Virus record (IMG/VR): IMGVR_UViG_3300025280_000023
Coordinates: 59,550 to 123,549 of that record
Strand: one strand, 5' to 3'
From: a virus
DNA length: 64,000 nt
In this document: one piece after another, positions 1-64,000 of the stretch
How the letters are laid out: each line of letters starts with the position of its first letter
How positions within the stretch are numbered: the first letter of the stretch is position 1
Position numbers and translations under genes: made by a program
The notes under the pieces: generated by a model
Seen by the model: the letters and a program-made list of their open reading frames with translations, nothing else
Told to the model about the DNA's origin: nothing
The model's database searches: none

Positions 1-2
1 GC

Positions 3-788
3 GAAGATGTGTTTATCTCTGCGGAAGAAGCGAAGCTTCATCCCAATCAATTTGTGATGTTGATATCAAATTCTAATGAGAAAAAGACTGCTCTTGCAAG
101 ATTCAACCACCATTCAGAACCCCTTAAAAAAATAGTGGAGTTCAAGAATGGATTGTGGGGAATAAGACCTAGAAATAAAGAGCAGGCATTTGCCGCTAAT
201 TTACTCATGGATGAGTCGGTTCCAATAGTAACAATTGTGGGCAAGGCTGGGACCGGGAAAACGTTATATGCCTTAAGTGCGGCGCTAGAACAGGTAGTAG
301 AGAGCCAAAAATATACTAAAATTCTTGTCTCTAGGCCAGTGCAACCGATGGGTAAAGACATAGGGTTCCTCCCGGGGGATATAAAAGAAAAACTATTGCC
401 ATGGTTAATGCCGGTGCAAGATAATCTTCAATTTTTGATGGGTAACGACAAAACAACCCTAGAAATGTATATGGAGAACGGTACAATAGAGATTGAAGCC
501 TTATCATACATTAGAGGCCGCTCTATTTCTAACGCCTTTATAATCATTGATGAAACCCAAAACTTATCGAAGCACGAACTTAAAACAATCATTACCCGTG
601 TTGGAGAGGGGACCAAGATTGTCTTGACCGGAGATATTGAACAAATCGACAGCATGTACCTGGACTCTACATCAAACGGGCTATCCCATGCGGTAGAAAG
701 TTTTAAGGTATGCGATTTGTCCGGGCACGTAACACTATTGAAGGGAGAGCGGTCAAAGGTAGCAACTTTAGCCGCCAAGGTGCTGTGA
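3..788 (+). CDS. phoH: PhoH-like ATPase, 5' end outside the window
   Basis: PhoH-family P-loop ATPase, an RNA-associated NTPase common in T4-like and marine phages. A Walker A motif (GKAGTGKT, about residues 78-85 from the first GTG) and a Walker B with the family-typical DETQN (IIIDETQNL) are visible, followed by the sensor-like VLTGDIEQID. The frame stays open to the window edge upstream of the GTG at position 9. The EDVFISAEEAKLHP stretch looks like the end of an N-terminal PIN-type domain, so the real start probably lies outside. The stop overlaps the next gene's GTG. Confidence 0.9.
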   Translation, partial: EDVFISAEEAKLHPNQFVMLISNSNEKKTALARFNHHSEPLKKIVEFKNGLWGIRPRNKEQAFAANLLMDESVPIVTIVGKAGTGKTLYALSAALEQVVESQKYTKILVSRPVQPMGKDIGFLPGDIKEKLLPWLMPVQDNLQFLMGNDKTTLEMYMENGTIEIEALSYIRGRSISNAFIIIDETQNLSKHELKTIITRVGEGTKIVLTGDIEQIDSMYLDSTSNGLSHAVESFKVCDLSGHVTLLKGERSKVATLAAKVL

Positions 789-1054
789 TATCAAAAACAA
801 AATACAAAACTATAGGACACGACAATTATGAGGTTATTGTTGTGGACAAAAAAGGGGAAGAAACCGTCATAGGGAGAGTTTTTAAAAAGCTTGGCGAGAA
901 TAAATGGAAATTTAAGCCATATTTTAAACTTGCGAAAGAACAAATAATGTATATAATAAAAGAGCATCATAGTTTTGTAGAGGCGGGAAGAACCCTATCA
1001 AAGCTATGGGAAAATTCCCTATTCTTCAACTTCTTTGATGGAGAACTACTTTAA
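785..1054 (+). CDS. Hypothetical protein, 89 aa
   Basis: Not recognised. I chose the GTG at 785 because it overlaps the phoH stop (GTGA arrangement); the open frame runs further upstream inside phoH, but those starts are less likely. The first half is a basic beta-rich stretch and the C-terminal part is helical (EAGRTLSKLWENSL). A weakly similar helical pattern occurs in the small protein at 2959-3126. It ends directly against the next gene, so it is probably in one operon with phoH. Confidence 0.6.
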   Translation: MISKTKYKTIGHDNYEVIVVDKKGEETVIGRVFKKLGENKWKFKPYFKLAKEQIMYIIKEHHSFVEAGRTLSKLWENSLFFNFFDGELL

Positions 1055-2947
1055 ATGAAAAGGCTCCTACTTCTTTTTATTGTCCTGGTACCACTATACT
1101 CCTGTGCCGATAAAGTGACAGAGGGCGAAGACGGGGACATAGGGCTTACACCTATTATCCCAATTTATGATCCGTCATTGATAATGAACATCAAGGCGAT
1201 GACGCCGCACGAGTACCAGCAGGAGTGCATCAGGCGGGAATATTATTTTTGTGATCTAGACGCCAAGACAAAGATGGAAGTCGTAAAGGATATATGTTTC
1301 GATCCCCCCAAGATCCTAAGTGTCGGTGAGTGCGAAGAGTTTTTGGAATGCGATCCAACGCAATACCTAATAGGTACGATAGAATGCGTAACATGGGATG
1401 GATATCCAGGAACGCAGGACGAGGTTTGTGATAAAGGAACCATTAAGTATACGGAATGTGTAAGTCTGTGCGAAGAAGAGATATGCGATGGGGAAGATAA
1501 TGATTGTGATGACCAGATTGATGAAGGCCAGCTAAATGATTGTGGCCTGTGTGGGTTCTTGCCCGAAGAAGTATGCGATGGTGTGGACAATGATTGCGAC
1601 GGCTCTACAGATGAAGACCTGCTTCAAGAATGTTTTACAGCGTGCGGAACGGGCGTAGAATATTGTATTGGTGGGAATTGGGTTTCGTGTACAGCCCCTC
1701 CCGTCCAGGTGGAAATATGCGATGGATTTGACAATGATTGTGATGGACAAATTGATGAGGAACTCAACTGCGGATGTACCATCGGTCATGTGGGAGTTTT
1801 ATTCCCCTGCAACGAGTCGCCCCTTATATGTGGTAAGGGGTATAAGACCTGTGAATGCCTTGACCCAGGATGTACGTCTTTATCGATGACAGATTGTATG
1901 GCCGCCTGTGTCTACTTTCCTGATCCCGATGAACCCTGTGATCCAACGGTTGGACAGCCTCTCAAAGAAGAGGAATGCAACAACTTTGATGATAATTGTA
2001 ACGAGCTTATAGACGAAGACCTGTTCGGCCAATGCTATACAGGGGACCCCGCGACCCTATACGTAGGCATATGCGAACCTGGAATCATGACGTGTAAAGA
2101 GGGCACCTGGGGAGGGGTCCATGATGAAATACAAGAATTCATCCCTGGGTTCTGCGATGGTGAAATTGTACCACAAGAAGAAATATGTAATGGTGTTGAT
2201 GACGACTGTGACGGCGTTACTGATTCAGGAGAGGAGTTAGACCCTGTTGATATCTTGTTTATTATCGATTGGTCCGGTTCTATGTATATTGAAATAAATG
2301 CCGTCATGACCGCCCTTAATAAGTTTGCTAGTAATTACATTGACGAAGAAGTCCTACAATGGGGTACTATCATTGGTCCACTGGACTCCCCTGCTAACTC
2401 CTCAGGTAAAGAATACCTTAAGCTTCATCATAACCTATCTGGGTTTACTGATTTTATATCCGCAATGTCACAATTGAATTTAAACTCGTACACAATGATT
2501 GGTGCCCGCGAAATGATGTATGACGCAATATATTTAGCCATGCATAACTTGGTGGGTGCTTCTTCTTTGCCGGTTGCCATAGCAGATGTCGTATGGGATA
2601 CAATAAAGGGCGTTACTGAGTCGTCTCCTCCTAAAGAAGACTTTGTTATCGATTGGCGTACTGATTCAGACGTAGAAAGGGTTATCATTATCTTTACCGA
2701 TGAAACTCCGCAATCTTACTTCTTACCCAAGATAACTCAATTGGATCTGTTGGATTTGATTTCTAAGACGTTTAATACTAAGATATATGTGTTTACAAAG
2801 GACTGGCATAAAGAAAACGGCATGTATAACGATGGCTGGGAGCCTATTTGTATCGCTTCTGGAGGGAAATATTACGAGTTAACTTCTGATATGCTTACTA
2901 TGTATAATAACCTTGTGGAGATCATTGATGAAAATGCCTGCAAGTAG
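1055..2947 (+). CDS. Lipoprotein with five MopE-type repeats and a VWA domain
   Basis: A 630-aa exported protein. A signal peptide with lipobox LYSC puts the lipidated Cys at residue 17. Five putative metal-binding MopE motifs follow (CDGEDNDCDD, CDGVDNDCDG, CDGFDNDCDG, CNNFDDNCNE, CNGVDDDCDG; roughly residues 145-395). The C-terminal half starts at DILFIIDWSGSM, a von Willebrand A domain with an intact DxSGS MIDAS. The MopE motif (Put_metal-bind_mot family) is typical of surface proteins of Myxococcota and related delta-lineage bacteria, so the gene was probably captured from such a host. A role at the host surface (adhesion or superinfection exclusion) or on the virion is inference. Confidence 0.85.
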   Translation: MKRLLLLFIVLVPLYSCADKVTEGEDGDIGLTPIIPIYDPSLIMNIKAMTPHEYQQECIRREYYFCDLDAKTKMEVVKDICFDPPKILSVGECEEFLECDPTQYLIGTIECVTWDGYPGTQDEVCDKGTIKYTECVSLCEEEICDGEDNDCDDQIDEGQLNDCGLCGFLPEEVCDGVDNDCDGSTDEDLLQECFTACGTGVEYCIGGNWVSCTAPPVQVEICDGFDNDCDGQIDEELNCGCTIGHVGVLFPCNESPLICGKGYKTCECLDPGCTSLSMTDCMAACVYFPDPDEPCDPTVGQPLKEEECNNFDDNCNELIDEDLFGQCYTGDPATLYVGICEPGIMTCKEGTWGGVHDEIQEFIPGFCDGEIVPQEEICNGVDDDCDGVTDSGEELDPVDILFIIDWSGSMYIEINAVMTALNKFASNYIDEEVLQWGTIIGPLDSPANSSGKEYLKLHHNLSGFTDFISAMSQLNLNSYTMIGAREMMYDAIYLAMHNLVGASSLPVAIADVVWDTIKGVTESSPPKEDFVIDWRTDSDVERVIIIFTDETPQSYFLPKITQLDLLDLISKTFNTKIYVFTKDWHKENGMYNDGWEPICIASGGKYYELTSDMLTMYNNLVEIIDENACK

Positions 2948-2958
2948 GAGCGGTCTAA

Positions 2959-3126
2959 ATGGATTCGGAGAGCCTGATGTGCCTCATATGCGCAGATATA
3001 GCTAAGGGAAACATGAATTCTCTAGAGGCAAGAAGAAACCTTGGTGAAATACATTCTTCAATGAAAAAAGAGCATATTTTGGAAGTCTTAAGAAAAATAT
3101 GGGAACTAGAAGATGAAGAAGAATAA
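2959..3126 (+). CDS. Small hypothetical protein, 55 aa
   Basis: Begins MDSESLMCLICADIAKG and ends in an acidic tail (ELEDEEE). It lies 11 nt after the lipoprotein gene and overlaps the next gene by 14 nt, so translation is likely coupled. Predicted helical, no known domain. Confidence 0.6.
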   Translation: MDSESLMCLICADIAKGNMNSLEARRNLGEIHSSMKKEHILEVLRKIWELEDEEE

Positions 3127-3736
3127 GAGAGTGACTTGGGCCTGGACAGAGTTTTTAACTGAACTAGCTATGAGTCAGATTGGAGATCTTAAATCGGAGT
3201 GGTCTGTTATCGTCACTAAAGACAAGGACCAGTTCGACGAGACCTTTCAGATTCTGATGGTCCAAGAAGATCCTAAATCTACTGCTATTAGCCTTCCACA
3301 AGGCAATTTTAATAAGGTGAAAGGGCAGGATGGGTCGTCTGCTCAAATAATACTTACTAAATACCATGAAGACACCGACTGTGATGCCTTTATTATCAAT
3401 CAGGTAAGCGCCCCCAAGGGCTTTGGGCCCCTGCTGTATGATATTGCTCTGGAACTATCGGAGGACTCAGGGGCGATGCCGGATAGGATCTACGTAACAA
3501 AGGATGCCTATAAGGTGTGGGAGTACTATATGAATAGCAGGGTTGATGTTGAAACAAAACAACTAGAATACGGTGTATGCCCTTGGGAGCCAGGTGAATC
3601 AGACGAACACGGCTCTGACCATGACCTCTGGTACGATTCACCCCTTTCGAAAATTTATTATAAAAGAGACAGATCAGTAATAAAAAGTTTGACAGGGGCG
3701 AACAAGATGATATATAGAGTCGGAGACTTATTATAA
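3113..3736 (+). CDS. GNAT-like phage protein with possible capsid-targeting N-terminus
   Basis: 207 aa. The core contains FGPLLYDIALELSEDSG, IYVTKDAYKVWEYY and a DV-rich tail, the pattern of a widespread phage protein with a GNAT acetyltransferase-like fold (GPLLYDIALE plus VWxYY). The N-terminus MKKNKRVTWAWTEFLTE ends in a Phe-Leu-Thr-Glu that resembles the capsid-targeting peptides of the internal-protein candidates further on. Both assignments come from pattern recognition; no catalytic residues could be confirmed. Confidence 0.65.
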   Translation: MKKNKRVTWAWTEFLTELAMSQIGDLKSEWSVIVTKDKDQFDETFQILMVQEDPKSTAISLPQGNFNKVKGQDGSSAQIILTKYHEDTDCDAFIINQVSAPKGFGPLLYDIALELSEDSGAMPDRIYVTKDAYKVWEYYMNSRVDVETKQLEYGVCPWEPGESDEHGSDHDLWYDSPLSKIYYKRDRSVIKSLTGANKMIYRVGDLL

Positions 3737-3749
3737 TAAGGAGAATCCA

Positions 3750-3986
3750 ATGCAGCCCGAAATGAGACTCAATGTGAATTTAAAACAATGTAACAATGTA
3801 GCGTGTGACGAGTGTGAGAACACGTTCTTTAATACGGCATTCTTGATTAAAGAAGTGTCCCCGGTGGTTTCGCCCACTGGAGAAGAGATGCTCTTGCCGG
3901 TTCAAGTGTTTTCTTGTTTGTCTTGTGGACATATCAATGAAGGCTTCCTTGAGCACGTAGAGAACGCCAGCCCCGCTGCTGGGTAG
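3750..3986 (+). CDS. Zinc-ribbon protein, 78 aa
   Basis: Two CxxC pairs (CDEC near residue 20 and CLSC near residue 56) form a small zinc ribbon. A clear Shine-Dalgarno (AAGGAGAA) precedes the ATG. It ends directly at the deformylase start, so the two are probably one transcript. Confidence 0.75.
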   Translation: MQPEMRLNVNLKQCNNVACDECENTFFNTAFLIKEVSPVVSPTGEEMLLPVQVFSCLSCGHINEGFLEHVENASPAAG

Positions 3987-4406
3987 ATGGATATTGTCAA
4001 AGACAAGGAATACCTAAAGAAGAAGTGCGATAAAGTAGAGCTTCAGCAGGGTATAAAAACAGGCAAAATCTTACTCGGTGTCCTTCAAAAGCACAAGAGT
4101 GGTATCGGTTTGGCTGCAAACCAAGTTGGAATCAATGAATCTGTCTGTGTTGTAAACGTGACAAGCCCCTTGATTCTGGTGAACCCTGGGATTACGGGCG
4201 AGTTTGGCAGCATAGTGACCGCCGAACGATGCCTTTCCTTCCCGGGTGAGTTTGTAATCACCAAAAGGCCCATGAGCATAGTCGTTGAGTGTGACTATAA
4301 TGGAACAAAGAGATTTGATTCTAGAGAGGATTTGTTAGAACTCGTTTGTGTTTGCCATGAAATAGATCACTTGAACGGCATTACTATGCACGAAAGAAAA
4401 AAATAA
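3987..4406 (+). CDS. def: Peptide deformylase
   Basis: 139 aa, the compact size of phage deformylases. All three family motifs are visible: GIGLAANQVG (motif I), ERCLSFPGE (motif II, with the metal-binding Cys) and CHEIDHLNG (motif III, with two metal-binding His and the catalytic Glu). The enzyme removes the N-formyl group from nascent proteins. In cyanophages it is thought to help translation of short-lived proteins; its role here is inferred from that. Motif II has Arg in place of the usual Gly of EGCLS. Confidence 0.93.
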   Translation: MDIVKDKEYLKKKCDKVELQQGIKTGKILLGVLQKHKSGIGLAANQVGINESVCVVNVTSPLILVNPGITGEFGSIVTAERCLSFPGEFVITKRPMSIVVECDYNGTKRFDSREDLLELVCVCHEIDHLNGITMHERKK

Positions 4407-4473
4407 CTTTTCTCTTGACTTTTAAAAATGCGTCCCCATTTTATCTTTATCCTGTCATATAGGAGGAAACAAG

Positions 4474-4902
4474 ATGGGGACATATAATCTTATTAATACG
4501 CTGGATGGCTTGTTTGATAGCCTTGCCCTTGGTGAGCTAAAAAGCCCATATAATTCATTCAATTATTGGATAGGGCCAGATCGGTATCAACCAAAACAGA
4601 AAACCGGGGGATACCCACAGTGTTCCAAAGAGAAGCTAGAAGATGGGGCTGTTTGCATCAAGATAGCAGCGCCCGGAGCTAAGAAGGAGGACTTTAACCT
4701 GGAGCTTAAGGACGGCCTGATCACGGTTTCGTGTGATCCATCGGATGAGACGATTCTTCAGAAATTCAGCAGAGTATGGAGATTTGAGAAAGAGTTGAGT
4801 CTTGAAAACATAATCGCAAAGTATGACTCGGGAATCCTTACTCTAGAAGTAAAGAAGCCAGTTGCGGTTGATGAGGAGATCCTAAAGATTGAAGTCCTCT
4901 AA
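4474..4902 (+). CDS. hsp20: Small heat-shock protein, Hsp20/alpha-crystallin family
   Basis: 142 aa. The central and C-terminal parts match an alpha-crystallin domain: IKIAAPGAKKEDFNLELKDG, then FSRVWRFEKELSLENIIAKYDSGILTLEVKK, including the usual xxGxLxL-type motif near the end. Such chaperones are common in T4-like cyanophages and probably hold unfolded proteins. AGGAGG lies 8 nt before the ATG. Confidence 0.88.
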   Translation: MGTYNLINTLDGLFDSLALGELKSPYNSFNYWIGPDRYQPKQKTGGYPQCSKEKLEDGAVCIKIAAPGAKKEDFNLELKDGLITVSCDPSDETILQKFSRVWRFEKELSLENIIAKYDSGILTLEVKKPVAVDEEILKIEVL

Positions 4903-4904
4903 AA

Positions 4905-5219
4905 TTACATCCCTCGTTCAAAAAGTTCGTCTGCGACGGCGAGAGCGGTGGATACGGGGCATGTTGCACCTGTTTCCTCCATGAGTTCCTCGACAGAAAT
5001 TTCTTTTAACGACTCGTTGTCGTGTTCTTTTAAGATGCTTTTAACTGACTTGAATGATTCGGGATGATACCTTTCAACAAGACCATCAATAAGGTCTGCC
5101 TTTGGGGTATCATCTCGTTTTTCTTTTTTCTCTAATACGATTGATTCTATCGAACTCTTCACGAGTTGTTTTAGATCGTTTGTTTTTAGACTTAGTTCCA
5201 AAATCTTCTCCCTGCTCAA
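4905..5219 (-). CDS. Hypothetical protein, 104 aa
   Basis: Charged, helical protein (MSREKILELSLKTNDLKQL...) with no recognised domain. The only plausible start is TTG at 5219, because an in-frame stop lies just upstream and no early ATG follows. It is convergent with hsp20, the two stops being 2 nt apart. Confidence 0.55.
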   Translation of the reverse strand: MSREKILELSLKTNDLKQLVKSSIESIVLEKKEKRDDTPKADLIDGLVERYHPESFKSVKSILKEHDNESLKEISVEELMEETGATCPVSTALAVADELFERGM

Positions 5220-5445
5220 CGCTGATCTTTATTAATCTCAAACACATGTATAAGTATTTTATTGAAAGCTTTTTCGGCCTTTTAAATATTTGAAAAAAAG
5301 CGTAAAAGAAGGATACAAGGGAATAAAATAATAAAACAAGAGAAATCTTTATGTTATAAAGAAAAACCCCAAGGAGCGTATTGGGTGGTATTTTTAAAAA
5401 ATGAAAAATCATCCGATTGCCCATGACTTGTTTGATAATTCAATG
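5220..5445. other. AT-rich gap without a convincing gene
   Basis: Very AT-rich. A minus-strand frame (5110-5424) could encode a membrane-like peptide, but it overlaps the 4905-5219 gene by 110 nt and its composition follows the AT bias, so I do not call it. Confidence 0.5.
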
Positions 5446-5453
5446 CTATTTAA
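5446..5453 (+). promoter_or_regulatory. Late-type box CTATTTAA, 3 nt before ATG
   Basis: CTATTTAA followed by AAT and the ATG at 5457. One of a recurrent set of CTAWWTAT-like boxes; resembles the T4 late promoter TATAAATA. Confidence 0.5.
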
Positions 5454-5456
5454 AAT

Positions 5457-5612
5457 ATGGAGCCAAAGGAATTAGTTCAGGAAACAAGAAAAAAAGCCAG
5501 CGAAATGGCTAAAGATAATGTGTGGCGGACGGATTTTCGAGTTTGTGAGCTTTTAACGGAACTGGCCGATAAGATTGAAGAGCTTGTCGCTAAGACAAGT
5601 GAGAAGTCTTAA
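5457..5612 (+). CDS. Small helical protein, 51 aa
   Basis: Starts MEPKELVQETRKKASEMAK; alternating charged and hydrophobic residues suggest a coiled coil. It has its own late-type box directly upstream, so it may be a late protein. Function unknown. Confidence 0.6.
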   Translation: MEPKELVQETRKKASEMAKDNVWRTDFRVCELLTELADKIEELVAKTSEKS

Positions 5613-5625
5613 TTTTACGGATTGT

Positions 5626-5991
5626 TTACTTGTCGTCTCCGCGCAATTTTTCCATGGCTTCAAGAGTCTTTTCTAATACGCTTAGACCAAGAGCCAGCTT
5701 GGAGGTTTTTTCTGACATCTCTTTCATTGTCTCCAAGGCCTTGCCAATTTCGTTTATGTTTTCTTTCATTTTAACGATTACTTGATCTAAAATAGCGAAG
5801 GGAGAGTCTTCCGCGCTTCCCGTCCTAAGTGTGATAAACCCTTCTGTATTTATTGGCGAATCTCCTACACTCCCAATTGGCGTGGCCTGCTGACCGGCGC
5901 TAGTGGGGCTGTTTTTGGAGAGCGCCATGGCCTCTTCTCTTCTCACCTGCAAGGGCGAAACCATTCCGCTTGCGATTGGTGCTATTTTCAT
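5626..5991 (-). CDS. Coiled-coil hypothetical protein, 121 aa
   Basis: Pro/Ser/Thr/Gly-rich N-terminal half, then a predicted coiled coil (about residues 70-115; ILDQVIVKMKENINEIGKAL). AGAGGAT precedes the ATG. The architecture resembles small virion accessory proteins, but there is no family match I recognise. Confidence 0.6.
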   Translation of the reverse strand: MKIAPIASGMVSPLQVRREEAMALSKNSPTSAGQQATPIGSVGDSPINTEGFITLRTGSAEDSPFAILDQVIVKMKENINEIGKALETMKEMSEKTSKLALGLSVLEKTLEAMEKLRGDDK

Positions 5992-6037
5992 AATATCCTC
6001 TTATGTGAAAAATCATCACGTATCTACATGATTCAAA

Positions 6038-6045
6038 CTAATTAT
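6038..6045 (+). promoter_or_regulatory. Late-type box CTAATTAT
   Basis: 16 nt upstream of the nucleotidyltransferase ATG, with an AAGGGG ribosome-binding site in between. Confidence 0.45.
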
Positions 6046-6061
6046 TACAAGGGGTACAATT

Positions 6062-6997
6062 ATGTCTAATTATAAACTTTCAGAAAAGGGTATGGGTGGG
6101 CGGACTTTTCAAAAGAAAGAAGATGATTTTCTTGCTTGGCTAAATAAGGCTTCTGATTGGACAAAGGAGCACAAACCAAGGTTCAAACCAAAGCTGCCCT
6201 CTGGATCCCCCTCATTCAAAGGCCCATTTGCCTCGCTACAATTCTCGTTTAGCCGAGACGACTATCAGTATCCGGAGTCCCTGGGAATATCCGACTTCGT
6301 TATGCAAGATGAACTTGAACCAAATTTCTGGGTAAACAACGCCCTTAAACCACCGATTCTTCAGCGCCTGATGGTTATTACTGCCGATTTTGTCAACAGC
6401 CTGGGGCTAGACAATGTGCATATAGATGATATTATTATAACCGGCTCGATAGCAAACTATAACTGGTCTGAGTATTCCGATATTGATGTGCACATTTTAT
6501 TAGACTTCGAGGATGTTGACGACAATACTGAACTTGTTAAGAAATTCTTTGATGCAAAGCGGATGTTATGGAATAAACACCATGAAATTATGGTAAAAGG
6601 CCATGAAGTCGAAATGTACCTTCAGGATACGAAGGAAACACATGTTTCTTCCGGGGTCTATTCGCTTTTAAATGGCACGTGGGTTAAATTCCCAAAAAAA
6701 GAAGAGCCAGCGATTGATATGAAAGCAGTAGAAGAGAAAACTCTTTCGCTAATGAAGCTAATCGACGAAGTTGGTATGTTATTTTCGAATGGGCAACACA
6801 AATCTGCCCTCGATCTTTCCAGTAAAATAAAAAATAAAGTAAAAAGGATGAGAAAAACTGGGTTGGAGAGTGTCGGCGTATACTCTTCTGAAAACTTAGC
6901 GTTTAAGGCCTTAAGAAAAAATGATTATTTGGCAAAACTCCATGAACTGTACACTAATTCATATGATGAACTAATGTCCATGAATGGGGATGGGTAG
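6062..6997 (+). CDS. Nucleotidyltransferase-fold protein
   Basis: 311 aa. IIITGSIANYNWSEYSDIDVH (about residues 127-147) carries the hallmark GSx(8-9)DxD of the pol-beta nucleotidyltransferase superfamily, with a possible third acidic residue in GHEVEMYLQD. Homologues occur in many T4-like phages and use NTPs to modify RNA, protein or antibiotics; the substrate here is unknown. Translation continues directly into the next small gene. Confidence 0.8.
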   Translation: MSNYKLSEKGMGGRTFQKKEDDFLAWLNKASDWTKEHKPRFKPKLPSGSPSFKGPFASLQFSFSRDDYQYPESLGISDFVMQDELEPNFWVNNALKPPILQRLMVITADFVNSLGLDNVHIDDIIITGSIANYNWSEYSDIDVHILLDFEDVDDNTELVKKFFDAKRMLWNKHHEIMVKGHEVEMYLQDTKETHVSSGVYSLLNGTWVKFPKKEEPAIDMKAVEEKTLSLMKLIDEVGMLFSNGQHKSALDLSSKIKNKVKRMRKTGLESVGVYSSENLAFKALRKNDYLAKLHELYTNSYDELMSMNGDG

Positions 6998-7177
6998 ATG
7001 TCACGAGCGCCCTTTGAGAAACCTAGCAAGGAACAAGTTTTAGAGTGGTATAAAAAGGCGTGTCTTAAAGAATTAAATATTTTTGATGATCTAAATTTAA
7101 TAATTCTTACATTAACAAAAATGGTATTGAGATCATGGGACATAATTGAAAAAAATGAAGATATCGGTAACAAATAA
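6998..7177 (+). CDS. Small hypothetical protein, 59 aa
   Basis: ATG immediately follows the preceding TAG. Helical and Leu/Ile-rich (LNIFDDLNLIILTLTKMVLRSW). It overlaps the following gene by 23 nt. No recognised domain. Confidence 0.6.
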   Translation: MSRAPFEKPSKEQVLEWYKKACLKELNIFDDLNLIILTLTKMVLRSWDIIEKNEDIGNK

Positions 7178-9359
7178 AAAAAGGAAAAAACATACGGTAC
7201 TCACGGAGGTCACCGAAAAAGAGATCGAGCAGATCTCGGATTTTGTAACGGACGTTGACCCGGAAAAGCTAGCATTTGGTAATTTGTTTGGTGATAAAAT
7301 GCGTGTACTTTTAAAGTCGGATATCTCTGACAACAACAGTGTTAATACTTTATTTAAAATCTTTAAAAAGAATGGCTATTTCGTTGATTTTATTGGAGGA
7401 AAAGCGGAGAAAACCATTAGGACCCAGCGAGGCCTCGCGAAGAGGTCGATGAAGATTGGAAAAATCTTAAATCGTGCGTCTGAGTTAATTGGGTCGTTAA
7501 ATGATATAGATCCCGGGGGTACTTCCGGAGAAAGGTATCGCCTGCATGACAAACTAAAGGAACTTTTCCCAAAAATAAGTGGAGATGATTCAAGGGAAAT
7601 CTTAGGGCTTAAGGATTTTTGGGAAAGCGACTCGGAAAAATACAGGAAGGAACCAGACACACTATCTTCCAACAAAAACTTTGTCATTATTTCGAGGCAT
7701 CCAATTGACATTGTAAGAATGGCTGATTTTGATGAACTTGAAACATGCCATTCTCCGCCTTCAAGGGCCGATCATTCGTTTTTCAAATGCGCTCTTGCAG
7801 AGGCGCGAGGGATGGGCGCGGTCGCTTATCTCATGGGTGCGGAGGAGCTTTTTGAACTTACCGGCGCCTCCGATAGTCTCGAAGAGCTTCAATCAAGCCT
7901 ACAGGATTATGACAATGATGAAATCTTTCGCGATGAAAGCAGGGGCGTTAAGGGTATTGAACCAAAAGCAAGAGTAAGAATACGTAGGTTTGATAGATTT
8001 GATGAAGATGAAAACCTCTCCTTTTCGCTCGCCGTCCCAGAGGTGAAAGTATATCCGTATACCCATGGCATTCTTGGAGACAAGGTTGCTGATTGGACAC
8101 GAAGTAAACAAAAAGACCTTATTGATTGGCTTAAAAACACCAAACATGGCCACGACACCCTGTATTTGAGAGGGGGTAGCTATTCCGACAGCCCGGCAGG
8201 GGAACTCGTTGAAGACTTTGTGGGAGCCGATTTACATAAATTTAAAATTAAGCATTACGAAAAAGACGAGGATGATTTAATATCGCCACATAATCTAAGT
8301 GAAGAAAGAGTCAGAGAGGTCGTAGATGAAGTCAACGGCCGCCTAAGAAGGATTCGTATAAACGCAACTATTTCTCTTCGCGCTAATCATCCGGATATTA
8401 ACGTAAAAGCAAAAGCCTATTTTGATTTTGAAGCTTCTGAATTTATAAAACCACTTTCAAAAGATGTGCCTCAAGACTGGCCCGGCTTCGGCGAGTTGGC
8501 GGAATTATTAGAAGAGTACAGCCTGGGGGCCGATTCCTATGCGGAAGATATTGATAGATACGCTTTTGGAGGACAAGGCGGCGGTCAAAACCGCTTGTAC
8601 GACACCAGGGAGTTTTCAGGCGCCAAAATACTGGACTATACCCCGGTTGGAGGTGGCACAGAAAAGATCTCTATTGCTCTACCACTAGTAGTGGATGGAG
8701 AGTATTTGAATACCATGGAAGAATTTGAAGAGCTTGCCGTTAGTTTTTATGATAAAGATCTAGAAATAGAAAAGCACACCCCAATTATACGAGAATGGCT
8801 GCTTCGAGAAGGCTTCCTAAGAGGCTCCGCAATGAAAAACCTGGAATCCGAACTTGGAAGTATTGGTATGTTTGATCTTGATTGGGATCATGCAATAGAA
8901 GAGGGTGAGTTTGGAGAGCCGCCGTATAGGATATCATTTGAGAATATAACCCATATTAAGACGCCAAACCCTGAGTATGCTGGTAAATTTATTGAGGTCG
9001 TTACTGACGAGGGCTACCAGTACGACGCCACAATAAACATTAAAAAGGCTATCGTTAATAAGGTCTATGACAATAATAATGTTTTGCCGGGAGAGCGGTA
9101 TTATCCCAATTTCGACTTGAGCGCAATGGCATATAAAACAGACCCAGCGGCGGTAGAGGTCAAGATCACCATGAGTGTACCTGACGACGCGCCCGAGTCG
9201 CTTATTAAATATATTCTAGAAATGGCTCAAACTTGGGATGATGAGGACATAGAGAATCTTATTCTTACCTCCGTTCAAGAAAGCATGTATCAGTATGTAG
9301 AGGCCAGACAAGTTAGAGAAAACTTTAATCGGTTTGACAAATTTTTTAAAAGGAGGTAA
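7155..9359 (+). CDS. Candidate internal (injected) protein with CHS motif, 734 aa
   Basis: I take the ATG at 7155 because MKISVTNKKRKKHTVLTE then matches the N-termini at 20573 and 24841, a second class of capsid-targeting peptide ending in Leu-Thr-Glu; a TTG 9 nt earlier is the alternative. Central motifs IISRHPIDIVRM, ETCHS and FKCALAEARGMGAVAYL, then IFRDESRGVKGI and KARVRIRRF, are shared with the 975-aa protein at 17649-20576, so the two are paralogues. The Cys/His arrangement suggests a catalytic core, but I do not recognise the family. Packaging and injection are inferred from the N-terminus. Confidence 0.7.
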   Translation: MKISVTNKKRKKHTVLTEVTEKEIEQISDFVTDVDPEKLAFGNLFGDKMRVLLKSDISDNNSVNTLFKIFKKNGYFVDFIGGKAEKTIRTQRGLAKRSMKIGKILNRASELIGSLNDIDPGGTSGERYRLHDKLKELFPKISGDDSREILGLKDFWESDSEKYRKEPDTLSSNKNFVIISRHPIDIVRMADFDELETCHSPPSRADHSFFKCALAEARGMGAVAYLMGAEELFELTGASDSLEELQSSLQDYDNDEIFRDESRGVKGIEPKARVRIRRFDRFDEDENLSFSLAVPEVKVYPYTHGILGDKVADWTRSKQKDLIDWLKNTKHGHDTLYLRGGSYSDSPAGELVEDFVGADLHKFKIKHYEKDEDDLISPHNLSEERVREVVDEVNGRLRRIRINATISLRANHPDINVKAKAYFDFEASEFIKPLSKDVPQDWPGFGELAELLEEYSLGADSYAEDIDRYAFGGQGGGQNRLYDTREFSGAKILDYTPVGGGTEKISIALPLVVDGEYLNTMEEFEELAVSFYDKDLEIEKHTPIIREWLLREGFLRGSAMKNLESELGSIGMFDLDWDHAIEEGEFGEPPYRISFENITHIKTPNPEYAGKFIEVVTDEGYQYDATINIKKAIVNKVYDNNNVLPGERYYPNFDLSAMAYKTDPAAVEVKITMSVPDDAPESLIKYILEMAQTWDDEDIENLILTSVQESMYQYVEARQVRENFNRFDKFFKRR

Positions 9360-9366
9360 TATGTAA

Positions 9367-9621
9367 GTGTTTAAGAATTGGATGACAGGAATTTTGATTT
9401 CGACTATTCTCTTGATGTTCACCGTCACTGAGGTGACCGGGAAAGTCCCGAGAGCTAAATTTTATGACTTTAATGAGCAACTAATAGATGGCGAAATAAA
9501 AAAGCCTACAACGCTCTATACAGATGCGAGAGATAAAGTTAAATTTGAAAGATTGCTAAAATTGAAGAAGAGTTTTTTGAATAAATTATACAAAACAGCC
9601 AAAGAACGAGTTTTTAAGTGA
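9367..9621 (+). CDS. Small exported protein, 84 aa
   Basis: GTG start with AGGAGG about 10 nt upstream (an ATG at 9361 is followed at once by a stop). The N-terminal hydrophobic segment WMTGILISTILLMFTV is a signal peptide or membrane anchor; the rest is basic. Overlaps the Nudix gene by 4 nt. Confidence 0.6.
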   Translation: MFKNWMTGILISTILLMFTVTEVTGKVPRAKFYDFNEQLIDGEIKKPTTLYTDARDKVKFERLLKLKKSFLNKLYKTAKERVFK

Positions 9622-10007
9622 AGATCAGGCTTATTAAAGAAAAAAAGCCAAGGGATTCCAAGCTTGTCTCTAAGGGGATCCTACACGATGGGAACAATGT
9701 TTTGATCCTTAGCGGAATCGTTGGTCTTGGATGGGATCTTCCCGGTGGCCATATACATATCGGAGAAGACCCTGTAGCGGGTCTTAAGCGCGAAGTCTAT
9801 GAGGAGACCGGGCTTAACGTCGAAAATCCCGTAGAGACGCATTTTGAGGGGCATACGCACTATTATAAAGCAAGCTTGCCACCCGGAAAGATACATTTAA
9901 GCCACGAACATACCGAATATAAGCTTGTTGATTATAAAAACGTTGATAATATAGACATGACGGATAAATTTAAGAGTGCTATAAAGAAATCAATGGAATA
10001 TAGTTAA
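9618..10007 (+). CDS. Nudix hydrolase
   Basis: 129 aa. A complete Nudix box Gx5Ex7REUxEExGU is present (GHIHIGE followed by REVYEETGL). Nudix enzymes cleave nucleoside diphosphates linked to another group; substrate unknown. GTG start overlapping the previous TGA. Confidence 0.88.
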   Translation: MKIRLIKEKKPRDSKLVSKGILHDGNNVLILSGIVGLGWDLPGGHIHIGEDPVAGLKREVYEETGLNVENPVETHFEGHTHYYKASLPPGKIHLSHEHTEYKLVDYKNVDNIDMTDKFKSAIKKSMEYS

Positions 10008-10010
10008 AAA

Positions 10011-10214
10011 GTGCCTAAAGACGACAAAGACAAAACCATAAAAGAGCTTGTAGAGAAGAATAGACAATTACAAGACGAAGTAGACTCTCTTTGGATGATG
10101 TTAGATGAGATGACAAAATCCGATATTGAGAACTGGTCGAGTATCTTAGACGAGCTTAATGCAAACGTAGCTGAGCGTATATTGATGGTTACAAAGAAAA
10201 AGGCTGACGCATGA
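10011..10214 (+). CDS. Small coiled-coil protein, 67 aa
   Basis: GTG start 3 nt after the Nudix stop. Highly charged heptad-like sequence (IKELVEKNRQLQDEVDSL) suggests a coiled coil. Overlaps the following gene by 4 nt (ATGA). Confidence 0.6.
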   Translation: MPKDDKDKTIKELVEKNRQLQDEVDSLWMMLDEMTKSDIENWSSILDELNANVAERILMVTKKKADA

Positions 10215-10765
10215 AAGACATCAACCTTTACTGTGATATGGATGGCGTTTTAGTCGATTTACACGGCGGGATTATAAAAGCCTCGTGGCTTCAAGCGAAG
10301 TCCATGAAGGATCGTATAAAAAAAATAATTGAGTCTGAATGGAAATTTGGAATTAATCATCCTGTTCCGGAGCTTCAAGAAGCAAATTTATTTATAGACA
10401 ACCTTGTTAGCAACAATGCTGCCTTTTGGGCAAATCTAGAGCCCACAAAGGAAAAGGACGAGCTTTGGGATAATATATCTAAGTTTAATCCTTCTATATT
10501 ATCACATCCATGGGATAAGAGTAGCGCCGTAGGTAAAAACATTTGGCTTCGCAGGCATCTTAATCCGGGACCCAGGGAGATATTTTTACCTTTAGATGGT
10601 AAGAAACATCTTTGGGCATCTAGCGACGATGGCAAAATCAATATCCTCATTGATGATTTTGAAAAATACGTGATCCCTTGGAACAATGCAGGCGGCATTT
10701 GTATACATCACACTACTGGTGATGCCGAGTCTAGCATAAGCGCTTTAAATAATATTCTTTCTTAA
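10211..10765 (+). CDS. HAD-family 5'-deoxynucleotidase-like protein
   Basis: 184 aa. The N-terminal YCDMDGVLVD is HAD motif I (DxDGV), and the C-terminal NILIDDFEKYVIPWNNAGG matches the motif IV region of phage 5'(3')-deoxyribonucleotidase-like proteins. It probably dephosphorylates nucleoside monophosphates. Last gene of the operon, followed by a strong terminator. Confidence 0.82.
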   Translation: MKDINLYCDMDGVLVDLHGGIIKASWLQAKSMKDRIKKIIESEWKFGINHPVPELQEANLFIDNLVSNNAAFWANLEPTKEKDELWDNISKFNPSILSHPWDKSSAVGKNIWLRRHLNPGPREIFLPLDGKKHLWASSDDGKINILIDDFEKYVIPWNNAGGICIHHTTGDAESSISALNNILS

Positions 10766-10769
10766 AGCA

Positions 10770-10801
10770 GAAGGCCCCCTCCGTTTCCAGAGGGGGCCTT
10801 A
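10770..10801. terminator. Bidirectional intrinsic terminator
   Basis: An 11-bp perfect GC-rich stem (AAGGCCCCCTC / GAGGGGGCCTT) with a 7-nt loop lies between convergent genes; a second small hairpin (GACTCT/AGAGTC) follows. Confidence 0.85.
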
Positions 10802-10836
10802 AAGACTCTAAAAAGAGTCACCCTAAAAGGGCTAGG

Positions 10837-13125
10837 CTATTCGCCAGACATCTTGTCTAGTTTAGCCGTTAGTTTCTCAATCTGGCTCTGTTGTTCCTTA
10901 ACAGCCTCTACGAGAACGGAAGCAACGCGGCTGTAGTCTACACCCTTAGCCTCGCCGTTTTCGTCCATCTGGCAGATTTCAGGAAGAACGTCTCCTACCT
11001 CTTGAGCAATGAAACCAAGGTCAGACGCTTTGTCTTCTTTCCAGTCGAAAGATACGCCACGAATCTTCTTGATCTTCTCAATCGGGTCGGAAACCGTCTT
11101 GATGTTTTCCTTGAGGTTAACATCAGAATGGCAAACCCAAGCTTTACAAATAGCTCTGTGGGAGGTCCCAAGAGCAAATTTGATGTCGCTGGCCATGCTA
11201 GACATATCAAGACTATCGAATTTCATAGTCGAAAATTCCATAGTCGTGAACTTACCAGCTTTGGCCGTAGTTTGACCAATTGCAACACCGTCTATAGTAC
11301 CGTCACCAGCGGAGTCCGTAAGGGCCACGTTGGTGGTAGCAGTCAAGTCAGTGAACGTACCAGCAGCAGCGGTACTGGCACCAATAACAACTTGGTCCAT
11401 AGCGCCCGCGCCGTTTACATAAAGTCCATCCCACTTTCTCGTAGAACTACCAAGCCTTTGGGTGCCATCAGCAGCCGCAATAAGGTCGGAGTTAATCAAG
11501 GCGTTAACAACCAGAGTGTCATCAGTGCTGGCACCGATAGTTACATCGTCGTTAGCAGTTAGATTAGTGAACGTACCAGCAGCAGGAGCGCTGCCACCGA
11601 TTGTAGCACCGTCCATAGTGCCACCGTTAATATCAGCAGTGGTAGCAACCAAACTTGCAGCAGTGGTTACACCGGCTGGACTGATCGCAAGAGCGTCAGT
11701 GCCGTCACTCTGTTCAACGAGGAACATGTTTGCAGACTGTCCACTGGCTCCCTTAACAGCAAGCGTTACTTCAGCAGCAGTATCACCTTCGATTGTAACA
11801 CCCGCATTAACGGCGAGCGAATCGTTGGCAGTCAAAGCCGTGAATGTACCAGCAGCAGCGGTAGTACCGCCGACCACACTGCTATCGACAGAACCACCGC
11901 TAATGGTTAGATCCTGATCAATATACGCATTAGCAATGGAAGAACCCTGCCATACGCCAGTGCCAATCGTTCCAACTGAAGTCAGACTTGAAGCCACAAC
12001 TGCACTACCAAGACCAGTAGCGCTAAGCGTATCGACGCCGTTGATCTGATAGGTCTTGCCGGTGAGAATATCAATACCAGCAGAAGACTTCCAGTCACCG
12101 TCACTTTGAAGGGTCCAAGAGGCATCGCTATCGGTACCCTTAACAGTAAGACCAGCGCCAGCGGCAGTAGCCAAGTTGCTCGCACCATTAGTCGAACCCG
12201 AAAGAGCGTTCAAGGTGATGTTCTTATCTTCAACTGCGTATTCGGCAACATTGAAGTAAGATAGCTCACCGTGAACGGCAAGGTCGCCTTCGATAGTGGC
12301 ATTACCAGCAACAGCTAGAGTCGATTGGCAAGCAACAGCACCACTGAAGCTTCTAGGGCCCGGAATAACAGACTTAAGCTGAAGCTTATTGCTTGAGATC
12401 TCAAGGCCGTTAGCGGAAGAAGCTAAGTCAATGGCAAGCACGTTGCTGCTTAGAGCAAGACCGTCACCATCAACACCGCTCTTAAGCTGAATCTCGTCAC
12501 CGGAGATTTGAAAAGACGTGCTGTTTACGTTAACGGAAAGCGCGCTACCACCACCACCAGCGAGACCATCGCCGGCAACAGAAGTGTTTAGGTGGCTCTC
12601 GGTAATACCGGAGGCCTTAACACGCATAGCATCACTGTCAGTTTCAATCGTTGAATCGTCAACGTTAACCTTGAGCGCATGGCTGGCTAGAGACAGGCCA
12701 TCACCGGCTGAACCAGCCGCAAACTGAAGCTCGTCAGAGTCGTACTGAAATGACGTGCTGTTTGCATTAGCAGCCATAACGCCATTGGCAGCCGAAAGAC
12801 CAGTGCCAGCCATTGCAGTAGCAAGGTCAGCAAAGCTTTCTTTCTTTAACTTGTCGCTTTCGCTAGCATCGACAAATGCAAAGCTATCGTTTGCAACGTC
12901 AACCACCGCTCCACCTAGCCACGCTGAAGAGTCGTCAATGTAGCTTGCAGAGTGCATAATTTCGGACTTTTGATCGTCCTCAGACATATTTGTTCCTACA
13001 AGGTAGAGTCTTGCCTCAGATCCTGCGGCCTCAGCCCAGATCTTAACACTACCAGAGGCATTCGTCGGCTGATCGCTGCTCGTTAAGACAGCAAAGTCGG
13101 CCGATAATCCATAAGAAGTTCCCAT
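10837..13125 (-). CDS. Tail fibre protein with S74 chaperone domain
   Basis: 762 aa. The long N-terminal part is low-complexity Ala/Gly/Ser/Thr/Asp-rich fibre repeats (GDGLSLASHALKVNV-like and AAAGTFTDLTA-like modules). The last 110 residues carry the peptidase S74 intramolecular chaperone pattern: SDVNLKENIK, DLGFIAQEVGDVLPE, VDYSRVASVLVEAVKEQQ, then a C-terminal coiled coil. Such domains trimerise the fibre and cut themselves off. A late-type box lies about 60 nt upstream and AAGGAAC precedes the ATG. Confidence 0.88.
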   Translation of the reverse strand: MGTSYGLSADFAVLTSSDQPTNASGSVKIWAEAAGSEARLYLVGTNMSEDDQKSEIMHSASYIDDSSAWLGGAVVDVANDSFAFVDASESDKLKKESFADLATAMAGTGLSAANGVMAANANSTSFQYDSDELQFAAGSAGDGLSLASHALKVNVDDSTIETDSDAMRVKASGITESHLNTSVAGDGLAGGGGSALSVNVNSTSFQISGDEIQLKSGVDGDGLALSSNVLAIDLASSANGLEISSNKLQLKSVIPGPRSFSGAVACQSTLAVAGNATIEGDLAVHGELSYFNVAEYAVEDKNITLNALSGSTNGASNLATAAGAGLTVKGTDSDASWTLQSDGDWKSSAGIDILTGKTYQINGVDTLSATGLGSAVVASSLTSVGTIGTGVWQGSSIANAYIDQDLTISGGSVDSSVVGGTTAAAGTFTALTANDSLAVNAGVTIEGDTAAEVTLAVKGASGQSANMFLVEQSDGTDALAISPAGVTTAASLVATTADINGGTMDGATIGGSAPAAGTFTNLTANDDVTIGASTDDTLVVNALINSDLIAAADGTQRLGSSTRKWDGLYVNGAGAMDQVVIGASTAAAGTFTDLTATTNVALTDSAGDGTIDGVAIGQTTAKAGKFTTMEFSTMKFDSLDMSSMASDIKFALGTSHRAICKAWVCHSDVNLKENIKTVSDPIEKIKKIRGVSFDWKEDKASDLGFIAQEVGDVLPEICQMDENGEAKGVDYSRVASVLVEAVKEQQSQIEKLTAKLDKMSGE

Positions 13126-13181
13126 TTTTTATTGTTCCTTATTTTTAAAAAATGTTTAGCGGAGCCCATTCTCCGCGTCTT

Positions 13182-13189
13182 CTAAATAG
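13182..13189 (-). promoter_or_regulatory. Late-type box CTATTTAG
   Basis: Upstream of the 762-aa tail fibre gene with a leader of about 57 nt that contains a ribosome-binding site; supports the box as a late promoter of virion genes. Confidence 0.5.
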
Positions 13190-13220
13190 GGGACGGCTCT
13201 GCAGTTGGCCTACTTAAATT

Positions 13221-14150
13221 TCATTTTTTTAAAGGAAAACTTCTAGCTTTTTTTGTGGTTCTCTTTATGTGTTTGATATTTCTATTTAATTCTTCAATTT
13301 GCCTTTGTTGAGAAACTGCAACTTTTTTTTGTTCTTCAATCATGACCTGTTGTTCTTTGACGCATTCAACAAGAACACCGATTAAAGAATGATAATTTAC
13401 GCTGCTGATCTTGCCATCGTCTTCTTTGTCTACGATCTCAGGGAAGGGGACGGCCACATCTTCTGCGATTAAGCCGATGTCAGGTTCTCCGGTTTCTTTC
13501 CAAGAGAAGGAGACCCCTTGAAGATTCTTTACCTTGTCCAAGGCTCCTTCAACTGGCTTAATGTCCCTCTTAAACCGGGCAGAGCTATAGGCTTTAAACT
13601 TAGACGCCTTGATAGACTGGCCCTTGGCGAGCGTTAAAGATTCAGTAACGTCGTCACCCTGCACACCAATGCCTATCTTCCCGTTTTTAGAAACATGTAT
13701 CCTGGAAATGCTATTGGTCACAATATCTAGTGAATAATTTGTTGTATTGCCAAGTGTTCGATTTGATGTGACCCAATCACCGCCGTTACTGTATTCGCCG
13801 CTAATATAGGTCCATGATAGATTGTCATCACCGTCATTGGTTAGGCCATATCCGACCCCGCTGGCAGCATATGGCCAAGTATATGCGCAATTATTGAACT
13901 GGGTCTTTCCCGTCACGGAAAGGGAACCGGTGAATTCGTGCAGGTCATCGGAGCTATCCCCAGATTTTGTAGAGCCGTTGATGTGCAAATCACTTGTAGT
14001 AACACTGATCATCTCGTTAGATTGGACCCTGCCGGAGACATACAAAGAGCCGGTGAACATATGAATGTCGGTGGGGCGACGACCGAACTCTGAGTTACCC
14101 CTAACGGTTACCGATTCTAAATCTCTGCTGCTAGCTCTAAAGTTGCCCAT
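13221..14150 (-). CDS. Second tail fibre/appendage protein with S74 domain
   Basis: 309 aa. HMFTGSLYVSGRVQ and HEFTGSLSVTGKTQ are repeats of a short beta module. The C-terminus carries an S74-type chaperone (SARFKRDIKPVE, IGLIAEDVAVPFPE, VNYHSLIGVLVECVKEQQ) and a coiled coil with a basic tail. Paralogous in layout to the larger neighbour; probably a shorter fibre of the same appendage or of an alternative one. Confidence 0.82.
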   Translation of the reverse strand: MGNFRASSRDLESVTVRGNSEFGRRPTDIHMFTGSLYVSGRVQSNEMISVTTSDLHINGSTKSGDSSDDLHEFTGSLSVTGKTQFNNCAYTWPYAASGVGYGLTNDGDDNLSWTYISGEYSNGGDWVTSNRTLGNTTNYSLDIVTNSISRIHVSKNGKIGIGVQGDDVTESLTLAKGQSIKASKFKAYSSARFKRDIKPVEGALDKVKNLQGVSFSWKETGEPDIGLIAEDVAVPFPEIVDKEDDGKISSVNYHSLIGVLVECVKEQQVMIEEQKKVAVSQQRQIEELNRNIKHIKRTTKKARSFPLKK

Positions 14151-14258
14151 GATTTACCGCCTAGTAATATTAAGTAGAGGTTTTTGTATGAAAATATGCA
14201 ATTATATGATATATATTATACGGTTAATTACGAATAAATTACGCAATAAGATAGTTTC

Positions 14259-14420
14259 ATGAAAATCATTGATAAGTTCCTTGCTTTGGCCGGCTGGAGA
14301 TGCCTTGAGTTTGTTGTTATAAAAAACAATACTCGTAGATGTTCCCTAAAAAGAGGACACAAAGGACAACATGAAGCTAAGTTTAAAAAATCTACTTGGA
14401 GATGGATCACCAAAGAATAA
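14259..14420 (+). CDS. Small basic protein with Cys/His pairs, 53 aa
   Basis: Begins MKIIDKFLALAGW. RCSLKRGHKGQHEAKF holds one Cys and two His that might bind metal. Basic, ends W-R-W-I-T-K-E. Divergent from the tail fibre gene and directly upstream of the large RNA. Function unknown. Confidence 0.5.
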   Translation: MKIIDKFLALAGWRCLEFVVIKNNTRRCSLKRGHKGQHEAKFKKSTWRWITKE

Positions 14421-14440
14421 ATTTGTTGACAACTACCAAG

Positions 14441-14448
14441 CTATAATA
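14441..14448 (+). promoter_or_regulatory. Late-type box CTATAATA before the large RNA
   Basis: Likely promoter of the 620-nt structured RNA, which would start near 14453. A hairpin (CCCC/GGGG near 14487-14503) follows shortly after. Confidence 0.45.
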
Positions 14449-14452
14449 TAGA

Positions 14453-15074
14453 ATACCCTTGTTCTTTTAAAAAATGTTTAGAATTCCCCTTTTCGTCGGG
14501 GATTAAAATCAGCTTGCACAATCCGGGGCGGCTGGGTCTTCTTAATTGGAGGCATAGACGAGCGCCTAAGGAAGTAGATGCGTTGTTTCGTATTTCCCCT
14601 AGCGGGGCCTTTAAACAAGGCGGTGGATAGGAAAGTAGTGTTTCTGAAGCCACTTGTTAGCTTGACGACTAGAGTCGTGGTACTACCCGCGAAGTGCTGC
14701 CGTCAAGACAAACGGATTTGGACCGTTTATCGTTTGACCGGGTGTAACCAAGAAAGGTTACGGGAAGTTTTGCGTAAGCAAGCAAAGCGTCACTGTGTAT
14801 AACAGTAGTGCCAATGGTGAAAAGCGAAAGCTGATCACGTCACCCGCAAGGGCACGTTTGGATCCATCCCGTATGGTCAAAAACGTGAAGTTAGGTACGG
14901 GGATATAGCTATCCTACCAAGCCAAGCTTAGAATGTTATACACAATATAGGTGTGCTGTTGCATCACACAACAACAGGGGCAAAGGTGGTGAAGGATATT
15001 ACCCTTCCGTGTACAGACGCCACATCGGCGGTCACCACTATAGAGACGCTAACTGTGCTGGCGTCTCTTTTTTT
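14453..15074 (+). ncRNA. Large structured noncoding RNA, about 620 nt
   Basis: No credible reading frame, but dense helices: CTTGAC/GTCAAG (14661/14702) enclosing ACGACT/AGTCGT; AAACGG/CCGTTT (14710/14723); GTAACC/GGTTAC (14744/14756); a GAAA tetraloop hairpin (14823-14832); CCC-GCAA-GGG (14843-14852); GGTA-GGATA/TATCC-TACC (14894-14918); a possible H-type pseudoknot (14951-14972); GTGGTGA/TCACCAC (14986/15032). It ends in a perfect terminator. Size, GNRA loops and phage context resemble the giant ornate RNAs ROOL (about 580 nt) and GOLLD, but I cannot assign it to either. Exact 5' end unknown. Confidence 0.72.
15042..15074 (+). terminator. Intrinsic terminator of the large RNA
   Basis: Perfect 8-bp stem AGAGACGC/GCGTCTCT followed by an uninterrupted run of Ts. 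Confidence 0.88.
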
Positions 15075-15095
15075 ATGTCTGAACAATATAAAAAA

Positions 15096-15103
15096 CTAAT
15101 TAT
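15096..15103 (+). promoter_or_regulatory. Late-type box CTAATTAT, 3 nt before ATG
   Basis: CTAATTAT-AAT-ATG (ATG at 15107); no Shine-Dalgarno fits between the box and the start. Confidence 0.5.
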
Positions 15104-15106
15104 AAT

Positions 15107-15255
15107 ATGGGTAACACCAAGAAAACTTTGGAAAAAATGGTCCAAGAGGTCCTTTCTGAGATGCTTGATAGTCATTTGAATTCGTCACTGAACGAGACAA
15201 TACGAAAAAAAGGAAAGTGCCGGTGTTTGTATTCTAAGAAGAAGGGAAAAAAATG
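15107..15255 (+). CDS. Small basic protein, 48-49 aa
   Basis: MGNTKKTLEKMVQEVLSEML start, then a Lys/Cys-rich tail (CRCLYSKKKGKK). The stop overlaps the next ATG (AATGA). Position right after the box suggests a leaderless late mRNA. Function unknown. Confidence 0.6.
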
Positions 15256-15762
15256 AAAAAGTTTATAATATCACTTTTAACTATATTGGCATTGTGTATT
15301 CCAATAGGGAATTCTAGCGCATCTGTTAGTATCGGCAAGAAGCCGCTAATCAATCACCATGTGCATGTAATAAAGGGACACTTCTTTACTGTATTTGAAG
15401 CAGTGTCAAAAGAAAACAAAGAGCTTATAATAAAGTCTATCTTTGTGCTTGAGCATCTCCATAAGGATAAGAAGCACCATGACCTACTTAAAAGACAAGA
15501 TGAGAGAGAAGTCCAAATAATATTGGTGGCGGTTCTTCATATTAGAGGCGTATTAAATGGAAAATACCCCGGTATGTATCCGGAAAACGCCCTTGAACTC
15601 TGGGAACACCTAGGAAAAAATGTAATTATTAAGAAGGTGAATAAGAACTGGACGATGCAGTTAAAGATCCCCAAAGATATGAAGAGAAAGAAAAAAGAAC
15701 AACACAAAGAGAATGCCACGGAAGGTGACAATCTTAATGACTATTGGCGAAAAGAACATTGA
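15253..15762 (+). CDS. Exported hypothetical protein, 169 aa
   Basis: The N-terminal MKKFIISLLTILALCIPIG with SASVS after it is a typical signal peptide. The mature part is His/Lys-rich (HHVHVIKGHF, HLHKDKKHHD). No recognised domain. Overlaps the next gene if that starts at TTG 15759. Confidence 0.65.
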   Translation: MKKFIISLLTILALCIPIGNSSASVSIGKKPLINHHVHVIKGHFFTVFEAVSKENKELIIKSIFVLEHLHKDKKHHDLLKRQDEREVQIILVAVLHIRGVLNGKYPGMYPENALELWEHLGKNVIIKKVNKNWTMQLKIPKDMKRKKKEQHKENATEGDNLNDYWRKEH

Positions 15763-16592
15763 AATTAATTTTAGAAAGCTGGCGTCGATATTTGGCGGAA
15801 GGCCACAAGCCCCCAATGATTAAGTGGCGTGCTGAAGGCGGACAGGTAAGACCTTATGCACTATCGTTTAACAGCACAAAAGCAATTGAAGATGACCAGA
15901 TCAGAGAAGTAAGGCGACTAGCTCAGCAAGGCGAGGTTGAAATGCCGCCTGGCCCACTAACCTACCCGGAAGCTGACCAAATAATCCGCAAATACTATGT
16001 TGATAAAGGTTATGACTCTATTGTTTATCGAAATAGACATAGAGAAACCAAGTCGATACCATCTAGTCAAATTACAGAATATGTTGACTTGAATACTGGA
16101 AAGCATTATGCCAATAAGGACTACGCTGAGTTTTATAACGCTACGAACAGACAAAAAACAGGGCAGGGGCAGGCGGAAGGCGAAAGGGTGGAATATGGTC
16201 CATCATTGGCGCAAGAGTTAGATCCATCCGATCCGGCAGTTGTTGCAGCGAGCGACCCAAAGGGAAAGTATGATTGGGCTGAGCGCATCGAAGATCTAAT
16301 AGGCGACCATCCGGTGAGCCAGGCTTTCCAGGCATCCAGAAAAGCAGGGGAGTTCACAGGCGATGTTCTCAAGTCAATAGAAAGAGGAGAGCCCGCAGTC
16401 AGGCTACCTAGAGAAGAAGCTCCAACTGGCCCCGAAGATATCCCTTGGTGGTTAAAAAGTGTTGACGAGCCGCCAGAGGAACCAAAAGAAAGAATTCCCA
16501 ATTGGATGAAACCGGGTCCTGTACGAGATCCCGAAGAAACCAAAGGCGATCAAGAAAAGAAAAAAGGAATAGAGTTCCCAAAAGATGAATAA
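15759..16592 (+). CDS. Candidate internal protein with ADP-ribosyltransferase-like segment
   Basis: 277 aa from TTG 15759, chosen because MKLILESWRRYLAE matches the capsid-targeting N-termini of neighbours and overlaps the upstream stop; TTG 15744 is the alternative. YALSFNSTKAIEDD followed by GYDSIVYRNRHRETKSIPSSQI (about residues 80-101) resembles the C-terminal strand pattern of ART-fold toxins in phage MuF-type proteins. The C-terminal half is Pro/Glu-rich and probably disordered. Catalytic assignment is tentative. Confidence 0.6.
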   Translation: MKLILESWRRYLAEGHKPPMIKWRAEGGQVRPYALSFNSTKAIEDDQIREVRRLAQQGEVEMPPGPLTYPEADQIIRKYYVDKGYDSIVYRNRHRETKSIPSSQITEYVDLNTGKHYANKDYAEFYNATNRQKTGQGQAEGERVEYGPSLAQELDPSDPAVVAASDPKGKYDWAERIEDLIGDHPVSQAFQASRKAGEFTGDVLKSIERGEPAVRLPREEAPTGPEDIPWWLKSVDEPPEEPKERIPNWMKPGPVRDPEETKGDQEKKKGIEFPKDE

Positions 16593-16599
16593 TATCGAA

Positions 16600-16607
16600 C
16601 TATTTAC
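16600..16607 (+). promoter_or_regulatory. Late-type box CTATTTAC, 3 nt before ATG
   Basis: CTATTTAC-TAT-ATG (ATG at 16611). Confidence 0.5.
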
Positions 16608-16610
16608 TAT

Positions 16611-17051
16611 ATGAAAAAATTACTTAGAGAATGGAAAGAATATACTTCGAAGCTAAACGAGCAGGAGGGGAATATGGAACTGGGTGAGCTTCAAGACGAA
16701 GTGGCACAAAGAGAACTTGAAGATCAAGAATTCACCCAGTCGCTAACCCAGTCAGATCAGCAGCTTGCTGGCCTTAGATCCGATATAGGCCAAGGCATGA
16801 CACAGTTGGCAGGAGTGTCAGATCTCCCGGAAACTGAAGCTATTCCCACCGCCACAACGGAGCCCACCACTGGAACAACTCCTACGAGCACTCTTGGCAC
16901 GCCAAATACGCCGCCAGCCCCCGCAAGTCAGAGCCCCCTCCTAGCGAGCCTTAAAAAGGCTTTCGGGCTTGCTAGAAAACCTGGCGTTAAAGCACAAGAT
17001 ATATTTAAAGCATTTGGAAGTATGGCCCCTAAACGAAAAGACGGCGGCTGA
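16611..17051 (+). CDS. Candidate internal protein, 146 aa
   Basis: The N-terminus MKKLLREWKEYTSKLNE has the capsid-targeting pattern and an L-N-E site. The rest is acidic and helical, then a Thr/Pro linker (ATTEPTTGTTPTSTLGTP) and a basic C-terminus. Resembles small T4 internal proteins in size and charge layout only; no homology recognised. Confidence 0.6.
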   Translation: MKKLLREWKEYTSKLNEQEGNMELGELQDEVAQRELEDQEFTQSLTQSDQQLAGLRSDIGQGMTQLAGVSDLPETEAIPTATTEPTTGTTPTSTLGTPNTPPAPASQSPLLASLKKAFGLARKPGVKAQDIFKAFGSMAPKRKDGG

Positions 17052-17087
17052 ATATAGTTATTTCGGGTAGTTACCTGAGAAAACAAT

Positions 17088-17116
17088 TTGACACTTGATA
17101 AAAATCATACTACTAT
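17088..17116 (+). promoter_or_regulatory. Sigma70-like promoter (TTGACA-17-TACTAT)
   Basis: Consensus -35, 17-bp spacer, good -10. It overlaps a late-type CTATTTAG box at 17113-17120, so the site could serve both classes. Confidence 0.6.
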
Positions 17117-17120
17117 TTAG
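17113..17120 (+). promoter_or_regulatory. Late-type box CTATTTAG
   Basis: Overlaps the sigma70-like -10 box. The leader that follows contains the hairpin at about 17137-17188. Confidence 0.35.
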
Positions 17121-17136
17121 TAGCGTATTAACACTT

Positions 17137-17188
17137 GTAAAAGCCGGCGCGGGCTTCAGTGGGCGATAGACCGCAATCCCGGCTTTTC
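17137..17188 (+). other. Leader hairpin AAAAGCCGG/CCGGCTTTT
   Basis: 9-bp perfect stem enclosing a GC-rich apical region, between the promoter and the gene at 17221. It could be an attenuator or a processed small RNA. Confidence 0.45.
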
Positions 17189-17220
17189 TAGTGACTTTAT
17201 TAAGCAAAGGCAAATAGCGA

Positions 17221-17400
17221 ATGAAGGTTGTTGTACCGAATAAGACCGCAAACAAGATAGACGATCTCTTAAAACAGTTGCACTTATTAAAAGTTGCAGT
17301 TACACAAGAGAAACAAGATAAGCTAGAAAAAAGAATTCTAGACATGCGCAGGGACCTGTTGGTTATCCGAGAAGAAGTTGTCGACGAGTCAAGTAATTAA
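17221..17400 (+). CDS. Small helical protein, 59 aa
   Basis: MKVVVPNKTANKIDDLLKQL..., charged coiled-coil pattern through the C-terminus. Own promoter region upstream. Function unknown. Confidence 0.6.
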   Translation: MKVVVPNKTANKIDDLLKQLHLLKVAVTQEKQDKLEKRILDMRRDLLVIREEVVDESSN

Positions 17401-17411
17401 CAAGGTGTAAT

Positions 17412-17419
17412 CTATATAT
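17412..17419 (+). promoter_or_regulatory. Late-type box CTATATAT, 6 nt before ATG
   Basis: CTATATAT then TGTAAT and the ATG at 17426. Confidence 0.45.
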
Positions 17420-17425
17420 TGTAAT

Positions 17426-17578
17426 ATGGATACCAATTATTGCCAAGACTGCCACTGCGAAAAAATAATGACGTTCTCTGTCCAGAAGAACGAAGCTCCT
17501 CTTGATATGGCAATTGAAGGTCAAGAACCGGAGTACGAAGAAGAGATCGAGCTTTATAAGACTTATGGCGGGGATTAA
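17426..17578 (+). CDS. Small Cys-rich acidic protein, 50 aa
   Basis: MDTNYCQDCHCEKIM has CxxC-H-C, possibly a metal site; the C-terminus is Glu-rich. Function unknown. Confidence 0.55.
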   Translation: MDTNYCQDCHCEKIMTFSVQKNEAPLDMAIEGQEPEYEEEIELYKTYGGD

Positions 17579-17636
17579 GCCTCTATGCAATGGCCTGTAA
17601 GTATTAAATAAAGCTGAACAATCCAGTTTAAAGGGC

Positions 17637-17644
17637 CTATTTAT
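17637..17644 (+). promoter_or_regulatory. Late-type box CTATTTAT, 4 nt before ATG
   Basis: CTATTTAT-TGTG-ATG (ATG 17649); heads the large internal-protein operon. Confidence 0.5.
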
Positions 17645-17648
17645 TGTG

Positions 17649-20576
17649 ATGAAACCAATATTAGAAAATTGGAATAGATTTGTCCATAGGCAATCTAAGT
17701 TGGTGCCTCTCCAAGATAAGCGGAAAAGGCTCTTAAACGAAATCAGCTATAAGAATGCAGAAGCTATCAACGATTGGTTTGGTGGCGATTATAGCAAACT
17801 TGCGCTCAGGAGACTGTTTGATGATAAGCTACGGTATTCTTTTCCTCTTCAAACCCAAGACGAGAGGTACCTGCTTAGAGCGATCAAATATCTCATAGAC
17901 GACAATTGGATGCCACCTGAAAACGAAGACGACGCTTCTTGGGCGAAAAGGCGCTTCTCTACTAAAGTTGTCAAGCAAAAGCTTCGAAAGCTCGATACCG
18001 GAGAAGAGTATGAGGTCGATGTTGAAGTTCCTGATTTAAAATTAGAGCGTTCCGTTGAGCGTGAGATCCCGAAAGGCCCCAGGGCAGGCGAGATTGTTAA
18101 GAGCAAGGAGGTTGCCAGCTTTGCAAAGGCGATGGCAAAGGCGGGCGTTCCAAAGCCATTGATGCAATGGTGGGAGCGAGCCCAAGGTCACTATACTAAA
18201 AACAGTGGCTGGAAGGCCATTGAAGACGCATTTATTAGCGGCGGCGGCAATGCTGGAATTGAATATTCTGTTGTTGTATCTCGTCATCCCATGGATGTTT
18301 TGAGAATGAGTGACATTGGAAATATTAAATCGTGTCATAGCGAAGGCGCGAGTTATTTCCAATGTGCCGTTGCCGAGTCAAGAGGGCATGGCGCTGTCGT
18401 ATATCTTATTCCCACGGATGAGCTAAAGGAGTTCTTGCGTGTTAAAGGCGAGGATGAGGAGATGTATGGTAGCGATGTAGACATGGCAAGCAGCGAGGAG
18501 ACGGAGTATAAGAAGCTGTCTGATTTTGATGATCAAGAGATCTTTAGAGACTCCGCTAGAGGAGTTGATGGTATCGTTGCCAAAGCAAGAGTTCGTCTAA
18601 GGCGTCTTGAGCTTGAAGGTGGCTACATGGCTAAAGAGTTTGCTATTCCGGAGCTTGCGACATATGGATCGCACCCCGCTGGCTTTGTTCAGGCCGTTTC
18701 AAAGGATACATGGGAAAGGCAAAAGGATCTCTTTGTAGCCAAAAGTGGACGCCTTCATTTGCCGAGCGATGACGAACTAAAGATAACAGGCGGAACCTAC
18801 AGAGATACAACTCCCGCTAGAATGTTAAACAACTTCTTTTCAGCGTCTGGAGAAAAGGTAGACAAATATCACGGCTTTATTGAAACAGAAGGTGGTGAAG
18901 AAGAACTAGAGAACCTATGGGAGATGTATGAAACAGAAATAGAAGAGCATAATGCTAGAGCTAGCAATGAATTAGAACACGCCTGGTTCCATGGGGAAGT
19001 AGATGGGCATGATGAGCCCTACGTAACCGTTTCTGCCGGTATGTCTATTACTGTTCCCTTGTCCTGGGAGGGCGCTATCGATGTTTCGGGAGGCGCACAA
19101 GCCGCCACCAAGGGTGATGTCCACGGGCAAGAGAAGTGGGTTCCTAACGACCAGTATAACTTAATACCCAACACACATGGGGATTACAAGGCGTCAGGAG
19201 CATTTGAGTCGCTTATTAAAGACATATCTGACTACCCGGAATCAATGGAGTGGAGTATTGGCTCTGGAACAGAGACGCCATGGGAAATAGAATTCCAATT
19301 GTATTATAATTGTGACGATTGCTACAATCCGGACAACGCCGGTTATTTTTTAGATTATATCCGCGATGATATTGACAAAAAACATGACGTAATCAAAGAA
19401 AAGATTCGCAAGGTCCTCATAGAAAATGGCTACATGCCTGCCGGCTACTTCGATGAATTGGAAAAAGAAGAAGAGAACAGAGAAGAGGGCACTATTAGAT
19501 TTGAAAACTTTGCCTTCATGGGTGATGAAAACAAGGATGGCACAATTGAGTTTATTTTAAGATATGCCGAACATGACCAGACTGAGAGTTTTTTACCCAC
19601 CGGATTAAGAATCCCATTGGTCCTGGCCAGGTCTGCTCCCGGCGAGCCCCCGATATACGATTCTCTAGCCCTAATGAGGGCTGGCCTTGGAACTAAAAAA
19701 GTTCAATTAAGAAGCGCTTATAGCGCGATTGCGCTTTCTCCACTTGCAGAATCCGAAGTAAACAAAAGATTGGCATCTCTAGAAAAGGCGGCCAATGAAC
19801 ATATTAGCAGGCAATTTCACCTGGATCTCGGTGACGGCTGGGAGCCCAAAGTATTCTCCGGCGTTGAAAATCTTAATCGTGCCGTGTTCTCAGTTTATTT
19901 TATGAACCAAAGCTGGCGTGGTTCGCCCACACCTAGTGAAGAAAGAGAAATCGGTTTTAATTTAAGAATTCAAATCCGATCTACCGACACTAAAGAAGAG
20001 ATTAATATTGCTTTAGAATATATTAGCTTTATTGATAGACACGTAGAAGAAATTAAAAGAACAGTAGCCGATGTCTTTAGCACTATTATGGAGTCCAAAG
20101 CTAAAGAAGTAGAAAAAGAAGAAAGGGAGTTCTTTGACGGCACCACAGCGAAAGGACTTATCATGCAAATATACCGCTCCAACGCCACCCTAATGAATAC
20201 TGACGAAGGTAAAGGCCGGGTCAAGATCGCTAAGTGGGTCGCTGAAAACTGGAGTACGATGAGCGATGATCAGAAGCGCATTTCAATTAATCAATATTTG
20301 GTTCCGATTGTGAACCGTAGTTACGGTGATAATTACGGGATCAACTTGTCTAGTCGAGCAAGTGATGAGCCGACCACCCCCTCGTTTTTTAGTGGATATC
20401 TTCCAGTGGGCCATGGACCCTGGGCTGGAACTGACTATAAGACCACCGAAATACCCTCCTGGGACGAAGATGAGGACATTGAGCAGGGTAGGGGCCTAGG
20501 CAAGGTGTTTGAATGCGTTCTAGGCCCCAAAACGGGCCTTATACGGTTAAGATTTAAGAGGGCTTTATTAGGATGA
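17649..20576 (+). CDS. Giant candidate internal (injected) protein, 975 aa
   Basis: Start MKPILENWNRFVHRQ (ATG 17649) belongs to the LENW class; the first matching cleavage site is LLNE near residue 36. Core motifs VVSRHPMDVLRMSDIG, KSCHSEG, YFQCAVAESRGHGAVVYLI, then IFRDSARGVDGI and KARVRLRRL, are shared with the 734-aa protein at 7155-9359. C-terminal parts are long, acidic and differ between the two, as in modular effectors. It heads an overlapping run (20573, 22489, 22703...) and probably acts in the host after injection; the reaction is unknown. Confidence 0.72.
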   Translation: MKPILENWNRFVHRQSKLVPLQDKRKRLLNEISYKNAEAINDWFGGDYSKLALRRLFDDKLRYSFPLQTQDERYLLRAIKYLIDDNWMPPENEDDASWAKRRFSTKVVKQKLRKLDTGEEYEVDVEVPDLKLERSVEREIPKGPRAGEIVKSKEVASFAKAMAKAGVPKPLMQWWERAQGHYTKNSGWKAIEDAFISGGGNAGIEYSVVVSRHPMDVLRMSDIGNIKSCHSEGASYFQCAVAESRGHGAVVYLIPTDELKEFLRVKGEDEEMYGSDVDMASSEETEYKKLSDFDDQEIFRDSARGVDGIVAKARVRLRRLELEGGYMAKEFAIPELATYGSHPAGFVQAVSKDTWERQKDLFVAKSGRLHLPSDDELKITGGTYRDTTPARMLNNFFSASGEKVDKYHGFIETEGGEEELENLWEMYETEIEEHNARASNELEHAWFHGEVDGHDEPYVTVSAGMSITVPLSWEGAIDVSGGAQAATKGDVHGQEKWVPNDQYNLIPNTHGDYKASGAFESLIKDISDYPESMEWSIGSGTETPWEIEFQLYYNCDDCYNPDNAGYFLDYIRDDIDKKHDVIKEKIRKVLIENGYMPAGYFDELEKEEENREEGTIRFENFAFMGDENKDGTIEFILRYAEHDQTESFLPTGLRIPLVLARSAPGEPPIYDSLALMRAGLGTKKVQLRSAYSAIALSPLAESEVNKRLASLEKAANEHISRQFHLDLGDGWEPKVFSGVENLNRAVFSVYFMNQSWRGSPTPSEEREIGFNLRIQIRSTDTKEEINIALEYISFIDRHVEEIKRTVADVFSTIMESKAKEVEKEEREFFDGTTAKGLIMQIYRSNATLMNTDEGKGRVKIAKWVAENWSTMSDDQKRISINQYLVPIVNRSYGDNYGINLSSRASDEPTTPSFFSGYLPVGHGPWAGTDYKTTEIPSWDEDEDIEQGRGLGKVFECVLGPKTGLIRLRFKRALLG

Positions 20577-22492
20577 AAATAAAAATCACAAACAAAAACC
20601 AAATGCTGACTGAAGCCAAAGGCGATCCAAAGTTGCCAATTATCGGGTATAGAAGAGATGCCAAAGGTAATATAATTCCAGTTCGTGCCTCCTGGGAAGG
20701 CCTTAAGCAGCGCAGAAACCCTCTCTTCAAAGGAACTCCCCTTGGCAAAAAGGGAATGATTTCAAGAAGTGAGGCGGGTGGGGTGCTGCGTGGGGTGGAC
20801 CCAAACATCACATGGCTAGAATATATGAATAAGGATGTGTCCAGAGGCTACCCGCAGTCTGCCGTCTATGATTTAAAGCTTCCATGGAAGAGATCAGAGC
20901 AGCTTCGCGCTGCCGGCGATATGGCCAGAGATGTATTTTTCGCAGCTAAACAAAATGTCCTCGCAAGAATGAAAATGATGGCAGACCAATATGGTGCCGA
21001 GCGAGCACTTGAGATGATTGGTGTAAAAAAAGCGGAGGTGCGCAACCTCCGGCCCGTCGAGGCTCCAGGCCTGAAAGCAGTAAACGTCAGGTTACACCGG
21101 ACTCCTCAGGGCCCCGAACGCGCCAAAGCAATTGCCGCAGTGGGATACGATGCACCGGTTATGAAGAGATTTTACGCGCCGCTGGTTATAGAAAACCATG
21201 CTATACCTAGAGAAAACTGGGCTCTCTTGATCAGTGACGAGTTTGAAAATCTCTTTGGGCAACTATACGTTACCGGAAAATATGAACAGGTAACGTATGA
21301 ACCAAAACAGAAGTACGAAACCGTGACTACGAGAACTCCCGGTAGGGACGGAAGGATGGTCGTTGGAACAAAAAATGTAAGTCGAGATGTAAACGAGCTT
21401 GGTAAGTACGAGACCAGAACCGTAGATGCATTTGAGCTTTTGGAACCGAGGACGGGACGGGAAATAGACCAATATGAAAAGACTGGCCAGTGGCCAAAAG
21501 CAAGGCCAGGGCAAAAAAAGTCCCCGCGACAAAGGCTTAGCAGATTCGGGCTCCATCGAGCATTATGGGATTTGGCACCGGTATACGGGGTGCGCGCTGA
21601 CTCACTTGTAAACGCTCGCACAAAAGCAGTACAGCTAGCTCAGGTAGCCGCAGCTAAAACTAATACTAGAAAGTTCGGTTTGGTTAATCGCCTTGAACAC
21701 GATTCTAGTCTTGCACAAGAGGCTGCCGAACACTTAGAATTCTTAAAAAATACTGCTCCACCGGGCATGACCATGGAAGAGTGGGACAAGGAGTTCAGGG
21801 GGGTCCTGGCGGAGCTTGACGACGAATTAGCGCGTCCCGACTTGTCTCCAAAACAGAAGGCTCAAGTTGAGCTAGACCTCCAGGATATGAAAGCTCGCTT
21901 GCGAGGCCTACCGCATAAGCCAGATGTAGCGGCCACATATCCTGCCTCTGGATCTCCCCGAGTAAAGATGGGCTCTATTAAGCCAGCGATAAAAGTAGGT
22001 GCGGTAGGGGCAGTGGTTGCGACAATTTTATCCATACCTGACGTTGCGTATGCCTACGAATCAAATGGGTCACGGGCGGCCTTCGATAAAGCAATTGAGA
22101 TTCTACCAAGTGTTGTAGACCCAACTGGTTTTTATGATGTGGTCGTTGGACTACATACAATACTTTCCTCACCGGATCCCAAGAAAACATCAGAGATATA
22201 CGGCAAAGCAATTGGCCAAGGCCTTGGCGCATACCCGGAAAAGTTCCCAGGAGGGACAGATATAACCGGAGAACAACTGCCGCAGTTGCAGCTTCCGCTA
22301 GGTGAAAAACCGGAGACTCGTGAGGATCTTAAAACGCAGATAGATCTTGGAAAGACCTATGAGCCTCATGGCAATATACCGGAGCCTTCCAAAAGAACCT
22401 CGTCTCCTATACCAAAGGCCCACCGGCCCCTATATCAACAAGACCCAAGAACAAAGGAATGGATCGTAGATCCAGAGAGTTTAGAAAAATGA
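20573..22492 (+). CDS. Candidate internal protein, 639 aa
   Basis: ATGA overlap with the previous gene. N-terminus MKIKITNKNQMLTE matches the second targeting class. The body is basic and Pro/Arg-rich. A hydrophobic segment (IKVGAVGAVVATILSIPDVAYA, about residues 476-497) could be a membrane-inserting helix, which would suit a protein that helps DNA or proteins cross the inner membrane during ejection. No family recognised. Confidence 0.62.
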   Translation: MKIKITNKNQMLTEAKGDPKLPIIGYRRDAKGNIIPVRASWEGLKQRRNPLFKGTPLGKKGMISRSEAGGVLRGVDPNITWLEYMNKDVSRGYPQSAVYDLKLPWKRSEQLRAAGDMARDVFFAAKQNVLARMKMMADQYGAERALEMIGVKKAEVRNLRPVEAPGLKAVNVRLHRTPQGPERAKAIAAVGYDAPVMKRFYAPLVIENHAIPRENWALLISDEFENLFGQLYVTGKYEQVTYEPKQKYETVTTRTPGRDGRMVVGTKNVSRDVNELGKYETRTVDAFELLEPRTGREIDQYEKTGQWPKARPGQKKSPRQRLSRFGLHRALWDLAPVYGVRADSLVNARTKAVQLAQVAAAKTNTRKFGLVNRLEHDSSLAQEAAEHLEFLKNTAPPGMTMEEWDKEFRGVLAELDDELARPDLSPKQKAQVELDLQDMKARLRGLPHKPDVAATYPASGSPRVKMGSIKPAIKVGAVGAVVATILSIPDVAYAYESNGSRAAFDKAIEILPSVVDPTGFYDVVVGLHTILSSPDPKKTSEIYGKAIGQGLGAYPEKFPGGTDITGEQLPQLQLPLGEKPETREDLKTQIDLGKTYEPHGNIPEPSKRTSSPIPKAHRPLYQQDPRTKEWIVDPESLEK

Positions 22493-22710
22493 AGCATTTA
22501 AAAGAAAATAATGAAACGTACTTCAGTCATCTTAAATTCGCTTTAAGTATTGGAACAAGCCTGATGATAAGAGGAGCACTTCTTATTCTTCATGCCTTTC
22601 TGCCCATGGTAACGATTCCAAAAAAATGGAGTCTTGACGACACCCTGAGAACAGTATATCGGTGGTCTGTTTATGCCAACAAAAGAAAGAAGGGGACCTT
22701 GAATGAATAG
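22489..22710 (+). CDS. Small membrane protein, DUF6356-like, 73 aa
   Basis: ATG overlaps the previous TGA. NETYFSHLKFALSIG followed by LMIRGALLILHAFLP resembles the ETYxxHxxFAxxxG...HAFxP pattern of DUF6356 proteins. One or two membrane helices. Overlaps the next start by 8 nt. Confidence 0.6.
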   Translation: MKHLKENNETYFSHLKFALSIGTSLMIRGALLILHAFLPMVTIPKKWSLDDTLRTVYRWSVYANKRKKGTLNE

Positions 22711-24838
22711 CGGTTGGAAAAGCTTCATCAACGAAGCAAAGCAAGATAAGAAATTTATAAAGAAATTTAATATTACTGTCTTGCAAAAGAATACGCCGAT
22801 GCCCGCAGAGGCAAACCCCAGGGAATACCATCAGCAGATCGCCCAGCAGGCAGAAGAAGGGCCAATGTTCAGTAAGGATATTCTTGAGATCATTGAAAAC
22901 TTAGAAGACAGATTCTTTCCAAGAGAGAACAGAAAAGTATACACAAAGTGGCTTGCAAATATTGTTCGAGAACACCACGGAAGGGTAGGAGGATACCTTC
23001 ACTACATGAAAGGACCGGAGGGTCTTCCCTATATAGTTGATTTTCTTAATGGAACCAGGGAATCAACGGAACCACTGTGGTCCCTGAATTGGGGCGGCAT
23101 GAAGGCCGCCGCTGAAGACTGGCACGAACAGTTTAAAGGAGTCGAGGATACCGGGCATTTTGAAAGCAAGAACGTTCTTCATGACTTTGGAAATGGGTAT
23201 ACAATAGTTGATGTGCCATCCGAAGACCTAGCGGCGGAAGGCAATAAGATGGGGCATTGTGTTGGTGGCTATTGTCCCGAGGTCGAGAAAGGCAAAATCA
23301 AGATCTACTCTCTTAGGGATCGCAATAACAATCCGCATGTGACAATAGAGTACTCTCTTGAGGGCGATGGGATTTATCAAATTAAAGGTAAGGAGAACAA
23401 AGCTCCTCATGAAAAATATGCTAAAATGATTTATCCATGGATTATTGAAAATTTTACCGCCGAGGAATACGCCGAAAGTGATGACTTTATAGCAATAATA
23501 CCCACAGAAGAAATCAAGTCCTTTATGAGGTCCGGGAAGCTGTCGCTGCCACGGGTTGCACGGATGGCGAGACAGGATGATGAATTAAATTCTTTGATTG
23601 TTGACACAATGATCAAACTTAAGCCCGTCGTCCAGGATAATACGCTTAAGCAGACTATAACGAATCTAAGATATAACAGTTCTTTTGACGACAAGCACCT
23701 TCTTAAACTTGTTGATACTATTGATGAAACAAAGGCTGATAAGAAGGATCTATTCATACTTAGATTGGCCGATTGGCCGTCACTACCTATGGATGTTTTA
23801 CTAAGGCTTTTTGAGAAAACAAAACATTATAGTGAATCTGGGCTTGGCGGCCCGAGCCGCCAGGGGCACGACTTATGGCGCACAATGATTAAAAACCTTT
23901 CAGAACGTAGTGACGCTCCGCCAGAATATTTGGAACAGATTTATGATATCGTACATCAGTTGCCTAATAATGCCTTTGGAAGCCGAGTAAGAGACAGGCT
24001 ACTAAAAAACGAAACCACCCCCGACAGCGTGATTAAAAAACACTTAAGCCAGTTTATTGTAGGAAAAAAACTATTATACCATGCCGACTGGAACGACTGG
24101 CGGGGTATGGACAGTGAAAAGCGCACCGACTTATATGATAAGGGGGACCGAGCAGAGCGCACGTATCGTAGCTTATCTTCTAGAGAAAATACGGATCCGA
24201 GGGTGCTGGACTTGCTGCTAGTGACTGCGTTAGAGAAAGACAGGGCGTTAGACGACTTTTTTAAAAAGGAAAAAGAAGAGCTTGGTGACGCTAGGATAGT
24301 GCAAGGCTCCCCATTGAGTATTGCCCTCCGGGAAAAAACCCGCAGCGCCGCTCAGTGGAAGATCGAGCTGTTTCGGAATCCCTCTCTCTCGGAGGCGAAC
24401 AGGAAGATCTTAACTAATAATTTAGCCCCTTACGAAATTCAACTATTGGCTGGCTCCCTAGAAAGCTTCAAAGTGTCAGAAGATACGGCTGTCCGACTAT
24501 TGGAAAAATCGCTCTCCGATTATATTGAATATTCTAAAGAGCTTGCAAATGCACGCACTAGAAAAGACCGTGTAGGAGAAAAGTTATCCAATTACAACTT
24601 GGGCGCGTTGGAGAGGGTTTTACAAGATATCCTCAACAGAAAAACCAGCAGGAAAAAAACAGAAGAATTCAATGATAAATTGTTGGCTGTGTCGTTAGAC
24701 GACTCCCTGTGGGGTAGAGATCCAAACCACCGCGACATAAAAAGGCAGAGGAGGATTTTAAAGTCGTTCTATAATAAAAACAAAAACAATATAGAAAATT
24801 TTAGAAACCACTATTGGCCTGAAGAACAAGAAAAGTAA
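22703..24838 (+). CDS. Candidate internal protein with PcfJ-like domain, 711 aa
   Basis: N-terminus MNSGWKSFINE ends in the I-N-E site typical of T4 prohead-protease substrates. Residues about 170-240 carry DLAAEGNKMGHCVGGY, then KIKIYSLRDRNNNPHVTIEY, the signature of the PcfJ-like family (conjugative elements and phages; biochemical role unknown). The C-terminal 450 residues look like helical repeats (TTPDSVIKKHL type). The Cys-His pair may be catalytic. Confidence 0.7.
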   Translation: MNSGWKSFINEAKQDKKFIKKFNITVLQKNTPMPAEANPREYHQQIAQQAEEGPMFSKDILEIIENLEDRFFPRENRKVYTKWLANIVREHHGRVGGYLHYMKGPEGLPYIVDFLNGTRESTEPLWSLNWGGMKAAAEDWHEQFKGVEDTGHFESKNVLHDFGNGYTIVDVPSEDLAAEGNKMGHCVGGYCPEVEKGKIKIYSLRDRNNNPHVTIEYSLEGDGIYQIKGKENKAPHEKYAKMIYPWIIENFTAEEYAESDDFIAIIPTEEIKSFMRSGKLSLPRVARMARQDDELNSLIVDTMIKLKPVVQDNTLKQTITNLRYNSSFDDKHLLKLVDTIDETKADKKDLFILRLADWPSLPMDVLLRLFEKTKHYSESGLGGPSRQGHDLWRTMIKNLSERSDAPPEYLEQIYDIVHQLPNNAFGSRVRDRLLKNETTPDSVIKKHLSQFIVGKKLLYHADWNDWRGMDSEKRTDLYDKGDRAERTYRSLSSRENTDPRVLDLLLVTALEKDRALDDFFKKEKEELGDARIVQGSPLSIALREKTRSAAQWKIELFRNPSLSEANRKILTNNLAPYEIQLLAGSLESFKVSEDTAVRLLEKSLSDYIEYSKELANARTRKDRVGEKLSNYNLGALERVLQDILNRKTSRKKTEEFNDKLLAVSLDDSLWGRDPNHRDIKRQRRILKSFYNKNKNNIENFRNHYWPEEQEK

Positions 24839-24840
24839 CA

Positions 24841-25437
24841 ATGAAGATAACATTGAATAAAAAGAACAGATCCCTATTAACCGAAGAGACCGAGGTACTC
24901 TGGGGATACAAAATACCCTCGCATAAAAAAACATTCATCTCTTCCGAACCCTACAAGGGATTTAGAGACATGGAGCAAGAGAAAAACCCATTTACTTCCG
25001 AAAGCAACAACAAACCCAGGGGCCTGTGGTATGCATGCGGAGATGACTGGGTGTCGTGGTTGCGATATTCGGGGATGGCGTCTTGGGTAGACGACGCCCA
25101 CTACCTGTATGAAATAATTCCCGGAGATGATATCCTAAAGATCTCGTCGGGACTAGGTTTGAGGTGGCTTGTAAAAAACTTCCAAGACCAGAATTATTCC
25201 GGGTGGAGGAAGCTCAATTGGAAAAAACTCCAGGACGCTGGTTATACCGGAATAGAAATCTGCCCTTATAGCAAAGAATGGGAGTTCCAAGAGATCGATG
25301 GCAAGAACAGAATGATTCCTGGTCTCTGGTTTGGCGACTGGGATGTGGCCTCTGGGTGCATTTGGGATAAAAGAGGTATAAAAGACATCAAACTACTTAA
25401 GGCAAGGGGCGAGTTTCCAGATGAAGCTGATGATTGA
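24841..25437 (+). CDS. Candidate internal effector, possible ART-fold, 198 aa
   Basis: N-terminus MKITLNKKNRSLLTE. PRGLWYACGDDWVSWLRY and YLYEIIPGDDILKISS, then YTGIEICPY, give a strand order resembling ADP-ribosyltransferase-like proteins; the NAD-binding residues cannot be confirmed by eye. Overlaps the next gene by 17 nt. Confidence 0.55.
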   Translation: MKITLNKKNRSLLTEETEVLWGYKIPSHKKTFISSEPYKGFRDMEQEKNPFTSESNNKPRGLWYACGDDWVSWLRYSGMASWVDDAHYLYEIIPGDDILKISSGLGLRWLVKNFQDQNYSGWRKLNWKKLQDAGYTGIEICPYSKEWEFQEIDGKNRMIPGLWFGDWDVASGCIWDKRGIKDIKLLKARGEFPDEADD

Positions 25438-25729
25438 AAAATGGAGAAAGCACATAGTGGAACTAACACAGTTTGAAATATCGGACTACACGGATCCAGA
25501 GTCTGAAGTTAATCTTTTTAAGAACAGGCTGGGAACCGCTCAGCGCCTTGGCAAGGTCTTGGTAATGCAAAATAACATGAAAGAGAGTTTCAAAGTACTT
25601 TATAAGGCCCCATATTGGCTAATAATACGCAATGGACAGTTAGCTGAAACACTAAAGGACGTTCCAGATGTGGTTGATTATCTGGCCGGTGAACATGTTC
25701 TTTTCGACACAGTGGAAATTATAGAATGA
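25421..25729 (+). CDS. Candidate internal protein, 102 aa
   Basis: N-terminus MKLMIEKWRKHIVELTQFE has the targeting pattern. The short alpha/beta body is not recognised. ATGA overlap with the SGNH gene. Confidence 0.58.
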   Translation: MKLMIEKWRKHIVELTQFEISDYTDPESEVNLFKNRLGTAQRLGKVLVMQNNMKESFKVLYKAPYWLIIRNGQLAETLKDVPDVVDYLAGEHVLFDTVEIIE

Positions 25730-26502
25730 AATTACTATTTGAAAAATTCGATAGATTTTTAGCGTCCGTCCCCGGCAAGGATCTCGAAGGCAAAACCATT
25801 GTTTTATTTGGAGATTCCCAGATGATAGGCGCCCCCAAAGAAGGCAGAGATTATGCGCATCAGGCGCGAGTATTCGGCGTCCCGAAGACATTCAACTTCA
25901 GGAAAAAGGAAGGCTGGGTACGAAATGAGCATATGGGATCGAAGCTAGAATCCCTACTAAGGGCCCGTGGCGCTAATGTAATTAGAATTGCTAAGGGCGG
26001 GACAGGCTCTAGGTTTTGGAATAAAACCCTCACTAACCGGACGGCGGAGTACCTTAAGACGTTAAAACCAGATCAGGTTATTATAAGCTTAGGTGAGAAT
26101 GACTCTTGGCGTGGTGGTTATGGCAGAGATCAAAAACATATGACAAATTTTTTCAAAGACAACGCCCTGCCTCTTATGCAAAAATTAAAATCTATTTCTC
26201 CTAACGTCACATGGTTTGGACCAGCGCACAGACATAGTTCAACAAGTGGAGAAAAGGGCCTCAAAGTTAAGCGTGGAAGATTCGAAACAGATCGCCACCT
26301 GAGTGAATTCGGAAAGCAGGCAGGAGTTAACTATGTCTCAATGTTGGATTGGCCAGAAAGGGAACCGACGTTCCAGGGCCTGAGACCCAAAGAGATCCGG
26401 TATGATAAGATTCACTATAGAGGGCCAGCGGCTCAAGCATACGCCGATGAGATTAATCGAAACATTGCGCCAATTAAACCTTTGGACTCTACACTAGAAT
26501 AA
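25726..26502 (+). CDS. SGNH-family hydrolase with capsid-targeting-like N-terminus
   Basis: 258 aa. The four SGNH blocks are visible: IVLFGDSQ (Ser31 nucleophile), KGGTGSRF (Gly), ISLGEND (Asn) and YDKIHYRG (Asp-x-x-His). SGNH enzymes remove acyl or acetyl groups from lipids, polysaccharides or peptidoglycan. The MKLLFEKFDRFLASVP N-terminus places it with the packaged candidates, so cell-wall or capsule modification on entry is a reasonable inference. Confidence 0.8.
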   Translation: MKLLFEKFDRFLASVPGKDLEGKTIVLFGDSQMIGAPKEGRDYAHQARVFGVPKTFNFRKKEGWVRNEHMGSKLESLLRARGANVIRIAKGGTGSRFWNKTLTNRTAEYLKTLKPDQVIISLGENDSWRGGYGRDQKHMTNFFKDNALPLMQKLKSISPNVTWFGPAHRHSSTSGEKGLKVKRGRFETDRHLSEFGKQAGVNYVSMLDWPEREPTFQGLRPKEIRYDKIHYRGPAAQAYADEINRNIAPIKPLDSTLE

Positions 26503-26570
26503 TATTTATTTCTAGCGCTCTTCGTGCATTTCATGGTATTAAAGGATAATAATAAATCCTGGAAAATATT
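26503..26570 (+). other. Short AT-rich intergenic gap
   Basis: Contains AATATTTATT and an AAAGGAT stretch before the 26571 ATG; no clear promoter. Confidence 0.3.
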
Positions 26571-26678
26571 ATGGAATTTGAATTGTGGATGTTATTAGAG
26601 TTGTGCAAAGTAATGACCTTATCTTTGATTATTGCCATTATAGCGAATGCTTTAATCCCTCAACAAAACAATGATTAG
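26571..26678 (+). CDS. Tiny membrane peptide, 35 aa
   Basis: MEFELWMLLELCKVMTL then LIIAIIANALIP: one transmembrane helix. Overlaps the next ATG by 8 nt. Confidence 0.5.
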   Translation: MEFELWMLLELCKVMTLSLIIAIIANALIPQQNND

Positions 26679-26811
26679 AAATGCCATAAAAGAAATACTG
26701 ATTGGATGTGTATTAATAGCAATGTTTACCCTACTTATGAGAACTTGCGTGTTTATGGCTTATGAGCATGTAGATAAAACAGCAGAAGCTTTTATAATCA
26801 AAGGAGAATAA
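26671..26811 (+). CDS. Small membrane protein, 46 aa
   Basis: MIRNAIKEILIGCVLIAMF: one transmembrane helix, then a short charged tail. Immediately precedes the outer-membrane protein gene. Confidence 0.55.
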   Translation: MIRNAIKEILIGCVLIAMFTLLMRTCVFMAYEHVDKTAEAFIIKGE

Positions 26812-26812
26812 A

Positions 26813-27316
26813 GTGAGAGTTTTAAGAAATATTATACTGGCGGCCTTTCTTATGGGAACGCTGTCATTTACTGTCAATGCGGAGTATTCGGTCGGCTTTG
26901 CGGCGGGCGGCACACGAGGTGCTGGCGCTACTTTTAGAAGCCTGCCAGAAGACACCTCCTGGGGATGGCAAGTAACTGGGCTTCCTCTGGTTCATCCGGA
27001 CGGCGGAGTAGTGTCCCTGGGCGCACAAGCTGTCTACGTACTGCACAAAAGCCAGACAGGCATGGCTTACGCCACTCTTGGCGGGGGGACAGTAGCAATG
27101 TGGGACAACTGCACAGAGGAAGATTCAAAAGATGATATCTTTTGCGAAGATGAAAGTAACTGGGGTGTTGGCCTGGGACCGGGCTTAGGATTTGAACTAA
27201 GAATGGTAGACAACCTTGCGTTTGCACTAGATGTGCCGTTGGCAGTTCTGTTTGTCAATGAAGAGTTTCATGGTATCCTTCCGGTTCCCAATCTATCATT
27301 GATGTATTATTGGTAA
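26813..27316 (+). CDS. Outer-membrane beta-barrel-like protein, 167 aa
   Basis: GTG start with AAAGGAG upstream. Signal peptide (RNIILAAFLMGTLSFTVNA), then alternating Gly/aromatic strands and a C-terminal LSLMYYW ending in an aromatic residue, as in BAM-assembled barrels. A Cys pair lies in an acidic loop (WDNCTEEDSKDDIFCED). A phage-made surface protein of this kind could mask a receptor; that is inference. Confidence 0.65.
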   Translation: MRVLRNIILAAFLMGTLSFTVNAEYSVGFAAGGTRGAGATFRSLPEDTSWGWQVTGLPLVHPDGGVVSLGAQAVYVLHKSQTGMAYATLGGGTVAMWDNCTEEDSKDDIFCEDESNWGVGLGPGLGFELRMVDNLAFALDVPLAVLFVNEEFHGILPVPNLSLMYYW

Positions 27317-27320
27317 GAAC

Positions 27321-27935
27321 TTACTTCTTAGGACGTCTTAAAAGGAACCTCTTTTTGGGTTTCTTTTGTTCGTTAACATATCCACCAAAGTCGTCGTGGT
27401 CCATTTCATTCGTATAGAACTCTGCGGCTTTGCGACGCTCTTGTGTTCTTCGTTCTTCTTCGGCATCTTCGAGAGAATTAAACCAATCTTCACTCTGGCC
27501 GTCGGCGTCGATTTTGCCTGTTCTAGAATGAAGGTCCCACAAAGAGATCCCAAGATCTTGAGCCCAGCTTGTGTCTGACTCGCCCTCTCGGCGTGTAGAG
27601 TATGGCTTGCCTTGCCACTTAAACTTTGCTTGGCCTCTCTCCCTGGCCAAGCTGTAGGCGTCGTCGAAATTACCCACAACGTCCTTGTCGGGCGCTACGG
27701 TCTGCTGAATTTCAGGAGGTGCCACGCTGCGGGCTCCGGCCTCTTCACCGGTTGGCAGTGTCATGGGTCCTGCTGTTAGCTCGTCTTCTCTGGCATACGC
27801 GGGCTCTTCCAAGCCACAGCCACCGTCTCTACCAAAGGCGGATTCCCCAGTGCCGTGGCCGCCACCGTCTTCGTCGTCTCGTGTATACATTATATAACGA
27901 GCCCAATTTTCTAGCAAGGGCTTCATTTTGCTCAT
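27321..27935 (-). CDS. Candidate internal protein on the minus strand, 204 aa
   Basis: I place the start at ATG 27935 (MSKMKPLLENWARYI) because a CTATTTAT box lies exactly 3 nt upstream. The LENW N-terminus matches the packaged candidates, although no clear (L/I)-x-E site follows within 20 residues. Gly/Asp-rich N-terminal half, basic C-terminus (KKPKKRFLLRRPKK). Convergent with the barrel gene. Confidence 0.6.
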   Translation of the reverse strand: MSKMKPLLENWARYIMYTRDDEDGGGHGTGESAFGRDGGCGLEEPAYAREDELTAGPMTLPTGEEAGARSVAPPEIQQTVAPDKDVVGNFDDAYSLARERGQAKFKWQGKPYSTRREGESDTSWAQDLGISLWDLHSRTGKIDADGQSEDWFNSLEDAEEERRTQERRKAAEFYTNEMDHDDFGGYVNEQKKPKKRFLLRRPKK

Positions 27936-27938
27936 GAC

Positions 27939-27946
27939 ATAAATAG
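27939..27946 (-). promoter_or_regulatory. Late-type box CTATTTAT, 3 nt before ATG
   Basis: CTATTTAT-GTC-ATG (ATG 27935). Back to back with the plus-strand box at 27967, so two divergent late promoters share this short gap. Confidence 0.55.
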
Positions 27947-27966
27947 GGTATAACAAAAAGAAAAAG

Positions 27967-27974
27967 CTATATAT
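27967..27974 (+). promoter_or_regulatory. Late-type box CTATATAT, 3 nt before ATG
   Basis: CTATATAT-TAT-ATG (ATG 27978). Confidence 0.5.
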
Positions 27975-27977
27975 TAT

Positions 27978-28397
27978 ATGAAGTTAATACCAAGAATAAA
28001 ATATATATCCGTCGTGCTTTTAATGTTTTTAATAGCGGCGTGCTCCTCCGTGTGTCCCGAAGTAACGGGCACTACCTACATTAAAGAGTATCCTGTCGTT
28101 CTCTATTCTGCTTCTTGGTGTCACTGGTGTGGCGTAGCAAAAGAATTCCTTGATGACAATGAGATTGCCTATATCGAAAGAAACCTTGAAGATCCTAAAG
28201 AATACAAAAAACTTAAAGAAGTAGCCAAGGAGTTACAGTATGGGGGATCGCTAAATGTTGTTCCAATTTTTATTGTAAGGAACAGGATAATAACAGGCTT
28301 CAGACCAGAAAAGATTCTGTATATTTTAGATAAAACCAACGGGGTCGTAAAGAAGCTGACCAATCATGAATCTCCCAGAAGTATTATTTTTAAATGA
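27978..28397 (+). CDS. Glutaredoxin-like lipoprotein
   Basis: 139 aa. Lipobox LIAAC (Cys22), then a thioredoxin fold: VVLYSASWCHWCGVAKEFLDD carries a CxxC active site (CHWC), and VVPIFIVRNRIITGF contains the cis-Pro. Probably anchored in a membrane on the periplasmic side and acting on disulfides; the partner is unknown. Confidence 0.8.
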   Translation: MKLIPRIKYISVVLLMFLIAACSSVCPEVTGTTYIKEYPVVLYSASWCHWCGVAKEFLDDNEIAYIERNLEDPKEYKKLKEVAKELQYGGSLNVVPIFIVRNRIITGFRPEKILYILDKTNGVVKKLTNHESPRSIIFK

Positions 28398-28546
28398 AAA
28401 TAGATATAAAAACGCTGATTTCACTCTTTGCGATGGTTGCTGCCTTGAGTGGCATATGGTATACTACACAAGATAGGCTACACCATTTAGAAGAAGATGT
28501 TACACAATTGCAAAAACAGGTTAACCGTTTACTTAGAACACGATGA
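28394..28546 (+). CDS. Small membrane protein with coiled coil, 50 aa
   Basis: MKIDIKTLISLFAMVAALSG (one helix), then a leucine-zipper-like LEEDVTQLQKQVNRLL. ATGA overlaps on both sides. The layout resembles very short inner-membrane spanin-like proteins, but it is too short to call. Confidence 0.55.
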   Translation: MKIDIKTLISLFAMVAALSGIWYTTQDRLHHLEEDVTQLQKQVNRLLRTR

Positions 28547-30693
28547 AACACTTACTTAAAAATTGGCATGAGTACTCAAGCAAGTCCGTAAGCCAGATCC
28601 TTGAAGAAGGACAAGCGGAGAACTTAATAAAAAAGTTTCCCGAGCTTGAACTGGCATATGAGGAAGGGATCAAAAATCCCCAGTATTTGATGTGGATTGC
28701 AAAGCGCCGTGGTGGAGAGCCCGTGATGGATATCGTTGATATCATTAGGGTTTTTGATAAAAACAAAAACAGAATAAAACAGAAGGGGTTGAGTCCGGAC
28801 ATTTATTCATACAAAACTCCCGGCTCTCTCAGGACTATGCTTGAGGAACTAGGCGGCTCAAAATCCAAAGAAAGACGCAGACTCAAAGAAGAAGAAACAA
28901 CCCATCTTGGTGAGTTTGGCCCATGGGTGGTTGTGATGCCACACACCAAGGAAAGTAGCTGTCAGCTTGGAAAAGGGACCACTTGGTGTACAGCCGCCAC
29001 TGAAACACAAAATCTTTTCTTGAGTTATGTAGGCAGGAAAGAACATGATATCGTCCTTTATTATATAATAGAGCGTGGTCAAGATCCCAGGAAGAACCCA
29101 GATGCCAAGCTGTCCGTTGGATTCATCAACGGAGAACCAAGGCTAGAAGGTGAGCATGGGGGCGTTTCTGTAAATGCCGCTAACGATGGCCTACAAAAAT
29201 CAGACTTGCAAAGAATCCTAGTAGATAGATTCCCGCCCATAATGGATGCAATGCGTGCACACGCAAAATCCATTAAGGGTCTGCATCCAGCCAAGAAGCA
29301 AGTACGAGATGCTGCCAAAAATGTTCAATTATATCAAGAAGTTATAAAGAACCTCGAAGGCGACGAAAAGTTTGATATGATCAAACAAGTCTTAAAATAT
29401 GAGCCGGCACAGGAAGTAATGTCCGCGATGTTTGATGATCTCTTTACAAGCGTATCGGATATAAGAGAGAGTATAGGTGCCTACGGACAATCGCGTGGTA
29501 TTGTATATAACAAAATCGCTGGAGCAGTTCCGAAGAAGACCGAGGAGTTTATGTTTCCGGAAAAGTTATTCAATGATAAGGAATACTTTAGATGGAACCA
29601 GGACGATGTTCGCGTTGTTCTCGGATCTATGCTTGCGTCCCAAAGACCACTTGAATACGCCTTCCCGGTTTCATTCTTAAGAAAAGCATATGACTTTACA
29701 AGGATAGAACCAGACGAGTCGGGTATTGTATTTAGATATGTAGCCCAAGAGGTTGTTGCCTCACCAAGCGTAACCCCCGAGTTGCAGAAAGCGATCCTGG
29801 ACGATAGCTTTCACAGGGCGCAGCATGGTAATAATATGTATCGCTTTGGGACGCACAGTGAAATTGCCAAGGTTATCGTTAAAAAGCCCGGAACCCCCAT
29901 CGAACTAATCATAGACGCCTGCAAAAAGAACCCGACAGAGTATACACTTAATGGCGCTATAAACAATTTATACGGAACTGGACGAGTCCAGAATGATAAG
30001 CCCCGAATTGAAGATTTGCGAAAATTTGTTTCGGAGGATTGGTCAGAAATAGTGTACGATGGCGACCATATGTACAGGATGGCAAGGGCACTGTTCCTCG
30101 GAAAACAAGATTTAATGACACCCGAATTGCTCAACGATATCTATAGTATGATAAAGCAATGGTACGGTGCACAGACGTATGCGCCAGCGAAAACGAAAAA
30201 AGTCCTTTCTGAGCTAGTCGCTTCGATGATTAGGGAATACGAATCCCGACCCTCTAACCTGGGGGTTATAAAAAGAATCATTAACGACATTGAGGGCATG
30301 GAACACGACCTCTCTCATGGCACTCTCAATAGGTTACGGAGACTAGCTGGCCTGAAACAAAAACCAGATGATGTTTTCCATTTTAGGAGATACAAAAACG
30401 TAGAAGATGTAAAAGACGATTATGCAGCTTGGGCCCTAATACGACAAGACCAAATGGAGAAGTATTTATTCCCATTAGTTGAAGTAATAGTTGAAGAGAA
30501 TACCGAAGCGCACCCAACCTGGGTATCCAAAGAAGTCCCGCTGATATCAGACTTTTTTGATGCCGATAAAAGCTATCCCAAGGAACACCAAATATACATG
30601 AATATGACACCCGAAGAGCGTATAGCCGCTGTTCGACTCACCATGTACATGCAAGGAACACTTAGGATTAACCCGCAGGGGTATGTAGAATGA
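28543..30693 (+). CDS. Candidate internal protein with WCTA motif and helical repeats, 716 aa
   Basis: N-terminus MKHLLKNWHEYSSKSVSQILE. Around residues 125-195: VVVMPHTKESSCQLGKGTTWCTAA and YYIIERGQDP, then LSVGFINGEPRLEG. GxGTxWCTA is a motif I know from uncharacterised phage proteins; its layout parallels the PcfJ-like and CHS proteins nearby. The C-terminal half shows repeats of the type TPELQKAIL and TPIELIIDACKKN (HEAT/variant-ARM-like). Confidence 0.68.
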   Translation: MKHLLKNWHEYSSKSVSQILEEGQAENLIKKFPELELAYEEGIKNPQYLMWIAKRRGGEPVMDIVDIIRVFDKNKNRIKQKGLSPDIYSYKTPGSLRTMLEELGGSKSKERRRLKEEETTHLGEFGPWVVVMPHTKESSCQLGKGTTWCTAATETQNLFLSYVGRKEHDIVLYYIIERGQDPRKNPDAKLSVGFINGEPRLEGEHGGVSVNAANDGLQKSDLQRILVDRFPPIMDAMRAHAKSIKGLHPAKKQVRDAAKNVQLYQEVIKNLEGDEKFDMIKQVLKYEPAQEVMSAMFDDLFTSVSDIRESIGAYGQSRGIVYNKIAGAVPKKTEEFMFPEKLFNDKEYFRWNQDDVRVVLGSMLASQRPLEYAFPVSFLRKAYDFTRIEPDESGIVFRYVAQEVVASPSVTPELQKAILDDSFHRAQHGNNMYRFGTHSEIAKVIVKKPGTPIELIIDACKKNPTEYTLNGAINNLYGTGRVQNDKPRIEDLRKFVSEDWSEIVYDGDHMYRMARALFLGKQDLMTPELLNDIYSMIKQWYGAQTYAPAKTKKVLSELVASMIREYESRPSNLGVIKRIINDIEGMEHDLSHGTLNRLRRLAGLKQKPDDVFHFRRYKNVEDVKDDYAAWALIRQDQMEKYLFPLVEVIVEENTEAHPTWVSKEVPLISDFFDADKSYPKEHQIYMNMTPEERIAAVRLTMYMQGTLRINPQGYVE

Positions 30694-31031
30694 TTATAAT
30701 AGAGAACAGCAGGATACCGGGGTGGTTATCAAAAATAGCGCCAATAGACATAAGGGCCGTAACCATTTGGCCGTTTGTCCTATCTAAAGAGCCAATGGAC
30801 ACCAGAACGAAGCAACACGAAATGATTCATGTGGCCCAGCAAAAGGAACTCTTGGCAATCCCGTTCTTTCTTTTATACGGGATATTCTGGTTGATTGGGT
30901 TAGTCAGGTATGGAGACGGACACGTTGCGTACAGAAGGATCCCCTTCGAGCAAGAGGCATACGCAAACGAAATGAAAGAAGATTATCTGGGATATCGTAA
31001 GGCGTACAACTGGATTAAATATAAAATATGA
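30690..31031 (+). CDS. Zincin-like metalloprotease-fold protein, 113 aa
   Basis: KQHEMIHVAQQKEL contains an HExxH zinc motif and EQEAYANEM may supply a third ligand. A hydrophobic stretch (LAIPFFLLYGIFWLIGLV) may anchor it in the membrane. Overlaps both neighbours by 4 nt. Substrate unknown. Confidence 0.65.
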   Translation: MIIIENSRIPGWLSKIAPIDIRAVTIWPFVLSKEPMDTRTKQHEMIHVAQQKELLAIPFFLLYGIFWLIGLVRYGDGHVAYRRIPFEQEAYANEMKEDYLGYRKAYNWIKYKI

Positions 31032-31660
31032 AACTCCTACTTGAAAACTGGCGCGCGTTTTTGACAGAAGGTAAAAAAGTAAAGTACTATAGAGCCCAGC
31101 CAGCGTCCACTGATGTCATCAGGACAAATGATTATATAACTATGTCTAGAAGGTTTGCTATCGATCACGCAACAACGTCAGCAACGTTTCACGATGAAAA
31201 CTTCCACGTTGTCTTTACACTGATTAATCAGGACGATGTTAAAGAGGCAGATAATCCCGGCGAGTATCGTTATACCGGGAGGCCTCTGAAGGCGGTGCCA
31301 GTGTTGATGGCGGCCCCAGACGGAGATGTAAAGCCCATCAAAGTTAGATTGGAAGAACTCCACTATCCACTGGCTGATCGCAATGAGTGGTATGGGGACG
31401 CAGACTATAAAGCCAGAGGCGGCCACATGGCCAATATGACCCCAGATGAATACCTAAGAAGGGTCAGGCCACTAGACGTAGATGAGGTGGCAAGAGAAAA
31501 TATCGATGACCTAAAGAACCATATCCTATCCGGTCGGACCCTAGATCCCCTAGCTATCTACGAAGATGGAAAAGAGGACGGGAGACACAGAGCACACGCA
31601 GCCAAAGAGTTGGGCATCAAGCAAGTTCCAGTAATTCTTTTCGAGAACCAAAGCAAGTGA
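31028..31660 (+). CDS. Candidate injected fusion: ART-like segment plus ParB-like domain
   Basis: 210 aa. N-terminus MKLLLENWRAFLTE with an L-T-E site. The first half (KVKYYRAQP, YITMSRRFAIDHATTS, FHVVFTLINQDDV, YRYTGR) follows the order of small ADP-ribosyltransferase-like folds. The second half, LDPLAIYEDGKEDGRHRAHAAKELG then VPVILF, is a ParB/sulfiredoxin-like domain (GRHRA signature), a fold found in phage NTPases and nucleases. Last gene of the plus-strand block. Confidence 0.65.
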   Translation: MKLLLENWRAFLTEGKKVKYYRAQPASTDVIRTNDYITMSRRFAIDHATTSATFHDENFHVVFTLINQDDVKEADNPGEYRYTGRPLKAVPVLMAAPDGDVKPIKVRLEELHYPLADRNEWYGDADYKARGGHMANMTPDEYLRRVRPLDVDEVARENIDDLKNHILSGRTLDPLAIYEDGKEDGRHRAHAAKELGIKQVPVILFENQSK

Positions 31661-31706
31661 ACAAAGTACAAGGCCTTGCTTGACTATTATCAGCTTACGT
31701 TGACCA

Positions 31707-31736
31707 TTGTCAAATTACTCTAAAAGCTTGTAATAT
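31707..31736 (+). promoter_or_regulatory. Sigma70-like promoter (TTGTCA-18-TAATAT)
   Basis: Upstream of the small RNA at 31759, with a late-type box just downstream. Confidence 0.4.
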
Positions 31737-31749
31737 AAACAAAATTATA

Positions 31750-31757
31750 CTATTTAT
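31750..31757 (+). promoter_or_regulatory. Late-type box CTATTTAT before the small RNA
   Basis: The hairpin GTGTCCCC begins at 31760, right where a T4-type late transcript would start. Confidence 0.5.
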
Positions 31758-31758
31758 A

Positions 31759-31886
31759 GGTGTCCCCTAAGGTAGGATAATCCATGGGGGACACTGGGAG
31801 AAGTTTCCAAGGCTCCACGGCAGACACGCTAGGGTAGCCCATGAAACGCCCTAGCCCGCCGAAAGTTTGCCGTGGAGCCTCTTTTT
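31759..31886 (+). ncRNA. Small structured RNA ending in a terminator, about 128 nt
   Basis: 5' hairpin GTGTCCCC/GGGGACAC (31760-31794), a linker, then a nested stem GGCTCCACGGCA/TGCCGTGGAGCC (31811/31868, 12 bp) enclosing GCTAGGG/CCCTAGC (31828/31849), followed by CTTTTTAT. Promoter elements precede it. No reading frame. It lies at the end of the plus-strand block, so a pure terminator role is the alternative. Confidence 0.6.
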
Positions 31887-31957
31887 ATATAGTTCCCACG
31901 TTGGGAAGCTTGCCTTACCCTGCCTCGCGAGTTGTAACCAAAGGCCAGGTGCGCAAA
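31887..31957. other. Gap between convergent blocks
   Basis: Seventy bases between the small RNA and the minus-strand gene; nothing recognised. Confidence 0.4.
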
Positions 31958-32269
31958 CTACAGGTGGCTTATATCGTCAGGGTCCATCATGCGAGCCAGA
32001 TATTCCCAGTAGTCAAAATACAGGTCCTCAAGCTCATCTAGGTTCATCACGCGGTTCCCCTTCTGGGACTCGCTTTGCAGGTGCTTAATAAATAACTTCT
32101 TAGAAGAATCACCACCCTTACCAGGACCAGCGTTTGCAAACGGAGGCAGAGGGTGGTCGTAAGGAACCTCATCAAGAAACTGCAAAACATCATCCCGCGT
32201 TAGGCCCTCACGCACCAACCTCTTGGTTGCATGGTGAAAACCTTCCATAATAAGCTTCATATCACGCAT
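31958..32269 (-). CDS. Candidate internal protein, 103 aa
   Basis: MRDMKLIMEGFHHATKRLVRE N-terminus, close to that of the next gene (MRDMKLILGKWDQFVNE), so the two likely arose by duplication. An R-x-E site follows, not the expected L-x-E. Acidic helical C-terminus. GTATAAAT lies 3 nt before the ATG. Confidence 0.6.
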   Translation of the reverse strand: MRDMKLIMEGFHHATKRLVREGLTRDDVLQFLDEVPYDHPLPPFANAGPGKGGDSSKKLFIKHLQSESQKGNRVMNLDELEDLYFDYWEYLARMMDPDDISHL

Positions 32270-32272
32270 GTT

Positions 32273-32280
32273 ATTTATAC
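32273..32280 (-). promoter_or_regulatory. Late-type box GTATAAAT, 3 nt before ATG
   Basis: The best match to T4 TATAAATA among the set; GTATAAAT-AAC-ATG (ATG 32269). Confidence 0.5.
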
Positions 32281-32622
32281 ATCCTTAGGGATGAAATGAA
32301 GCGGATCGCCGCCTTGGCTCGCCGGGTCCATTATGCGACTTACGGTGCTAAAGGGGTTCGAGTCATCAGGCTTTTTGTGTCTTGACGGACCGGGCGGAGT
32401 TGCAGGCTCTCCATGAGTCAATGCCATCGCTAGCTCTCTGCTCTCGGCGGCGGACCCTTGCGTATCGGGGTCAACATCGTCATCCAGTCCCGTTGGAACC
32501 AAAGATTGCTGAGGATCAACAATGCCGGATGTGCCCTCTGCGCTAGACCCTTGTCGCAGCTTATACTGCTGCTCGTTTACGAACTGGTCCCATTTTCCCA
32601 ATATGAGTTTCATATCCCGCAT
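32275..32622 (-). CDS. Candidate internal protein, 115 aa
   Basis: Start placed at 32622 because a CTAATTAT box lies exactly 3 nt upstream; in-frame sequence further upstream looks non-coding. MRDMKLILGKWDQFVNE carries the targeting pattern and a V-N-E site. The rest is Ser/Pro/Asp-rich and probably disordered, with FIPKDV at the end. Confidence 0.6.
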   Translation of the reverse strand: MRDMKLILGKWDQFVNEQQYKLRQGSSAEGTSGIVDPQQSLVPTGLDDDVDPDTQGSAAESRELAMALTHGEPATPPGPSRHKKPDDSNPFSTVSRIMDPASQGGDPLHFIPKDV

Positions 32623-32625
32623 GCT

Positions 32626-32633
32626 ATAATTAG
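32626..32633 (-). promoter_or_regulatory. Late-type box CTAATTAT, 3 nt before ATG
   Basis: CTAATTAT-AGC-ATG (ATG 32622). Confidence 0.5.
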
Positions 32634-32639
32634 GCGACA

Positions 32640-33475
32640 ACATTAGAAAAAACACTTACACTTAAGTGGCAACGAAACTGATCAAAGCATAAAAGAGCAC
32701 CAAAGCTACGCCCCAAAGAAACGGCCCTCCAAGAGCTTTAGCCCCACCAGCTAGGCCCCCGTATAGAGCAGCCCTTTAAAAAGCCCCCTATACACCAATA
32801 ACCCTTGAACATAAAGATTGTCCGCCCCATGAACCTGTAAGTAATCCTTAATAGTTCAAAAATACCTTGAAAAAATTTTTCCCAATGCCCATAATAGGCA
32901 TTCCTTTAAGAATACATGGCTGGACATTGCCCACATTGAAAAACGCTAAACGCTGTACCCGATTAGATTCGTTCTAGACGCTGATAGCCAACAATGGGAA
33001 CATCCGGTAGCACCAAGGAGCACACGGATGACTTGGGTGCCCAAGGAGCACAAACCATGGGAGCGCCTGGGATCAAAACAAAAGGGAACATCTGGGAAAA
33101 TGGGGTCCATTATGAGCGCGTATTAGGGCGGTGCCCCCACCCATCGGCCCCCCCTGGGACATACTTTACCTAGGTTGTCAAGGGTTTTCTTTGTTCACCT
33201 GTTTTTCCTTGACACGCTGTGGTGTGCCTGTGTGGCCCTGTGTGGCCTTGGGGAGCCTGGGGCAGCCCTGGGTATGCCTGGGGTGCCTGGGGTGCGTCCT
33301 GGGGGCACTGTGGGCTACCTGGGGGGCTTGTGTTTGATCCCCCTCGCATTCCCTGTGGTTATTGTTCACTTGATTCATAGTCGTTCCCTTGGCTTCCCTG
33401 TTCACCGGGTTCAATCTGTTCCAATTGAACCGAGTGAACAAGGGGGCACCCGGTTTCCCAGGTGCCCCGCCTGTC
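32640..33475. other. Strand-switch region without a convincing gene
   Basis: 836 bp. A minus-strand stretch around 32662-32775 reads as a short membrane-like peptide (GGPFLWGVALVLFYALIS) but has no start and an upstream stop. 33000-33060 holds two copies of CAAGGAGCACA. 33225-33330 is a G-rich tract. GGTTCAAT/ATTGAACC (about 33408-33431) is a hairpin. Confidence 0.6.
33225..33330 (+). other. G-rich, G-quadruplex-prone tract
   Basis: Strong G bias on the plus strand with repeated CCTGGGG units and four or more G3-G6 runs within about 60 nt (GGGG TGCCT GGGG TGCGTCCT GGGGG ... GGG ... GGGGGG). It lies between the late block and the early block. Possible roles: replication-fork barrier, terminator or packaging/origin signal. 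Confidence 0.5.
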
Positions 33476-34561
33476 CTAGCTCGCGAAGCCCAGGGCCTGC
33501 CCGGTCTGCGTCAGGTCCCCTGCGTTCTGAGTGAACACTCGGAGGAACTGATCGGCTTTCTGCGTCGGGCTCTTCTGGTTGAGCAGAACATTCTGCCACC
33601 GTGCAGCCTGCTGAGCCTCCTCGGTCCAGGCCGACTCTTCCATACCCTTCCGGCGCTTCACGCCAGCGTGGTAATTGTCGAACTCACTGAAAGCGTTGAG
33701 CGCTCCCCAGGCGGTCTGGCCTGCCAGTTCGGAACCGATGGATCCGCCGTCGAACAGTCCAGTCAGATAATCCCGCCGGTTGGCGAGGCGGCTGTTCGTC
33801 CGGGCTCCGTCCTCGACTTCCTTGACCTTCCCGACACTGAAGTCAAGCAGACTATTCCAAGCTTCCTCGTTCACCTGCACACCGGCAGCGGCTTGGTAAA
33901 AGTCCTGGACTCCCATCAGCACCCGGATCGCCTCGCCGATTGCAGTGCGGTACTCGGCTACGCGCTCATCGGTGACGCGCTTTGTGTGCTTCAGGTTCAG
34001 GCCCTTGCCCTTGGATTGCTGGTAGGCGTAGGTGATCGTGTTGGTACAGACGGCGCGGGTGGTGCACCCTCCGGCCGTGGCCTTCAGGGCTCCAACGTGA
34101 TTGTTGAGGAGCATGAAGTAGGGGTCCACCGCGTCTCCCTTGGTTACATCAAACCGGGTGCCGTCGATCTTGAACTGCACCCAACTCGTTGCGCCCCCGT
34201 CGAAGGTGCCAGCCGTGGCGATCTTGAGACCGAATTCATTAACCACTTCTTCCGGCGGCTGGAGCACACCGAACTCGCCCGTATCCTGAAGGATCCGATA
34301 GTCCGACTTGACAATACCGAGCGTGTTGTCTCCGCGAGTCGTCGCCATGAAGCCGGGGATCTTGGAGCCGCCCGCGACCATGACAGGGCGCTTACGAACC
34401 GGGGTGGAGATCCCAGTCTGATCGAACACATCCGCGAGAACCTCGGAGGGCTTGGCATCGGATTTGTACAATCCATCAATATTGATTCCCGCGCCGTGCC
34501 ATGGCGTCCGATCGGTGTAAGCGATCGAGTCGGGCATCTGGTTGTTTGTAATAAAGGACAT
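33476..34561 (-). CDS. DUF932 (phage/plasmid-like TIGR03299) protein
   Basis: 361 aa. Begins MSFITNNQMPDSIAYTDRTPWHGAG, with the family-typical TPWHGxG, then VFDQTGISTPVRKRPV, LGIVKSDYRILQ and FVTKGDAVDPYFMLLNNHVG, and the TRAVCTNTITYA motif. The family is common on plasmids and phages, often near defence or replication genes; biochemical role unknown. The gene is more GC-rich than the late genes to its left. Confidence 0.85.
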   Translation of the reverse strand: MSFITNNQMPDSIAYTDRTPWHGAGINIDGLYKSDAKPSEVLADVFDQTGISTPVRKRPVMVAGGSKIPGFMATTRGDNTLGIVKSDYRILQDTGEFGVLQPPEEVVNEFGLKIATAGTFDGGATSWVQFKIDGTRFDVTKGDAVDPYFMLLNNHVGALKATAGGCTTRAVCTNTITYAYQQSKGKGLNLKHTKRVTDERVAEYRTAIGEAIRVLMGVQDFYQAAAGVQVNEEAWNSLLDFSVGKVKEVEDGARTNSRLANRRDYLTGLFDGGSIGSELAGQTAWGALNAFSEFDNYHAGVKRRKGMEESAWTEEAQQAARWQNVLLNQKSPTQKADQFLRVFTQNAGDLTQTGQALGFAS

Positions 34562-34603
34562 GCGCTAGCTCCTTGGGGCGGTGCCCCGGTTTGGAATGAT
34601 CCA

Positions 34604-34631
34604 ACAGTACCAAATGGGTCAGTTAAGTCAA
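34604..34631 (-). promoter_or_regulatory. Early promoter (TTGACT-16-TACTGT)
   Basis: Drives the DUF932 gene. Shares the TTGACTT...TACTGT pattern with the promoters at 35127 and 35537. Confidence 0.65.
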
Positions 34632-34653
34632 CCCCTTTCTTTCAATCTCTCGA

Positions 34654-35100
34654 TTAGTCCAACTCGATCCTACGGAACCGCTTGGAATCATTCAGATTAT
34701 CTTGGGGCGGTGCCGGGGCCGTGGTGGGCCGATCATCAATCTCGATCCGCCGTGGGCGGCGGGCCAGGGGGTCACGGGTGGGCCGGTTTCCTTTGACTGC
34801 ACTATCCACCTGGGCGGCCTCTTGGGCCTCGTCCTCCCGGCGGCGCTCGTTCAGTCTGGTCAGGTAAATCCCCCGGCAGATCCCCACCTGCTGAACCAGT
34901 GCGTTCAGAGTGTTCAGAACATCATCGGGCAGGGCTCCGTACTCGCCGATTTCCTTTAGTCTACCTGAAACGTTCTGGATCTCCTCGTGGGCCATCCCCA
35001 GGAGACCGGTGACCCGACCCGTGCGGTTTAGTTCGATGTCCTTATCCGCTGCGGCCTGGACCTTTAGAACAATTGGGTTGTCGTGCTGGTAGGTGCTCAT
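34654..35100 (-). CDS. Hypothetical protein, 148 aa
   Basis: Helical N-terminal two-thirds, then a basic, Pro-rich tail (RRPRRIEIDDRPTTAPAPPQ). No domain recognised. The ATG follows a GGGAGAG ribosome-binding site. Confidence 0.7.
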   Translation of the reverse strand: MSTYQHDNPIVLKVQAAADKDIELNRTGRVTGLLGMAHEEIQNVSGRLKEIGEYGALPDDVLNTLNALVQQVGICRGIYLTRLNERRREDEAQEAAQVDSAVKGNRPTRDPLARRPRRIEIDDRPTTAPAPPQDNLNDSKRFRRIELD

Positions 35101-35126
35101 GGGGCTCTCCCGGTTGGTTCTTCTTC

Positions 35127-35155
35127 ACAGTAATCGAACCTTTTGAAGAAGTCAA
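35127..35155 (-). promoter_or_regulatory. Early promoter (TTGACT-17-TACTGT)
   Basis: Drives the 148-aa gene. Confidence 0.65.
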
Positions 35156-35202
35156 CGCCTTTCTTTTTTCTGACTCTTTTTTGTTTTTCCGCCCTTTTTT
35201 CT

Positions 35203-35391
35203 TTAGTTGCCTTTTTCTTTGGCAGGGCAGTTGCCGGTTAGTGCAATCATAGCAAACTCGATTCCCTGTCGGCATCCGGCCTCACGGGAATAGTTCAATC
35301 GTTCTTTTGCCGTGTTCCTCTCTTCGGGAGTCAGCGCGTGCTGAATAAGGCACTTGCATCTTTTCGGCGTGGTGTTCGGGCTTGGCATCAT
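35203..35391 (-). CDS. Small Cys-containing protein, 62 aa
   Basis: Start at ATG 35391, preceded by AAAAGGAG; a second ATG follows directly. CKCLIQH, CRQG and NCPAK spread four Cys that could bind zinc. Overlaps the upstream gene's stop. Confidence 0.6.
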   Translation of the reverse strand: MMPSPNTTPKRCKCLIQHALTPEERNTAKERLNYSREAGCRQGIEFAMIALTGNCPAKEKGN

Positions 35392-35504
35392 CGGGCTCCT
35401 TTTACTTTGATTGTCTTGATTCCCGTGCATCCCTCGTAGTGCCGTCGGATGCGACCCGGCACGGCAGCGATCTGCTTCCCGCATTGTGTACACTTGTAAT
35501 ACAT
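35388..35504 (-). CDS. Tiny zinc-finger protein, 38 aa
   Basis: MYYKCTQCGKQIAAVPGRIR then HYEGC: Cys-x2-Cys ... His-x3-Cys, a classical short zinc finger. Driven by the promoter at 35537-35564. Confidence 0.65.
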   Translation of the reverse strand: MYYKCTQCGKQIAAVPGRIRRHYEGCTGIKTIKVKGAR

Positions 35505-35536
35505 GACGCTCTCCCTTTTATCCGTTTGACTCCTTC

Positions 35537-35564
35537 ACAGTATCAAACTGAGCGTAGAAGTCAA
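35537..35564 (-). promoter_or_regulatory. Early promoter (TTGACT-16-TACTGT)
   Basis: Overlaps the 3' end of the 195-aa gene and drives the two small zinc-finger genes. Confidence 0.65.
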
Positions 35565-36148
35565 TCGTTTTCTGTCGCGTTCTCGGGATCCTCAAGGGTG
35601 CGCTTGTACTGCCTGACTACACTAATCCACCAGTCAGGCCTAATCAGAGTAAACGCCTTGTTGCGCTCAATGTAGGTAATCTCTCTAAACAATCCCAGCG
35701 CGTTCTGCTTGTCTCGCGCTACGGTTTTATATGCATCAGAGTATTGTCCGGGGAAGCCGTCGCAGTAGTCGGCGCTTTCGTATCCCCCCTGAGCGGCGTC
35801 TTTCACCAACTGGCAGACGTTCTGCTTACAGTAATCCTTGACCTCTTCCGCCGTGGCTCCCAGGGCGATGCACTCATTTGCAATTGCCCTAAACTCGTCC
35901 CGTTTTTGTTGGGTTCTTTCTTCTTCTTTCTTCACTTGCTCAATGGTTCTAAGCAAACGATCAATTGTGGTTTCCTTCCCCATCACACCCGTGCGTGTTT
36001 TACTTGTAGTATAGCGCAGGGCTCTGTAGGCGCGATCGACTTTGAAGTGATTAGGCAATCCGTTCGGTGCGTACTTGCGGATCAGCCTGCCGTTCTCTTT
36101 GATCAGAGACTCAGCATAATCCATTTGCTTTTCAGTTAGCTTCTTCAC
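35561..36148 (-). CDS. Hypothetical protein, 195 aa
   Basis: Starts MKKLTEKQMDYAESLIKEN; charged, mostly helical, with GGYESADYCDGFPGQYSDAY in the middle. No recognised family. Driven by the promoter at 36176-36204. Confidence 0.72.
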   Translation of the reverse strand: MKKLTEKQMDYAESLIKENGRLIRKYAPNGLPNHFKVDRAYRALRYTTSKTRTGVMGKETTIDRLLRTIEQVKKEEERTQQKRDEFRAIANECIALGATAEEVKDYCKQNVCQLVKDAAQGGYESADYCDGFPGQYSDAYKTVARDKQNALGLFREITYIERNKAFTLIRPDWWISVVRQYKRTLEDPENATEND

Positions 36149-36175
36149 CGGGCGACCTCCGTGCCATCTGTCACC

Positions 36176-36204
36176 ACACTAGCAAATGATTCAGTATGTG
36201 TCAA
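36176..36204 (-). promoter_or_regulatory. Early promoter with conserved spacer (TTGACA-17-TAGTGT)
   Basis: The spacer ACTGAATCATTTGC is identical in the promoters at 36529 and 38457, which is unusual for a plain sigma70 promoter. Confidence 0.75.
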
Positions 36205-36497
36205 CTGACTCTTGTGAACTCATCCTCGGTTATCACATAGGTCTTGGATTTGATCAATCCTTTCTTTTCCTTTTCAACCACGTTCTTGACGAGGGCAACC
36301 TCGTTCAACTTGTTGATCTTCTCAGATAGTTCAAGCGCTTCATCCGTCACACTACGAAACATCCGATTGCTTCTTTCCGCGCAGTCAACCTCCAGGCTCA
36401 GAGTCCGCAAAGCGTGAAGGATTTGAGATACACTAAACCCGTAGACCTCTCGCTCGCCCTGGTACTCGGGTGCTTCGTTTAGATTGGTCACTTTCAC
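36201..36497 (-). CDS. Hypothetical protein, 98 aa
   Basis: MKVTNLNEAPEYQGEREVYG start, helical centre, basic KEKKGLIKSK and an acidic end. Overlaps the -35 of the downstream promoter by a few bases. Unknown function. Confidence 0.65.
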   Translation of the reverse strand: MKVTNLNEAPEYQGEREVYGFSVSQILHALRTLSLEVDCAERSNRMFRSVTDEALELSEKINKLNEVALVKNVVEKEKKGLIKSKTYVITEDEFTRVS

Positions 36498-36528
36498 TTA
36501 GGGCCTCCTCTGGCGTCCATCTGCTCTC

Positions 36529-36557
36529 AACCTAGCAAATGATTCAGTATATGTCAA
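36529..36557 (-). promoter_or_regulatory. Early promoter with conserved spacer (TTGACA-17-TAGGTT)
   Basis: Its -35 touches the left arm of the 21-bp inverted repeat of the tRNA-like RNA. Confidence 0.75.
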
Positions 36558-36736
36558 TCAAAACCTGTTCCCTGCCGGTGAGAATCGAACTCACTCCGGC
36601 TGCCCTTGTACGAACCGGTTTATATCCGGGCCGTGTCAGCCGTCTCCACGAAGCCGGGTCCAAGCGCAAGCTGTCCCGATACTGCCCCGATGCCCCCCCG
36701 TTGCGCCAGAGGGCAGCAGGGAACAGGTTTTGATTG
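36555..36736 (-). ncRNA. tRNA-like structured RNA closed by a 21-bp inverted repeat
   Basis: 36555-36575 and 36716-36736 form a perfect 21-bp inverted repeat. Reading the minus strand: an inner stem GCTGCCCT/AGGGCAGC, GCGCAA/TTGCGC, a hairpin CCGG-ATATAAA-CCGG (36615-36629) with the size of an anticodon arm, and a consensus T-arm GTGAG-TTCGATT-CTCAC (36578-36594). The layout (acceptor-like stem with adjacent T-arm and a long insert) recalls tmRNA or a type-II tRNA with an insertion; neither fits fully (no CCA, about 180 nt). It lies in a gene-free gap. Confidence 0.6.
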
Positions 36737-36752
36737 TCTTCTCCACTCTAGC

Positions 36753-37037
36753 TCAATCGTCTTCGTCGTCCCACTCGTCGTCGTCTGCCTCATCAAGGGC
36801 ACACTGAAAAGCTGATTCAAACGAACTCTCGTCCGTGAGTTCCCACTTGCACTTGTCCACGCCTCTATGGAGGGCTTGAATAACCCAATCGCCTGAAATG
36901 TCGTACTCTTTATTCAGGTCTTTCGAGTTGAACCACTCGTCCACCTGTTCATCCAGCCACAGGGCAAGGTCCGCCGCCATGGTTCCAATTGTACTATCAT
37001 CCGGGCGCTGCTTCTTGCTTTCAGTTGTTTCAAGCAT
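36753..37037 (-). CDS. Acidic hypothetical protein, 94 aa
   Basis: Very acidic C-terminus (DEADDDEWDDEDD) and a Trp/Asp-rich middle. Unknown; acidic phage proteins of this kind are sometimes DNA mimics, which is speculation here. Overlaps the upstream gene by 8 nt. Confidence 0.65.
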   Translation of the reverse strand: MLETTESKKQRPDDSTIGTMAADLALWLDEQVDEWFNSKDLNKEYDISGDWVIQALHRGVDKCKWELTDESSFESAFQCALDEADDDEWDDEDD

Positions 37038-37197
37038 TGTGTGTCTCCTTTCCGGTCAAGATGTTTGAATCTTTCAGTATTTCTAGACACTCTCTTAGAA
37101 CAAGTAGAGTATCCTTTGGAATCGGTACGAACATCGGTGTCGGGCCTGCCAAAAAAGCAATCAGTTCGTGCAGATCCTTTTGTGTAACTAAATTCAC
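37030..37197 (-). CDS. Small hypothetical protein, 55 aa
   Basis: I choose GTG 37197, which overlaps the upstream stop (GTGA); the frame is open further upstream inside the neighbour. MNLVTQKDLHELIAFLAG start. Unknown function. Confidence 0.55.
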   Translation of the reverse strand: MNLVTQKDLHELIAFLAGPTPMFVPIPKDTLLVLRECLEILKDSNILTGKETHNA

Positions 37198-37448
37198 TCT
37201 TTCGCTCCTTCGCACTTGAAGGCTTCTTCCGTTTGCCACTTGAACAACCTTAGCTTGTTCTCTGCGATTATGTCAAGTGCTGTTTTTCTTTCATTGAACA
37301 GAGAAAACTCGCAGGGCCAGCGCTCCTTCGCCTGGAGTGCCCCGTGCTCAAGGTATACGTCAATTATTTCTTCCGCTACCGCTCGGACGTAACCTAACTC
37401 GATTACTTCTTTGACCGCGTTTTCTCTAGCTCTCTTGAACCGAAACAT
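37194..37448 (-). CDS. Hypothetical protein, 84 aa
   Basis: MFRFKRARENAVKEVIELG..., helical and basic at the N-terminus. One-base overlap with the upstream gene. Unknown. Confidence 0.62.
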   Translation of the reverse strand: MFRFKRARENAVKEVIELGYVRAVAEEIIDVYLEHGALQAKERWPCEFSLFNERKTALDIIAENKLRLFKWQTEEAFKCEGAKE

Positions 37449-37702
37449 CAGCGGGCCTCCAAGACGGGCACGTTTATTGTGGTTACTCTCTTCGTGACCA
37501 CCGGGATCTCTTCGATGGTCCCGTAGATGATTCCTTCAAACGAAACAGAGTGACCACAATTAGAACACTTACAAACAGTCCGCAAGGCTGCCGTGATTGG
37601 GTAGGTGGTTACTCCTCGCCTAATTCGGTTTAGTCTGTTTCCCCAAACCGGGACCATCGCTTGCCCCTCAACCATCTCGGTGTCACATTTACGGCAATTC
37701 AT
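37448..37702 (-). CDS. Zinc-ribbon protein, 84 aa
   Basis: MNCRKCDTEM and VCKCSNCGHSV provide two CxxC pairs about 40 residues apart, a zinc-ribbon layout. Overlaps the upstream small gene by 14 nt. Confidence 0.68.
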   Translation of the reverse strand: MNCRKCDTEMVEGQAMVPVWGNRLNRIRRGVTTYPITAALRTVCKCSNCGHSVSFEGIIYGTIEEIPVVTKRVTTINVPVLEAR

Positions 37703-37838
37703 TTGTCTGCTCCCTGTCTCTAAGTGAATAAAGAAGTCCTGACTCTCGAAGAATCCTCATGGCCTCTTTCATATAAGCCAACTCTCTCTTTCTCGCCGCT
37801 AGGGCTTCCACTTGTTCAATAGTTGGCAAAGGATTCAT
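37689..37838 (-). CDS. Small helical protein, 49 aa
   Basis: MNPLPTIEQVEALAARKREL... helical and charged. Driven by the promoter at 37869-37897. Confidence 0.58.
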   Translation of the reverse strand: MNPLPTIEQVEALAARKRELAYMKEAMRILRESGLLYSLRDREQTNELP

Positions 37839-37868
37839 TTGGTCACTCCCTGTCTGAACCTGAGCATC

Positions 37869-37897
37869 AGTCTAGCCGATACTCAGGTTCATGTCAA
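37869..37897 (-). promoter_or_regulatory. Early promoter (TTGACA-17-TAGACT)
   Basis: Lies in the gap between the SprT-like gene and the small genes downstream of it. Confidence 0.68.
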
Positions 37898-37901
37898 CTG
37901 C

Positions 37902-38429
37902 TTAGTAGCGAGTTGTTTGGGCCGCATTGAGACTAAGTGAAGCCTTGCAGTCCGGGCAGCCGTAGCGGTAGCCCTTCAGCATCTTTGTTTGCCTTGTCTT
38001 TGTGATCTGCCATTCTTTACAATCACAGTAAGCCGGCACCCGCCTGACCTTCCGGCGCAACCCATCCCGGTTGACAGTGTGGCAGCGGTCGCCCTTGGCA
38101 CCCGCCTGGGTCATGTACCGCTTCCAGATCGGCCCGTGACCTGCCGTGCGGCGGCCAAGGCGTCTAGCGTGCCTCTCAGCGACGACGTGACACGCCTCGT
38201 GGATGATCGTCTCTCGTCGCTCCTCCGGGGTTGCTCGGTTCCAAAGAACTGAACTAAACCGAACCCGGCCAGTGCCTTTAAAGTGATTGTAACGGGCGTC
38301 GCCCATGCGTCGGGTGAACCGGCTGTTCCACTGGATCTTAGTGCAATCAAAGAGATCCGACTCGCCACACACATCAAACGTCTCTTTGATTAGTTGAGAG
38401 ATTTCTTCTTTCGTTGTGTACTCAGACAC
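37902..38429 (-). CDS. SprT-like zinc metalloprotease-domain protein
   Basis: 175 aa. ETIIHEACHVVAERHARR carries the HEACH form of HExxH, and TAGHGPIWKRYMTQAG the downstream SprT motif. The C-terminus has a zinc ribbon (CDCKEW then CPDC). SprT/Spartan proteins act on DNA-bound or unfolded proteins; the phage role is unknown. Driven by the conserved-spacer promoter at 38457. Confidence 0.85.
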   Translation of the reverse strand: MSEYTTKEEISQLIKETFDVCGESDLFDCTKIQWNSRFTRRMGDARYNHFKGTGRVRFSSVLWNRATPEERRETIIHEACHVVAERHARRLGRRTAGHGPIWKRYMTQAGAKGDRCHTVNRDGLRRKVRRVPAYCDCKEWQITKTRQTKMLKGYRYGCPDCKASLSLNAAQTTRY

Positions 38430-38456
38430 TTGGTGCCTCCTGTGAAGTTCTCAACT

Positions 38457-38485
38457 ACGTTAGCAAATGATTCAGTATACGTCAA
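38457..38485 (-). promoter_or_regulatory. Early promoter with conserved spacer (TTGACG-17-TAACGT)
   Basis: Third member of the set with the ACTGAATCATTTGC spacer. Confidence 0.72.
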
Positions 38486-38500
38486 GTGCCAAATACTAAA

Positions 38501-38887
38501 CTATTCACACAGGCTGGTGATGGAGGGGCGATCCCTGAAGTACGAATGATGCTCAACCAACTTAAACCAACCGGGACAGTGGAAGTCGCCTGAGTCCCCG
38601 TTTGCCACTACAGGGCGTAGGTTGATTCGCTTATTCTTTACAATGTAATAAGCAATCAACTTACGATGCGGCGTGTCGTACCCATATGCATCCGTGAATA
38701 CCTTGCCTGGACAAAATGACCAATAGCCATTCTCCCGCTCATCCTCGGTTGCAAAATAAGGCAATCCAAGACTAGCACAAAGGCTCTCCGAAAAGTACAT
38801 TTCATCAATCAAGTCGGGTCCAATCAACTCAAACGAATCGGAGTTGACTGCGGGCCTGTCCATGTCTACTCGTGTTTCTTCAATCAT
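38501..38887 (-). CDS. Hypothetical protein, 128 aa
   Basis: MIEETRVDMDRPAVNSD start; aromatic and Cys residues scattered (YWSFCPGK, FHCPGWFKLV). Overlaps the upstream gene by 4 nt. Unknown. Confidence 0.66.
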   Translation of the reverse strand: MIEETRVDMDRPAVNSDSFELIGPDLIDEMYFSESLCASLGLPYFATEDERENGYWSFCPGKVFTDAYGYDTPHRKLIAYYIVKNKRINLRPVVANGDSGDFHCPGWFKLVEHHSYFRDRPSITSLCE

Positions 38888-39075
38888 TTCAACTCCTTAC
38901 CGGCTTCTTCCCTGTAGTCAAATACAAGTTCTGAATCAACAAACTCATAGTGCAATTCAACCACACACTTACCCTCAGTCGCCGCCAGGTCCTTGGCGTC
39001 TTTATACCAATCAAAGACACGCACGTCTTGACCATGCTCATCGGGGTCTGAGGTGACTACATACTTGTAGATCAT
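38884..39075 (-). CDS. Small hypothetical protein, 63 aa
   Basis: MIYKYVVTSDPDEHGQDVRV, alpha/beta pattern. Overlaps both neighbours by 4 nt (translational coupling). Confidence 0.62.
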   Translation of the reverse strand: MIYKYVVTSDPDEHGQDVRVFDWYKDAKDLAATEGKCVVELHYEFVDSELVFDYREEAGKELK

Positions 39076-39299
39076 CTTGAACCTCTCTGTTCTTTGCAGT
39101 TAGAACATCTCTGGCATGTTCCCCAGATGCATGTTCCCATTGTTTGATTAGTTTCTACCTTGCGGTACTCCTTTGCAGCGAGCACAGTATTCATTGCTTT
39201 ATCTAAAAGCACCGCAGCCTCACTCTTACCAGCCCCATGGTTCACTTCGATTGAATCCCGAAGGCTCTTGATACTTTGAACAATCTTAGTAAACTGCAT
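39072..39299 (-). CDS. Small Cys-containing protein, 75 aa
   Basis: Start ATG 39299 (MQFTKIVQSIKSLRDSIEVN), chosen because the promoter at 39337-39365 lies upstream of it and a longer frame would run through that promoter. The C-terminus CIWGTCQRCSNC may bind zinc. Confidence 0.6.
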   Translation of the reverse strand: MQFTKIVQSIKSLRDSIEVNHGAGKSEAAVLLDKAMNTVLAAKEYRKVETNQTMGTCIWGTCQRCSNCKEQRGSR

Positions 39300-39309
39300 G
39301 GTGGTCCTC

Positions 39310-39465
39310 CTACGCTTCGGCCACTGGGCATACCTGAAGATACCAGAAGGTTTCAAATATGTCAACTACTGTCGGCTCCGTCCCGTATGCCAGGGTTGCC
39401 AGTTCAACTGGATCACAGTAATAGAGCCACTCGGGCATCTTTCCTGGGTTATTGGTGGATTGCAT
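39310..39465 (-). CDS. Small hypothetical protein, 51 aa
   Basis: MQSTNNPGKMPEWLYYCDPV from ATG 39465, directly after the preceding gene's stop. It would contain the downstream promoter in its 3' part. Unknown. Confidence 0.45.
   Translation of the reverse strand: MQSTNNPGKMPEWLYYCDPVELATLAYGTEPTVVDIFETFWYLQVCPVAEA
39337..39365 (-). promoter_or_regulatory. Early promoter (TTGACA-17-TATCTT)
   Basis: Consensus -35, spacing and a good -10; drives 39072-39299. Confidence 0.68.
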
Positions 39466-39466
39466 T

Positions 39467-39670
39467 TTACTCGTCCTCCTCGTCCTGAAAGACACTCTCG
39501 CTCTTCAGATTCATCACTCCCATGATATGTCTCCCGCACAACTTGTTGTAGATTACAGGAAACTGATACATGAACGTATGCCTCTCCTCGCTTTTCAAGT
39601 GATGCATAAAGAAATCAATTACAAGGCGAGTTTCGTATGAGTTCAGATTATATTCAGTAGAATTAATCAT
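39467..39670 (-). CDS. Small hypothetical protein, 67 aa
   Basis: MINSTEYNLNSYETRLVIDF from ATG 39670 after an AAAGGAG site. Acidic C-terminus. Unknown. Confidence 0.6.
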   Translation of the reverse strand: MINSTEYNLNSYETRLVIDFFMHHLKSEERHTFMYQFPVIYNKLCGRHIMGVMNLKSESVFQDEEDE

Positions 39671-39683
39671 TGTCAACTCCTTT

Positions 39684-40007
39684 TTAGTACGGTTGCTTCG
39701 TACCATTCATGATAGCAAACAGGTCTTTGAATTCGTTACGCGAAACCTGCCTGAGACCGTGGTAGCGATTCGGGTCCTGTCCAACCGGCGCAACCTGTTC
39801 AGAGTAAGCCCAGTTGCCAGAACTCAGGCCGAAGTTAACCCGATTCTTTTTTACCAGATCCCAGGTTACTTCATTCACATCTTCCCCATACTTCTCTCTA
39901 GGATAGACGGTTGTTTCCAGACTCATGACCTTCACTGTCTTTGGTTCATCATTACCAAAAGAACCGCGCCAGCTAACCTCGTCACCCACTTTGATTGTCT
40001 TGCTCAT
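39684..40007 (-). CDS. Hypothetical protein, 107 aa
   Basis: Start ATG 40007 (MSKTIKVGDEVSWRGSFGND) follows a GGAGG-like site. IKVGDEVSWRG resembles a small SH3-like barrel; not certain. Driven by the promoter at 40037. Confidence 0.65.
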   Translation of the reverse strand: MSKTIKVGDEVSWRGSFGNDEPKTVKVMSLETTVYPREKYGEDVNEVTWDLVKKNRVNFGLSSGNWAYSEQVAPVGQDPNRYHGLRQVSRNEFKDLFAIMNGTKQPY

Positions 40008-40036
40008 TGCAAGCCTCCATCGCTTAGTTCTCAATC

Positions 40037-40064
40037 AGTATACAGACGTGAGCCTAGATGTCAA
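40037..40064 (-). promoter_or_regulatory. Early promoter (TTGACA-16-TATACT)
   Basis: Near-consensus -35 and -10; overlaps the end of the 135-aa gene. Confidence 0.7.
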
Positions 40065-40468
40065 TAGTTGTCGAAGGGAGGGGTTAGGCTCTGGACAAAA
40101 GAAACGTACAGTCGTCCCTGCGTGTCCCTGAAGTCATTGTCGCCGGGGTCCTCTCCGAGCCTACCGTAGGCTACTTCAATTGACTCCTCTTCCTCTGCCT
40201 TCTCAAAGATACAATCAATCACTCTGTCCCACGGCTGGTAGCACTTGGTTGAGTCGTATCCAAAGGCAATCCCGATTGTGTTTTTATCGAGTTGCTCTTT
40301 CTCTTTATGTTGTACATCGAGAATCGCCGCCCAGACAGACTCCTCAGAAAAAGAATAGGGTGATTGCTTTGTGGTGACTCCTTTCTTCTCTTCCATCCAT
40401 TTTGTGAATTCATTTACTTTGTCCTCGGGGCCTGCAATCAGCAGTTGCCACTCGCTTCGATAACCCAC
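40061..40468 (-). CDS. Hypothetical protein, 135 aa
   Basis: MGYRSEWQLLIAGPEDKVNE start, alpha/beta pattern, no recognised motifs. AGGAGG precedes the ATG. Confidence 0.66.
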   Translation of the reverse strand: MGYRSEWQLLIAGPEDKVNEFTKWMEEKKGVTTKQSPYSFSEESVWAAILDVQHKEKEQLDKNTIGIAFGYDSTKCYQPWDRVIDCIFEKAEEEESIEVAYGRLGEDPGDNDFRDTQGRLYVSFVQSLTPPFDNY

Positions 40469-40501
40469 CGGTCGCCTCCTGTTCGTGGTGCTTGACCCAT
40501 G

Positions 40502-40528
40502 CTATACGGCAAGTGCGTCGTTGTCAAG
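40502..40528 (-). promoter_or_regulatory. Possible early promoter (TTGACA-15-TATAGC)
   Basis: Good -35 and -10 but a short 15-bp spacer; upstream of the 135-aa gene. Confidence 0.4.
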
Positions 40529-41434
40529 GGACTCTAGCTCGTTACCCGTAAGATTAACCAAGTAACAGCCGGGGTTCTTTCCATTCGGCCAAAGTTCAAT
40601 GCCGTAACCGGGTCCGTTCAGAATCTTGTCGCGTCGGGTCCAACAATCATCATCTGAACAATCCGCAGAGGGGTTGACTGAATCGTAATAACGAGTCTCC
40701 TCCTTCAGATACTTCAGATTGCCATCAGGCACTTTATCACAGATAACAGAAAGGTGCCTATACCCGTGCATAACAAACTGATTAAGCACAACTCCCTCAA
40801 AGCCTCCTGAGTAGACGCGCTCCCCAGGATTGGGGGGCGTGGCAAACTCATCCCGACCAGTCCAGCGAGCATCCGTTCGCCAGTTGAAATTGGGATCCTC
40901 GTTCTCTTTAATGTAGTTACTCTCTGGGAAGAACTCCGACTGAGGAAAAGCAATCAGATAAAGATACCCATGTGAAGCGTTGGTGTTAGCCAGCACCTTG
41001 ATTGCATAATTCTCATACAAAGTAAACGTACAATTTACCGTGCCATCCATCGCACGCCTGTCTGGTTCACTTGACTTAGAGACTGCTGTTTCATCCCCGT
41101 AGTCTTTTTCATTCAGAGTGCCCCAAAGCACCTGCTTCGCCCTCGCCTGGAGAATCGGGATAACATAATTATCCAAATATTGACAGAACGGCTTCCGCAA
41201 AGCCTTTGATTCACAATAAATCGTCTGGCGATCCCACAATAGATCAATCGGGGTATCACGTCGCGGGTTCAGGATCGCACGGGCTCCCCATGCAACTGGA
41301 ACATCCGGCAATGGAAGTCCACCAGAGTAAACGGTCTCGCCCTCACTGTTTACTTCGCGTGGACAGTGAGACCAAAGGCCGAACGGGTGTCCAAACGAAG
41401 TATTGCTCCAGTAGTTATTCGGATCGCTTTTCAA
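40502..41434 (-). CDS. Hypothetical protein, 310 aa
   Basis: Largest unrecognised early protein. Rich in aromatics and Asn; segments such as NASHGYLYLIAFPQSEFFPE and FVMHGYRHLSVICDKVPDGN look like a globular enzyme or binding fold. No motif I can name. Confidence 0.7.
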   Translation of the reverse strand: MKSDPNNYWSNTSFGHPFGLWSHCPREVNSEGETVYSGGLPLPDVPVAWGARAILNPRRDTPIDLLWDRQTIYCESKALRKPFCQYLDNYVIPILQARAKQVLWGTLNEKDYGDETAVSKSSEPDRRAMDGTVNCTFTLYENYAIKVLANTNASHGYLYLIAFPQSEFFPESNYIKENEDPNFNWRTDARWTGRDEFATPPNPGERVYSGGFEGVVLNQFVMHGYRHLSVICDKVPDGNLKYLKEETRYYDSVNPSADCSDDDCWTRRDKILNGPGYGIELWPNGKNPGCYLVNLTGNELESLDNDALAV

Positions 41435-41444
41435 TTTCGTTCTC

Positions 41445-41609
41445 CTACAGCAAAGTAATCAATGGAAACATAAGGGCCACAGTGGTAACAGTCATGTACA
41501 CATAAAAGCCAATCGAAGTAATGCTGCCATCCTTCTCGTGAAGCGTACACACTGTTTCAACAATATTCTTAAACAACTTCTTCTCCTGATGAACACTACT
41601 TGCGTTCAT
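41445..41609 (-). CDS. Small membrane protein, 54 aa
   Basis: Charged N-terminus (MNASSVHQEKKLFKN), then one transmembrane helix (FYVYMTVTTVALMFPLITLL) at the C-terminus. Own promoter at 41616. Confidence 0.58.
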   Translation of the reverse strand: MNASSVHQEKKLFKNIVETVCTLHEKDGSITSIGFYVYMTVTTVALMFPLITLL

Positions 41610-41615
41610 GTCGAT

Positions 41616-41644
41616 ACGTTAACAAGCCATAAGTAGTTTGTCAA
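41616..41644 (-). promoter_or_regulatory. Early promoter (TTGACA-17-TAACGT)
   Basis: Between the tRNA and the 54-aa membrane protein gene. Confidence 0.65.
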
Positions 41645-41659
41645 TGGGAAAACGAATGG

Positions 41660-41732
41660 TGGGTCGGGTGGGACTTGAACCCACAACCTTCAGATTAAGA
41701 GTCTGCTATTCTGCCAATTGAATTACCAACCC
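41660..41732 (-). tRNA. tRNA-Lys (CTT)
   Basis: Minus strand: acceptor GGGTTGG/CCGACCC, D-arm, anticodon loop CTCTTAA (anticodon CTT), T-arm GTGGG-TTCAAGT-CCCAC, discriminator A and an encoded CCA (41657-41659). Reads AAG. Confidence 0.88.
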
Positions 41733-41735
41733 AGA

Positions 41736-41978
41736 CTATTCATTGCAGATTACTTCAACAACATTAAAGTTCTCATCGCTCTTCTCTTTGATTATTCTCC
41801 ATGCTTTCGTTTTGGTTGATTCTAACCAAATAGAATCAGTGCCCTCGGGAAACACAGAGAACTTACCCATCTTATCTTGTCGTAGCACCTTCCACAAGGC
41901 CCCCTGCTCCCTCACGCGGTTCTTCCCGTGCAAGGTCTTGCCCTCTAGCCGCAAAACGTCTCCTAGGCTCACTCTCAC
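41736..41978 (-). CDS. Hypothetical protein, 80 aa
   Basis: MRVSLGDVLRLEGKTLHGKN; small beta-rich pattern (GKFSVFPEGTDSIWLE). Overlaps the upstream gene by 4 nt. Confidence 0.62.
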   Translation of the reverse strand: MRVSLGDVLRLEGKTLHGKNRVREQGALWKVLRQDKMGKFSVFPEGTDSIWLESTKTKAWRIIKEKSDENFNVVEVICNE

Positions 41979-42445
41979 CCGCCTCTCCTGTCTCGCTCGT
42001 GGAGCGTTGCTAGGCTACAACGTGAATCTTGCCATCCGTCGTCCTCGTTGTCAACTGTTTCTTCTCTCTCCCAGAATACAAGACGAACAGGCGTGTCCTT
42101 CTTAATTCTAATTGACATTGGGCTATGGTTCAATGCAAGGAACGGAACAAGTACAACGTGGTCATCGTGGACAAACGCTTTAGTCCAAGTAACCCCTTCT
42201 ATCTCCTCCCGTGCCAGCTTGCCACCAGAGTCTTCAGTCGGATAAGGATACGTTGACTGCTTTGAGCTGATTACATTATTCCCGTCAAGAACTTGGACTC
42301 CTCTAAACCCTCTTGTCTTGTTATCGATTAATCCGTTTTCCTCACAGAAATCTCGATATGAATCAAGTGGGCTAAAACTGCATCCCATTGCAATGAGTGA
42401 ATCGAAGGTAATTACGGCATTGTTATTTAGTTTGCTCTTTTCCAC
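41975..42445 (-). CDS. Hypothetical protein, 156 aa
   Basis: MEKSKLNNNAVITFDSLIAM start; MSIRIKKDTPVRLVFWERE near the C-terminus. Unknown. Overlaps 42427-42891 by 19 nt. Confidence 0.64.
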   Translation of the reverse strand: MEKSKLNNNAVITFDSLIAMGCSFSPLDSYRDFCEENGLIDNKTRGFRGVQVLDGNNVISSKQSTYPYPTEDSGGKLAREEIEGVTWTKAFVHDDHVVLVPFLALNHSPMSIRIKKDTPVRLVFWEREETVDNEDDGWQDSRCSLATLHERDRRGG

Positions 42446-42891
42446 CAGTCGTCTCCGTGTTCTGTTTGCATTTTCTGGACGTACTCAGCGCGTGCCTTAC
42501 TCTCTGCCACGTCTCGCGTTGCAAGCGTGACCGCAATCGAGCGGAGTACCGTGGACGGCAAGAAGGGGACCTCGGGCAGCGCAGCGGGCCACCAGGGGTC
42601 GTCGTCCTCTGACTTCCTCCAACTACACACTTGGTCAAAGGCTTTACGGTACTCCGAATGAAAGTAATCATATGCTTCCTTCTTGCTTTCAAAGTAAATA
42701 ATACCTTTGACTCCCTTAAGGTCAGCCCACCCTCCATAGGCGCTAATTAGATGACCTACAATATCCGTGTACTCTTCTCCTTCATTCTCTTTTTCAGACA
42801 CACACACCATTGAAACAATCTGATCAAACAGATCGGTGTTCTCCGGCATATCAGTATGAAAGAACCATTCAATTCCAGTTGCCATCATCAT
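42427..42891 (-). CDS. Hypothetical protein, 154 aa
   Basis: MMMATGIEWFFHTDMPENTD start, Trp-rich C-terminal part (DDDPWWPAALPEV). Unknown. Confidence 0.64.
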   Translation of the reverse strand: MMMATGIEWFFHTDMPENTDLFDQIVSMVCVSEKENEGEEYTDIVGHLISAYGGWADLKGVKGIIYFESKKEAYDYFHSEYRKAFDQVCSWRKSEDDDPWWPAALPEVPFLPSTVLRSIAVTLATRDVAESKARAEYVQKMQTEHGDDWWKRAN

Positions 42892-42922
42892 TCTCCCGGT
42901 GTCCTTGTTTACTTACACAACC

Positions 42923-43279
42923 CTACAGGTTTTGAGCGATGTCGTCAAGCAAGTTCGACGCCATGATGAGGTCGTTACAGTGCGGTGAATCAGTGAGTTC
43001 GCCGCCAGCCTTGAGCTTGGACAGGGCCTTATCAACAGCCTCCTTGATTCTTTCCAGATGCCTAATATTCTCTTCCATGTCGGGATCCTCCCACACTGCA
43101 ATTTGAATGCTTCGTGCGCCTTCAGGGTAATTATCACCCGGACTCAAGAGCGGCTCGCTTGGCGAGTTAGACGCAGCATCCAGGGCCAAACAGAGGGCAC
43201 CGAGGTGATCCTCTGCATCTACATTAAACTGGTTCACCGCAAAGGGGCCGTTCATTACTTCTACTTTAAAACTACTCAT
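42923..43279 (-). CDS. Hypothetical protein, 118 aa
   Basis: MSSFKVEVMNGPFAVNQFNV; beta-rich start, helical end. GGAGGAG precedes the ATG. Unknown. Confidence 0.66.
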   Translation of the reverse strand: MSSFKVEVMNGPFAVNQFNVDAEDHLGALCLALDAASNSPSEPLLSPGDNYPEGARSIQIAVWEDPDMEENIRHLERIKEAVDKALSKLKAGGELTDSPHCNDLIMASNLLDDIAQNL

Positions 43280-43300
43280 CGTCTTCTCCTCCCTGGCGTC

Positions 43301-43594
43301 CTAGCCGAGATCAACCAGTGACATGGTGATAGCCTCTTCTACCATGGCGCTCTGCACTTTGACAACAGAAAAATCGACTTTCTCCCCTTGTGACTCAAAC
43401 AGTTCATTTAGTTTGAGTACAGCGCTCTTTGCCTCATGCCGGTCAGCGAACCTCGCAGACTCTTTAATCGGCTCTAGTGTACATCCGTGGTCCAGTATGT
43501 ATTCCCAGTCCGCAAATTGACTATCACTATTCCAAGTAAACTTGCAGAGTGTCTGGGTAGTAACGTTGTCTTTAATTGCGTAGAACTCACTCAT
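43301..43594 (-). CDS. Hypothetical protein, 97 aa
   Basis: Start ATG 43594 (MSEFYAIKDNVTTQTLCKFT) after AGAGGGG. Alpha/beta. Unknown. Confidence 0.62.
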   Translation of the reverse strand: MSEFYAIKDNVTTQTLCKFTWNSDSQFADWEYILDHGCTLEPIKESARFADRHEAKSAVLKLNELFESQGEKVDFSVVKVQSAMVEEAITMSLVDLG

Positions 43595-43616
43595 TTTGTT
43601 CCCCTCTTGCCTTGTG

Positions 43617-44216
43617 TTAATTGTAATCACTATCGTAGGGCAGGGCATGCATAAAAGATTCCCTGTATCCCTCCCTGGAACCGTACTCCGCCTCGTATCG
43701 ATCGACTAGGCGTTGCGGCTCCCTCAGTGCAGCAGTAAACTCTTCTTCTCCAAGGCCGATCACATGGGCTCTCAGGTCTGACCAAGAGTCATCCCCGCAA
43801 TCAAGTCGATTATTCGTTTTCTCCTCCCACACCCTAAAGGTTTCGTATAATTGATTCATTAATCGGTTTACAAAACAGCGCAGCGCCTTGCTCTCCTCTC
43901 TTGAAAGAGAATTACAAAGTTGGTCGCTCATGCGATTATAATCATAGGAGCGCCCCCACCCCAAACTTTGAATGATTGCCCAATGTTTAGGATCATTCTT
44001 TTCCCGATCAATCCGTTCGGACTCCACCTTTTCTAGTTCGACAGTTTGAGAAGCACGCTTCAGCGCTGAGACAAGTGATGCAACCTCATCCTTGGTCAGG
44101 CTAATCGAAACATGGTTCTCGTCTTCTGTTACATCAATTACATTAGCATCCAAACTAAGTTGAGCAACCAAGTCGGGGTGGCCGTGAAATGTACGAACTT
44201 TAAAGTGTTCAGTCAT
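43617..44216 (-). CDS. Hypothetical protein, 199 aa
   Basis: MTEHFKVRTFHGHPDLVAQL; long helical middle (CNSLSREESKALRCFVNRLM) and a Tyr-rich end. Unknown. Follows the upstream gene after 1 nt. Confidence 0.66.
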   Translation of the reverse strand: MTEHFKVRTFHGHPDLVAQLSLDANVIDVTEDENHVSISLTKDEVASLVSALKRASQTVELEKVESERIDREKNDPKHWAIIQSLGWGRSYDYNRMSDQLCNSLSREESKALRCFVNRLMNQLYETFRVWEEKTNNRLDCGDDSWSDLRAHVIGLGEEEFTAALREPQRLVDRYEAEYGSREGYRESFMHALPYDSDYN

Positions 44217-44217
44217 T

Positions 44218-44574
44218 TTATCCTCTTGGGTTCAGGGCGTAAACACCGCCATCAACATTCATAAACACACTATCAGCAGCGTACACAGGATCGCCGCCCA
44301 TGTCAACAAACGTTTCGTACTTGTAAGGATTATACTTAACCTTCTCCCAAAGCTCTCCCGACTCGGGTTGAACCATTGTACCCCTTACAAAAGCGTGGAC
44401 ATTCTTTCGTTTCTCTTCTAGGACTCGCTTGCGCCCAGCGGGCTGGACTACGAACGTAACGTCTTCTAATTCAAGGAACTTCGAGTGACCAATCACTCGG
44501 CCCTTTGGCTCACCCTCCAAGGCAACCACAGACCAGCATTCCTTGTGAAGATTACGATATACTTGAACTCTCAT
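44218..44574 (-). CDS. Hypothetical protein, 118 aa
   Basis: MRVQVYRNLHKECWSVVALE; VIGHSKFLELEDVTFVVQPAG is a pattern I have seen in small phage proteins of unknown function. AAGGAG precedes the ATG. Confidence 0.66.
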   Translation of the reverse strand: MRVQVYRNLHKECWSVVALEGEPKGRVIGHSKFLELEDVTFVVQPAGRKRVLEEKRKNVHAFVRGTMVQPESGELWEKVKYNPYKYETFVDMGGDPVYAADSVFMNVDGGVYALNPRG

Positions 44575-44627
44575 TTGAACTCCTTCAGACTATCGCTTCG
44601 CTCGCATCGGACAGTGAATATCCTAAC

Positions 44628-45257
44628 TCAGGGAAGCGCAACCCATGATGAATCCGGATCAAAGTAAATTAGAACATCCGTTGCATCATCAATAGCATAT
44701 CCAACAACTCTAATAAAGGCGCCCGATGTGATTGGTGCAGCGAAATTAAAGTGGCCGCTGGTCTCCGACACATACACTGGCAGTCCGTCAACAGCACCCC
44801 CAGCAGGAACATTGTCTATCTCCGTAGAAGGCACTCGTACAAAACCCTTGATCACTAGTCCAAGGTTACGAGCGCTGCCTAATCCAACACCTAGCATTTG
44901 ACTAGCCCCAGTGGCAGCGGCAGAAGCATCAGCTTGATTCCAAGTGCCATCAGTATGTAAATAATAAAGCTGTCCAGGAGTCAAGGTTTCGTCCGCTCCC
45001 GGTGAATACCTTAGTATCTCTCCTCCGCCCTGTCCATCCGATATTTGGCTTTCAAAGACTACCGTATTGTAATCATGTACTACGGCAAGCGAAGTATGAG
45101 GTGTGTCTGTTCCAATGCCCACCCTGTTGGTGTCAGCGTCAACAAACAAAGTATCATTATCCATGTTTATATCGTCATCGCCGGAGCCTAGGGAAATGTC
45201 CCCATCGACTGTTAGCGAGCCAGATATTGATGCATTTGCTCCATACTCTGTCGGCAT
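44628..45257 (-). CDS. Virion structural (fibre or decoration) protein, 209 aa
   Basis: NASISGSLTVDGDISLGSGD and NRVGIGTDTPHTSLAV are typical of phage fibre/neck-appendage repeats, followed by a compact domain with LTPGQLYYLHTDGTWNQADA. A late-type box and AAGGAG lie upstream, in line with late expression although neighbours look early. Confidence 0.75.
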   Translation of the reverse strand: MPTEYGANASISGSLTVDGDISLGSGDDDINMDNDTLFVDADTNRVGIGTDTPHTSLAVVHDYNTVVFESQISDGQGGGEILRYSPGADETLTPGQLYYLHTDGTWNQADASAAATGASQMLGVGLGSARNLGLVIKGFVRVPSTEIDNVPAGGAVDGLPVYVSETSGHFNFAAPITSGAFIRVVGYAIDDATDVLIYFDPDSSWVALP

Positions 45258-45284
45258 CGTTCAGGTGCTCCTTGGCTAGTTGTT

Positions 45285-45292
45285 TTATATAG
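45285..45292 (-). promoter_or_regulatory. Late-type box CTATATAA
   Basis: About 28 nt upstream of the structural gene's ATG. Confidence 0.5.
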
Positions 45293-45388
45293 CCAACGTA
45301 AACAAAATCTTGACCACTGAAGTTAACTTAAGTGCGACCTCATTTGTCTAGTCCTTTCTTGGCTTCTTCTGGTTCTTCTTTGGTTGCC

Positions 45389-45550
45389 TTATACTTGGAG
45401 TGATTCAAGGCACCTGTCACTACAGAAGCCGTGGAACTCTGGATGATCATCCACCATTCGTTCTTCATTCAATTCATCTCCACAGTTATAACAAATTGTA
45501 TCATCCGGGCAGTCCTCTTGCGGATTCCAGCGGCTTTTATCAAACCTCAT
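45389..45550 (-). CDS. Small zinc-finger protein, 53 aa
   Basis: Start ATG 45550 (MRFDKSRWNPQEDC). CYNCGDEL and GFCSDRCLES give a C-x2-C plus C-x3-C pair. Overlaps the upstream gene's stop by 11 nt. Confidence 0.6.
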   Translation of the reverse strand: MRFDKSRWNPQEDCPDDTICYNCGDELNEERMVDDHPEFHGFCSDRCLESLQV

Positions 45551-46088
45551 ACCGATTTTCCTCATCATCATCATAATTCTCTTCTTCAACGAAGTCAATA
45601 GAGAGATCGGTAAAATTACCATTAGAATCCAGCCTAACGCGAAGAGGATAACAACCATCACCGTACCCAGTAGAGCTACACGCACCCATACCATCCCCGG
45701 TGTCAAACATGCCCGCTCCGTGCTCGTTGTTGGTTGATTGGCAAGCTGCTTCGTATCCGGGCTTGGGAGCCTCTTCGTTGAATCCATAAAAATCTCCACT
45801 TAGAATATAACACGGGTCCGCTATTACGACCTTTCCACTGTTTGAGGCTTCAAAGCTCCCCACCCTATTACCACTCTTGCTAAAGCGCCCTACCTTGGCG
45901 AAGAGCCTGGCAACGCGGCCCTGATCATTGTATTCTACGCTCACACAGACGCGAGCACCGGGGGCTGCTTTAATCAGTTCAAAGATTCCATCGATGTGAT
46001 TGTATTTTGTTAAATCAACTGCACCCCCAAAGGGAACAATGGACATCTGACCGCTATCTACTCCCAAGTTACAAACGCGCATCTTCAT
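45540..46088 (-). CDS. Hypothetical protein, 182 aa
   Basis: GKVVIADPCYILSGDF and MGACSSTGYGDGCYPLRV are recognisable recurring motifs of small phage/bacterial proteins of unknown function (ADPCY type). Asp/Glu-rich tail. Confidence 0.68.
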   Translation of the reverse strand: MKMRVCNLGVDSGQMSIVPFGGAVDLTKYNHIDGIFELIKAAPGARVCVSVEYNDQGRVARLFAKVGRFSKSGNRVGSFEASNSGKVVIADPCYILSGDFYGFNEEAPKPGYEAACQSTNNEHGAGMFDTGDGMGACSSTGYGDGCYPLRVRLDSNGNFTDLSIDFVEEENYDDDEENRYEV

Positions 46089-46091
46089 CTC

Positions 46092-46319
46092 CTATTTTTT
46101 GATTAATTCAAGGTAGGAAACCTTCCCGCCATCTTTAACCTCTAAGAAATCTACCTTATCTCCCAGGCTACGACGTTCTTCGACTATAGCGTAGACTTCG
46201 CCGGGTGTCAACTCATGAAAGCCAATCGGCTCCACCCACCCATGGGCTTTGTCATCTGATTCCACTATGAATTGGCCTAGGACTTCGCCTGATTTTCCAA
46301 TTATAGCATAAATCTTCAT
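46092..46319 (-). CDS. Hypothetical protein, 75 aa
   Basis: MKIYAIIGKSGEVLGQFIVE from ATG 46319, overlapping the upstream stop by one base; a TTG lies 3 nt earlier. Short alpha/beta protein, unknown. Confidence 0.62.
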   Translation of the reverse strand: MKIYAIIGKSGEVLGQFIVESDDKAHGWVEPIGFHELTPGEVYAIVEERRSLGDKVDFLEVKDGGKVSYLELIKK

Positions 46320-46552
46320 CAATCCTTCTTACGTTTGTTCTTGCCCTTCTTCCTTGATTTCTTTTCTTTTTCCAAGCCGCGAACCTTGACAATAAATGTA
46401 TCGTCCGCCATTCGCTTTACTTTGACCTGACCAGTGGATTCCTCTAACTTATCAATCCTTGCCTGGATTGATTTGCGGAGCTTGTCTGCTTCTTTAAAGG
46501 TTGCAAACCGTGCTTCGTTATACCAAGATTTACCATGATTTGATTCAGACAT
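46319..46552 (-). CDS. Basic helical protein, 77 aa
   Basis: MSESNHGKSWYNEARFATFK; Lys-rich C-terminus (KEKKSRKKGKNKRKKD) suggests nucleic-acid binding. Start at ATG 46552. Confidence 0.6.
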   Translation of the reverse strand: MSESNHGKSWYNEARFATFKEADKLRKSIQARIDKLEESTGQVKVKRMADDTFIVKVRGLEKEKKSRKKGKNKRKKD

Positions 46553-46554
46553 TA

Positions 46555-47001
46555 TTACTCCCAAATGATTGTTCCATTTTGTTCCTTTACCTTTCCATCG
46601 GTGAAGAGGTAGCGCCAGTGGTGTCCATCCTCACCACGGTACTCGATATGACAACCGGTGTCAATAGCAGGGGCGAGAGCTTCCCAGAGTTGGGCGTCGT
46701 CACCCCACTTCTCTCCTCTAAAGTAACTAAAAACGAGGGCTCCCGTGCCCTTGTCCGTATAGAATTCGTATCTCCACTCAGCCAAGGCGGCCACCAGATC
46801 GTTTTTCTCTAAGGCATTGATAACACTATCGGTTCTTATCCAAGAGTAATGGGAGCTTAGGACCTCTTCCCCATTTGAAACCTTGCCGCTGCCCTGTTCC
46901 TCTACCTTGGTCATCAAGGCACGCACGCCGTCTACCGCGACTTGGAAGTATTCTTCTTTAATTGTGATATTCCCGCCACAATGTTCAATATAGTATCCCA
47001 C
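46555..47001 (-). CDS. Hypothetical protein, 148 aa
   Basis: MGYYIEHCGGNITIKEEYFQ; alpha/beta, Trp-rich (AALAEWRYEFYTDKGTGA). Unknown. Confidence 0.64.
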   Translation of the reverse strand: MGYYIEHCGGNITIKEEYFQVAVDGVRALMTKVEEQGSGKVSNGEEVLSSHYSWIRTDSVINALEKNDLVAALAEWRYEFYTDKGTGALVFSYFRGEKWGDDAQLWEALAPAIDTGCHIEYRGEDGHHWRYLFTDGKVKEQNGTIIWE

Positions 47002-47250
47002 TTAAAACTCCTCTTTGTCATAGATAAGTTCTTCTAAAGTCCTGCTCCACAGGACAGGCCAAAAGAGCGCCCAACCGGTATCCTCGCTATTGAACTCTTC
47101 CTCTGCCATCTTACGAGCATTGGACAAAATCCCCCCACTAAACCCAGCTATAAAAAAGTAACAAAGTACGAATACAACAGGCTCTAGGTGGGTCATGATT
47201 ACCGCACAAATGATCGGCAGGGCGCACGCCAACGGTCTAAAAAACCCCAC
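47002..47250 (-). CDS. Two-helix membrane protein, 82 aa, tandem paralogue A
   Basis: Shares the MTHLEP...FVLCYF..AGFSGGIL core and the C-terminal GWALFWPVLWSRTL with the neighbour at 47251. Two predicted membrane helices. Confidence 0.65.
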   Translation of the reverse strand: MGFFRPLACALPIICAVIMTHLEPVVFVLCYFFIAGFSGGILSNARKMAEEEFNSEDTGWALFWPVLWSRTLEELIYDKEEF

Positions 47251-47508
47251 TTACTCCGACCCCTCAATTTCTTCCGAATAGACTAGCGTTTTTATTGCGC
47301 CACACCACAAGAGAGGCCAACAAAGCGCCCATGCGGCATCATTTACCCTGAATGCATCGCCTTTCGTTTTATGACCACCAAGTAAAATCCCCCCACTAAA
47401 CCCAGCCGTTAGAAAATAACAGAGCATAAACACAGCAGGTTCTAAGTGGGTCATAAAGGCCGCGCCGATAAACGGTAAGCTACACACTATCGGTTTAAGG
47501 AGTCTCAT
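47251..47508 (-). CDS. Two-helix membrane protein, 85 aa, tandem paralogue B
   Basis: MTHLEPAVFMLCYF.TAGFSGGIL and WALCWPLLWCGAIKTL; recent tandem duplicate of 47002-47250. Confidence 0.65.
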   Translation of the reverse strand: MRLLKPIVCSLPFIGAAFMTHLEPAVFMLCYFLTAGFSGGILLGGHKTKGDAFRVNDAAWALCWPLLWCGAIKTLVYSEEIEGSE

Positions 47509-47509
47509 C

Positions 47510-48121
47510 TTACTCTGCCTCCGTCGTGCCCGTGCTGTCTTGTGGCTCGGGGAGAGAAGGATCCAACAGGAACCCTTCCTTGATCTTGTGGGTCTCGTTA
47601 ATCAAATCAATGTTCACAACTTCACAAAACGTCAGGGAAGGGTAGTCGTGCTCCTCCTGAAGATCGCCCATCTCCAAGAATGTATCAAGGGCGGACGCAC
47701 CACTTGACGCCCTTATCCGCGTCCTATGCTTTTCAGTCCATTCAACAACAAACGTCACCTGTCCGTCACCAACCCCAAGTTCTCCCGCAATCCAATTAAC
47801 AAACGAATCACAACAGGTGCGACCGCCCACATGAAACTCATATGGATCCTTGCTTGCCCACAGGTCCGCTGGTTCAGGATAGCCAGGATCGTAAAGCCTA
47901 GTTGACTTCCAGTCATATACGGTGAACACATTGTTGTGCTCATCGGTGAATACCCATTCTTTGCTTACTTTATCTACACCCTCGGCTCCTGGGCCGAACT
48001 TCTCAATCATCTGCGGAAAGGTCGCCGTAAAGGTTCCCTTGAGAGAAGTCATACTAACATTTGCTCCAAGATCAAGCTTAAACACGGTTCCTCCTTGTGT
48101 CTTGCTCGTACCGTAGTACAC
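47510..48121 (-). CDS. Hypothetical protein, 203 aa
   Basis: MYYGTSKTQGGTVFKLDLGA; FTVYDWKSTRLYDPG and FHVGGRTCCDSFVNWIAGEL recall small phage proteins of unknown function. Acidic tail. Confidence 0.65.
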   Translation of the reverse strand: MYYGTSKTQGGTVFKLDLGANVSMTSLKGTFTATFPQMIEKFGPGAEGVDKVSKEWVFTDEHNNVFTVYDWKSTRLYDPGYPEPADLWASKDPYEFHVGGRTCCDSFVNWIAGELGVGDGQVTFVVEWTEKHRTRIRASSGASALDTFLEMGDLQEEHDYPSLTFCEVVNIDLINETHKIKEGFLLDPSLPEPQDSTGTTEAE

Positions 48122-48144
48122 ATTCCACGCCTTGTCAAGCGCTT

Positions 48145-48417
48145 TTAACTAAAAAACAATCTTTCTAAGTGTCGCTGGATTGGGACGCCTTCTTTTTCAA
48201 CCAAGTCTGCGAACGGGGTGCTAATGGTGCACCAAGAGCCGTCATCTCTAAGGCCCAGCCGAACATGCTGTCGTGTCTCTTTATTCTGAATGCAAACAAA
48301 CCCAAGGTCATCCACCCAGACTGATTCAGTTGGCAGATAGTGATATGCGGTACTCTCCGCGTCAGTTTGATTGTCAATCATTTTAAGTTGATTGCAGAAT
48401 ATTTCAACGGCTGTCAT
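48145..48417 (-). CDS. Hypothetical protein, 90 aa
   Basis: MTAVEIFCNQLKMIDNQTDA; mixed alpha/beta. Overlaps the upstream gene by 4 nt. Confidence 0.6.
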   Translation of the reverse strand: MTAVEIFCNQLKMIDNQTDAESTAYHYLPTESVWVDDLGFVCIQNKETRQHVRLGLRDDGSWCTISTPFADLVEKEGVPIQRHLERLFFS

Positions 48418-48611
48418 TCTTTATCCCAGTCCTCTTTAATCTTCTTCTTGTGTTTCGCTTTTCTATGTGTCTTCTTGACCACATCTTGATCGCGGTTGTG
48501 GTGCGGACCTGCGCGGTTGCTTGTGCGGTTCTCCGCATCCCACCGAGCAGCAGGGCTTCGTCGCTTCGCCTTCTTCTTTTTTGCGAATGAAACCCTCACC
48601 GTTCTCTCCAA
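48414..48611 (-). CDS. Small very basic protein, 65 aa
   Basis: MERTVRVSFAKKKKAKRRSP and a KAKHKKKIKEDWDKE tail; likely nucleic-acid binding or disordered. Confidence 0.52.
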   Translation of the reverse strand: MERTVRVSFAKKKKAKRRSPAARWDAENRTSNRAGPHHNRDQDVVKKTHRKAKHKKKIKEDWDKE

Positions 48612-48917
48612 TTAGTTCTTGATCCTCTTGGTGCTCAAGGGGTTATTCATAACCACCTGGGCTTGAAACGCTATCATGGACGCCGCCGCCTCGTCAAGCT
48701 TCTCCGCCAAATACTGGTTTTCTTCAACCAACGATACAAAGATCTTGTTCAGCTTGGTTAGTGTTCGCATGTGTTCAATTTCACCACGATCACTTAAGAA
48801 GTTCATGACGCCAACCAGCGAATCTTGGAATTCATCCTTAAGCCTCTCGTTCTCTTCCTCTCGAAGCTTTGGATCAAATTCAACCATGTTGTAATTAGTG
48901 TTCGTAATCATAACCAT
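48612..48917 (-). CDS. Helical protein, 101 aa
   Basis: Start ATG 48917 or 48911 (MITNTNYNMVEFDPKL). Long coiled-coil-like segment (LTKLNKIFVSLVEENQYLAEKL). Overlaps the upstream stop. Confidence 0.62.
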   Translation of the reverse strand: MVMITNTNYNMVEFDPKLREEENERLKDEFQDSLVGVMNFLSDRGEIEHMRTLTKLNKIFVSLVEENQYLAEKLDEAAASMIAFQAQVVMNNPLSTKRIKN

Positions 48918-49077
48918 CTGGAATTTCCGGCCACCTCCATACCATAGTTCCCGAAGGGAGTTTGTCAACCCCAAGCCACATTCGGGCCTTGCTTCGTGCG
49001 TTTTTCTCATTGTTACAGTTAGTTACGCAAAAGGCGTAGACACCATCTTCCAAACAAACATTCCAAGTGGTACTCAT
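48895..49077 (-). CDS. Small hypothetical protein, 60 aa
   Basis: MSTTWNVCLEDGVYAFCVTN, Cys and Trp scattered. Unknown. Confidence 0.58.
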   Translation of the reverse strand: MSTTWNVCLEDGVYAFCVTNCNNEKNARSKARMWLGVDKLPSGTMVWRWPEIPDGYDYEH

Positions 49078-49087
49078 TTTTTTATCC

Positions 49088-49375
49088 TTAATATTCCTCA
49101 GAGAATTCTCTGTCTAAGTAAGAATTGTTGCCATTCATATTCGGAAGCATCCGAATAAACGATTCACCATAAATAAACTTTCTGCCGACGCTGTGTTCAT
49201 ATGTCCAGTTGTCACCTGTCCATATAGGGCTTAAAACAATCACCCTGTCTTCTAAATCAGTGTCCACTAAATATGGAGTGTTTAAGGCATCAACATGTTT
49301 TCCCTCCATACGATAGCCTTTTTGCGATAACTTTTCAACAAAAATATCCAGGCTCGATGTTGCGTTATTGTTCAA
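49088..49375 (-). CDS. Hypothetical protein, 95 aa
   Basis: MNNNATSSLDIFVEKLSQKG; mixed alpha/beta. Downstream of tRNA-Ile. Unknown. Confidence 0.62.
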   Translation of the reverse strand: MNNNATSSLDIFVEKLSQKGYRMEGKHVDALNTPYLVDTDLEDRVIVLSPIWTGDNWTYEHSVGRKFIYGESFIRMLPNMNGNNSYLDREFSEEY

Positions 49376-49399
49376 AATGCTTTCCTCTTCGTATTAATG

Positions 49400-49472
49400 T
49401 CGGCCCGGTGGGAATTGAACCCACGGCTTCGACTTTATAAGAATCGCGCTCTAACCCCTGAGCTACGGGCCA
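49400..49472 (-). tRNA. tRNA-Ile (TAT)
   Basis: Minus strand: acceptor TGGCCCG/CGGGCCG, D-arm GCTC/GAGC, anticodon stem CGATT/AGTCG with loop CTTATAA (anticodon TAT), T-arm GTGGG-TTCAATT-CCCAC. Reads AUA, a codon rare in GC-rich hosts. CCA is not encoded. Confidence 0.86.
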
Positions 49473-49490
49473 TTAACAATTGTCCTTCGT

Positions 49491-49697
49491 TCAGTCTTGT
49501 GGCCTATATGCTGTGTCCACAGCGTTCACGATACGATAGGTCTTCGATGTGCGAGACATCAACGCCTTCTGTTCAATATAGGCGCCGCCTACCGCTTCCG
49601 GAAACGTCATGGCCTCCGATTTAACAACCTTTCTGTCACCGGACTCCGGCTCCCACAAGAGAAACTTAAACGTTCTAATCAAATGCGAGTTACTCAT
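49491..49697 (-). CDS. Small hypothetical protein, 68 aa
   Basis: MSNSHLIRTFKFLLWEPESG; AMTFPEAVGGAYIEQKALMS. Overlaps the upstream gene by 8 nt. Unknown. Confidence 0.6.
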   Translation of the reverse strand: MSNSHLIRTFKFLLWEPESGDRKVVKSEAMTFPEAVGGAYIEQKALMSRTSKTYRIVNAVDTAYRPQD

Positions 49698-49914
49698 TGC
49701 TCCCTCCGAGCCCTACCATCCCTGGATCCATACCTAGCCTATCATAAAAATGGGTCATGTCAAGGATGGAGACCATGTGCCACTCATCGCCAAGCGCCTC
49801 CGCGTGTCCACTGGCAATCTCGCTCACCTCATCAAGAGTGTCAGCGTGCTCCTTGAACACTCGCTTGCCTTCTCCATCCTCATTAACGAATTGAAAACTG
49901 TATACGTTACTCAT
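49690..49914 (-). CDS. Small hypothetical protein, 74 aa
   Basis: MSNVYSFQFVNEDGEGKRVF; shares its MSN start and size class with the neighbour. Contains a possible internal promoter at 49736. Confidence 0.6.
   Translation of the reverse strand: MSNVYSFQFVNEDGEGKRVFKEHADTLDEVSEIASGHAEALGDEWHMVSILDMTHFYDRLGMDPGMVGLGGSNE
49736..49763 (-). promoter_or_regulatory. Possible early promoter (TTGACA-16-TAGGCT), inside a gene
   Basis: Would drive 49491-49697; consensus -35 but weak -10. Confidence 0.4.
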
Positions 49915-50017
49915 TGTTATTCTCCTTGTTTTTATTGGCTTCTTTTAAGTTGTTAAATGTTAGTCTATAGCCAACCCAAATACAGACTAATCCTACTATT
50001 GCTGCTGCCCAAGGCAT
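49907..50017 (-). CDS. Tiny membrane peptide, 36 aa, paralogue A
   Basis: MPWAAAIVGLVCIWVGYRLT: one helix, similar in pattern to the peptide at 50019 (VVGISCIWLGYKI). Confidence 0.55.
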   Translation of the reverse strand: MPWAAAIVGLVCIWVGYRLTFNNLKEANKNKENNNE

Positions 50018-50018
50018 T

Positions 50019-50141
50019 TTAATCCTTCTTATCCTGCTTAGTTCCACAGATACGCTCTATATGCCAATCAAATCGATCGGCCAAGATTTTGTATCCAAGC
50101 CAGATACAAGATATTCCTACTACTGTCGTAATCCAAGACAT
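50019..50141 (-). CDS. Tiny membrane peptide, 40 aa, paralogue B
   Basis: MSWITTVVGISCIWLGYKIL, then a charged tail. Start ATG 50141 follows AAAGGAGG. Tandem copy of the 36-aa peptide. Confidence 0.56.
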   Translation of the reverse strand: MSWITTVVGISCIWLGYKILADRFDWHIERICGTKQDKKD

Positions 50142-50164
50142 TCTAATCCTCCTTTGATATTTGG

Positions 50165-50251
50165 TAGGGATGGCCGGGATCGAACCGGCACGAGAACAAA
50201 GTCTCAGAGGCTTTTGAGGCCACCGCGTATACCAAATTCCGCCACATCCCC
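50165..50251 (-). tRNA. tRNA-Leu (CAA)
   Basis: Type-II tRNA on the minus strand: acceptor GGGGATG/CATCCCT, D-arm with TTTGGTA, anticodon loop CTCAAAA (CAA), long variable arm, T-arm GCCGG-TTCGATC-CCGGC, encoded CCA (50162-50164). One mismatch in the anticodon stem. Confidence 0.86.
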
Positions 50252-50254
50252 ACA

Positions 50255-50422
50255 TTATTCACCCACACAAAACACTCGCTCACAATAAAGATTCACAGTG
50301 TCGTCTTCAACAGAAACATCCGCCGTGTCATTATGCACCACATCGGCTTGATGAACCGTGTTGTGGTGGTACACCGTTTCACACCCCGCCATCAGCAGGG
50401 CCGCTAGTACTAAAATCTTCAT
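50255..50422 (-). CDS. Small lipoprotein, 55 aa
   Basis: Start ATG 50422, which AGGAGG precedes by 8 nt. MKILVLAALLMAGC is a lipoprotein signal (Cys14). The mature part is Asp/Val/His-rich with two late Cys. Confidence 0.65.
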   Translation of the reverse strand: MKILVLAALLMAGCETVYHHNTVHQADVVHNDTADVSVEDDTVNLYCERVFCVGE

Positions 50423-50442
50423 GCCTAGCCATCCTCCTTTGT

Positions 50443-50679
50443 TCATCTGTTCAATTCATCCTTCGACCAGCCTCGTGGCTTATAAATGTGCTCCTCCAGA
50501 GTATAGCTGCTGCTATCTCCAAAGATCGCCGGGGCATAGTCACGGACTTCCGACTTATAGGAATTCTTATTCATTGGCCCAAATCCAGCATGTGCCAGTA
50601 ATTCATTAATCTTCTTAAGTGATAACCCCAGGTGTGCACCCACCATAGTTATCGCTCGTTCCTCAGGAACTTTCTTCAT
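50443..50679 (-). CDS. Hypothetical protein, 78 aa
   Basis: MKKVPEERAITMVGAHLGLS; LKKINELLAHAGF resembles a helix-turn-helix pattern but is not certain. Good ribosome-binding site (AAAGGAGGG). Confidence 0.6.
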   Translation of the reverse strand: MKKVPEERAITMVGAHLGLSLKKINELLAHAGFGPMNKNSYKSEVRDYAPAIFGDSSSYTLEEHIYKPRGWSKDELNR

Positions 50680-50706
50680 AGCACCCCCTCCTTTTATTGG
50701 TTTCTT

Positions 50707-51078
50707 TCATCTTACCTTAAACTCTTCCCAATCGCCATTTCGATTGGTGTAACGAATCTTTTTAATCCCAGCTTCCTTAATATACCTCATACAATGCTCA
50801 CAGGGCCTCGCCATTGCGCGTCCACCGCCCTTTAGGAACCTAAGCACTTCCAGGGTATCGCCAGGCTTCGCAAAGCGTATAACGTTCATTTCTGCGTGCA
50901 TGTGGCTCCCGCTGGTTCCGTCGGGGTATACCCTCTCAAACCTGGGGTGTGTCTTGAAGGTGTTTTCACCTATTTTGACTACACTCTTTCCGCGTCTGAG
51001 GATGGCTGCCAAGTGATATACTCGACCATTCCCCATCGCTTTCTCTCTAGCTGTATAATACACCGGACATAAGTCCAC
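50707..51078 (-). CDS. Cytidine/deoxycytidylate deaminase-like protein
   Basis: 123 aa. HAEMNV and PCEHCMRYIKEAGIKKIRY give the zinc-binding HAE/PCxxC signature of the cytidine deaminase superfamily. The short length and sequence suggest a dCMP-like or nucleic-acid-type deaminase; substrate not resolved. Confidence 0.8.
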   Translation of the reverse strand: MDLCPVYYTAREKAMGNGRVYHLAAILRRGKSVVKIGENTFKTHPRFERVYPDGTSGSHMHAEMNVIRFAKPGDTLEVLRFLKGGGRAMARPCEHCMRYIKEAGIKKIRYTNRNGDWEEFKVR

Positions 51079-51090
51079 TCCTTTGCTTGC

Positions 51091-51327
51091 CTATATCTTT
51101 TTCGGCCTTCCAAACATATCGTAGATCATAAACCCCTCATTGTCAACAGGTGTTTTCGTAAAAATTGCCGGGGGGCCAATGGGCATCCTTGGAAGTAATC
51201 TTTTGCGTTTACCCCCTCGTGTGTGGTATGTTTGCGAACTTTCACTTTCAACCCTATACGCAGGATGGATATACTTCCCATCCGGGCTCTTCGCATTAAC
51301 CATCTCATGATAATGTTTGATGTCCAT
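51091..51327 (-). CDS. Small hypothetical protein, 78 aa
   Basis: MDIKHYHEMVNAKSPDGKYI; basic centre GGKRKRLLPRMPIGPP. One-base overlap with the upstream gene. Unknown. Confidence 0.58.
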   Translation of the reverse strand: MDIKHYHEMVNAKSPDGKYIHPAYRVESESSQTYHTRGGKRKRLLPRMPIGPPAIFTKTPVDNEGFMIYDMFGRPKKI

Positions 51328-51728
51328 TAGAGTTCCTCAAAGGAGTCGTCTTTAAAGGGATCGTCTTCAAAGGAATCCTCACCATCCTCGGCTGGCTTAT
51401 CGTCATCCGCTGAATTAAGCAGTTGGACTCTTTTTATACTAATGTCTTCGGCCAGTTCGGTGTATTCAAACCACCAACCAAGCAGTTCGTCATCAGCCAT
51501 CCTAGAATACTGTAAGTCGTTTTCGGTCGGTCTGTCTTCTGGATACTCATTAAACCGATGTCGGTTTTCGTTTACAAGCATCAAAACCTTCTCTCGTGCC
51601 ACCTCTCCTGTGCTACACGCGTACAGAACGTCTCCCAAAACCTGGTTGTATTTTATAACCCAGATATACTTCAAGCTATCCATTCTATTCTCCGTTGAAA
51701 GAGCTTTCTTCATACTCACTACACTCAT
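51327..51728 (-). CDS. Hypothetical protein, 133 aa
   Basis: MSVVSMKKALSTENRMDSLK start; acidic C-terminus (DSFEDDPFKDDSFEEL). Unknown. Confidence 0.62.
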   Translation of the reverse strand: MSVVSMKKALSTENRMDSLKYIWVIKYNQVLGDVLYACSTGEVAREKVLMLVNENRHRFNEYPEDRPTENDLQYSRMADDELLGWWFEYTELAEDISIKRVQLLNSADDDKPAEDGEDSFEDDPFKDDSFEEL

Positions 51729-51837
51729 CGTGCTCTAGATAATCATCATGCTCATCATTCTCACCTCTCGCTGACTCTCGGAGTCTTTCGCGCTCTTGAT
51801 ATTCGTCAAATAACTCTCTCAATGATATGTCCCCCAT
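51685..51837 (-). CDS. Small acidic protein, 50 aa
   Basis: MGDISLRELFDEYQERERLR; overlaps the next gene's start by 44 nt, so one of the two starts may be misplaced. Driven by the promoter at 51860. Confidence 0.5.
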   Translation of the reverse strand: MGDISLRELFDEYQERERLRESARGENDEHDDYLEHDECSEYEESSFNGE

Positions 51838-51859
51838 ACAATTTCTCCTTGTCCTCGTA

Positions 51860-51888
51860 TGAATAACAGGCTAATCCCGCACTGTCAA
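51860..51888 (-). promoter_or_regulatory. Early promoter (TTGACA-17-TATTCA)
   Basis: Upstream of 51685-51837; divergent from the late-type box of the plus-strand protease gene. Confidence 0.55.
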
Positions 51889-51910
51889 CGAAAAATTTCA
51901 CAAAGCCTCC

Positions 51911-51918
51911 CTAATTAC
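51911..51918 (+). promoter_or_regulatory. Late-type box CTAATTAC
   Basis: Seven nt before the protease ATG at 51926. Confidence 0.4.
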
Positions 51919-51925
51919 TTATAGG

Positions 51926-52759
51926 ATGCTAGCATACGCAAAAAATCTCTTGTTTTCCGCTGTTTTCTTTCTAGTGTGTATTCTTTTAATGGTGTCTTGT
52001 TCCACACCAATCAAGCACAAAGGGGCGGCGTTTGAGTGGCCTAGACAATCTTTTGTCAAAGTGCAGCATGAAGTCTTCTCTATGACATGCTCGCCAGCAG
52101 ACCCAAATGATATTTATTCTAAGTGCTACGAATCGCAAATTACTGGCGAGGGCTCCGGGGCTATAGTCGGAAGATCCAAGTCCGGTTCTTATATCATTAC
52201 TGCTGGTCATGTGTGTAGCAAGGAGGGCGTTGAGCCAAGGATGAACGTCCCCGTTTATCCAATTGATGAAACGTCGAAGCGCGCTTTCTTTGTCTATGAT
52301 CTCGACTATAATAAACATCACGCAGAGGTTCTAGCCTATGAAGATCATGAAGACCTATGTGTACTTCATGTATGGGGTTATATTGGCGAACCTCTCAAAC
52401 TAAGTAGAAAGTCTCCTGCGCCCGGCGATCTCGTTTATAACATTGCTGCCCCAGGCGGCCTGTTCCAAAGGGAAATGGTCCCATTGCTTGAGGGCCGCTA
52501 CTGCGGTGAGTATAATCACTACGAACATGGCACGAAATCACTTTATACTGTTCCAGTTATGGCAGGCTCTTCAGGCTCGCCCATTCTAAACGAAAGAGGG
52601 GCACTTATCGGCATCGTCTCCGCTGGCAACTTGAGGTTTCACCACATTATGCTGGGCACCCGGCACTCCGAAACAATTGATTTTATTCAACACCAAATTA
52701 AAATCGATATCAAGATGCGCTCGGGCAAGCTCATGAGAAACCATATCGAGCTTGATTAA
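51926..52759 (+). CDS. Trypsin-like serine protease lipoprotein
   Basis: 277 aa. Lipobox LMVSC (Cys25). Catalytic triad in an S1-type fold: His95 in ITAGHVC, Asp143 in HEDLCVL, Ser216 in AGSSGSPIL. The only plus-strand gene in this half, with its own late-type box. A membrane-anchored periplasmic protease; it may process host envelope proteins late in infection. Confidence 0.82.
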   Translation: MLAYAKNLLFSAVFFLVCILLMVSCSTPIKHKGAAFEWPRQSFVKVQHEVFSMTCSPADPNDIYSKCYESQITGEGSGAIVGRSKSGSYIITAGHVCSKEGVEPRMNVPVYPIDETSKRAFFVYDLDYNKHHAEVLAYEDHEDLCVLHVWGYIGEPLKLSRKSPAPGDLVYNIAAPGGLFQREMVPLLEGRYCGEYNHYEHGTKSLYTVPVMAGSSGSPILNERGALIGIVSAGNLRFHHIMLGTRHSETIDFIQHQIKIDIKMRSGKLMRNHIELD

Positions 52760-52760
52760 T

Positions 52761-53315
52761 TTAAGCATGTTGCCCGCACCAGGAATTCATTATAATCCCG
52801 CTGGTCGTTCCTACGTTAAGGCTCCTAACTGAGCCGAACTGTTTGATTTCTACTATGTCGTCTGCCAACGCCAATAGCTGGGGCGATACTCCCTGGCCTT
52901 CTTCTCCGAAAATCATCAGGGAATTTTTTGGCCACTTGTAATCGATTAGATTATATGGCCGCTTGCTATCGACTGAGTTGTTTTCAATTGCAACAATGTG
53001 GTACTTCTCTTTTAATTTCAGGAGGTTATCAATGCCCTCTGAATCATCGCCTAGATAATTAATGTTGATGTAGTGGTGTGTCCCAACGGCTCCTCTACGA
53101 TCCCACTTCTTTCTTCCAAGATAGAATACTTCTTTAGCATTGAACGCGTTGGCATTCCTGACCAGAGTAGAGAAGTTAAAGTCGCCTTGCCACTGCTCCA
53201 TTAAAACCGCGAACGAGTGCGCCTTGGACTGTAGGATCTCTTTAATTTGTTCCGTTGGAATGTCCTTGTATTCATCAATTACATTCCTAGTCCACCCAGT
53301 CCACTGCTCACTCAT
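52761..53315 (-). CDS. SpoU-family RNA 2'-O-methyltransferase
   Basis: 184 aa from ATG 53315. SPOUT knot motifs: NFSTLVRNANAF (motif 1), LMIFGEEGQGV (motif 2), GSVRSLNVGTTSGIIM (motif 3). Likely methylates ribose in tRNA or rRNA. Rare in phages; the phage also carries tRNAs. Confidence 0.82.
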   Translation of the reverse strand: MSEQWTGWTRNVIDEYKDIPTEQIKEILQSKAHSFAVLMEQWQGDFNFSTLVRNANAFNAKEVFYLGRKKWDRRGAVGTHHYININYLGDDSEGIDNLLKLKEKYHIVAIENNSVDSKRPYNLIDYKWPKNSLMIFGEEGQGVSPQLLALADDIVEIKQFGSVRSLNVGTTSGIIMNSWCGQHA

Positions 53316-53601
53316 TTTCTGTTTGCTCCTCTTTAAACAATTCTCGGTGTCTCTCAAGGATCGCGTTCGCCGCCTCTTCCTTGTCCTCGAATCTACCAAC
53401 CATGGTGTTGCTTGTCAAGCGTGCCGTATAGGCACGACACCAACGTTCGCTATGAGGCAGGCGCAGGGTCTTGTCGGCCCGGAGTGCTTGCCAGTCGATA
53501 CCGGGCCTCTCAGTAATGCGTACTTGTATTTCTCCAATACACACGCAATTCCACCAGACCTTCTCTGCGCCTGTGTGCTTTTTCTTCGTATATTGAAACA
53601 C
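53308..53601 (-). CDS. Hypothetical protein, 97 aa
   Basis: GTG start at 53601, overlapping the neighbour by 92 nt, so the true start may be further down (MVGRFEDKEEAANAI). Charged helical C-terminus. Confidence 0.5.
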   Translation of the reverse strand: MFQYTKKKHTGAEKVWWNCVCIGEIQVRITERPGIDWQALRADKTLRLPHSERWCRAYTARLTSNTMVGRFEDKEEAANAILERHRELFKEEQTENE

Positions 53602-53779
53602 TTCCCATCTCCGGCCATTTACTATCCGGCTTCCGATCTTCCGGATCTTCCACCACCATAAGACACATCAGACAAAAAAGCAAGACAAATAGCAACATCA
53701 TCAAGAGCAAGAGGACCCGTTCTATAGGCCCGTCCATTATCGGGGTCATGCAAGCGGGTTCCCATTCTACCCATTTCAC
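53510..53779 (-). CDS. Small membrane protein, 89 aa
   Basis: GTG start overlapping the previous stop (GTGA). A long hydrophobic helix RVLLLLMMLLFVLLFCLMCL near residue 20-40, basic C-terminus. Could be a phage membrane protein such as an early lysis or exclusion factor, unproven. Confidence 0.55.
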   Translation of the reverse strand: MKWVEWEPACMTPIMDGPIERVLLLLMMLLFVLLFCLMCLMVVEDPEDRKPDSKWPEMGSVSIYEEKAHRRREGLVELRVYWRNTSTHY

Positions 53780-54261
53780 TTCGAGTACTTATTCGCCACG
53801 CTTGTTGCAGCATAGGCATCTGGCTTGATCTTGCAATCAAAGCCACTTCCCTTTGCGTATCCCATTAATGAATCAGAGAATCTACTCGTCTTTGTTCCCT
53901 TCCCGGCACCACTCACATCCAAGTGCAACTCAATCGACACCTGCGGGCAATGGCTCAAAAGAAGCAGCCCCATGTGAACAGAGCGCTCCACCTCCACAGT
54001 AATCCTTTGAATAACGTTTTTGAACCGGCTCGCCTTTATCTTGCTTTTGCTTACAAAGAAGCGCCCGCCCATCTGGTCATCAGCGAAACAAAGACAAATA
54101 GAAGTTGCAAAATAACAGATCCCTTTCCTGGTGAAGCTATCCGTCCCCACTGATATGGTGCCGTTCTTCTCACTGTGTGCCGCGACCTGCTCAACAATCT
54201 GTTCGAATGTTATCTCATCCCCGCCACCAGTAACCCAACGCCGTTCTTTGAGATGCTCCAC
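53776..54261 (-). CDS. YkuK-like (DUF458) ribonuclease H-fold protein
   Basis: 161 aa. ISVGTDSFTRKG near the N-terminus and LHLDVSGAG, SLMGYAKGSGFDCKIKPDAYAA near the C-terminus fit the DUF458/YkuK family with an RNase H-like fold (conserved Asp residues). Activity unknown. Confidence 0.72.
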   Translation of the reverse strand: MEHLKERRWVTGGGDEITFEQIVEQVAAHSEKNGTISVGTDSFTRKGICYFATSICLCFADDQMGGRFFVSKSKIKASRFKNVIQRITVEVERSVHMGLLLLSHCPQVSIELHLDVSGAGKGTKTSRFSDSLMGYAKGSGFDCKIKPDAYAATSVANKYSK

Positions 54262-54270
54262 AGATGCTCC

Positions 54271-55059
54271 TTACTCAAATGGAATAGTTGGTACATCGTT
54301 ATAAAGAACCAGCATAATCTTGTTCTCTATCAAGGCAGACCAGTAACCCTCTTGGATTAGTCTAATTCCCATATCTTTGGTCGTTACCAGCATCGACAAC
54401 GGCCACGAGTGGTTAGGGAAGTATTTAATGAATTCCCTATTGGGATCCGCATAGAGTTTATAATTCAACTTCTTGTCTGCCAAGTCAGAAGCCATCATTG
54501 CCCAAGCTTCCATGAATTCTAAATCAATATGAAATCCAGCCGAACCCGGCTCCACATTATCAAATGGTGCATCACCAATAATGTTGGTATTGCCCATTGT
54601 ATAAACAATCTCTAAGCCATCCTCATGATACTTCTCATATATCTCTATTAAAGCAGCCGTCTCCTTAAGACAAGGACCACACCAGCCCGCGCTGCTGGCT
54701 ATCAGAAGGGCTTTGTGCTCCCCGTGTGAGAAGTAGTCCGATAATTCAATCCAAGTGTCTTCCCAGGGGTCGTAGAAGCTCATATTTGGTATTACGCCGA
54801 ATAGCTCTAGTGCATACGGTCCTTCCGGGTATGTCTCTTCAGGCTCAGGCTCCACTTGCTCAGGTGCAATATCCAGCACATCAACAACGGGAACCTCAAG
54901 GACCTCAAGAGTCTCCGGCTCCGACTCCGTGGGCACATCATTTACTACATCACTTACAGCAGATACTTTAACACCAGGGGTGCCTAGATCATTCGTGGTG
55001 TCAGGGGGGTGTCCCATGCATCCAAATAGAAAAAATGGCACAATGGCGTAAGCTTTCAT
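54271..55059 (-). CDS. TlpA-like thioredoxin-fold lipoprotein
   Basis: 262 aa. MKAYAIVPFFLFGCMG: lipobox with Cys14. A long Asp/Glu/Pro/Val linker precedes a thioredoxin domain with SAGWCGPCLKE (CxxC) and ...HSWPLSM (cis-Pro region). Probably a periplasmic, membrane-anchored disulfide reductase/isomerase. Linker style is like that of Myxococcota/Bradymonadota lipoproteins. Confidence 0.78.
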   Translation of the reverse strand: MKAYAIVPFFLFGCMGHPPDTTNDLGTPGVKVSAVSDVVNDVPTESEPETLEVLEVPVVDVLDIAPEQVEPEPEETYPEGPYALELFGVIPNMSFYDPWEDTWIELSDYFSHGEHKALLIASSAGWCGPCLKETAALIEIYEKYHEDGLEIVYTMGNTNIIGDAPFDNVEPGSAGFHIDLEFMEAWAMMASDLADKKLNYKLYADPNREFIKYFPNHSWPLSMLVTTKDMGIRLIQEGYWSALIENKIMLVLYNDVPTIPFE

Positions 55060-55084
55060 AGTGATTCCCCATGTAGTTTATGCC

Positions 55085-55112
55085 ATTGTACCAAATTAGT
55101 ACGCGTTGTCAA
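55085..55112 (-). promoter_or_regulatory. Early promoter (TTGACA-16-TACAAT)
   Basis: Strong consensus; drives the TlpA-like lipoprotein gene. Confidence 0.72.
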
Positions 55113-55116
55113 ATTA

Positions 55117-55692
55117 TTAGACGTTAGAGAACGCAATCGTACCGGCTGAGGAGCCATTACCCTGATTAAGAGTAACGGCTTCTACGGCCCAGCCATTAAG
55201 GGCTCCGGTCATATTTACAAACTTTACAGTTGTACCCGCTCCGCCGTCACCATTGGTGGCTCCAGTAATCGTAAGAGTATTATCGGAGGCGGCTGCCAAG
55301 TCGCCAACAGATGCAACCACTGCGCCGACTCGAACCGCAGTGGATCCAAGCGCAAAAGCCGTGTCCGTGGTCGTCGTATACGTATGGGCAGCCGCGTTAT
55401 TAATCGCTAGGCCATAAAAAACGGTAATAAAATCACCGATATCTCCCGCAGCAGCAGATGGAATCGTCATCGCCGTCGCGGCAGCGATTGATTTATAATG
55501 GGTGTTGACTGATAGTTCCGTAGCAGAGATGTCGGTCGGATTGACACCGGCTGTGCCTGCCGCTCGGAGGGTCTTGGCGTCACGTAGTCCTGCGGTATTC
55601 GTTACCTTTAAAAGCCCGCTTACATTTGTTGCGGCTTTAAGATTAACGGTGTTTTCAAAATCAGCTATCGCTCTTTCTCTTACTGTAGGCAT
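55117..55692 (-). CDS. Virion structural protein, 191 aa
   Basis: Ala/Thr/Gly-rich beta protein (AAAHTYTTTTDTAFALGS, TLTITGATNGDGGAGTTV), typical of phage capsid/fibre components. GGGGGA precedes the ATG and a late-type box lies about 50 nt upstream. Confidence 0.7.
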   Translation of the reverse strand: MPTVRERAIADFENTVNLKAATNVSGLLKVTNTAGLRDAKTLRAAGTAGVNPTDISATELSVNTHYKSIAAATAMTIPSAAAGDIGDFITVFYGLAINNAAAHTYTTTTDTAFALGSTAVRVGAVVASVGDLAAASDNTLTITGATNGDGGAGTTVKFVNMTGALNGWAVEAVTLNQGNGSSAGTIAFSNV

Positions 55693-55740
55693 TTGAATCG
55701 TCCCCCTGTCTATAATAAACGTTCAGTCGTATGCTTCCCT

Positions 55741-55748
55741 ATAAATAG
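55741..55748 (-). promoter_or_regulatory. Late-type box CTATTTAT
   Basis: Identical to the boxes at 17637 and 27939; upstream of the structural gene. Confidence 0.52.
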
Positions 55749-55801
55749 CTACTTATAAAAGTAAAAGCACGAAAATACGAATCATTTAATTTCTATTGGG
55801 T

Positions 55802-56059
55802 TTACTCATCAACATGAATCTCCCTGGTGTTAACCCAGGCAGTGATATTACGGGTGCCAGTCCACCATACACCTACAGTGAAATCAGGTGGCCTCTTTCT
55901 ATCTCGGTTATCGTAGCTATATGTAAAGATAACTAAATTATGCTGGCCTGTCTTCCTGTCTTTGAAGTCTGTTTTAAACTCTCCGACAGCACGCAGGGCG
56001 ATTCCAGCCTCCTCGTTATCCCTGGCGTTCATGATTTTAATATTCGGTCTATCTTTCAT
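55802..56059 (-). CDS. Hypothetical protein, 85 aa
   Basis: MKDRPNIKIMNARDNEEAGI; beta-rich (HNLVIFTYSYDNRD). Just after the zinc-ribbon gene. Unknown. Confidence 0.6.
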   Translation of the reverse strand: MKDRPNIKIMNARDNEEAGIALRAVGEFKTDFKDRKTGQHNLVIFTYSYDNRDRKRPPDFTVGVWWTGTRNITAWVNTREIHVDE

Positions 56060-56062
56060 TGA

Positions 56063-56326
56063 TTATTCAGTTGTTTCCAAATTGGACATAACTGATTCAG
56101 CTATGGCATGATACCGGCTGTCCTTTGGCCATCGATGCCACGCGCCTGGGCAGTCAGGGCACTTATAATAAAGACCAACGTCATGCTCACGGGAAGATAC
56201 CAGGACCTCACGTCTAAAGTGTGTATGCCCGCCGTAGAACTCTTGGCTTTCTCTTGGGATAGGTTCCCCTTGGAGATCCGCCTTGCAGCGGGGGCATTGA
56301 CTTAGCTCTGGTTCAAGCTGACTCAT
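56063..56326 (-). CDS. Zinc-ribbon protein, 87 aa
   Basis: CPRCKADLQ and YKCPDCPGAWHRW: two CxxC pairs. Driven by the promoter at 56333. Confidence 0.68.
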   Translation of the reverse strand: MSQLEPELSQCPRCKADLQGEPIPRESQEFYGGHTHFRREVLVSSREHDVGLYYKCPDCPGAWHRWPKDSRYHAIAESVMSNLETTE

Positions 56327-56332
56327 GCCGAA

Positions 56333-56361
56333 ATCTTAACTTACCCAGGCATCGAAGTCAA
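56333..56361 (-). promoter_or_regulatory. Early promoter (TTGACT-17-TAAGAT)
   Basis: Drives 56063-56326 and probably the next gene. Confidence 0.62.
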
Positions 56362-56371
56362 GGAACTTATG

Positions 56372-56785
56372 CTATCCAACCCCTTGTGACCCAGACCAGT
56401 TAGCTTGCAAATGGCCATGGGGGATATTTGTTAATCCAGCTACTACAGAGGCAGAGCTTTCGGCTGCTGTATTACTTAAGAGGAATACTTTTACAACCCG
56501 GAACTCCCCTTCAAAGCTCTCGCCATTGTCCAAGACAGCAAAATTATTATTTATTGTTCCCTTGACTCCTGCTTCCGAAAAGCCAAATCTTAAAGGAGAA
56601 GATGGATCTGTTGTAGATAACGTATTAGTGACCACGACAAACCTTGACACCTGGTTAAATGAAACTATCAATGGCGTGGCCGAAGACACCGGAACCGTCA
56701 GTGAAGAGGTCAAAAATGGACGTGCAGACGCTTGGTATGAGGCGACTTTCCCCAGGCCTTGTCCATAATTAAAGCTCGACGGCAT
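56372..56785 (-). CDS. Virion structural protein, 137 aa
   Basis: MPSSFNYGQGLGKVASYQAS; Ser/Ala/Val-rich beta pattern (SSLTVPVSSATPLIVSFNQV). AAGGAA precedes the ATG. Similar character to the structural genes at 55117 and 57 kb. Confidence 0.65.
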   Translation of the reverse strand: MPSSFNYGQGLGKVASYQASARPFLTSSLTVPVSSATPLIVSFNQVSRFVVVTNTLSTTDPSSPLRFGFSEAGVKGTINNNFAVLDNGESFEGEFRVVKVFLLSNTAAESSASVVAGLTNIPHGHLQANWSGSQGVG

Positions 56786-56900
56786 TATTCATTTCCTTAT
56801 TTTAGGTTGACAAAAGGCATCTTGTCTTGTTCCCAACCCAAACATGTCACTCTGTGTGTGTAATAACTAGTATAAATCATTGCAAATATCCGCAAGAAGC
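56786..56900. other. Intergenic gap with late-type box
   Basis: Contains CTAGTTAT (minus) at 56863-56870 and otherwise nothing recognised. Confidence 0.4.
56863..56870 (-). promoter_or_regulatory. Late-type box CTAGTTAT
   Basis: Shares the ATTTATACTARTTAYT context with the box at 58491. Confidence 0.4.
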
Positions 56901-58455
56901 TTATTGCTCTTCGAGCCACGTAGCAGAGAAATTCCCTGCCTGGTGGCCTTTCGTGGTCTTCAGTGTGAAAACATAGTAAGAACCAGCGTTTAGACATAGG
57001 TTCAAGCGTTCCATGTCTTGCTCTGCCGCCCCGTCCGCGCCTATGCTGAAAACATAAATGGGTTCCATATCAGCTATGTCTATTGAGTTGGCACCATCTC
57101 CCGAGCCCGGTGTTAAAGAGGAGTATGAAACATTACTTTTGGTTTCATCAAACCATTGAAAATCGACATCACCATTAATTTTCGGATTCTTATATACGGC
57201 GATGGTCATGACGCCACTCAATCCACTGGTGCTGACATCGTTAGACGCATGCAGCCTCAGTAGCCTCACCTGACCAAACGAAGAGACACCGTTGAAAGTC
57301 CGATTAGCTTTTAATGCCAAAAAAGGCCCGTTAGCAAAATCAGAATTGGCAGACTGAATTTCACCAAAATTATGATATTTGGTATGAAGCGGGTCAAGGA
57401 TGGGGTTTATACCTTCTAAATAAGCAGACATATGAACGCATTTTAATGTTGCGGCGGTGGCCCCGCCATTGTTTGAACACAGGGATTTAACAGAGAAAAT
57501 TGGGTTGGTGGAATCGACTCTATCTAAAAAATTAGAAAACTGAAATTCGTGGATTTTAATCAGATCGCCGGTTTGGGGATCTAAAATAGAATAACGTATA
57601 TCTCCGCAGCCATGCTGATATTCGACTTGATAACTATTGATTTTTTCGGGGTCTAGAACCATGCCAGAGGGACCAGTGTCGTCCAATGGGTCATGATTAA
57701 AATCAGTTTGTTTAACAAATGTAATGTCTCTGTTGACGCCTGCCTGAACCTGGGCGAATGTTCCGGCAAAGGAAGTCCCTGCGGCGGTATAGGAGCCAGT
57801 GAGCGTGGTTTTAGATCGCAAAGACGAGTAGTACACCTTATCGCCGATAGCATCGGCGTTCCAGCCTAAGCCGACACCAGTATAATCCGCTATAGATAAT
57901 TGGTATGCTGTTCGAGTCACATCGTTGCCTCCCGTAACGGGCACAACCAAGGAATCCCCCCGAGAGGGTCACTGTGATTTCTGTAGTGGCGCAGGGATCG
58001 GTCACCTGTAGGGACCTTATCTCTGTCTTGCCTGCCACGCCGTGTAGAGCGCCGAAGTCCAGGTTTCTATAACCAATAAGGAAAGCATTTTCGCTATTTT
58101 CCGCACCGAAAAATTGGACGGTCCCAGCGGAAGCGCTACCATAAATCATAGCGCCCCGGACGGCACCGCCTTCGCCCGGGGCATGCTTGATCTTTCTTTT
58201 TGTTTGAACAAACGCCGTGGCGTCTTTTGTTACACCACTTGTCAAAACAACAAGGGAGGCGCTGGTCGCCACCGTCCCGTCAAGCGTAACCTGTTGTTCA
58301 AAGATATCGTTGTTGATCCCATGAACAAAGTTACCCTGGACAACCGGTTCCATAGAAGCCACAACCAATTCATGTCATGCCGTTGTGGGGCCTTTAATAT
58401 AAACGCTATCAGCACCCTCTGTCGCGTTTCTGTTCTTTAGATTGGTAAACGGCAT
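56901..58455 (-). pseudogene. Virion structural gene interrupted by a stop and a frameshift
   Basis: From ATG 58455 (MPFTNLKNRNATEGADSV) an in-frame TGA follows 26 codons, then reading resumes in the same frame (HELVVASMEPVVQGNF). At a run of six Gs near 57955 the frame shifts by one; with five Gs the protein would continue as SGDSLVVPVTGGNDV into the 349-aa second part. Together they give a roughly 510-aa beta-rich structural protein. Sequencing error, decay or recoding cannot be told apart here. Confidence 0.62.
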
Positions 58456-58490
58456 TGCGCATCTCCCGAACCTTCAGTGGGCTCTACGCA

Positions 58491-58498
58491 GTAATTAG
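58491..58498 (-). promoter_or_regulatory. Late-type box CTAATTAC
   Basis: Upstream of the interrupted structural gene. Confidence 0.42.
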
Positions 58499-58523
58499 TA
58501 TAAATTATTACAAATAACCGTAT

Positions 58524-59240
58524 TCAATCCTCTATTTCGCCATCAATAGAAATGACAAACTCACCCTTGTCGGCCCACTCCATTGTACACTTGTTATTTG
58601 TCAAGTGCATGTATAGTCCATTTGGACCAAGCTTGCCGTCTCGATCTCTAATATAATTGGCTATTGCCTGCTTCAGTTCTTCCTCTGTAAGATAGATTGT
58701 TTTAAGGCTTGTTGTCCTCATTGTGTTTTCCATCCAAGTAATCTGCTCATCTATTCTTTCTGGTGTGTTGCCGCCGCAGATAGGGCAGCTATCATCCTTA
58801 CAAGTTGAGTCGCAGTAGCAGTCAGGACAGCCAATTCCGCCTTCTTGGTAGGCAACGCAGTTTTCTTTAACGTGCCTGTGGTCTTTCGTTATATTGTCTA
58901 AACAGTCGTCCATAAACTCATCGCCAACAAGAGAATAAGTCAATGGTTGGACACTTTTTATCTTTACCTTTACGGCTCCAGCTTTTTCCAATTGCATAAT
59001 GTGTTCTTCTCCCTCGGCATAAAGACCCGGGTTCCCCGACCGATAGTGGGTTTCAAGTATTTTTGATCTAAGAAGAAGAATATCGCGTTCTTTCTCAAGT
59101 CCCTTCGTTTTCTCTTTCAGTGTCTCGATCTCAAGCCGAAGAAGCGGGACGCAGGAGCAGTGTATCTCGTCGGGAGCACATTCTTCACCAACCGTGCGAC
59201 GGTAATCCTCGTAAAACTGTTCTATTTGTTCTTTGGTCAT
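58524..59240 (-). CDS. Hypothetical protein with zinc-finger cluster, 238 aa
   Basis: Start ATG 59240 (MTKEQIEQFYEDYRRTVG), since the upstream part of the open frame overlaps another gene in a different frame. Contains a Cys cluster GCPDCYCDSTC and CPICGG, a predicted coiled coil before it, and the short motif DEFMDDCLD also found at 60192-60725. Unknown. Confidence 0.62.
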   Translation of the reverse strand: MTKEQIEQFYEDYRRTVGEECAPDEIHCSCVPLLRLEIETLKEKTKGLEKERDILLLRSKILETHYRSGNPGLYAEGEEHIMQLEKAGAVKVKIKSVQPLTYSLVGDEFMDDCLDNITKDHRHVKENCVAYQEGGIGCPDCYCDSTCKDDSCPICGGNTPERIDEQITWMENTMRTTSLKTIYLTEEELKQAIANYIRDRDGKLGPNGLYMHLTNNKCTMEWADKGEFVISIDGEIED

Positions 59241-59245
59241 ATCGT

Positions 59246-59419
59246 TTAGCAAATAAGATCTGTTATCCCAGGCATAATTATATCCTCTGGAGTTGTCCGT
59301 TTGTCGAACACCGTTCGTAGATGTTCCTTTATAACCCCAATTTGTTCTTTTGTCAATGTATCCTCGGTCGAAAGCTCCCAGTATCCCCGGAGCCAATAGC
59401 AAAATTCTTTCTCAGTCAT
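59246..59419 (-). CDS. Conserved small phage protein (FCYWLxGYxE type), 57 aa
   Basis: MTEKEFCYWLRGYWELS, then LTKEQIGVIKEHLRTVFDK: a widespread small phage protein of unknown function that I recognise by this pattern. It overlaps the upstream gene by 4 nt. Confidence 0.72.
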   Translation of the reverse strand: MTEKEFCYWLRGYWELSTEDTLTKEQIGVIKEHLRTVFDKRTTPEDIIMPGITDLIC

Positions 59420-59727
59420 TTTTTATCCCCGTATAGTTCATTGCAAAGCCTATTGCATGCTCTTTGGTCTTCGCTCACATCTTCAAATCCCGCCGCCTTG
59501 AGCCGTTCCTCTGTCGTGGTGGTTTGTTGCTTACCCTTGCTTTTCTTCGATTGGGGGCATAAAACCTTGCAATCAAACTCTTCTTCAAACTCTCGCCACT
59601 TTGTTTCATTCTCAATAGTTGTGAAGTTGGCATAAATCCACTCTAACTTGTCTTCCATCTGGCTGTATTCTTCGAATATTTCTTTGAGGTCGTCTACGAT
59701 ACTATCATGGTACGAACTAAATGCCAT
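59416..59727 (-). CDS. Hypothetical protein, 103 aa
   Basis: MAFSSYHDSIVDDLKEIFEE; acidic, helical. Overlaps both neighbours. Unknown. Confidence 0.6.
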   Translation of the reverse strand: MAFSSYHDSIVDDLKEIFEEYSQMEDKLEWIYANFTTIENETKWREFEEEFDCKVLCPQSKKSKGKQQTTTTEERLKAAGFEDVSEDQRACNRLCNELYGDKK

Positions 59728-60199
59728 CTTCTCTTTTCTCCTTCAGGAGCCGCTCTTTTTCCACTTCCCACTTGGCGCTCCTGATGTCGTCCCAATCATT
59801 GAAGCAAGGGTCGCATAGTGTTTTGAACCAGCCGGTTGGTTGCTCTTTGCCGGGGTTTCCACAGTTCTCGCAGGTGTGGCCAGTTATCGCTTCGGCCATA
59901 TCAACAAGGCCCCTGATGTAATCGTCACCGCCGTAATAGTAGAAGCGGCCTTTGGCGAACTTTTCCTTAATCTGCGAAAAGAAGAAACGGTTCATCCACT
60001 TGCCTTCTTCCGGTGGTTCTTCATAATCCGAAACGATGACAACCCCGCCCTTCTCTTGCCACTTGACATAGTGTTCAATCATCCCACAAAGAGTGTCAAG
60101 CAAGGGAAGCCAGCCGTCATTTACGGAAGGCCAGGCGTGCTCAAGGAGTTCAGGGTATTTTTCAATCAACTGTTCTTGTGGTGTCTTTCTTTCACTCAT
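59717..60199 (-). CDS. Hypothetical protein with zinc-finger motif, 160 aa
   Basis: Start ATG 60199 (MSERKTPQEQLIEKYPELLE). CENCGNPG and LCDPCFNDW give a C4 zinc site. Unknown. Confidence 0.65.
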   Translation of the reverse strand: MSERKTPQEQLIEKYPELLEHAWPSVNDGWLPLLDTLCGMIEHYVKWQEKGGVVIVSDYEEPPEEGKWMNRFFFSQIKEKFAKGRFYYYGGDDYIRGLVDMAEAITGHTCENCGNPGKEQPTGWFKTLCDPCFNDWDDIRSAKWEVEKERLLKEKREDGI

Positions 60200-60725
60200 C
60201 TTCATTCTCCAGCATATCATCCAAGCAAGCGTCCATGAACTCATCGTCAATATGTGACTTCTTCAGCATCTCGGTGTCTTCCAAGTCCTTTAAATAATCA
60301 AACTGATTCTTTTGCAGGTTGCATGTGAAAAAAGGATCCGCCTGCTCAAACTCTTGTAGGTATTGTTTGCTCATAATGGGCTGCAAGGCGAGGATCCCGT
60401 AGTCCTTTACGTAATTAACGTAAAAGGGATTATCATCATAATAGACGCGAATGTTGTTATCTTGCAATAGCTTTAGTTTATGTTTTGCCATTCGTTTGAA
60501 ATGCTCTAAACTCATGTCCGCTTTATCATATTCGTACCCAGTCAGCACATCCTTAAAGTCAGATCGTACAAGCCCTAAGCTCTCCAGGGCCATTTCGACT
60601 TCTTGGATCTTAGACGGCGGTGTGCCCGTAACAATAAACACATCTCCAGGCCAACTTTTAATGAGCTTGACAAAAAACTCCGGCTCATATGAAATCGTAT
60701 CATGGAAATCTAGCCCTAAATTCAT
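60192..60725 (-). CDS. HAD-superfamily phosphatase-like protein
   Basis: 177 aa. MNLGLDFHDTISYEPEFF has the HAD motif I DxHDT variant, VFIVTGTPPS the motif II Thr, and VYYDDNPFYVN the motif IV acidic pair. Ends with HIDDEFMDACLDDM. Confidence 0.72.
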   Translation of the reverse strand: MNLGLDFHDTISYEPEFFVKLIKSWPGDVFIVTGTPPSKIQEVEMALESLGLVRSDFKDVLTGYEYDKADMSLEHFKRMAKHKLKLLQDNNIRVYYDDNPFYVNYVKDYGILALQPIMSKQYLQEFEQADPFFTCNLQKNQFDYLKDLEDTEMLKKSHIDDEFMDACLDDMLENEDE

Positions 60726-60728
60726 AGC

Positions 60729-60923
60729 CTACCTGTAGGCCCTTGTGTCAACGTTTACTTCCCACTCGCCATCCTCCCTCTTCTCCCAACGATAATTAAC
60801 AATATTAATATGCTCCGGAAAATCATCCTTTCCAGGCTCATGTTTGTTAATATGGAGTTGGACCATTGATATTTTTGGAAAATGCTTCACAGAAAATTGG
60901 TTGTCTTTTATTTCTTCAGTCAT
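60729..60923 (-). CDS. Small hypothetical protein, 64 aa
   Basis: MTEEIKDNQFSVKHFPKISM; beta-rich. Unknown. Confidence 0.58.
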   Translation of the reverse strand: MTEEIKDNQFSVKHFPKISMVQLHINKHEPGKDDFPEHINIVNYRWEKREDGEWEVNVDTRAYR

Positions 60924-60925
60924 CT

Positions 60926-61210
60926 CTAATCCGTATAGTAAGCGCCCCAGAAGCTCTTGCCGTCATCTGATTTAGTGCAATGGCCTCCAAAGCAAAGGTT
61001 ACCGTAATCCGCTATAAGAGCAATATCCTTTTCTGACAGCGCCTGACATTCCTCATCAAGAAGTTCGCCTTTAAACTGCGTCTTGGCATACATGGAGACC
61101 TTCTGAAGGTGTATCCTCGATACAAGGTGCTTAATTTCCCCGTACCTATCTATGTTCTCTTGGTGCTTCTTCTCTTCACCCTTAGTATATGCATAGCCAG
61201 CGATATTCAT
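60926..61210 (-). CDS. Hypothetical protein, 94 aa
   Basis: MNIAGYAYTKGEEKKHQENI from ATG 61210, overlapping the upstream gene by 4 nt. CFGGHC near the end may bind metal. Confidence 0.6.
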   Translation of the reverse strand: MNIAGYAYTKGEEKKHQENIDRYGEIKHLVSRIHLQKVSMYAKTQFKGELLDEECQALSEKDIALIADYGNLCFGGHCTKSDDGKSFWGAYYTD

Positions 61211-61587
61211 GAAAATTCTCCTGTGATCAGATCCCAAGTACCCTCACCATGTTCAATACAATGTTCGCCATCAAGTTCATGTCTTCGCAAAGCCCTCCCG
61301 GTGTGAGGCTTCCGCTGTGTAATGCGCTCTATCATTTCTTCGCAAGGCACCTGCTCTCCATATTCATTAAAGATTGCTACTTCGGGTTTCTCCAAGAACT
61401 CTTTCCAAGTAACAAGCGACCTCGGCGTTGCACATTCATAGAACTCATCATTCCAGTCATCACGCTCTACGACGTGCAAGCTAAACATCCAGCCACTCGA
61501 ACTCTTTCCAATATGGAAAGTGTTGTAATCATCCCCTCTGTGACAGTGCTCGCAGATATTATATTTAGCGTAATAATTAGTTCCCAC
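61207..61587 (-). CDS. Conserved MGTNYY-type phage protein, 126 aa
   Basis: MGTNYYAKYNICEHCHRGDD, then HIGKSSSGWMFSLHV: a widespread phage/bacterial family with a CxxC zinc motif and unknown function. Strong pattern match. Confidence 0.8.
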   Translation of the reverse strand: MGTNYYAKYNICEHCHRGDDYNTFHIGKSSSGWMFSLHVVERDDWNDEFYECATPRSLVTWKEFLEKPEVAIFNEYGEQVPCEEMIERITQRKPHTGRALRRHELDGEHCIEHGEGTWDLITGEFS

Positions 61588-62238
61588 TTATGACACCCCA
61601 TTCGAAAAGTCAATTGCCATTTGTTTGGCGTCCTCAAGCGTCTCGGCCTTCCACTCTCCCCGACCCCAGTCTTCAGGATAATCAGAGAATACTGCGCCCT
61701 CTTGACCACGCCTTTCTTCATTAGGCTCGTCGTCAGAGTATATCCAGCGTGTCCACACACCCTTGGCACCCCCAGGTATGATCTCTCCATGCTCAGAAGT
61801 TATATTCCTTTTATGTCCATCGAGATATCCCCAAAAATTATGGCAATCTTTAAGGAACTCGTCTTCGTTCTTGGGAGTGAACCCGCAGTCTCCAACCTTA
61901 ACTTCGGAACCTACACCGAATCCATACATGGCTCGATGGGACCACCCATACCATTTCTGCTCCTCCTCATTGAACCCAATAGAGCAGACACTCGACCCGT
62001 TGTCAATAAGTTCCGGCTTGATGCCGCATTTGTTACACAGGAAGTGCGCATCTTTGCTACCGCCCATATAATCTCCATCATGATTATAGGCAACCGTCAT
62101 GTCCAGGGGCTTGTTGTCATTGCGGTAGCTGGTTACGCGTTCCTTCTGGAGGATATACCCTGTCTTGAACTTCTTGGTCCACAAGACTTCAACTGTATCG
62201 CCGTGATTCTCGTACACACTTTTAATTGGTTCAGTCAT
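61588..62238 (-). CDS. Hypothetical protein, 216 aa
   Basis: MTEPIKSVYENHGDTVEVLW; a Trp/Gly-rich middle and LCNKCGIKPELIDNGSSVCS with CxxC. ATGA overlap with the upstream gene. Confidence 0.65.
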   Translation of the reverse strand: MTEPIKSVYENHGDTVEVLWTKKFKTGYILQKERVTSYRNDNKPLDMTVAYNHDGDYMGGSKDAHFLCNKCGIKPELIDNGSSVCSIGFNEEEQKWYGWSHRAMYGFGVGSEVKVGDCGFTPKNEDEFLKDCHNFWGYLDGHKRNITSEHGEIIPGGAKGVWTRWIYSDDEPNEERRGQEGAVFSDYPEDWGRGEWKAETLEDAKQMAIDFSNGVS

Positions 62239-62933
62239 ACTTCTCCTCCCAGAGCAGTCTCAATGAGGCATTTCATATATGCATCAAACTCATTTCCCGT
62301 TGTCTCCCAAGTGTCCAGTCTCCATTGTAAATACGCCCGGTACTTCTTTTCATCATCGGGTGAAATGTCCCCGGTGCCATTGGCGTGCATATGAAGCCTC
62401 TCCGCTATTTTGTAAACCCCTTCTTTATACAATTCATCTTTAGTGTTTTTCGATAAGTGTCCTTCCGGTTTCGATAGGTTGGCAAGAGTGAACCCTCTGT
62501 GCTCGCCCCAAGGCTCACAGATCTCTGTTTCTTCAATAAGGATCTCATCTCCCTCTTCCCAGTCTAGCTCTTCCAACAGTTCATCCGGTATGGGAACAAA
62601 GCAATCGTCAGTGCCTTCAGCCTGCTCAATCGTTACTATGTGCTGGCCGCCCACGAGCCCGTCTCTTTGTTTATTTCGTTTCCAGTCCCACCAAGACTCC
62701 TCTGCGTCATATGTAAATTCTCCGTTCTCCCAAAACCACAAGTTGGTGCCGTCGCGCTCGATATCTCTTGTGGCCATATGTAAGTCTTCTAGGCTACACA
62801 TGCGGGCCCTGCAAAAGGTGTTATATTCCCCACTTGGACCAAGCGGATAAAGCTCCACGAGTTCACATACGTCACTGCCGTCTGCCTCGCCTATTTTTAC
62901 TATGGCGTATTTCCAGCCTTTATTGATCGTCAT
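62235..62933 (-). CDS. Hypothetical protein with AbrB-like segment, 232 aa
   Basis: FVPIPDELLEELDWEEGDEI resembles a SpoVT/AbrB swapped-hairpin DNA-binding motif. The rest is acidic and not recognised. Confidence 0.58.
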   Translation of the reverse strand: MTINKGWKYAIVKIGEADGSDVCELVELYPLGPSGEYNTFCRARMCSLEDLHMATRDIERDGTNLWFWENGEFTYDAEESWWDWKRNKQRDGLVGGQHIVTIEQAEGTDDCFVPIPDELLEELDWEEGDEILIEETEICEPWGEHRGFTLANLSKPEGHLSKNTKDELYKEGVYKIAERLHMHANGTGDISPDDEKKYRAYLQWRLDTWETTGNEFDAYMKCLIETALGGEV

Positions 62934-63180
62934 GTTCTCGTCCTTTTTCTTCTATTTTAAGAGTAATGCCGCCATGCCACTTGCTCCTGAAATAAGCACA
63001 GAAATGATCCCACAGTAGCTCTGCTAGAGATTCATGAATACCTAATTCATCTGTCTCTGAATCAGAGTATACATCGGTTAAAACATACGTTGGATCTGCC
63101 TCACTTATTGTTAAGGCCATCCATCCATTGTGCGCACGTTTAATTAAAACATCACCAAGCTCAAGATCGACTTTCATCAC
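62920..63180 (-). CDS. Hypothetical protein, 86 aa
   Basis: MMKVDLELGDVLIKRAHNGW; beta-rich. Overlaps both neighbours. Unknown. Confidence 0.6.
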   Translation of the reverse strand: MMKVDLELGDVLIKRAHNGWMALTISEADPTYVLTDVYSDSETDELGIHESLAELLWDHFCAYFRSKWHGGITLKIEEKGREHDDQ

Positions 63181-63391
63181 CTGCCTCCTGGGATAACCTC
63201 TGGTTATTCAGATAGCACGCACAGGGTTTATTTGCAAGCCTTTCTTCTTTTAATAGTCGATAGGCCTCATCAAATTGTGCTCGTATTGTGTACACTTCGG
63301 AGCCCGGTGGGGCTTCCAACCAATCATCAACGTAGCACTCTAGTTCATCTAGGGCTATCTCTAGCATGTCTAGTCCAGTTGGCTCTTTCAT
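63161..63391 (-). CDS. Hypothetical protein, 76 aa
   Basis: Start ATG 63391 (MKEPTGLDMLEIALDELECY). Helical, with CACYLNNQRLS near the end. Confidence 0.58.
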   Translation of the reverse strand: MKEPTGLDMLEIALDELECYVDDWLEAPPGSEVYTIRAQFDEAYRLLKEERLANKPCACYLNNQRLSQEAGDESRS

Positions 63392-63469
63392 TGGTCGCCT
63401 CCCATGGCCCATCCGGCCATCACCAGCACACAACTTATAACACATCCCGCAAAAAACGCTACCGTTGGG

Positions 63470-63670
63470 TCACACATTTAACAACTCCGAAAATAGTTCA
63501 ACTAATTCTTCCTTGTGTTCATCGTCATCCGCTAGGATCTCTATCATCTTATAAACGAAGGTGGTCATTGTCAATCTTTGCATGCCGATCTGTCTGAACT
63601 TGCCTGTTCTAACATACGACGCAACAAGCTCATCAAGCTCATCAAGCTTCTTTTGTTTTTCAGGTATCAT
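63470..63670 (-). CDS. Small helical protein, 66 aa
   Basis: MIPEKQKKLDELDELVASYV; helical. First gene after the tRNA pair on this strand. Unknown. Confidence 0.6.
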   Translation of the reverse strand: MIPEKQKKLDELDELVASYVRTGKFRQIGMQRLTMTTFVYKMIEILADDDEHKEELVELFSELLNV

Positions 63671-63726
63671 CCTTACCAGCCTTGTTGTCTAAAATACCCC
63701 CGTTGTCCCGTTCGGGCAACAAAAGG

Positions 63727-63798
63727 ACTCCCCTGTGGGATTCGATACCCACATCTTCCCGGTTACGATCCAGGGCTTTACTGTTAAGCTAAGGGGAG
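63727..63798 (-). tRNA. tRNA-Thr (CGT), divergent
   Basis: Acceptor CTCCCCT/AGGGGAG, anticodon stem CCTGG/CCGGG with loop ATCGTAA (CGT, reads ACG). Two oddities: the D-loop lacks the GG pair and the T-loop appears to have 8 nt (TATCGAAT). It may be degenerate. Confidence 0.6.
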
Positions 63799-63822
63799 AG
63801 AAAACTACTTTCTTTTATATGG

Positions 63823-63898
63823 TACTCCCGGCAGGACTCGAACCTGCAAAAAAATCACGGCTTAGAAGACCGCTGCCCTTCCATTAGACTACGGGAGC
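63823..63898 (-). tRNA. tRNA-Arg (TCT)
   Basis: Acceptor GCTCCCG/CGGGAGT, anticodon loop CTTCTAA (TCT), T-arm GCAGG-TTCGAGT-CCTGC, encoded CCA (63820-63822). Reads AGA. Confidence 0.86.
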
Positions 63899-63901
63899 AT
63901 A

Positions 63902-64000
63902 TCAATACTCTTTATATGGTTCCAGTTGTTTCCTTGTTTCTCGGTCTACTTCATATATTTTAACGTTTGCTCTATCGGCACACTTCAACATAATATAGTA
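63902..64000 (-). CDS. Partial gene running off the right edge
   Basis: The frame is open from the window edge; the last part reads MLKCADRANVKIYEVDRE, with a stop at 63902-63904. The 5' end is outside the window. Unknown. Confidence 0.45.
   Translation of the reverse strand, partial: YYIMLKCADRANVKIYEVDRETRKQLEPYKEY

Follow-up and report, generated by a model that had tools for sequence, protein, structure and literature searches.

A large structured non-coding RNA of a phage genome with a single distant homologue in a giant phage

Large structured RNAs of phages and bacteria

To our knowledge, natural RNAs that exceed 500 nt and have complex conserved folds are few, and the two phage classes among them, ROOL and GOLLD, are unexplained. 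ROOL forms a homo-octameric nanocage. GOLLD has a length of about 800 nt. Like the RNA described here, ROOL (RF03087) is phage-encoded, large (574 nt in the model, 659 nt in env-120) and composed of many helices with pseudoknots (PMC12286853). GOLLD is likewise a giant, ornate RNA of phages and prophages, and is thought to form an RNA-only cage (PMC12286853). Another ornate RNA of similar size, about 600 nt, is OLE, which dimerises in vitro (PMC12286853). For OLE and GOLLD, Kretsch et al. read switching palindromes as pointing to self-kissing loops (PMC12286853). The lnc001 RNA of phage K (635 nt) is a long phage non-coding RNA with an early promoter of its own (PMC9241854).

A non-coding RNA gene with its own promoter and terminator

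The window, that is, the whole 64-kb stretch of DNA analysed here, belongs to a 123,549-base virus record that is about 95% coding. A gap of 686-740 nt between called genes, among the largest in the 123.5-kb record, is flanked by a small gene (14259-14420) on one side and by another at about 15161 on the other. What the interval contains is a true gene for a non-coding RNA; it adjoins tail-fibre genes, lies about 26 kb from the nearest tRNA and has no second copy in the record. The elements of the gene are as follows.

14426..14454, plus strand: sigma-70-type promoter TTGACA-N17-TAGAAT, with 11 of 12 consensus matches and a start site expected at about 14461
14461..15075, plus strand: non-coding RNA gene of about 615 nt, with promoter, terminator and a homologue of conserved structure
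15042..15075, plus strand: intrinsic terminator, a 10-bp stem followed by T7

The preliminary description, made from the letters of the window, had noted a late-type box at the start of the interval. This box is actually the -10 element of the sigma-70 promoter. Sites of the form TTGACA-N16-18-TA(G/T)AAT occur only twice in the whole 123.5-kb record, and the promoter of the RNA is one of the two. Just upstream of called starts, TTGACA is found in 23 of 59 cases on the minus strand and in 2 of 35 on the plus strand. In the minus-strand early region (window 34000-63600), many small genes are closely preceded by a TTGACA..TAnnnT promoter. The promoter of the RNA would be of this same early sigma-70 type, as far as timing can be read from sequence signals. 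From this promoter to its own terminator, which is indeed the perfect one described earlier, the interval is probably transcribed independently.

The absence of a usable frame, claimed at the outset, is also borne out. The longest forward open reading frame in the interval has 74 codons, a length reached by 16.5% of shuffles. Coding scores within the RNA are mostly low or negative, and no internal frame scores near real genes. ARAGORN and Rfam find neither tmRNA nor tRNA in the interval.

Folding energy, taken alone, says little. The minimum folding energy of the interval has a z-score of -3.9 against 20 shuffles, but the fold residual is only -1.7 against 624-base windows of its own genome, and the antisense strand folds equally well. 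As to the at least eight perfect helices counted in the preliminary description, 12 of at least 7 bp do exist, but such a count is ordinary when compared with shuffles (9.8, p 0.26); with a cutoff of 6 bp there are 45, where shuffles give 33.5 (p 0.01). The folding energy is by itself unremarkable for the genome, and the case rests on the homologue. The fold that the homologue supports is partly unlike the minimum-energy fold. One minimum-energy helix, P1 (14456-14463/14973-14980), was dropped, as its 5' arm precedes the expected start and the homologue favours helix P-k.

A distant homologue with the same shape

The sole homologue is an RNA of 673 nt in the giant-phage record IMGVR_UViG_3300012953_000013 (184,866 bases; L162:8262-8934). 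It was discovered through a MopE-repeat protein used as bait (alignment over 1055-2947; 80 loci retrieved). Some of these loci are 63-71% identical in the MopE protein, and L162 is among the more distant ones. The protein itself (Pfam Cu-binding_MopE, window 1055-2947) marks a large group of giant phages and has relatives in 295 viral contigs. The first sign of the RNA in L162 was a run of 44 bases resembling 14969-15012, within a noncoding stretch of similar size.

The L162 RNA has its own promoter in the corresponding place (TTGAAC-N17-TATAAT) and a terminator. It lies in a tRNA-rich neighbourhood, 1.1 kb upstream of the MopE-repeat gene and 588 nt from a tRNA-Pro. Since the neighbourhoods differ between the window and L162, cis control of a neighbour is unlikely. 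The two phages are distantly related; the letters of their RNAs are very different, and the shape is common to both.

A covariance model, R2, was built from window positions 14794-14944 alone with their own minimum-energy fold. It finds L162:8613-8764 with 47.1 bits (E 2.7e-9), and this is its only match among the 80 loci (1.35 Mb). Over this 154-column domain, 95.9% of the cells are paired in the R2 alignment. Here, 19 of 49 base pairs have changed on both sides and still pair, a number reached by none of 500 shuffles (mean 9.5) and far from the 0-1 of slid-structure controls, although the alignment was fitted to the structure and its count leans towards structure. When the four-hairpin regions (114 and 116 bases) are folded separately, their tree distance is 28, against about 90 +/- 14 for shuffles (0/400). 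A hand alignment of the whole RNA holds 18 helices with 82 pairs, none of which is broken: 44 are the same in both members, 5 differ on one side and 33 on both; it was made by eye with the structure in mind, is descriptive and includes two mutually exclusive helices, P-e and P-h. The unbiased tests are the separate-fold tree distance, the R2 search and, in part, the R2 pair count.

The covariation that the preliminary description proposed to look for in homologues is therefore present (19/49 by R2, 33/82 by hand), in a single pair of sequences, the two members. We regard it as all but certain that these are members of a real structured non-coding RNA family. The family is previously uncatalogued: Rfam has no match in the interval at gathering score, nor any beyond background at E up to 10, and nothing in the L162 homologue. 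With strong covariation in its single homologue and no Rfam match, the earlier idea of a large, ornate phage non-coding RNA, possibly of a new class, has gained support; the late promoter was the one mistaken element in that interpretation.

Anatomy of the RNA

From 5' to 3', the fold supported by the homologue consists of the following parts.

14485..14502, plus strand: hairpin P-a, 5 bp with an 8-nt loop; 2 compensatory pairs; loop length equal in the homologue
14661..14707, plus strand: helix P-b (14661-14664/14704-14707) around hairpin P-c (14676-14680/14687-14691, loop UACYAC); 6 compensatory pairs
14709..14736, plus strand: hairpin P-d, with CAAACG/CGUUUG replaced by UUCGCG/CGCGAA in the homologue; 4 compensatory pairs
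14739..14846, plus strand: possible long-range helix P-e (14739-14744/14841-14846), in competition with tetraloop hairpin P-h; 2 compensatory pairs
14794..14944, plus strand: domain closed by the 11-bp long-range helix P-f (14794-14804/14934-14944); R2, from this domain alone, finds the homologue
14817..14838, plus strand: hairpin P-g, in which a symmetric 2x2 internal loop separates the outer stem from an inner stem capped by a GAAA tetraloop; 5 compensatory pairs
14843..14852, plus strand: tetraloop hairpin P-h, CCC-GCAA-GGG; loop GAAA in the homologue
14853..14887, plus strand: hairpin P-i (CACGU../..ACGUG); pseudoknot possible between its loop, 14869-14871, and the P-j bulge
14888..14929, plus strand: hairpin P-j, with base, middle and top stems and a 3-nt 5' bulge (14898-14900); 7 compensatory pairs
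14956..14977, plus strand: hairpin P-k, CUGUUG/CAACAG; conserved GUGCUGUU...AACAGGG; 1 compensatory pair
14986..15038, plus strand: helix P-l, GUGGUGA/UCACCAC, with P-m inside; 2 compensatory pairs

In the P-b/P-c region, AGAGU and, after P-c, GAA-N-UGCUGCC are conserved. Independent folds of the two members are similar in this region, only about 2.5-2.8% of shuffles coming as close.

Helix P-f encloses four hairpins, P-g, P-h, P-i and P-j. The GAAA and GCAA hairpins reported at first sight are present (14823-14832 and 14843-14852), and the homologue keeps both GNRA loops with GAAA and GCAA swapped. The pseudoknot that had been called possible can be placed between 14869-14871 and 14898-14900; its 3 bp are feasible in both members, with one compensatory pair. 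The apical loop of P-j is palindromic in both, AGCU in the window and GUAC in the homologue, and is the sole apical loop of this kind.

The most conserved block, CAGGGNNAAAGNNNGTGAAGGAN8TTCCGTG (14975-15011), falls in the P-k/P-l region. It occurs with zero mismatches in both members and is absent, even when 3 mismatches are allowed, from the 76 other related records among the 78 scanned.

Distribution

Only two members are found among about 100 related phage records. The RNA is absent from the searched DNA of the syntenic relatives G020, G021 and G022, and it was not found in the gaps beside tail fibres of syntenic phages, nor in the phage, plasmid and GTDB collections. With blastn, the window RNA gives no matches, or chance matches below 40 nt, in phages and plasmids, and an exact 18-mer scan gives chance matches only. 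A chimeric query of translated RNA frames (6 patterns at once) has no match. A 17-base 3' motif scanned over viral contigs returns the known homologue and chance matches only; a second motif pattern does the same among the matches listed. The GTDB motif scans give 0 matches in strict form and 30 in relaxed form, all of them by chance.

Neighbouring proteins were also used as baits in viral contigs. Those at 15253-15762 and 17646-20576 have no match, and the NTase bait (6062-6997) brings up 187 relatives but did not lead to the RNA. The fast first-pass genome search with R2 missed the known homologue, and RNA-model negatives from such searches are therefore weak. The firm negatives are those from cmsearch of related-phage DNA and from the pattern scan of 78 records, in which up to 3 mismatches were allowed. 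Given this patchy distribution, the phage group can evidently do without the RNA.

Some observations were made on the proteins of the record. The protein at window 6062-6997 matches PHROG 36119 and has relatives of 34-42% in huge phages, Lak-type ones among them; relatives are encoded by 187 viral contigs. A large protein with a PcfJ-like domain is encoded at window 22703-24838. In record bases 1-59549 (L002-L004), ten of the tested large minus-strand proteins gave no PHROG match at all, and two others are glycosyltransferase-like.

How the RNA may work

The host RNA polymerase would most likely read the RNA early, from its own sigma-70 promoter, and transcription would end at its own terminator to give a transcript of about 615 nt. 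This transcript is predicted to fold into a 5' hairpin, a central P-b to P-d region, the four-hairpin domain and a highly conserved 3' element. The four-hairpin domain would be closed by the 11-bp helix and contain the loop-bulge pseudoknot as well as two GNRA tetraloops. Its shape is most likely what makes the RNA work, in a particle of RNA only or led by RNA, perhaps associating with itself, as is thought for ROOL and GOLLD; neither coding nor cis control of a neighbour would be its expected mode of action.

The best explanation of the whole, with a probability of roughly 0.55, is thus a non-coding RNA with a transcription unit of its own, belonging to a new family of large structured RNAs of phages and acting by shape. 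For a shape-based and possibly oligomeric particle, which is proposed by analogy, the odds are somewhat below even. The palindromic loop of P-j in both members, a change of the sort that Kretsch et al. relied on, hints at self-association; it is only suggestive, being one observation in two sequences that could be due to chance.

A protein-binding scaffold is another way to account for such a molecule. The RNA would then fold only with, or recruit, a phage or host protein, comparable to the protein-binding part of OLE or HEARO. The large conserved single-stranded 3' blocks AGAAUGUUAU and AGGGNNAAAG could be the protein sites, but no protein gene is conserved beside the RNA in both phages, and we consider a scaffold possible but unlikely.

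The early-type promoter and invariant stretches such as GUGCUGUU and GUGAAGGA would also suit a regulator or sponge that pairs in trans with host or phage RNAs, its structure merely presenting the pairing sites. However, a length of about 615 nt with many covarying helices far exceeds what such RNAs need structurally, and the invariant stretches lie mostly in or beside helices. Such a role appears improbable.

The preliminary description had also raised the matter of a reading frame conserved between homologues. Several of the indels that separate the two RNAs would shift the frame, their lengths not being multiples of three, so that no frame spans the RNA in both. At the 3' end, however, a 21-codon stretch with a GTG start (14953-15015) has a similar translation in the two members, VL[LF]..TG[AR]K[VL]VK[DE][IL]T[LI]PC. 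It could mean that a short protein or leader peptide is made from this part (from GTG 14953, VLLHHTTTGAKVVKDITLPC; in the homologue, VLFRDPYRSRTGRKLVKELTIPC). A six-frame blastp gives E 6.5e-6, the indel within the frame has 9 nt, and the substitutions by codon position are 6/1/7, with conservative residues and only 1 of 14 at position 2. Against this, the frame in the window has no stop before the terminator (the stop is at 15097), the C-termini of the two members are unrelated, and no relatives of the peptide were found. Further, its coding scores are low (2.75 and 0.0, where coding windows of 26 codons have a median of 9.8), the double changes in P-l are accounted for by pairing, and the peptide would span only about one-tenth of the RNA. 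A peptide is thus quite improbable, and the similarity is judged to be a by-product of the conserved RNA.

A ribozyme, an intron or a remnant of a mobile element (a group I/II intron, a retron or a diversity-generating element) is very unlikely. The patchy distribution might bring one to mind, as might the similar size of this large structured RNA and its place close to a tail-fibre gene, but Rfam gives no match at E up to 10, group I/II introns included. The RNA is intergenic, with its own promoter and terminator, and is not repeated in the record as a template would require.

Comparison with ROOL, GOLLD, OLE and phage K RNAs

At 615 and 673 nt, the new RNA is comparable to ROOL (about 570-660 nt), and both are phage-encoded and noncoding. 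ROOL often occurs near tRNA islands (PMC12286853); this is true of the L162 copy but not of the window copy (about 26 kb off). Unlike true ROOL, neither member is matched by the ROOL model, and the four-hairpin domain has no counterpart in true ROOL. The ROOL model has no match in the phage of the window or in four related phages. As a positive control, it finds a true ROOL with 358.4 bits in 1 of 150 genomes, which cmscan also reports. Conversely, a model of the new RNA gives only background against the true ROOL (best 9.1 bits over 28 nt). In its genome, which is of the G110 family, that true ROOL (358 bits, L478) has a large-type SRP RNA about 1 kb away.

Neither GOLLD nor OLE appears among the Rfam matches, whether the cutoff is the gathering score or E up to 10. 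GOLLD also differs in being longer and in sometimes carrying tRNAs in its linker. OLE is bacterial, occurs in Gram-positive extremophiles and is bound by Oap proteins, in which it is unlike the new RNA. The phage K RNAs, unlike the window RNA, belong to a kayvirus and lie beside tRNA genes, and no relative of that sort is found among 50,697 phage records when either member is searched with blastn.

The covariance searches suggested in the preliminary description thus reject membership in both ROOL and GOLLD. A ROOL or GOLLD diverged beyond recognition by the models might be imagined from the lengths (615 and 673 nt against 574-659), the phage origin and the homologue among tRNA genes, but is very unlikely with no Rfam match at E up to 10, a real ROOL scoring 358 bits and a new-RNA model that finds no counterpart in it. 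The likeness to ROOL and GOLLD is one of size, origin and ornateness, and not of homology.

A bolder and less probable extension of the shape-based reading is that the new class self-assembles via its self-complementary apical loop (AGCU/GUAC) and tetraloop contacts. As such an RNA-only multimeric particle, it would join ROOL and GOLLD as a phage RNA nanostructure that evolved a third time and independently. A third class of large phage RNAs, sharing neither sequence nor fold with those two and carried by a different group of giant phages, would suggest that large architectural RNAs have arisen repeatedly in phages. The new RNA also offers an object on which to test whether such RNAs have a mechanism in common, in terms of particle formation, early expression and dispensability.
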